In this document: positions 1 to 10,162 of the stretch, in pieces
How positions within the stretch are numbered: the stretch's first letter is position 1
How the letters are laid out: every line of letters begins with the position of its first letter
Assembly: GCA_018432645.1 (NCBI GenBank)
Contig: JAHDSP010000116.1
Location: 1-10,162 of the forward strand
Origin: Bacteroidales bacterium
GTDB lineage: Bacteria; Bacteroidota; Bacteroidia; Bacteroidales; DTU049
Direction of reading: 5' to 3'
Length of the DNA: 10,162 bases
Notes under the pieces: model-generated
Seen by the model: the letters and a program-made list of their open reading frames with translations, nothing else
What the model was told of the DNA's origin: nothing
Databases searched by the model: none
Program-made: the position numbers and the translations under genes

Positions 1-123
1 AAAGGGTTGTACTATAAAAGAACGGAGGAACAATATATCACAAAAGCAACTATCATTTTCTTGTTTACACTAAGCGAGTTAAAAAGAAAAAGAGTTCCTC
101 AAAAGTCGCTAAAACAGTGTTAA
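1..123 (+). CDS. Possible C-terminal tail of an upstream gene (partial)
   Basis: An uninterrupted frame runs from the first base of the window to a TAA at 121-123, giving 40 codons with no internal ATG. The predicted tail has a hydrophobic stretch (around IIFLF) followed by a basic segment (LKRKRVPQKS). It looks more like coding than random AT-rich sequence. I do not recognise the family. The frame stops 32 bases before the recombinase start, a spacing that would suit an upstream gene in the same element. It may equally be a chance open frame, since AT-rich DNA of this length can stay open by accident. No promoter for the recombinase is evident between the stop and position 155. Confidence 0.3.
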   Translation, partial: KGLYYKRTEEQYITKATIIFLFTLSELKRKRVPQKSLKQC

Positions 124-155
124 ATCAAGAGAATATTGCTGAAAGGAGGTAAACA

Positions 156-1985
156 ATGAATACTAAGCTGACTATCCTCTATGAGAGGTTAAGCCGAGAA
201 GACGAACGAGAAACAGAAAGCATCTCCATTGAAAATCAAAAGGCATTTTTAGAAGATTATGCAACCCAAAACGGATTTACAAACTTACTCCACTTAACAG
301 ATGATGGATGGAGTGGAACGAGGTGGGATAGACCAAGTTATCTAAGACTTATTGAAGAAGTTGAGCGTGGAAATGTAGCAAACTGCATAGTCAAAGATAT
401 GTCAAGGATTGGACGTGACCACTTGCGTGTAGGACTTCTGTTAGAGCAGTTTAGAGAGAGTGGGGTTCGCTTTATTGCTGTTAATGATAATGTCGATACT
501 GACAAGGGAATGGACGATTTTACACCCTTTAGAAATATCATAAATGAATGGGTAGCAAGAGATACAAGTCGAAAAATACGTACCATCTTTAACGCAAGAA
601 CAGCACAAGGAAAGCACGTTACAGGTGCATTGCCCTATGGCTATCTACACGACCCTAACGACCGTCAAAATTGGCTTTTGGATGAAGTGGCTGCACCAAT
701 AGTCAAACGCATTTATAAGAGCATTATCGAGGGTAAAACAATAGCTAAAATTGCAGAGGAATTGACCAAAGAAAAAGTTCTTTGTCCTAATGCTCACTGG
801 CAAAATATAAATGAAGCTACAAGTAAGGGTAGACCGAGTGCAGACCCATATAAATGGTCGTCTGCTACTATTGTCACAATAACAGCCAAGCAAGAATATA
901 TGGGTTGGAAAGTGCTAAACAAGACCACAAAAGAAAATTATAAGGCAAAACGAAAGCCTACTCCGAAAGAAGATCTAATCATCTTCAAAGATATGCACCC
1001 AGTCATCATTGATGAAGAAATGTGGAATGTTGTACAAAGGCTTAGAGAAACCAAACGAAGTACAAGTAAACTTGATGGAAAACCAAATCCGTTAACTGGA
1101 GTATTGTATTGTGCTGATTGTGGGCAAAAAATGTATCACAAAAAAGGTAGTACAGGTAGAGAAAATCAACCACATCATGAATATGTGTGTTCAAGTTATA
1201 GGCACTACTCACGCACTTGCACTTGCCACTATATCCGAGTGCCAGTTGTAGAAGATTTAATACTTAGAACGATACAGCAAGTTAGCAAATATGTAAATGA
1301 AAATGAAGAAGAATTTATCGCAAAAGTCCATGAAAATGCAGTCATCATAGGAGAAGAAACCATAAAGGCAAATCGTAAAAAGATAACAACTTCAAAACGT
1401 AGACGAGAGGAAATAAGTGGCTTAGTAAAAAAACTTTATGAAACCTATGCAACAGGAAAAATCTCCGAAGAACACTTTACGGAACTGATTAATGCTTATT
1501 CAAATGAACAACAAAATATTGATGCTGAAACAGAACTATTAAATGCTGAAATCAAAAAATTCAATACAGAAAGCGTGAAAGCTGATAAGTTTATAGACCT
1601 TGTAAAAAGGCATACAGAACTTGCAGAGTTTACTCCACTTCTACTCAATGAATTTATTGAAAAAGTTGTTGTCTATGAGCCAGTAAAAGAAAATGGAAAA
1701 CGAAATCAAAGGGTTGATATTTATCTTAATTTCATAGGGCAGTTTACACATCCAATAACAGAAGAACTACCACAAGAACAACCTAAAAAAGGTTCAAGAG
1801 GTAGAAAATTACGTCACGAAATGACAGAGGAAGAAATACAAAAAGAACGTGAACGTGACAGAGAGCGTTATGCAAGAAAGGTGGCTGATAAAAAGGCAAA
1901 AGAACAAGCTGAGAGATTAGCAATTTTGCAAGGCACAAAATATGAGATTAAAATAAGTGAAGAACAAATCAATAAAGGAGCGTGA
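156..1985 (+). CDS. Large serine recombinase (TnpX/TndX-type site-specific recombinase)
   Basis: This 609-residue protein probably excises and inserts the element through a covalent phosphoserine intermediate. Residues 6 to about 150 form the resolvase domain. The motif YERLSRED carries the likely nucleophile Ser13 and catalytic Arg11, and SRIGRD supplies Arg84 and Arg87. A recombinase domain follows (about 157-300). Next come a zinc ribbon (Cys319, Cys322, Cys345 and Cys355 or Cys357) and a long charged helical region (about 400-475), the usual coiled coil of large serine integrases. The C-terminus (about 545-590) is a strongly charged Arg/Lys/Glu tail. The length lies between TndX (about 530) and TnpX (about 700). 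A strong AAAGGAGG site just upstream of the ATG supports this start. TnpV follows after a 5-base gap, which fits Tn4451-type organisation. All key catalytic residues are present, so activity is likely. The target site and element ends are not evident. Confidence 0.95.
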   Translation: MNTKLTILYERLSREDERETESISIENQKAFLEDYATQNGFTNLLHLTDDGWSGTRWDRPSYLRLIEEVERGNVANCIVKDMSRIGRDHLRVGLLLEQFRESGVRFIAVNDNVDTDKGMDDFTPFRNIINEWVARDTSRKIRTIFNARTAQGKHVTGALPYGYLHDPNDRQNWLLDEVAAPIVKRIYKSIIEGKTIAKIAEELTKEKVLCPNAHWQNINEATSKGRPSADPYKWSSATIVTITAKQEYMGWKVLNKTTKENYKAKRKPTPKEDLIIFKDMHPVIIDEEMWNVVQRLRETKRSTSKLDGKPNPLTGVLYCADCGQKMYHKKGSTGRENQPHHEYVCSSYRHYSRTCTCHYIRVPVVEDLILRTIQQVSKYVNENEEEFIAKVHENAVIIGEETIKANRKKITTSKRRREEISGLVKKLYETYATGKISEEHFTELINAYSNEQQNIDAETELLNAEIKKFNTESVKADKFIDLVKRHTELAEFTPLLLNEFIEKVVVYEPVKENGKRNQRVDIYLNFIGQFTHPITEELPQEQPKKGSRGRKLRHEMTEEEIQKERERDRERYARKVADKKAKEQAERLAILQGTKYEIKISEEQINKGA

Positions 1986-1990
1986 GCTAA

Positions 1991-2380
1991 ATGGCACAAA
2001 GCATATTTGAAAAAAATGGTGGCAAGTACATCAAGGTTGGTGATTACTATGTCCCAGACTTAGGGCAGTTTGATGAAGATACCGAGCCAGTAGATGAAAG
2101 AGTTATCGGCAAATACGGAAGCCTTCGCCGAACATTTTTAGAAGAACATAGACCTGCAATTTATACAAAACTACTTTACAGTTTTGAACTTGATACACAC
2201 TTAAAAGATGTCAACGAAGAAGCACAAAACCTAATTGATAAACTTCTACCCCAGTATAAAAAACAGCAAGGTGTTACCGAAGAATTAAAGGCACAAAATC
2301 AGCTACTTTGGGTAGGAAAAGTAAATAACATTATCGCACAAATTGAAGAAATCATATACAGAGAAATTGTATATGTATAA
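1991..2380 (+). CDS. tnpV: Transposon-encoded protein TnpV
   Basis: This 129-residue protein resembles TnpV, named from Tn4451 and common beside large serine recombinases in Firmicutes elements. The N-terminus repeats aromatic and glycine residues (FEKNGGKYIKVGDYYVPD). The family-like segment GKYGSLRRTFLEEHRP follows, and the rest is helical with a C-terminal charged helix. There is no signal peptide or membrane segment. Its biochemical role is not established; a small accessory or regulatory DNA-binding role in recombination is only a guess. It starts five bases after the recombinase stop, and its AAAGGAG site lies inside the end of the recombinase gene, so the two are probably co-transcribed and translationally linked. 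A terminator follows directly, which suggests that the recombinase-tnpV pair forms one unit. Confidence 0.85.
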   Translation: MAQSIFEKNGGKYIKVGDYYVPDLGQFDEDTEPVDERVIGKYGSLRRTFLEEHRPAIYTKLLYSFELDTHLKDVNEEAQNLIDKLLPQYKKQQGVTEELKAQNQLLWVGKVNNIIAQIEEIIYREIVYV

Positions 2381-2390
2381 CTTAGGATTT

Positions 2391-2425
2391 AAGACGGAGC
2401 AAGTAATATTGTTTCCGTCTTTTTT
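2391..2425 (+). terminator. Rho-independent terminator after tnpV
   Basis: AAGACGGA (2391-2398) pairs perfectly with TCCGTCTT (2414-2421). The stem extends inward with GCAA (2399-2402) against TTGT (2409-2412) around one bulged base, leaving a 6-base loop. A run of six T (2420-2425) follows. It sits 10 bases after the tnpV stop and separates the recombination genes from the mobilization genes. Confidence 0.85.
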
Positions 2426-2469
2426 CATATAAAAAATCAAATCAAAAACTTAAAAAGGAGCATTTAATT

Positions 2470-2778
2470 ATGGCAAAGAAAACACTGGTAGAGCAAATTA
2501 AAGATACGCAAATCGAACTTGAGAAAGTGAGAGCAGAAAAGAAACAAAAGGAAAATCAATTAGCTAAAATCCAAAAGCAAGAACGAGAAAAAGAACACAG
2601 AGTACGCACACGCAGACTAATTCAAAAAGGTGCAGTTTTGGAAAGTGTTGATCCGAACCTTGCACAGCTTAATGAAGAACAATTAAAGGCTTGTTTAAGA
2701 GAAATCTTTTCAAACCACACAGTGCAAGAGGTGGCAAAAAATCATCTACTATCACAGCAAGAGGTAGACACGCCATAA
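2470..2778 (+). CDS. DUF3847-type small coiled-coil protein of the mobilization region
   Basis: This 102-residue, highly charged protein has a strongly helical N-terminal half (about residues 8-50, heptad-rich with many Lys, Glu and Gln) that should form a coiled coil. A basic stretch (RVRTRRLIQKG) and a short helical C-terminal part follow. It matches my recollection of the DUF3847 family, usually encoded just upstream of MobA/MobL relaxases in Gram-positive mobile elements. The function of the family is not established. Its position next to oriT and its basic, coiled-coil character make an accessory oriT-binding role plausible, but that is inference. An AAAAGGAG site about 9 bases before the ATG supports the start. 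Its stop codon lies immediately before the first oriT hairpin. Confidence 0.8.
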   Translation: MAKKTLVEQIKDTQIELEKVRAEKKQKENQLAKIQKQEREKEHRVRTRRLIQKGAVLESVDPNLAQLNEEQLKACLREIFSNHTVQEVAKNHLLSQQEVDTP

Positions 2779-2780
2779 CT

Positions 2781-2822
2781 CCCTTGTTAGCAAGGGCGCA
2801 CTTATACACCATTAAAATGGTG
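2781..2822 (-). other. Origin of transfer (oriT) core with nic site and flanking inverted repeats
   Basis: Read on the minus strand, 2806-2792 is TATAAGTGCGCCCTT. This matches, from memory, the nic core shared by RSF1010-like and pSK41/pGO1-like MOBQ systems. By analogy the nick falls between G and C in GTGCG/CCCTT, that is between 2797 and 2796. Directly 5' of it on that strand is an inverted repeat, CACCAT (2807-2812) with ATGGTG (2817-2822), in the place such systems carry the relaxase-binding hairpin. On the other side, CCCTTG (2781-2786) and CAAGGG (2791-2796) form a second perfect 6-bp hairpin with a 4-base loop that abuts the nick. The site lies between the DUF3847-type gene and the relaxase gene, the usual place. 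With this polarity the left part of the window would enter the recipient first and the relaxase gene last. The exact nick is inferred. Confidence 0.85.
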
Positions 2823-2841
2823 CGTGCGTTCTGCGAAGCAA

Positions 2842-2860
2842 TGGGGAGCTACTCTCCCCA
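2842..2860. repeat. Inverted repeat in the oriT-relaxase intergenic region
   Basis: TGGGGAG (2842-2848) and CTCCCCA (2854-2860) form a perfect 7-bp, GC-rich hairpin with a 5-base loop. No T-run follows, so it does not look like a terminator. It may be a protein-binding or DNA-folding element of the transfer origin, or an mRNA structure in the relaxase leader. Confidence 0.6.
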
Positions 2861-2887
2861 AACCCCTTGTGTACTTCACGAAACTGG

Positions 2888-2907
2888 CTACACCTTGCGA
2901 GGTGTAG
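2888..2907. repeat. Inverted repeat upstream of the relaxase gene
   Basis: CTACACCT (2888-2895) and AGGTGTAG (2900-2907) form a perfect 8-bp hairpin with a TGCG loop. It ends about 27 bases before the relaxase ribosome binding site. The following bases (TCATTTTCAT) make a weak T-tract, so attenuation of relaxase transcription is possible but not clear. It could also be a binding site used to autoregulate the mob operon. Confidence 0.6.
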
Positions 2908-2946
2908 TCATTTTCATAAAGTTTAATAAAATCGAAAGGAGCAGTT

Positions 2947-4401
2947 ATGGCAATATTTCATTGTGATATTAAAGTAATAAGTCGAGGGAAAAGCAAGTCT
3001 GCTGTTGCTTCATCTGCATATCGAAGTGGCACGAAAATGACAAACGAATATGATGGAGAAATTCACGACTACACACGCAAAGGTGGTATTCATTCCAGTG
3101 CAATTCTTTTGCCCTCTCACGCACCTAAAGAGTATGCAGACCGTAGCACTTTATGGAACGCTGTCGAGATGATAGAAAAGCAACATAACTCACAGCTTGC
3201 AAGAGAAATTGAAGTATCAATACCGAAAGAAATACCCTCACATCTATGGCAAAGAATGATGATAGATTTTTGCAATACTAACTTTGTAAAGCAAGGTATG
3301 ATTGCTGATTTATCCGTTCATAACAAAGACCCTAATAACCCACATTGTCACATAATGTTGACTATGCGACCTATTAAAGAAAATGGTAAATGGGGAGCAA
3401 AATCACGCAAGGAATATGTACTTGATGATAATGGTAATCGCATTAAACTTGCAAGTGGAAATTGGAAGTCAACAAAGGTTGATACAATGGATTGGAACAG
3501 CCAAGACAACGCAGAACTATGGCGAACAAACTGGAGTGAGCATTGCAATCTCTATCTTGAAAATTTAGGGCATACAGAACGCATAGATCACCGAAGTTAT
3601 GAAAGGCAAGGCATTGATAAAATTCCTCAAATTCATTTAGGTGTTTCAGCTTCACAAATGGAGCAGAAAGGCATTAAGACGGATAGAGGAAATCGCAATC
3701 GAGAAATCTTAAACGACAATAAGCAAATGAAGATTTTAAGGGCGAGAATAACAAGGCTGATGAAGTGGCAACGAGAGCTTGAAGCACAGCCACTTGATAT
3801 AGCGAAAGCAGAGATAAAGACTTCTGTTTTAGGTAAACTATATGCAAATAAAGATGTAGTAAAAAATCAAAATAAGACTGTTCGTAACCTCAAAGCAGAT
3901 AACAAAGTTCACAACTTTATGCAGACACATAACATTGAAACAATGGCTGATTTTAGTGCAAAGGTTGTTGACCTTAATACAAGTTTTTACGAACTCAAAA
4001 AGCTATCTAAGGCAAACAATACTGCCATTGCTGATATGGATAATAGGCTTAAACTTTGGAGCGAATACGAGCCATTAAAGAAATATATTTTCAAGTATAA
4101 TGAGTTAAATTCTAAAGATAAAAAAGCTTTTATCACAAAGTATCGTGACAAGTTTAATCGTTATGATGAACTGCAAAAAGTATGGAAAGAAATTGAAGCC
4201 ACCGAGGGTAAAGTTACACCTAAACAGTGGCAAAAAACACACTCTACACTCATTGATGATAACAAACTTTGCGAATGGAAAATGAAAGCCTTGAAAGAAG
4301 AAATCGGCACAGCAGAGCGAATACAAAAGTTGCTTGATGAAGAAGTTAAAGAGCAAAACCAAGCAAAAGATAAAAAGCGTGTAACGGAAAATGAGTTATA
4401 A
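2947..4401 (+). CDS. MobA/MobL-family relaxase (MOBQ type)
   Basis: This 484-residue relaxase should nick one strand at oriT, stay covalently attached, and pilot the strand through a conjugation channel supplied by another element. The N-terminal relaxase domain covers about residues 1-230. Tyr25 in SSAYRSG is the likely catalytic tyrosine. The metal-binding histidine motif HNKDPNNPHCH supplies His125, His133 and His135. The family segment DHRSYERQGID (from residue 214) is followed by a conserved P..HLG. The remaining half is helical and charged with no recognisable helicase or primase domain. AAAGGAG at 2935-2941 sets the start, six bases before the ATG. The oriT core lies about 125 bases upstream. 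The length and motifs suggest an intact gene. No coupling protein or type IV secretion gene is visible, so it probably mobilizes with outside help. Confidence 0.93.
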   Translation: MAIFHCDIKVISRGKSKSAVASSAYRSGTKMTNEYDGEIHDYTRKGGIHSSAILLPSHAPKEYADRSTLWNAVEMIEKQHNSQLAREIEVSIPKEIPSHLWQRMMIDFCNTNFVKQGMIADLSVHNKDPNNPHCHIMLTMRPIKENGKWGAKSRKEYVLDDNGNRIKLASGNWKSTKVDTMDWNSQDNAELWRTNWSEHCNLYLENLGHTERIDHRSYERQGIDKIPQIHLGVSASQMEQKGIKTDRGNRNREILNDNKQMKILRARITRLMKWQRELEAQPLDIAKAEIKTSVLGKLYANKDVVKNQNKTVRNLKADNKVHNFMQTHNIETMADFSAKVVDLNTSFYELKKLSKANNTAIADMDNRLKLWSEYEPLKKYIFKYNELNSKDKKAFITKYRDKFNRYDELQKVWKEIEATEGKVTPKQWQKTHSTLIDDNKLCEWKMKALKEEIGTAERIQKLLDEEVKEQNQAKDKKRVTENEL

Positions 4402-4430
4402 AAACATACAAATATTGGGTAATTTAGCAA

Positions 4431-4460
4431 TAGACTTTTTGTATAAATGCATGATATAAT
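4431..4460 (+). promoter_or_regulatory. Promoter driving a short orphan transcript
   Basis: A perfect TATAAT (4455-4460) is preceded by TG one base upstream, an extended -10 arrangement. TAGACT (4431-4436) lies 18 bases further upstream and is a fair -35. Transcription would start near 4467. Only about 75 bases separate that point from a strong terminator, and the intervening sequence contains no credible ORF with a ribosome binding site. Confidence 0.6.
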
Positions 4461-4466
4461 AGTTAA

Positions 4467-4541
4467 ATCAAAACCACATCATTAAGATGTGAGATTATTT
4501 ATATACACTTTAGCAGGCTTGAAATATAGCCTGCTATTTTT
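4467..4541 (+). ncRNA. Candidate small RNA or leader RNA of about 75 nt
   Basis: Between the predicted start near 4467 and the T-run ending at 4541 the transcript would contain two hairpins. The first pairs CACATC (4475-4480) with GATGTG (4486-4491) around a 5-base loop. The second is the terminator at 4511-4541. An ATG in the first hairpin is followed at once by TGA, so no leader peptide is evident. It could be a regulatory small RNA, or the transcription attenuator of a gene that once occupied this cargo site, or simply a promoter-like sequence followed by the terminator of the mob operon. No alternative antiterminator pairing of the terminator arm was found. The RNA is inferred from DNA signals only. 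Confidence 0.35.
4511..4541 (+). terminator. Rho-independent terminator upstream of the tetR operon
   Basis: TAGCAGGC (4511-4518) pairs perfectly with GCCTGCTA (4529-4536), with one further T-A pair inward and an 8-base loop, followed by five T (4537-4541). It would stop transcripts from the relaxase gene and from the short promoter at 4431-4460, insulating the cargo operon. Confidence 0.85.
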
Positions 4542-4576
4542 ATATTGCAATGAATTTAAAAAAATGTCGAAAACTA

Positions 4577-4592
4577 TTGACCGATTGGTCAA
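4577..4592. promoter_or_regulatory. TetR-type operator 1
   Basis: TTGACCGATTGGTCAA is a 16-bp imperfect palindrome whose six-base arms TTGACC and GGTCAA are perfect inverted repeats around GATT. It covers the -35 of the operon promoter. Palindromes of this size just upstream of a tetR gene are typical autoregulatory operators. Confidence 0.85.
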
Positions 4593-4605
4593 TGTGTGTT
4601 ATTAT
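4577..4605 (+). promoter_or_regulatory. Promoter of the tetR-kinase-like-antiporter operon
   Basis: TTGACC (4577-4582) and TATTAT (4600-4605) each match the vegetative consensus at five of six positions and are spaced by 17 bases. The -35 lies inside the first palindromic operator. The predicted start near 4612 lies inside the second. Bound repressor would therefore block both polymerase binding and start-site melting. Confidence 0.75.
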
Positions 4606-4609
4606 ATTA

Positions 4610-4625
4610 TTGACCAATCGGTCAA
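4610..4625. promoter_or_regulatory. TetR-type operator 2
   Basis: TTGACCAATCGGTCAA is the exact reverse complement of operator 1, with its centre 33 bp downstream, close to three helical turns. It covers the predicted transcription start and lies just before the tetR ribosome binding site. The spacing would place two repressor dimers on roughly the same face of the DNA. Confidence 0.85.
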
Positions 4626-4646
4626 AAATATAATAAGGAGGTTTTT

Positions 4647-5255
4647 ATGAAAGTAAAAGATCCGACATCAGAAACAGCTATAAAGCTAATCCAAAGTGCA
4701 ACAGAGTTATTTAATGATTTTGGATATACTGGAACATCTATAAATGATATAGCAAAAAAATCTAAACTTTCAAAAGGTATACTGTACCATTATTTTCAAA
4801 GCAAAGATGATGTGTATTTGTTTTGTTTAAGCGAATGTATAAATAATTTTGTTGATTTTATGGAGAGAAATATATCAAAGATATCACTTAGTAAAGAAAC
4901 AATGATTAGGGTTGTAGAGCTAAGATTTGTTTTTTTCGATGAAAATCCACAATATAAGAATTTGTTTCACAACATCATATCCGGTAAACCAACACACCTT
5001 TCAAAAGAAATATCAGAAATACGACAGGTTTTAACAGAAAATAATATTAGCTGGATTAAGTTAATTCTAACAGAAATTAATTTAGGTAAAGATGTATTAG
5101 AGAGTGATGTTAGTTTGTTTATTTCTATACTGCAAAATAGTTCAACATTTTTGCTGGACGCTGAAAGTGATAAGAAATACCGGCAAGATATGATAAATTC
5201 GATAGTTAGACTAACAATCATTTTTTTAAATGGATTAAGAGAGGATTTAATTTAA
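4647..5255 (+). CDS. TetR/AcrR-family transcriptional repressor
   Basis: This 202-residue protein has the usual TetR-family length. The N-terminal DNA-binding domain covers about residues 10-57. Its helix-turn-helix is seen in TSINDIAKKSKLSKGILYHYF (about 30-50), followed by QSKDDVY, the typical end of the domain. The C-terminal part is helical and variable and should form the ligand-binding and dimerization domain; its ligand cannot be predicted. AAGGAGG at 4635-4641 sets the start. It is the first gene of the cargo operon, and two matched palindromic operators sit in its own promoter, so it probably represses itself, the kinase-like gene and the antiporter until a ligand releases it. This is a classic layout for inducible efflux or stress resistance. 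Confidence 0.93.
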   Translation: MKVKDPTSETAIKLIQSATELFNDFGYTGTSINDIAKKSKLSKGILYHYFQSKDDVYLFCLSECINNFVDFMERNISKISLSKETMIRVVELRFVFFDENPQYKNLFHNIISGKPTHLSKEISEIRQVLTENNISWIKLILTEINLGKDVLESDVSLFISILQNSSTFLLDAESDKKYRQDMINSIVRLTIIFLNGLREDLI

Positions 5256-5267
5256 AGGAGATTTTTA

Positions 5268-5879
5268 ATGAAATATATAATTACAATAGGTAGAGAACAT
5301 GGAAGTGGTGGTAGAGAGATTGGTTATAAATTAGCCGAAGAATTTGGTATACCATTTTATGATAGCGAGCTTGTAAACAGAATTTGTAAAGAAAAAGGAA
5401 TATCTGAAGAGTTTTTTTCTGAATATGATGAGAAAAAAGGCAGTTTGATTTATTCGCTGATTATGGATTTATATGCAAAAGAAGCTAACGTAATCGAAAA
5501 TACTTCTTTAGAGCAAAAGTTATTCAATATTCAAAGAGATGTAATAAATGACATTGCAGATGAGGGTGCTTGCGTAATTGTTGGTAGATGTGCTGATCAC
5601 ATTTTGAAGGATAGAGAAAACACAATAAGTATTTTTATTTCAGCCGACACAGATAGTAAAATTCAGCGTGTTAGTACTAGGAATAAACTTAATGCACAAG
5701 ATGCTAAAAAGAAAATGAAATTCACTGATAATAAGCGTAAAAATTACTACAACTATTATACAAGCAAAAAATGGGGTTCTTCATATTGTTATGATTTTTG
5801 TATTAAGAGTAACAAACTTGGGATAGAACAAACAGTTTCTACGTTAAAAAATATGATTGATTTTTTGGAAAGAGGATAA
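5268..5879 (+). CDS. Cytidylate-kinase-like family protein
   Basis: This 203-residue protein resembles the cytidylate kinase-like family (the Cytidylate_kin2 type), a P-loop nucleoside monophosphate kinase relative. The N-terminus IITIGREHGSGGREIG (residues 4-19) is the family's atypical phosphate-binding loop, which lacks the canonical GK[ST] lysine. LAEEFGIPFYDSELV follows. A second conserved segment, CVIVGRCADHIL (102-113), and the lid-like stretch NKRKNYYNYYTSKKWG (155-170) also fit the family. There is no membrane segment or signal peptide. Substrate and activity are unproven; a regulatory or sensing role is possible. AAAGGAG overlaps the tetR stop codon, with 12 bases between the genes, and the antiporter follows one base after its own stop. 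It is clearly part of the same operon, which suggests functional coupling to transport (inference). Confidence 0.85.
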   Translation: MKYIITIGREHGSGGREIGYKLAEEFGIPFYDSELVNRICKEKGISEEFFSEYDEKKGSLIYSLIMDLYAKEANVIENTSLEQKLFNIQRDVINDIADEGACVIVGRCADHILKDRENTISIFISADTDSKIQRVSTRNKLNAQDAKKKMKFTDNKRKNYYNYYTSKKWGSSYCYDFCIKSNKLGIEQTVSTLKNMIDFLERG

Positions 5880-5880
5880 A

Positions 5881-7113
5881 ATGGAAATTTTGATTGGAAT
5901 ATTAAAAATTATATTAGCTATTGTGCTTGCAACAATAGTTGGAAAAGGTGTTGCAAAATTAAAACTACCTGCAATTTTAGGATGGTTAATTACAGGTATG
6001 ATTATCGGACCTTATGCTTTTGGGCTGTTAGATAATGAATTGTTAAATGCGCAATGGTATAAAAATATTAGCCACTTTTTTGAATGTGCAGTAGGGTTGA
6101 TGTTTGCAAAAGAACTGATATTTAAAAAGCTAAAAGCATACGGAAAGCAAATTGTCACAATAACAATATTTGAGTCTGTGGGAACGTTTGTTGTAGTTTC
6201 AGCAGTGTTCGCTGTCGTGTGTCATATTTTAAATATGCCACTATACTTATCAATAATATTTGGTGGAATTGCACTTGCCACTGCACCAGCACCAGCACTT
6301 TCAATCGTCAGTGGATTTAAAACAAAAGGTCCTATCACCAATTCTCTTATTCCTATTGCAATGATTGATGATGTAGTTGCAATTATAGTATTTTTTACGG
6401 TAAATTCTTACATAGCTTCATTAGGATCTACTGAATCTGGATCTATAATAGGAGTTATATTGGTTTCTGTCGCACTACCAATCGTTTTAGGAGCTACTAT
6501 AGGATTTGTTATCTCACTTGTTTTAAAAAGAGATTTAAAGAAAAATCAGATTATGTTTGCAACAATAACATCCCTAGTCGCAACTTTTGCAATTTCATAT
6601 TTTATTGATAATTTTATTTTACCCGAACCATCTTTAAATTATATGTTTGTGGGTATGGCTGCATTTACAACTGTTGCAAATTTAATTTCTGAGCATAAGA
6701 TGGAGCAAGTTGTAAACAGCTGTACACCGATTGTTGGAATAGGTTTTATTATAATGATAATGAATCTAGGAGCACCTCTTGATTATCGTCTTATATTAAG
6801 TGCAGGTTCGCTTACAGCTATTTATATTTTAAGCAGAGCTTTCGGAAAATATTTTAGCACTTATTTAGGTGCCAAGGTTTCAAAAGCAGATGATAATGTG
6901 AAAAAATATTTAGGGTTTGTACTTTTACCTCATTCTGGAGTATCTCTTGTGTTTACTGGTATGGCTGTTACAACTCTTAATACTTTTGATAGCGAATCTG
7001 CTGTAATTATTCAAGGTACAATCGCAGCCGCTGCTGTTATCAATGAAGTCTTTGCCGTAATTTTAGCGAAAAAAGGGTTTGACTGGGGTGGAGAAATCGG
7101 AACTAAAAAGTAA
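5881..7113 (+). CDS. CPA-family cation:proton antiporter (probable Na+/H+ or K+/H+ exchanger)
   Basis: This 410-residue integral membrane protein is hydrophobic throughout, with roughly a dozen predicted membrane segments. It should exchange a monovalent cation for protons across the cytoplasmic membrane. AILGWLITGMIIGPYAFGLL (31-50) is the typical second-helix segment of CPA2 exchangers. ATAPAPALSIV (133-143) lies in the first crossover region. IPIAMIDDVVAIIVFF (157-172) carries the Asp163-Asp164 pair, the family's ion-binding motif and usually a sign of electrogenic exchange. Near the C-terminus, SRAFGKY (318-324) supplies a conserved basic residue, and LPHSGVSLVF (349-358) matches the family. 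There is no Trk/RCK nucleotide-binding domain at the end. The ATG at 5881 is chosen because it follows AGAGGA at good spacing, one base after the kinase-like stop; a TTG at 5857 would overlap that gene. Ion specificity cannot be read from sequence, and weak-acid or cationic drug transport is also possible. Confidence 0.9.
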   Translation: MEILIGILKIILAIVLATIVGKGVAKLKLPAILGWLITGMIIGPYAFGLLDNELLNAQWYKNISHFFECAVGLMFAKELIFKKLKAYGKQIVTITIFESVGTFVVVSAVFAVVCHILNMPLYLSIIFGGIALATAPAPALSIVSGFKTKGPITNSLIPIAMIDDVVAIIVFFTVNSYIASLGSTESGSIIGVILVSVALPIVLGATIGFVISLVLKRDLKKNQIMFATITSLVATFAISYFIDNFILPEPSLNYMFVGMAAFTTVANLISEHKMEQVVNSCTPIVGIGFIIMIMNLGAPLDYRLILSAGSLTAIYILSRAFGKYFSTYLGAKVSKADDNVKKYLGFVLLPHSGVSLVFTGMAVTTLNTFDSESAVIIQGTIAAAAVINEVFAVILAKKGFDWGGEIGTKK

Positions 7114-7213
7114 TTAACGCAGTATTAGTTTTAGAAATTTATAAAATAATTTATATCGTTCATTATGAGCATTTGACGAAACGCAAAATACAAAAAATTG
7201 AATAGCAACCCTA

Positions 7214-7249
7214 ATATGACGGATCAAAAATGATTCGTCATATTTTTTT
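7214..7249 (+). terminator. Strong Rho-independent terminator after the antiporter operon
   Basis: ATATGACGGATCA (7214-7226) pairs with TGATTCGTCATAT (7231-7243) along 13 bp, with one G-T wobble and an AAAA loop. Seven T (7243-7249) follow. It lies about 100 bases beyond the antiporter stop and only 30 bases before the tyrosine recombinase start. The 7114-7213 stretch before it is AT-rich, without a convincing gene. Confidence 0.9.
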
Positions 7250-7278
7250 ACCCAAAAATAAAAATGGAGGAAATAAAG

Positions 7279-8232
7279 ATGTTAAAAAATTACAAGAGTT
7301 TTGAACTATTGGAGCAGTATTTAAGCTACCTCACAGTTATTAAAGGTCGCTCTATCAACACCGTTATCGAGTATCGCACAGATGTGCTGATGTTCTTTGA
7401 ATTTCTTTGTAATAAGCGAAATATGGAGCGTGAAAAGTATGATTTAAGTATGATAGATAATGAGTTTGTGAACAGCATTACCCTTAATGATATGTATGCT
7501 TTTATCTCCCATTGCCAAACTGAAAGCAAGGCAAGCGCTGGCACAAGGGCAAGAAAAATCGTATCTATCCGTCAATTTTGGAAGTATCTAAAAAATAAGG
7601 CTCGTGTCATTGATAACAATGTCGCAGAGGATTTAGAAACACCCAAAATCCCTAAACGCATACCCAAGTATCTAACTCTTGAAGAAAGCGTTAGGCTACT
7701 CATTGCAAGTGAGTTTTCAGCGAGAAACCATTGTATCATCACGATATTTCTTAATTGTGCGTTAAGGCTGTCAGAACTCACAAGCCTTGATGTAGGGCAA
7801 GTATCGTCAGATACATTGCAAGTTATCGGCAAAGGTAATAAGGAACGTAAGATATTTCTAACCAGTGCCACGAAAAAGGCACTTGAAAATTGGTTAAAGG
7901 AGCGTGAGCATATAGACAATGCCACCACTGCCCTTTTCATCACAAAGCAAGGGCAACGAATGACAGGGCGAAGCGTTCAAGATGTGGTTAAAAGGTGCAT
8001 TAAACTAGCCAATTTAGACCACAAAAACATATCGGTACACAAATTAAGACACACAGCAGCCACCTTGATGTACCAGTATGGCAAGGTAGATATTCGCTCA
8101 TTACAACAGATTTTAGGACACGAAAGCATTGCTACAATCGAGATTTACACGCATATTGACGAAAGTCAATTAAGAACTGCTGTAAACTCTAACCCTTTAT
8201 CGGGAATGTATGGCAATGTTATGAAAGGATAA
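7279..8232 (+). CDS. Tyrosine recombinase, XerC/XerD-like integrase
   Basis: This 317-residue protein cuts and rejoins DNA through a phosphotyrosine. The N-terminal core-binding (SAM-like) domain covers about residues 8-108. The catalytic domain follows with all expected residues: Arg163 in CALRLSEL, a Lys within GKGNKER (184-190), His254 and Arg257 in HKLRH, His281 in LGHES, and Tyr290 in IEIYTH. The length is typical for Xer and small integrases. The ATG at 7279 is preferred over one at 7264 because the GGAGG at 7266-7270 serves it and would lie inside the longer version. The replisome organizer starts four bases after its stop, so the gene belongs to the replication operon. It could resolve multimers of the replicating circle, or act as a second integrase. 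A terminator lies just upstream and I see no clear promoter. Confidence 0.9.
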   Translation: MLKNYKSFELLEQYLSYLTVIKGRSINTVIEYRTDVLMFFEFLCNKRNMEREKYDLSMIDNEFVNSITLNDMYAFISHCQTESKASAGTRARKIVSIRQFWKYLKNKARVIDNNVAEDLETPKIPKRIPKYLTLEESVRLLIASEFSARNHCIITIFLNCALRLSELTSLDVGQVSSDTLQVIGKGNKERKIFLTSATKKALENWLKEREHIDNATTALFITKQGQRMTGRSVQDVVKRCIKLANLDHKNISVHKLRHTAATLMYQYGKVDIRSLQQILGHESIATIEIYTHIDESQLRTAVNSNPLSGMYGNVMKG

Positions 8233-8236
8233 GACA

Positions 8237-9004
8237 ATGGCAACCAATAAAAAATATTACTTCCTCAAATTTAAAGAGGATTTTTTCAGAGATGAAACAA
8301 TTATTTTACTTGAAGATATTAAAGACGGATTTTTGTTTTCAAATATCTTGCTTAAAATGTATCTTCTATCCCTCAAACACGAGGGGCAATTACTGTTATC
8401 ACAAGGAGTAGCCTATACTCCACAAATGATAGCAACACTCACTAACCACCAAGTAGGCACAGTGGAACGAGCCTTGCAGATATTTATGCAATTAAGGCTT
8501 GTTGAGGAGCTGACAGACGGAACTTTGTTTATGACTAACATTCAATCTCTTATTGGCAAGTCATCAACAGAAGCCGAGCGAAAACAGAATGAACGAGCAA
8601 AACTCAAGGAAAATAGCCTACTTCCAAGTGCTAAGGGTGGACAAATGTCCGAACTTTGTCCGAAAGTGTCCCCAAATCGTCCACCAGAGTATAGAGATAA
8701 GAGTATAGAGATTAGAGATAAGAGTATAGAGAGTGAGAGTAAAGAGGACACACCCACCCACTTTTTAGGCAAATATCAAAATATTTCTCTATCTGAAACT
8801 GAACTTGAACAGCTTAAAACAGAGCTTCCCTCACTCTATCAATCCTATATCGAGAAATTAAGTGAATATATGGCAAGCACTGGCAAGACCTACAACAGCC
8901 ACATTGCCACCATACGCAAATGGGCAAAGGAAGATAGCGAAAAGAACACTAAGACCAACAACGCACCACGCAATTATGATTATGACGGAACTAAGAGCCT
9001 ATAA
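8237..9004 (+). CDS. Phage-type replisome organizer / replication initiator
   Basis: This 255-residue protein resembles phage replisome organizers, which bind origin repeats and recruit a helicase loader. The N-terminal domain (about 1-115) begins YYFLKFKEDFFRDETIILLED and includes a winged-helix-like part (QMIATLTNHQVGTVERALQIFMQLRLVEEL). A hydrophilic linker follows (about 115-175), containing an internal repeat, RDKSIEIRDKSIES. The C-terminal part (about 180-235) has a conserved-looking helix-rich segment (LPSLYQSYIEKLSEYMASTGKTYNSH) ending in a KWAKED motif common in these proteins. The AAAGGA site sits in the end of the recombinase gene, indicating coupled translation. The DnaC-like loader gene follows 18 bases downstream. 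The linker repeats at DNA level are a possible origin. The family call rests on recalled similarity and on context. Confidence 0.82.
   Translation: MATNKKYYFLKFKEDFFRDETIILLEDIKDGFLFSNILLKMYLLSLKHEGQLLLSQGVAYTPQMIATLTNHQVGTVERALQIFMQLRLVEELTDGTLFMTNIQSLIGKSSTEAERKQNERAKLKENSLLPSAKGGQMSELCPKVSPNRPPEYRDKSIEIRDKSIESESKEDTPTHFLGKYQNISLSETELEQLKTELPSLYQSYIEKLSEYMASTGKTYNSHIATIRKWAKEDSEKNTKTNNAPRNYDYDGTKSL
8686..8733 (+). repeat. Direct repeats in the replisome organizer gene, candidate replication origin
   Basis: Two identical 20-bp copies, TAGAGATAAGAGTATAGAGA, start at 8692 and 8713, so the period is 21 bp, about two helical turns. The inner 12-mer AGAGTATAGAGA occurs three times (from 8686, 8700 and 8721). 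The tract is purine-rich and encodes the RDKSIEIRDKSIES linker. In several Gram-positive phages the origin consists of repeats inside the replisome organizer gene, so these may be binding sites for the protein encoded around them. They could also be simple low-complexity coding sequence. Confidence 0.6.
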
Positions 9005-9022
9005 ACGAAAGGAAGAACAAAG

Positions 9023-9862
9023 ATGATGAATACCATTAAGAACATAGCCAAAACAGCAGAGAGAGCCATTAACGAGCCGACAGACTACTTAAACGAGGTT
9101 GACAACCTAATGTATTGTGGTAAATGCCACACACCCAAGCAGAAACGCTTTGATAAGCCTTTTCTTGATGAAATAGATACAGTGCCTATCCCTTGCCATT
9201 GCAGAGCCTTAGAACTGGAGCAAGAGCGTGAGGAACGAGAGCAAATGGAACACTTCCAAAAAGTTAAGGAGCTTCGAGAACGAGGATTAAAAGACAAGAA
9301 GATGTTAGAGTGGAATTTTAAAAACGATACCACAAACAGCAAGCAGATTGATGTTGCAAAGCGATATGTCGATAACTTCGACAAGGCTAAGGCTGAAAAC
9401 ACTGGTTTGTTATTGTGGGGAGATGTTGGAACTGGCAAATCCTTTGTTGCTGGCTGTATTGCAAATGCACTCATTGAAAAAGAAATCCCAGTTGTAATGA
9501 CAAACTTTGCAATTATCCTTGCTGATATGATGAACTTGAAAATTGACAAGAACGAGTATATCAAGGGCTTAAACAGAAACAGCCTACTCATCATTGATGA
9601 TTTTGGTATGGAACGTGACACTCCTTTTGCCTTAGAACAGATTTACAACATCATAGACAGCCGATACACAGCTTCTAAGCCTTTAATCGTGACAACTAAC
9701 CTAAACCACGCAGAAATGCTTAAAACGGATATACAGACCGATTATAGACGCATATATGACCGAGTGTTAGAGATGTGTGTGCCTATCTACTTCGAGGGCG
9801 AGAGCAAACGCACCCAAAACGCAAAACAGAAACTTGAAAAATTAAAAGAAATCTTAGGCTAA
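9023..9862 (+). CDS. DnaC-like helicase loader ATPase
   Basis: This 279-residue AAA+ ATPase of the DnaC/IstB type probably loads the host replicative helicase at the element's origin together with the upstream organizer. The N-terminus has a small cysteine cluster (Cys32, Cys35, Cys58, Cys60) that likely binds zinc, then a charged helix (about 62-95). The ATPase core shows Walker A GDVGTGKS (133-140), Walker B LLIIDD (188-193) and a sensor-like LIVTTNLNHAEM (221-232). An arginine-rich YRRIYDRVLEMC (241-252) is typical of DnaC relatives. A GAAAGGA site at 9007-9013 serves the ATG at 9023; the adjacent ATG at 9026 is an alternative. The absence of a neighbouring istA-type transposase and the pairing with a replisome organizer favour a loader over a transposition helper. 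The terminator stem begins in its stop codon. Confidence 0.92.
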   Translation: MMNTIKNIAKTAERAINEPTDYLNEVDNLMYCGKCHTPKQKRFDKPFLDEIDTVPIPCHCRALELEQEREEREQMEHFQKVKELRERGLKDKKMLEWNFKNDTTNSKQIDVAKRYVDNFDKAKAENTGLLLWGDVGTGKSFVAGCIANALIEKEIPVVMTNFAIILADMMNLKIDKNEYIKGLNRNSLLIIDDFGMERDTPFALEQIYNIIDSRYTASKPLIVTTNLNHAEMLKTDIQTDYRRIYDRVLEMCVPIYFEGESKRTQNAKQKLEKLKEILG

Positions 9863-9904
9863 TGGCTTTTACCCCCTTAAAAAATCAGTAGAAGCCATTT
9901 TTTT
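9861..9904 (+). terminator. Rho-independent terminator after the helicase loader gene
   Basis: AATGGCTTTTAC (9861-9872) pairs with GTAGAAGCCATT (9888-9899) over 12 bp with one wobble pair, followed by T through 9904. The left arm starts inside the stop codon of the preceding gene. It ends the recombinase-organizer-loader operon and leaves tnpW about 28 bases downstream. Confidence 0.88.
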
Positions 9905-9932
9905 ATGCCATTATTTAGAAAAGGAGCAGACT

Positions 9933-10115
9933 ATGGAAAACAATTTAAACGAAAATAATGCAGTAGAAACCACTACCCCACAAGGAACATTTACTCACAA
10001 GATAGGCAATACAACCTATGTTGTAGGTGTTCACTTTAGCAAGACAAGTAAAGAAACTATTGATGATAAGATGAAAAGGCTTATTTTAAGCGATTTAGAG
10101 CATATCAAACCTTGA
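9933..10115 (+). CDS. tnpW: Transposon-encoded protein TnpW
   Basis: This 60-residue protein resembles TnpW, the small conserved protein named from Tn4451 and found in many related elements. The core FTHKIGNTTYVVGVHFSKTSKETIDDKMKRLI (about 20-51) is the recognisable part; the first 18 residues are polar and Asn-rich. There is no membrane segment or known catalytic motif, and the family's function is not established. An AAAAGGAG site at 9919-9926 sets the start. A terminator separates it from the helicase loader, and no clear promoter is seen in the short gap, so it may depend on read-through. Confidence 0.85.
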   Translation: MENNLNENNAVETTTPQGTFTHKIGNTTYVVGVHFSKTSKETIDDKMKRLILSDLEHIKP

Positions 10116-10143
10116 AATATTTCCTGTAATAAAAAAGTTCTTC

Positions 10144-10149
10144 TTGACA
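10144..10149 (+). promoter_or_regulatory. Possible -35 element at the right edge
   Basis: A perfect TTGACA lies 28 bases after the tnpW stop. A matching -10 would fall beyond the window at about 10167, so the promoter cannot be confirmed. If real it would drive a further gene to the right. The 10116-10162 stretch holds no other feature. Confidence 0.3.
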
Positions 10150-10162
10150 AAAACCCGAAGGG

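Follow-up and report, generated by a model that had tools for sequence, protein, structure and literature searches.

We identified a three-gene cassette encoding a TetR-family repressor, a cytidylate-kinase-like protein and a cation/proton antiporter in a 10,162-nt stretch of DNA (the window), which is one entire contig and practically a complete integrative mobilizable element of ~10.16 kb. On balance, we favor a reading from sequence in which the cassette is inducible stress cargo, a TetR-repressed DD-motif antiporter whose kinase-like regulatory subunit is optional, in a KefF/KefC-like layout. The operon type is recurrent, occurring mostly in Firmicutes (taxa from database records), and can be named as a TetR with Cys60 adjoining a DD-motif antiporter, at times with a kinase-like domain joined or fused to it. 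In the open-licence literature searched, we found no description of a TetR/kinase-like/antiporter operon and, in keeping with the earlier note, no characterized system matching the trio; a literature search on the accession PF13189 listed one paper, on an unrelated subject.

Organization and control of the cassette

The three genes are co-directional on the forward strand, with gaps of 12 and 1 nt. The first (4647–5255) encodes the TetR-family repressor, of 202 aa (PF00440 TetR_N, 52.3 bits, cutoff 24). The second (5268–5879) encodes the Cytidylate_kin2 kinase-like protein, our proposed antiporter subunit, of 203 aa (PF13189, 193.1 bits, cutoff 28), which aligns across the whole domain (176/176 positions). 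The third (5881–7113) encodes a CPA-superfamily cation/proton antiporter of 410 aa with a DD motif at D163 and D164 (PF00999, 63.5 bits, cutoff 26.2). An intrinsic terminator hairpin follows on the same strand (7213–7244; folding −16.6 kcal/mol, z −5.9). The trio had been described as an operon with its own operators and terminator, and the ORFs, domains, spacing and hairpin that this entails were all found.

A promoter-like TTGACC-17-TATTAT precedes the TetR gene on the forward strand (4577–4605); it is a consensus match only, and the region holds 19 such sites against 16.6 in shuffles, hardly an excess. Two putative TetR operators, with no strand assigned, bracket it: TTGACCGATTGGTCAA lies over the −35 (4577–4592) and TTGACCAATCGGTCAA directly past the −10 (4610–4625). 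Both are matches to a family-wide motif, and they are the only two TWGACN6GTCWA matches across the 10,162-nt contig, with two matches arising in 0 of 200 shuffles. Upstream of TetR-antiporter operons, TWGAC-N6-GTCWA was present exactly in 52 of 76, with at most one mismatch in 65 of 76, and in at least two copies in 41 of 76; these counts are fitted, since the motif was derived from the same upstream regions that were later scored, and the controls are still far lower. Shuffling of 75 regions gave a mean of 0.065 exact matches (largest 2) and 1.26 near matches (largest 5), and the regions upstream of 633 other ORFs held 1 exact and 12 near matches. In the stretches searched, even a near match was absent in 11 of the 76 operons, the stretches for L071 and L082 being far under 200 bases.

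The operator type is not exclusive to antiporters. The exact dual pattern occurs in 9 of 391 genomes, where it precedes the antiporter operon in 2, ABC-transporter ATPase genes in 4 and other TetR genes in 3; because other genes lie downstream in 7 of these 9 genomes, its use as an exclusive antiporter signature was ruled out. A link between operator variant and the position of TetR was considered, TWGAC[CT] being the upstream type and TAGACG the downstream type. Gene order switches once on the tree and is therefore a single event that provides no test of this link, and we rejected it as such.

The repressor and the antiporter

Among 80 loci selected on antiporter similarity alone, which include the element itself (L007), a co-directional TetR gene adjoins 76 of 81 antiporter genes. 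Of 291 genomes drawn, 8 held the antiporter, as 6 near-full-length and 2 partial genes. TetR was adjacent at 5 of the 6 near-full-length genes, Fusibacter tunisiensis being among the five; it was undetected within the 4.2 kb around the sixth, a kinase-fused antiporter (L116), and none was seen beside the 2 partial genes. Clustering across the 80 loci found no fixed-position neighbor other than TetR. An ABC exporter cluster (by Pfam on one member) was present in 18 of the 80, but in just 4 did it lie 1.5 kb or less from the antiporter, and for this reason ABC exporters were rejected as part of the operon unit.

Cys60 is kept in all 74 aligned antiporter-linked TetRs and in 28 of 28 homologs, 15 of which are 98–100% identical to the cassette's own; it occurs in 0 of 3 unrelated TetRs from the same loci. 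This invariance suggests thiol sensing. Alternatively, the residue could have a structural role.

The DD motif is intact in 152 of 152 antiporter sequences and, together with the other invariant residues, is of the kind found in cation/proton exchangers. The protein shares the PF00999 domain and the DD motif with NapA-type Na+/H+ antiporters, but we call it NapA-like by motif only, because its score against the CPA2 subfamily model TIGR00932 (36.8 bits) lies under the cutoff of 238.3. The best solved structures in a sequence profile search were NhaP and NHE6 rather than NapA, and a crude scan of hydropathy counted 10 segments (the NapA reference fold is 13-TM). No KTN/RCK domain was found on the 410-aa protein, PF00999 being the sole Pfam match at 1e-3. 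A further difference from NapA-type proteins is its setting, in an operon with a TetR and a kinase-like partner on a mobile element.

The cassette might instead serve ordinary salt and pH homeostasis: alkaline conditions or sodium stress would induce a Na+(Li+)/H+ antiporter, and electrophiles would not be sensed. The DD motif, like that of electrogenic NapA-type exchangers, fits such a role, but a repressor with an invariant Cys60 suggests induction by a chemical, and TetR control is, to our knowledge, an unusual way of sensing Na+. We hold this to be a possible account, though not a probable one.

The kinase-like protein

Antiporter fusions to a PF13189 domain occur in 24 among the 120 homologs listed, in 6 of the 80 loci and also in G176; in these other genomes the domain sits at the antiporter C-terminus. 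Close relatives of the kinase and of the antiporter apparently lie together, as separate genes, on two contigs 2733 and 22160 bases long, as judged from equal contig sizes, and the 2733-base contig apparently carries a TetR as well. Kinase and antiporter thus co-occur elsewhere, as the earlier note had asked. The kinase-like protein is nevertheless optional for the TetR-antiporter operon: the antiporter is unfused in 74 of the 80 loci, and a separate kinase lies alongside solely in the element itself. Kinases of this type turn up often (54 of 148 genomes), and 29 of 30 separately drawn kinase loci had no antiporter within ~1.5 kb on each side, the exception (L124) again being the element itself.

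Kinase motif residues are conserved whether the sequence is fused (n = 25), separate (n = 4) or standalone (n = 57). In all 86, Gly15 occupies what would be, by alignment to Cmk, the canonical Walker A lysine position. Solved relatives by sequence in the same Cytidylate_kin2 family are PDB 3hdt (6e-37) and PDB 3fdi (5e-35), which are entered as a putative kinase and an uncharacterized protein; the entry listing makes no mention of an antiporter.

One alternative to a regulatory subunit is that the kinase-like protein acts enzymatically on a small molecule of its own and that the antiporter exports the substrate or product, the two forming a detoxification pathway. TetR and efflux pairs frequently deal with toxic compounds, PF13189 kinases are common without the antiporter, and the kinase motif residues are kept whether the protein is fused, separate or standalone. 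Set against this are the DD and other invariant residues of the cation/proton exchanger type, the invariant Gly at the presumed Walker A lysine position, and the large majority of loci in which the antiporter is unfused. We consider a detoxification pathway unlikely.

In the free tree, the fused kinases fall in two sets and the cassette kinase groups with standalone kinases, the standalone database sequences having been chosen by similarity to the cassette kinase (every fourth of 116). AU tests in which the antiporter-linked kinases were held together in three ways (p 0.475, 0.572 and 0.576) do not reject a single origin, and independent repeated recruitment of the kinase was therefore dropped. 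Mapped onto the antiporter tree, fusion state switches 14 times, with no fewer than 10 of the switches forced by starred branches; this favors repeated gain or loss without telling which. That the kinase gene is a mere passenger, linked by chance to a two-gene TetR-antiporter operon in one lineage, would accord with the single locus in 80 where a separate kinase adjoins the antiporter and with its place in the free tree (where the AU test leaves the alternative unrejected), but seems quite improbable given the 1-nt spacing, the fusions between the same two families, the apparently shared contigs and a fused form on a distinct mobile element.

Proposed mechanism and relation to Kef systems

If the cassette is inducible stress cargo, a TetR dimer on the two promoter-bracketing operators would silence its own operon in the resting state until freed by an inducer, perhaps a thiol-reactive compound that targets Cys60. 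The derepressed operon would yield a DD-motif antiporter that swaps Na+ or K+ for protons, resetting the pH and ionic content of the cytoplasm. Translated immediately before the antiporter, the kinase-like protein may be a soluble subunit that responds to nucleotides and adjusts antiporter activity. Gene content, the conserved operators, the linkage of TetR to the antiporter, the kinase-antiporter fusions, the conserved antiporter residues and the mobile setting are observed directly, and we infer the repression, the inducer, the ion, the direction of transport and kinase-antiporter binding. The earlier reading of the cassette was similar, and what stands of it is mobile cargo in the form of a TetR operon that has its own operators, intact antiporter residues and a recurring kinase-antiporter association; the drug-resistance genes that it expected at this site were not confirmed. 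We know of no kinase-family subunit that gates a cation/proton antiporter. Should the kinase domain gate this antiporter, PF13189 would acquire a concrete role, and ion and pH homeostasis would be seen travelling on a class of element that often bears antibiotic resistance.

The layout is reminiscent of the glutathione-gated K+/H+ efflux systems KefFC and KefGB. In PMC10224563, KefF is described as a soluble subunit of ~20 kDa whose gene lies 5' of the antiporter, which is required for full activity and which is missing in some species; the cassette similarly combines a CPA-superfamily antiporter with a ~20 kDa soluble partner that is encoded directly 5' and is not in every species. The cassette differs in that its antiporter has no detected KTN/RCK domain and carries DD where the ion-binding motif of KefC is QD (according to PMC11150392), in that its partner is kinase-like rather than an oxidoreductase, and in that a TetR gene with dual operators precedes the pair. 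A more ambitious proposal is that of a transmissible Gram-positive counterpart of Kef, in which a cysteine-sensing TetR and a DD antiporter whose gating falls to a cytidylate-kinase-family protein that senses nucleotides would answer electrophile or energy stress by moving protons and cations, and would spread among Firmicutes on mobilizable elements. We offer this as speculation that is rather unlikely to hold in full.

The mobile element

The element spans positions 1–10156 on the forward strand, its ends, accurate to ~4 bases, being deduced from a 99.97% identical copy that splits a katG-like gene in F. tunisiensis (L007). At the junctions there, CC is common to both ends, and eight adjacent cut points read the interrupted gene identically. 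All genes lie on the forward strand. Ahead of the cassette are a large serine recombinase (156–1985; Resolvase, Recombinase, Zn_ribbon_recom and DUF4368), TnpV, a protein known from Tn4451 (1991–2380), a DUF3847 protein (2470–2778) at 39.2 bits, slightly below the Pfam cutoff of 40, and a MobQ-family relaxase (2947–4401), with nearest relaxase kin at 41–42%. Behind it are an XerC-like tyrosine recombinase (7264–8232), a phage replisome organiser N-terminal protein (8237–9004), a DnaC/IstB-like ATPase (9023–9862) and a small protein of 60 aa (9933–10115) with relatives in L174, L175 and L176. XerC was too common to serve as a guide to kin elements (282 of 291 genomes).

Related elements had been supposed to carry drug-resistance genes often at the cassette site. 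This was not confirmed: the nearest related backbone seen, L174, matches neither the cassette at that place nor the XerC-like recombinase, and a distinct element, L051, carries a similar cassette, a TetR with a fused kinase-antiporter, behind its relaxase gene. Searches of phages and of viral contigs gave no match, defense families were not found, and no Rfam match reached the gathering score. Plasmids gave two distant protein matches (23–27% identity) and DNA matches spanning at most 8% of the query. Six of 59 relatives of the source genome searched gave matches, namely the source itself and five at 22–28% identity.

PMC5704250 attributes antibiotic resistance to a large share of the known members of this class of integrative mobilizable element, and integration leaving very short direct repeats to Tn4451/Tn4453. 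The present element has a large serine recombinase, TnpV and a relaxase in common with Tn4451/Tn4453. It differs from Tn4451/Tn4453 in having the antiporter cassette as cargo and no chloramphenicol-resistance gene, and in encoding replication-type genes and an XerC-like recombinase.

Results and Discussion

The operon described in the earlier note is sound: its three genes, their spacings, the operators, the promoter-like site and the terminator were all found at the places claimed. It is a TetR-linked CPA antiport system with a Kef-like soluble partner, a function that we infer; Kef likewise has a soluble partner, but the one here belongs to a different protein family. The window is an entire contig (G000:C374, 10162 bases) in which ORF and domain calls place eleven plus-strand genes, in the order large serine recombinase, TnpV, DUF3847, MobQ relaxase, TetR (4647-5255), Cytidylate_kin2 protein (5268-5879), antiporter (5881-7113), XerC-like recombinase, phage replisome organiser, DnaC-like ATPase and a small protein. 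We start the antiporter at the ATG at 5881, which agrees with the family alignment; an alternative TTG at 5857 in the ORF list falls within the kinase gene. Between relaxase and cassette, positions 4431-4536 hold a promoter-like site and then a pair of hairpins, the latter accompanied by a run of T; the segment looks like a leader or terminator and has no Rfam match.

TetR and the antiporter belong together. A genome scan confirmed 392 stretches encoding an antiporter relative, and the best 80 were retained. Among their 81 antiporter genes, TetR lies directly upstream in 40 and directly downstream in 36, with none near the remaining five (L009, L027, L057, L058, L081). The largest other neighbour cluster, ABC exporters, occurs at 18 of the 80 loci and within 1.5 kb of the antiporter in just four. 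A separate draw of 291 genomes gave eight antiporter carriers at 1e-60. TetR adjoins five of the six near-full-length antiporters (Fusibacter tunisiensis counted among the five); for the sixth, a fused form (L116), none was found in the examined stretch, nor was one found for the two partial genes. Low frequency and varying surroundings suggest that the unit is often lost or moved. One Butyricicoccus faecihominis record (L026:756-9215) carries two identical antiporters in opposite orientation; each has its own TetR, and about 4.7 kb separates the two TetR genes.

The operators are a trait of the TetR-antiporter family. Within up to 200 bases upstream of each of 76 TetR-linked operons, the palindrome TWGAC-N6-GTCWA is exact in 52; allowing one mismatch raises the count to 65, and 41 operons have at least two copies. 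Shuffled controls (75 regions) averaged 0.065 exact and 1.26 near matches, and 633 other ORF upstreams gave 1 and 12; the motif was derived from these same operon regions, so the counts are fitted, and the gap to the controls is nevertheless very large. The dual operator is not exclusive to the antiporter operon: the exact pattern occurs in 9 of 391 genomes, twice before an antiporter operon and in the other seven before other genes (four ABC-transporter ATPase genes, three other TetR genes). At the four ATPase loci (L155, L157, L158, L161), where TetR was not found in the examined stretch, the operators hint at wider TetR regulons.

Cys60 is present in all 74 aligned antiporter-linked repressors and in 28 of 28 TetR homologs (15 of them 98-100% identical to the window's TetR); it is absent from the three unrelated TetR-like proteins compared from the same loci. 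Two linked repressors were excluded from the alignment by length; L031 has the cysteine and L075 a gap there. Such conservation suggests that the repressor may use thiol chemistry; a structural role is possible.

Both D163 and D164 of the antiporter are kept in every one of the 152 aligned sequences, and Thr134, Pro136, Pro138, Arg319, Lys323 and Glu389 are invariant or absent by gaps alone. NapA has a DD motif where KefC, which is electroneutral, has QD, as described in the KefC paper (PMC11150392). Given this difference, the invariant aspartates point away from a KefC-type protein and towards an exchanger of the DD type that is likely electrogenic. The protein scores far under the cutoff of the CPA2 model; searched as a profile against solved structures, it matched NhaP (1e-5) and NHE6 (2e-4) over part of its length.

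The key prediction of the earlier note, that kinase-like gene and antiporter co-occur elsewhere, holds. In 24 of the best 120 of 6420 homologs, at 6 of the 80 loci and in genome G176, the C-terminus of the antiporter carries a fused PF13189 domain. A separate adjoining kinase gene occurs in the element itself and apparently on a 2733-base contig (TetR 70%, kinase 84%, antiporter 84% identical) and a 22160-base contig (kinase 81%, antiporter 86%), the proteins being assigned to a shared contig by identical contig sizes. As a counterpoint to a fixed partnership, kinases of this type occur in 54 of 148 genomes, and an antiporter profile search found no antiporter beside the kinase at 29 of 30 loci from kinase-carrying genomes, the exception (L124) being the element itself. 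The PF13189 motif residues show much the same conservation whether the domain is fused (25 sequences), separate (4) or standalone (57), so it is not decaying. Where alignment to Cmk places the usual Walker A lysine, all 86 sequences have Gly, making ordinary kinase activity uncertain. At L034, an unfused antiporter and a separate kinase-like gene (12268-12894) are not adjacent but lie some 5 kb apart.

Kin of the element's genes appear at two of the 79 loci besides the F. tunisiensis copy; at the other 77 no such element is visible within the examined stretches. L051 is a different element (relaxase, TetR with dual operators, fused antiporter-kinase, serine recombinase), and L019 has a serine-recombinase piece. 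The related backbone at L174 runs DUF3847-MobQ-replisome organiser-DnaC-small protein, and nothing between these genes matches the cassette or XerC, so the interval holding the cassette is a variable site. Drug-resistance genes, which the note expected there in related elements, were not seen in five relatives viewed by eye. The XerC-like gene 3' of the cassette (7264-8232) has relatives elsewhere at 61-66% identity, with two copies in locus L121.

The locus from F. tunisiensis DSM 24436 (L007) aligns to all 10162 window bases with three differences. In L007:1820-14220 the element disrupts a catalase-peroxidase gene, called katG-like from reading the sequence, with a peroxidase domain detected. 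Removing about 10157 bases rejoins the flanks into a single frame of 753 codons, with eight equivalent cut points; the window therefore starts and stops within a few bases of the element ends. This strain probably has no such catalase-peroxidase unless a second copy is present. The katG-like gene has no match in the window's own genome, and a search of 59 genomes taken as its relatives, with that genome counted among them, found no other close antiporter. Because that genome is rated 7.1% contaminated, recent transfer and contamination are both compatible with the element's presence. Around position 10160, near the last base, the window departs from the F. tunisiensis flank, which is compatible with a different insertion site in the window's genome.
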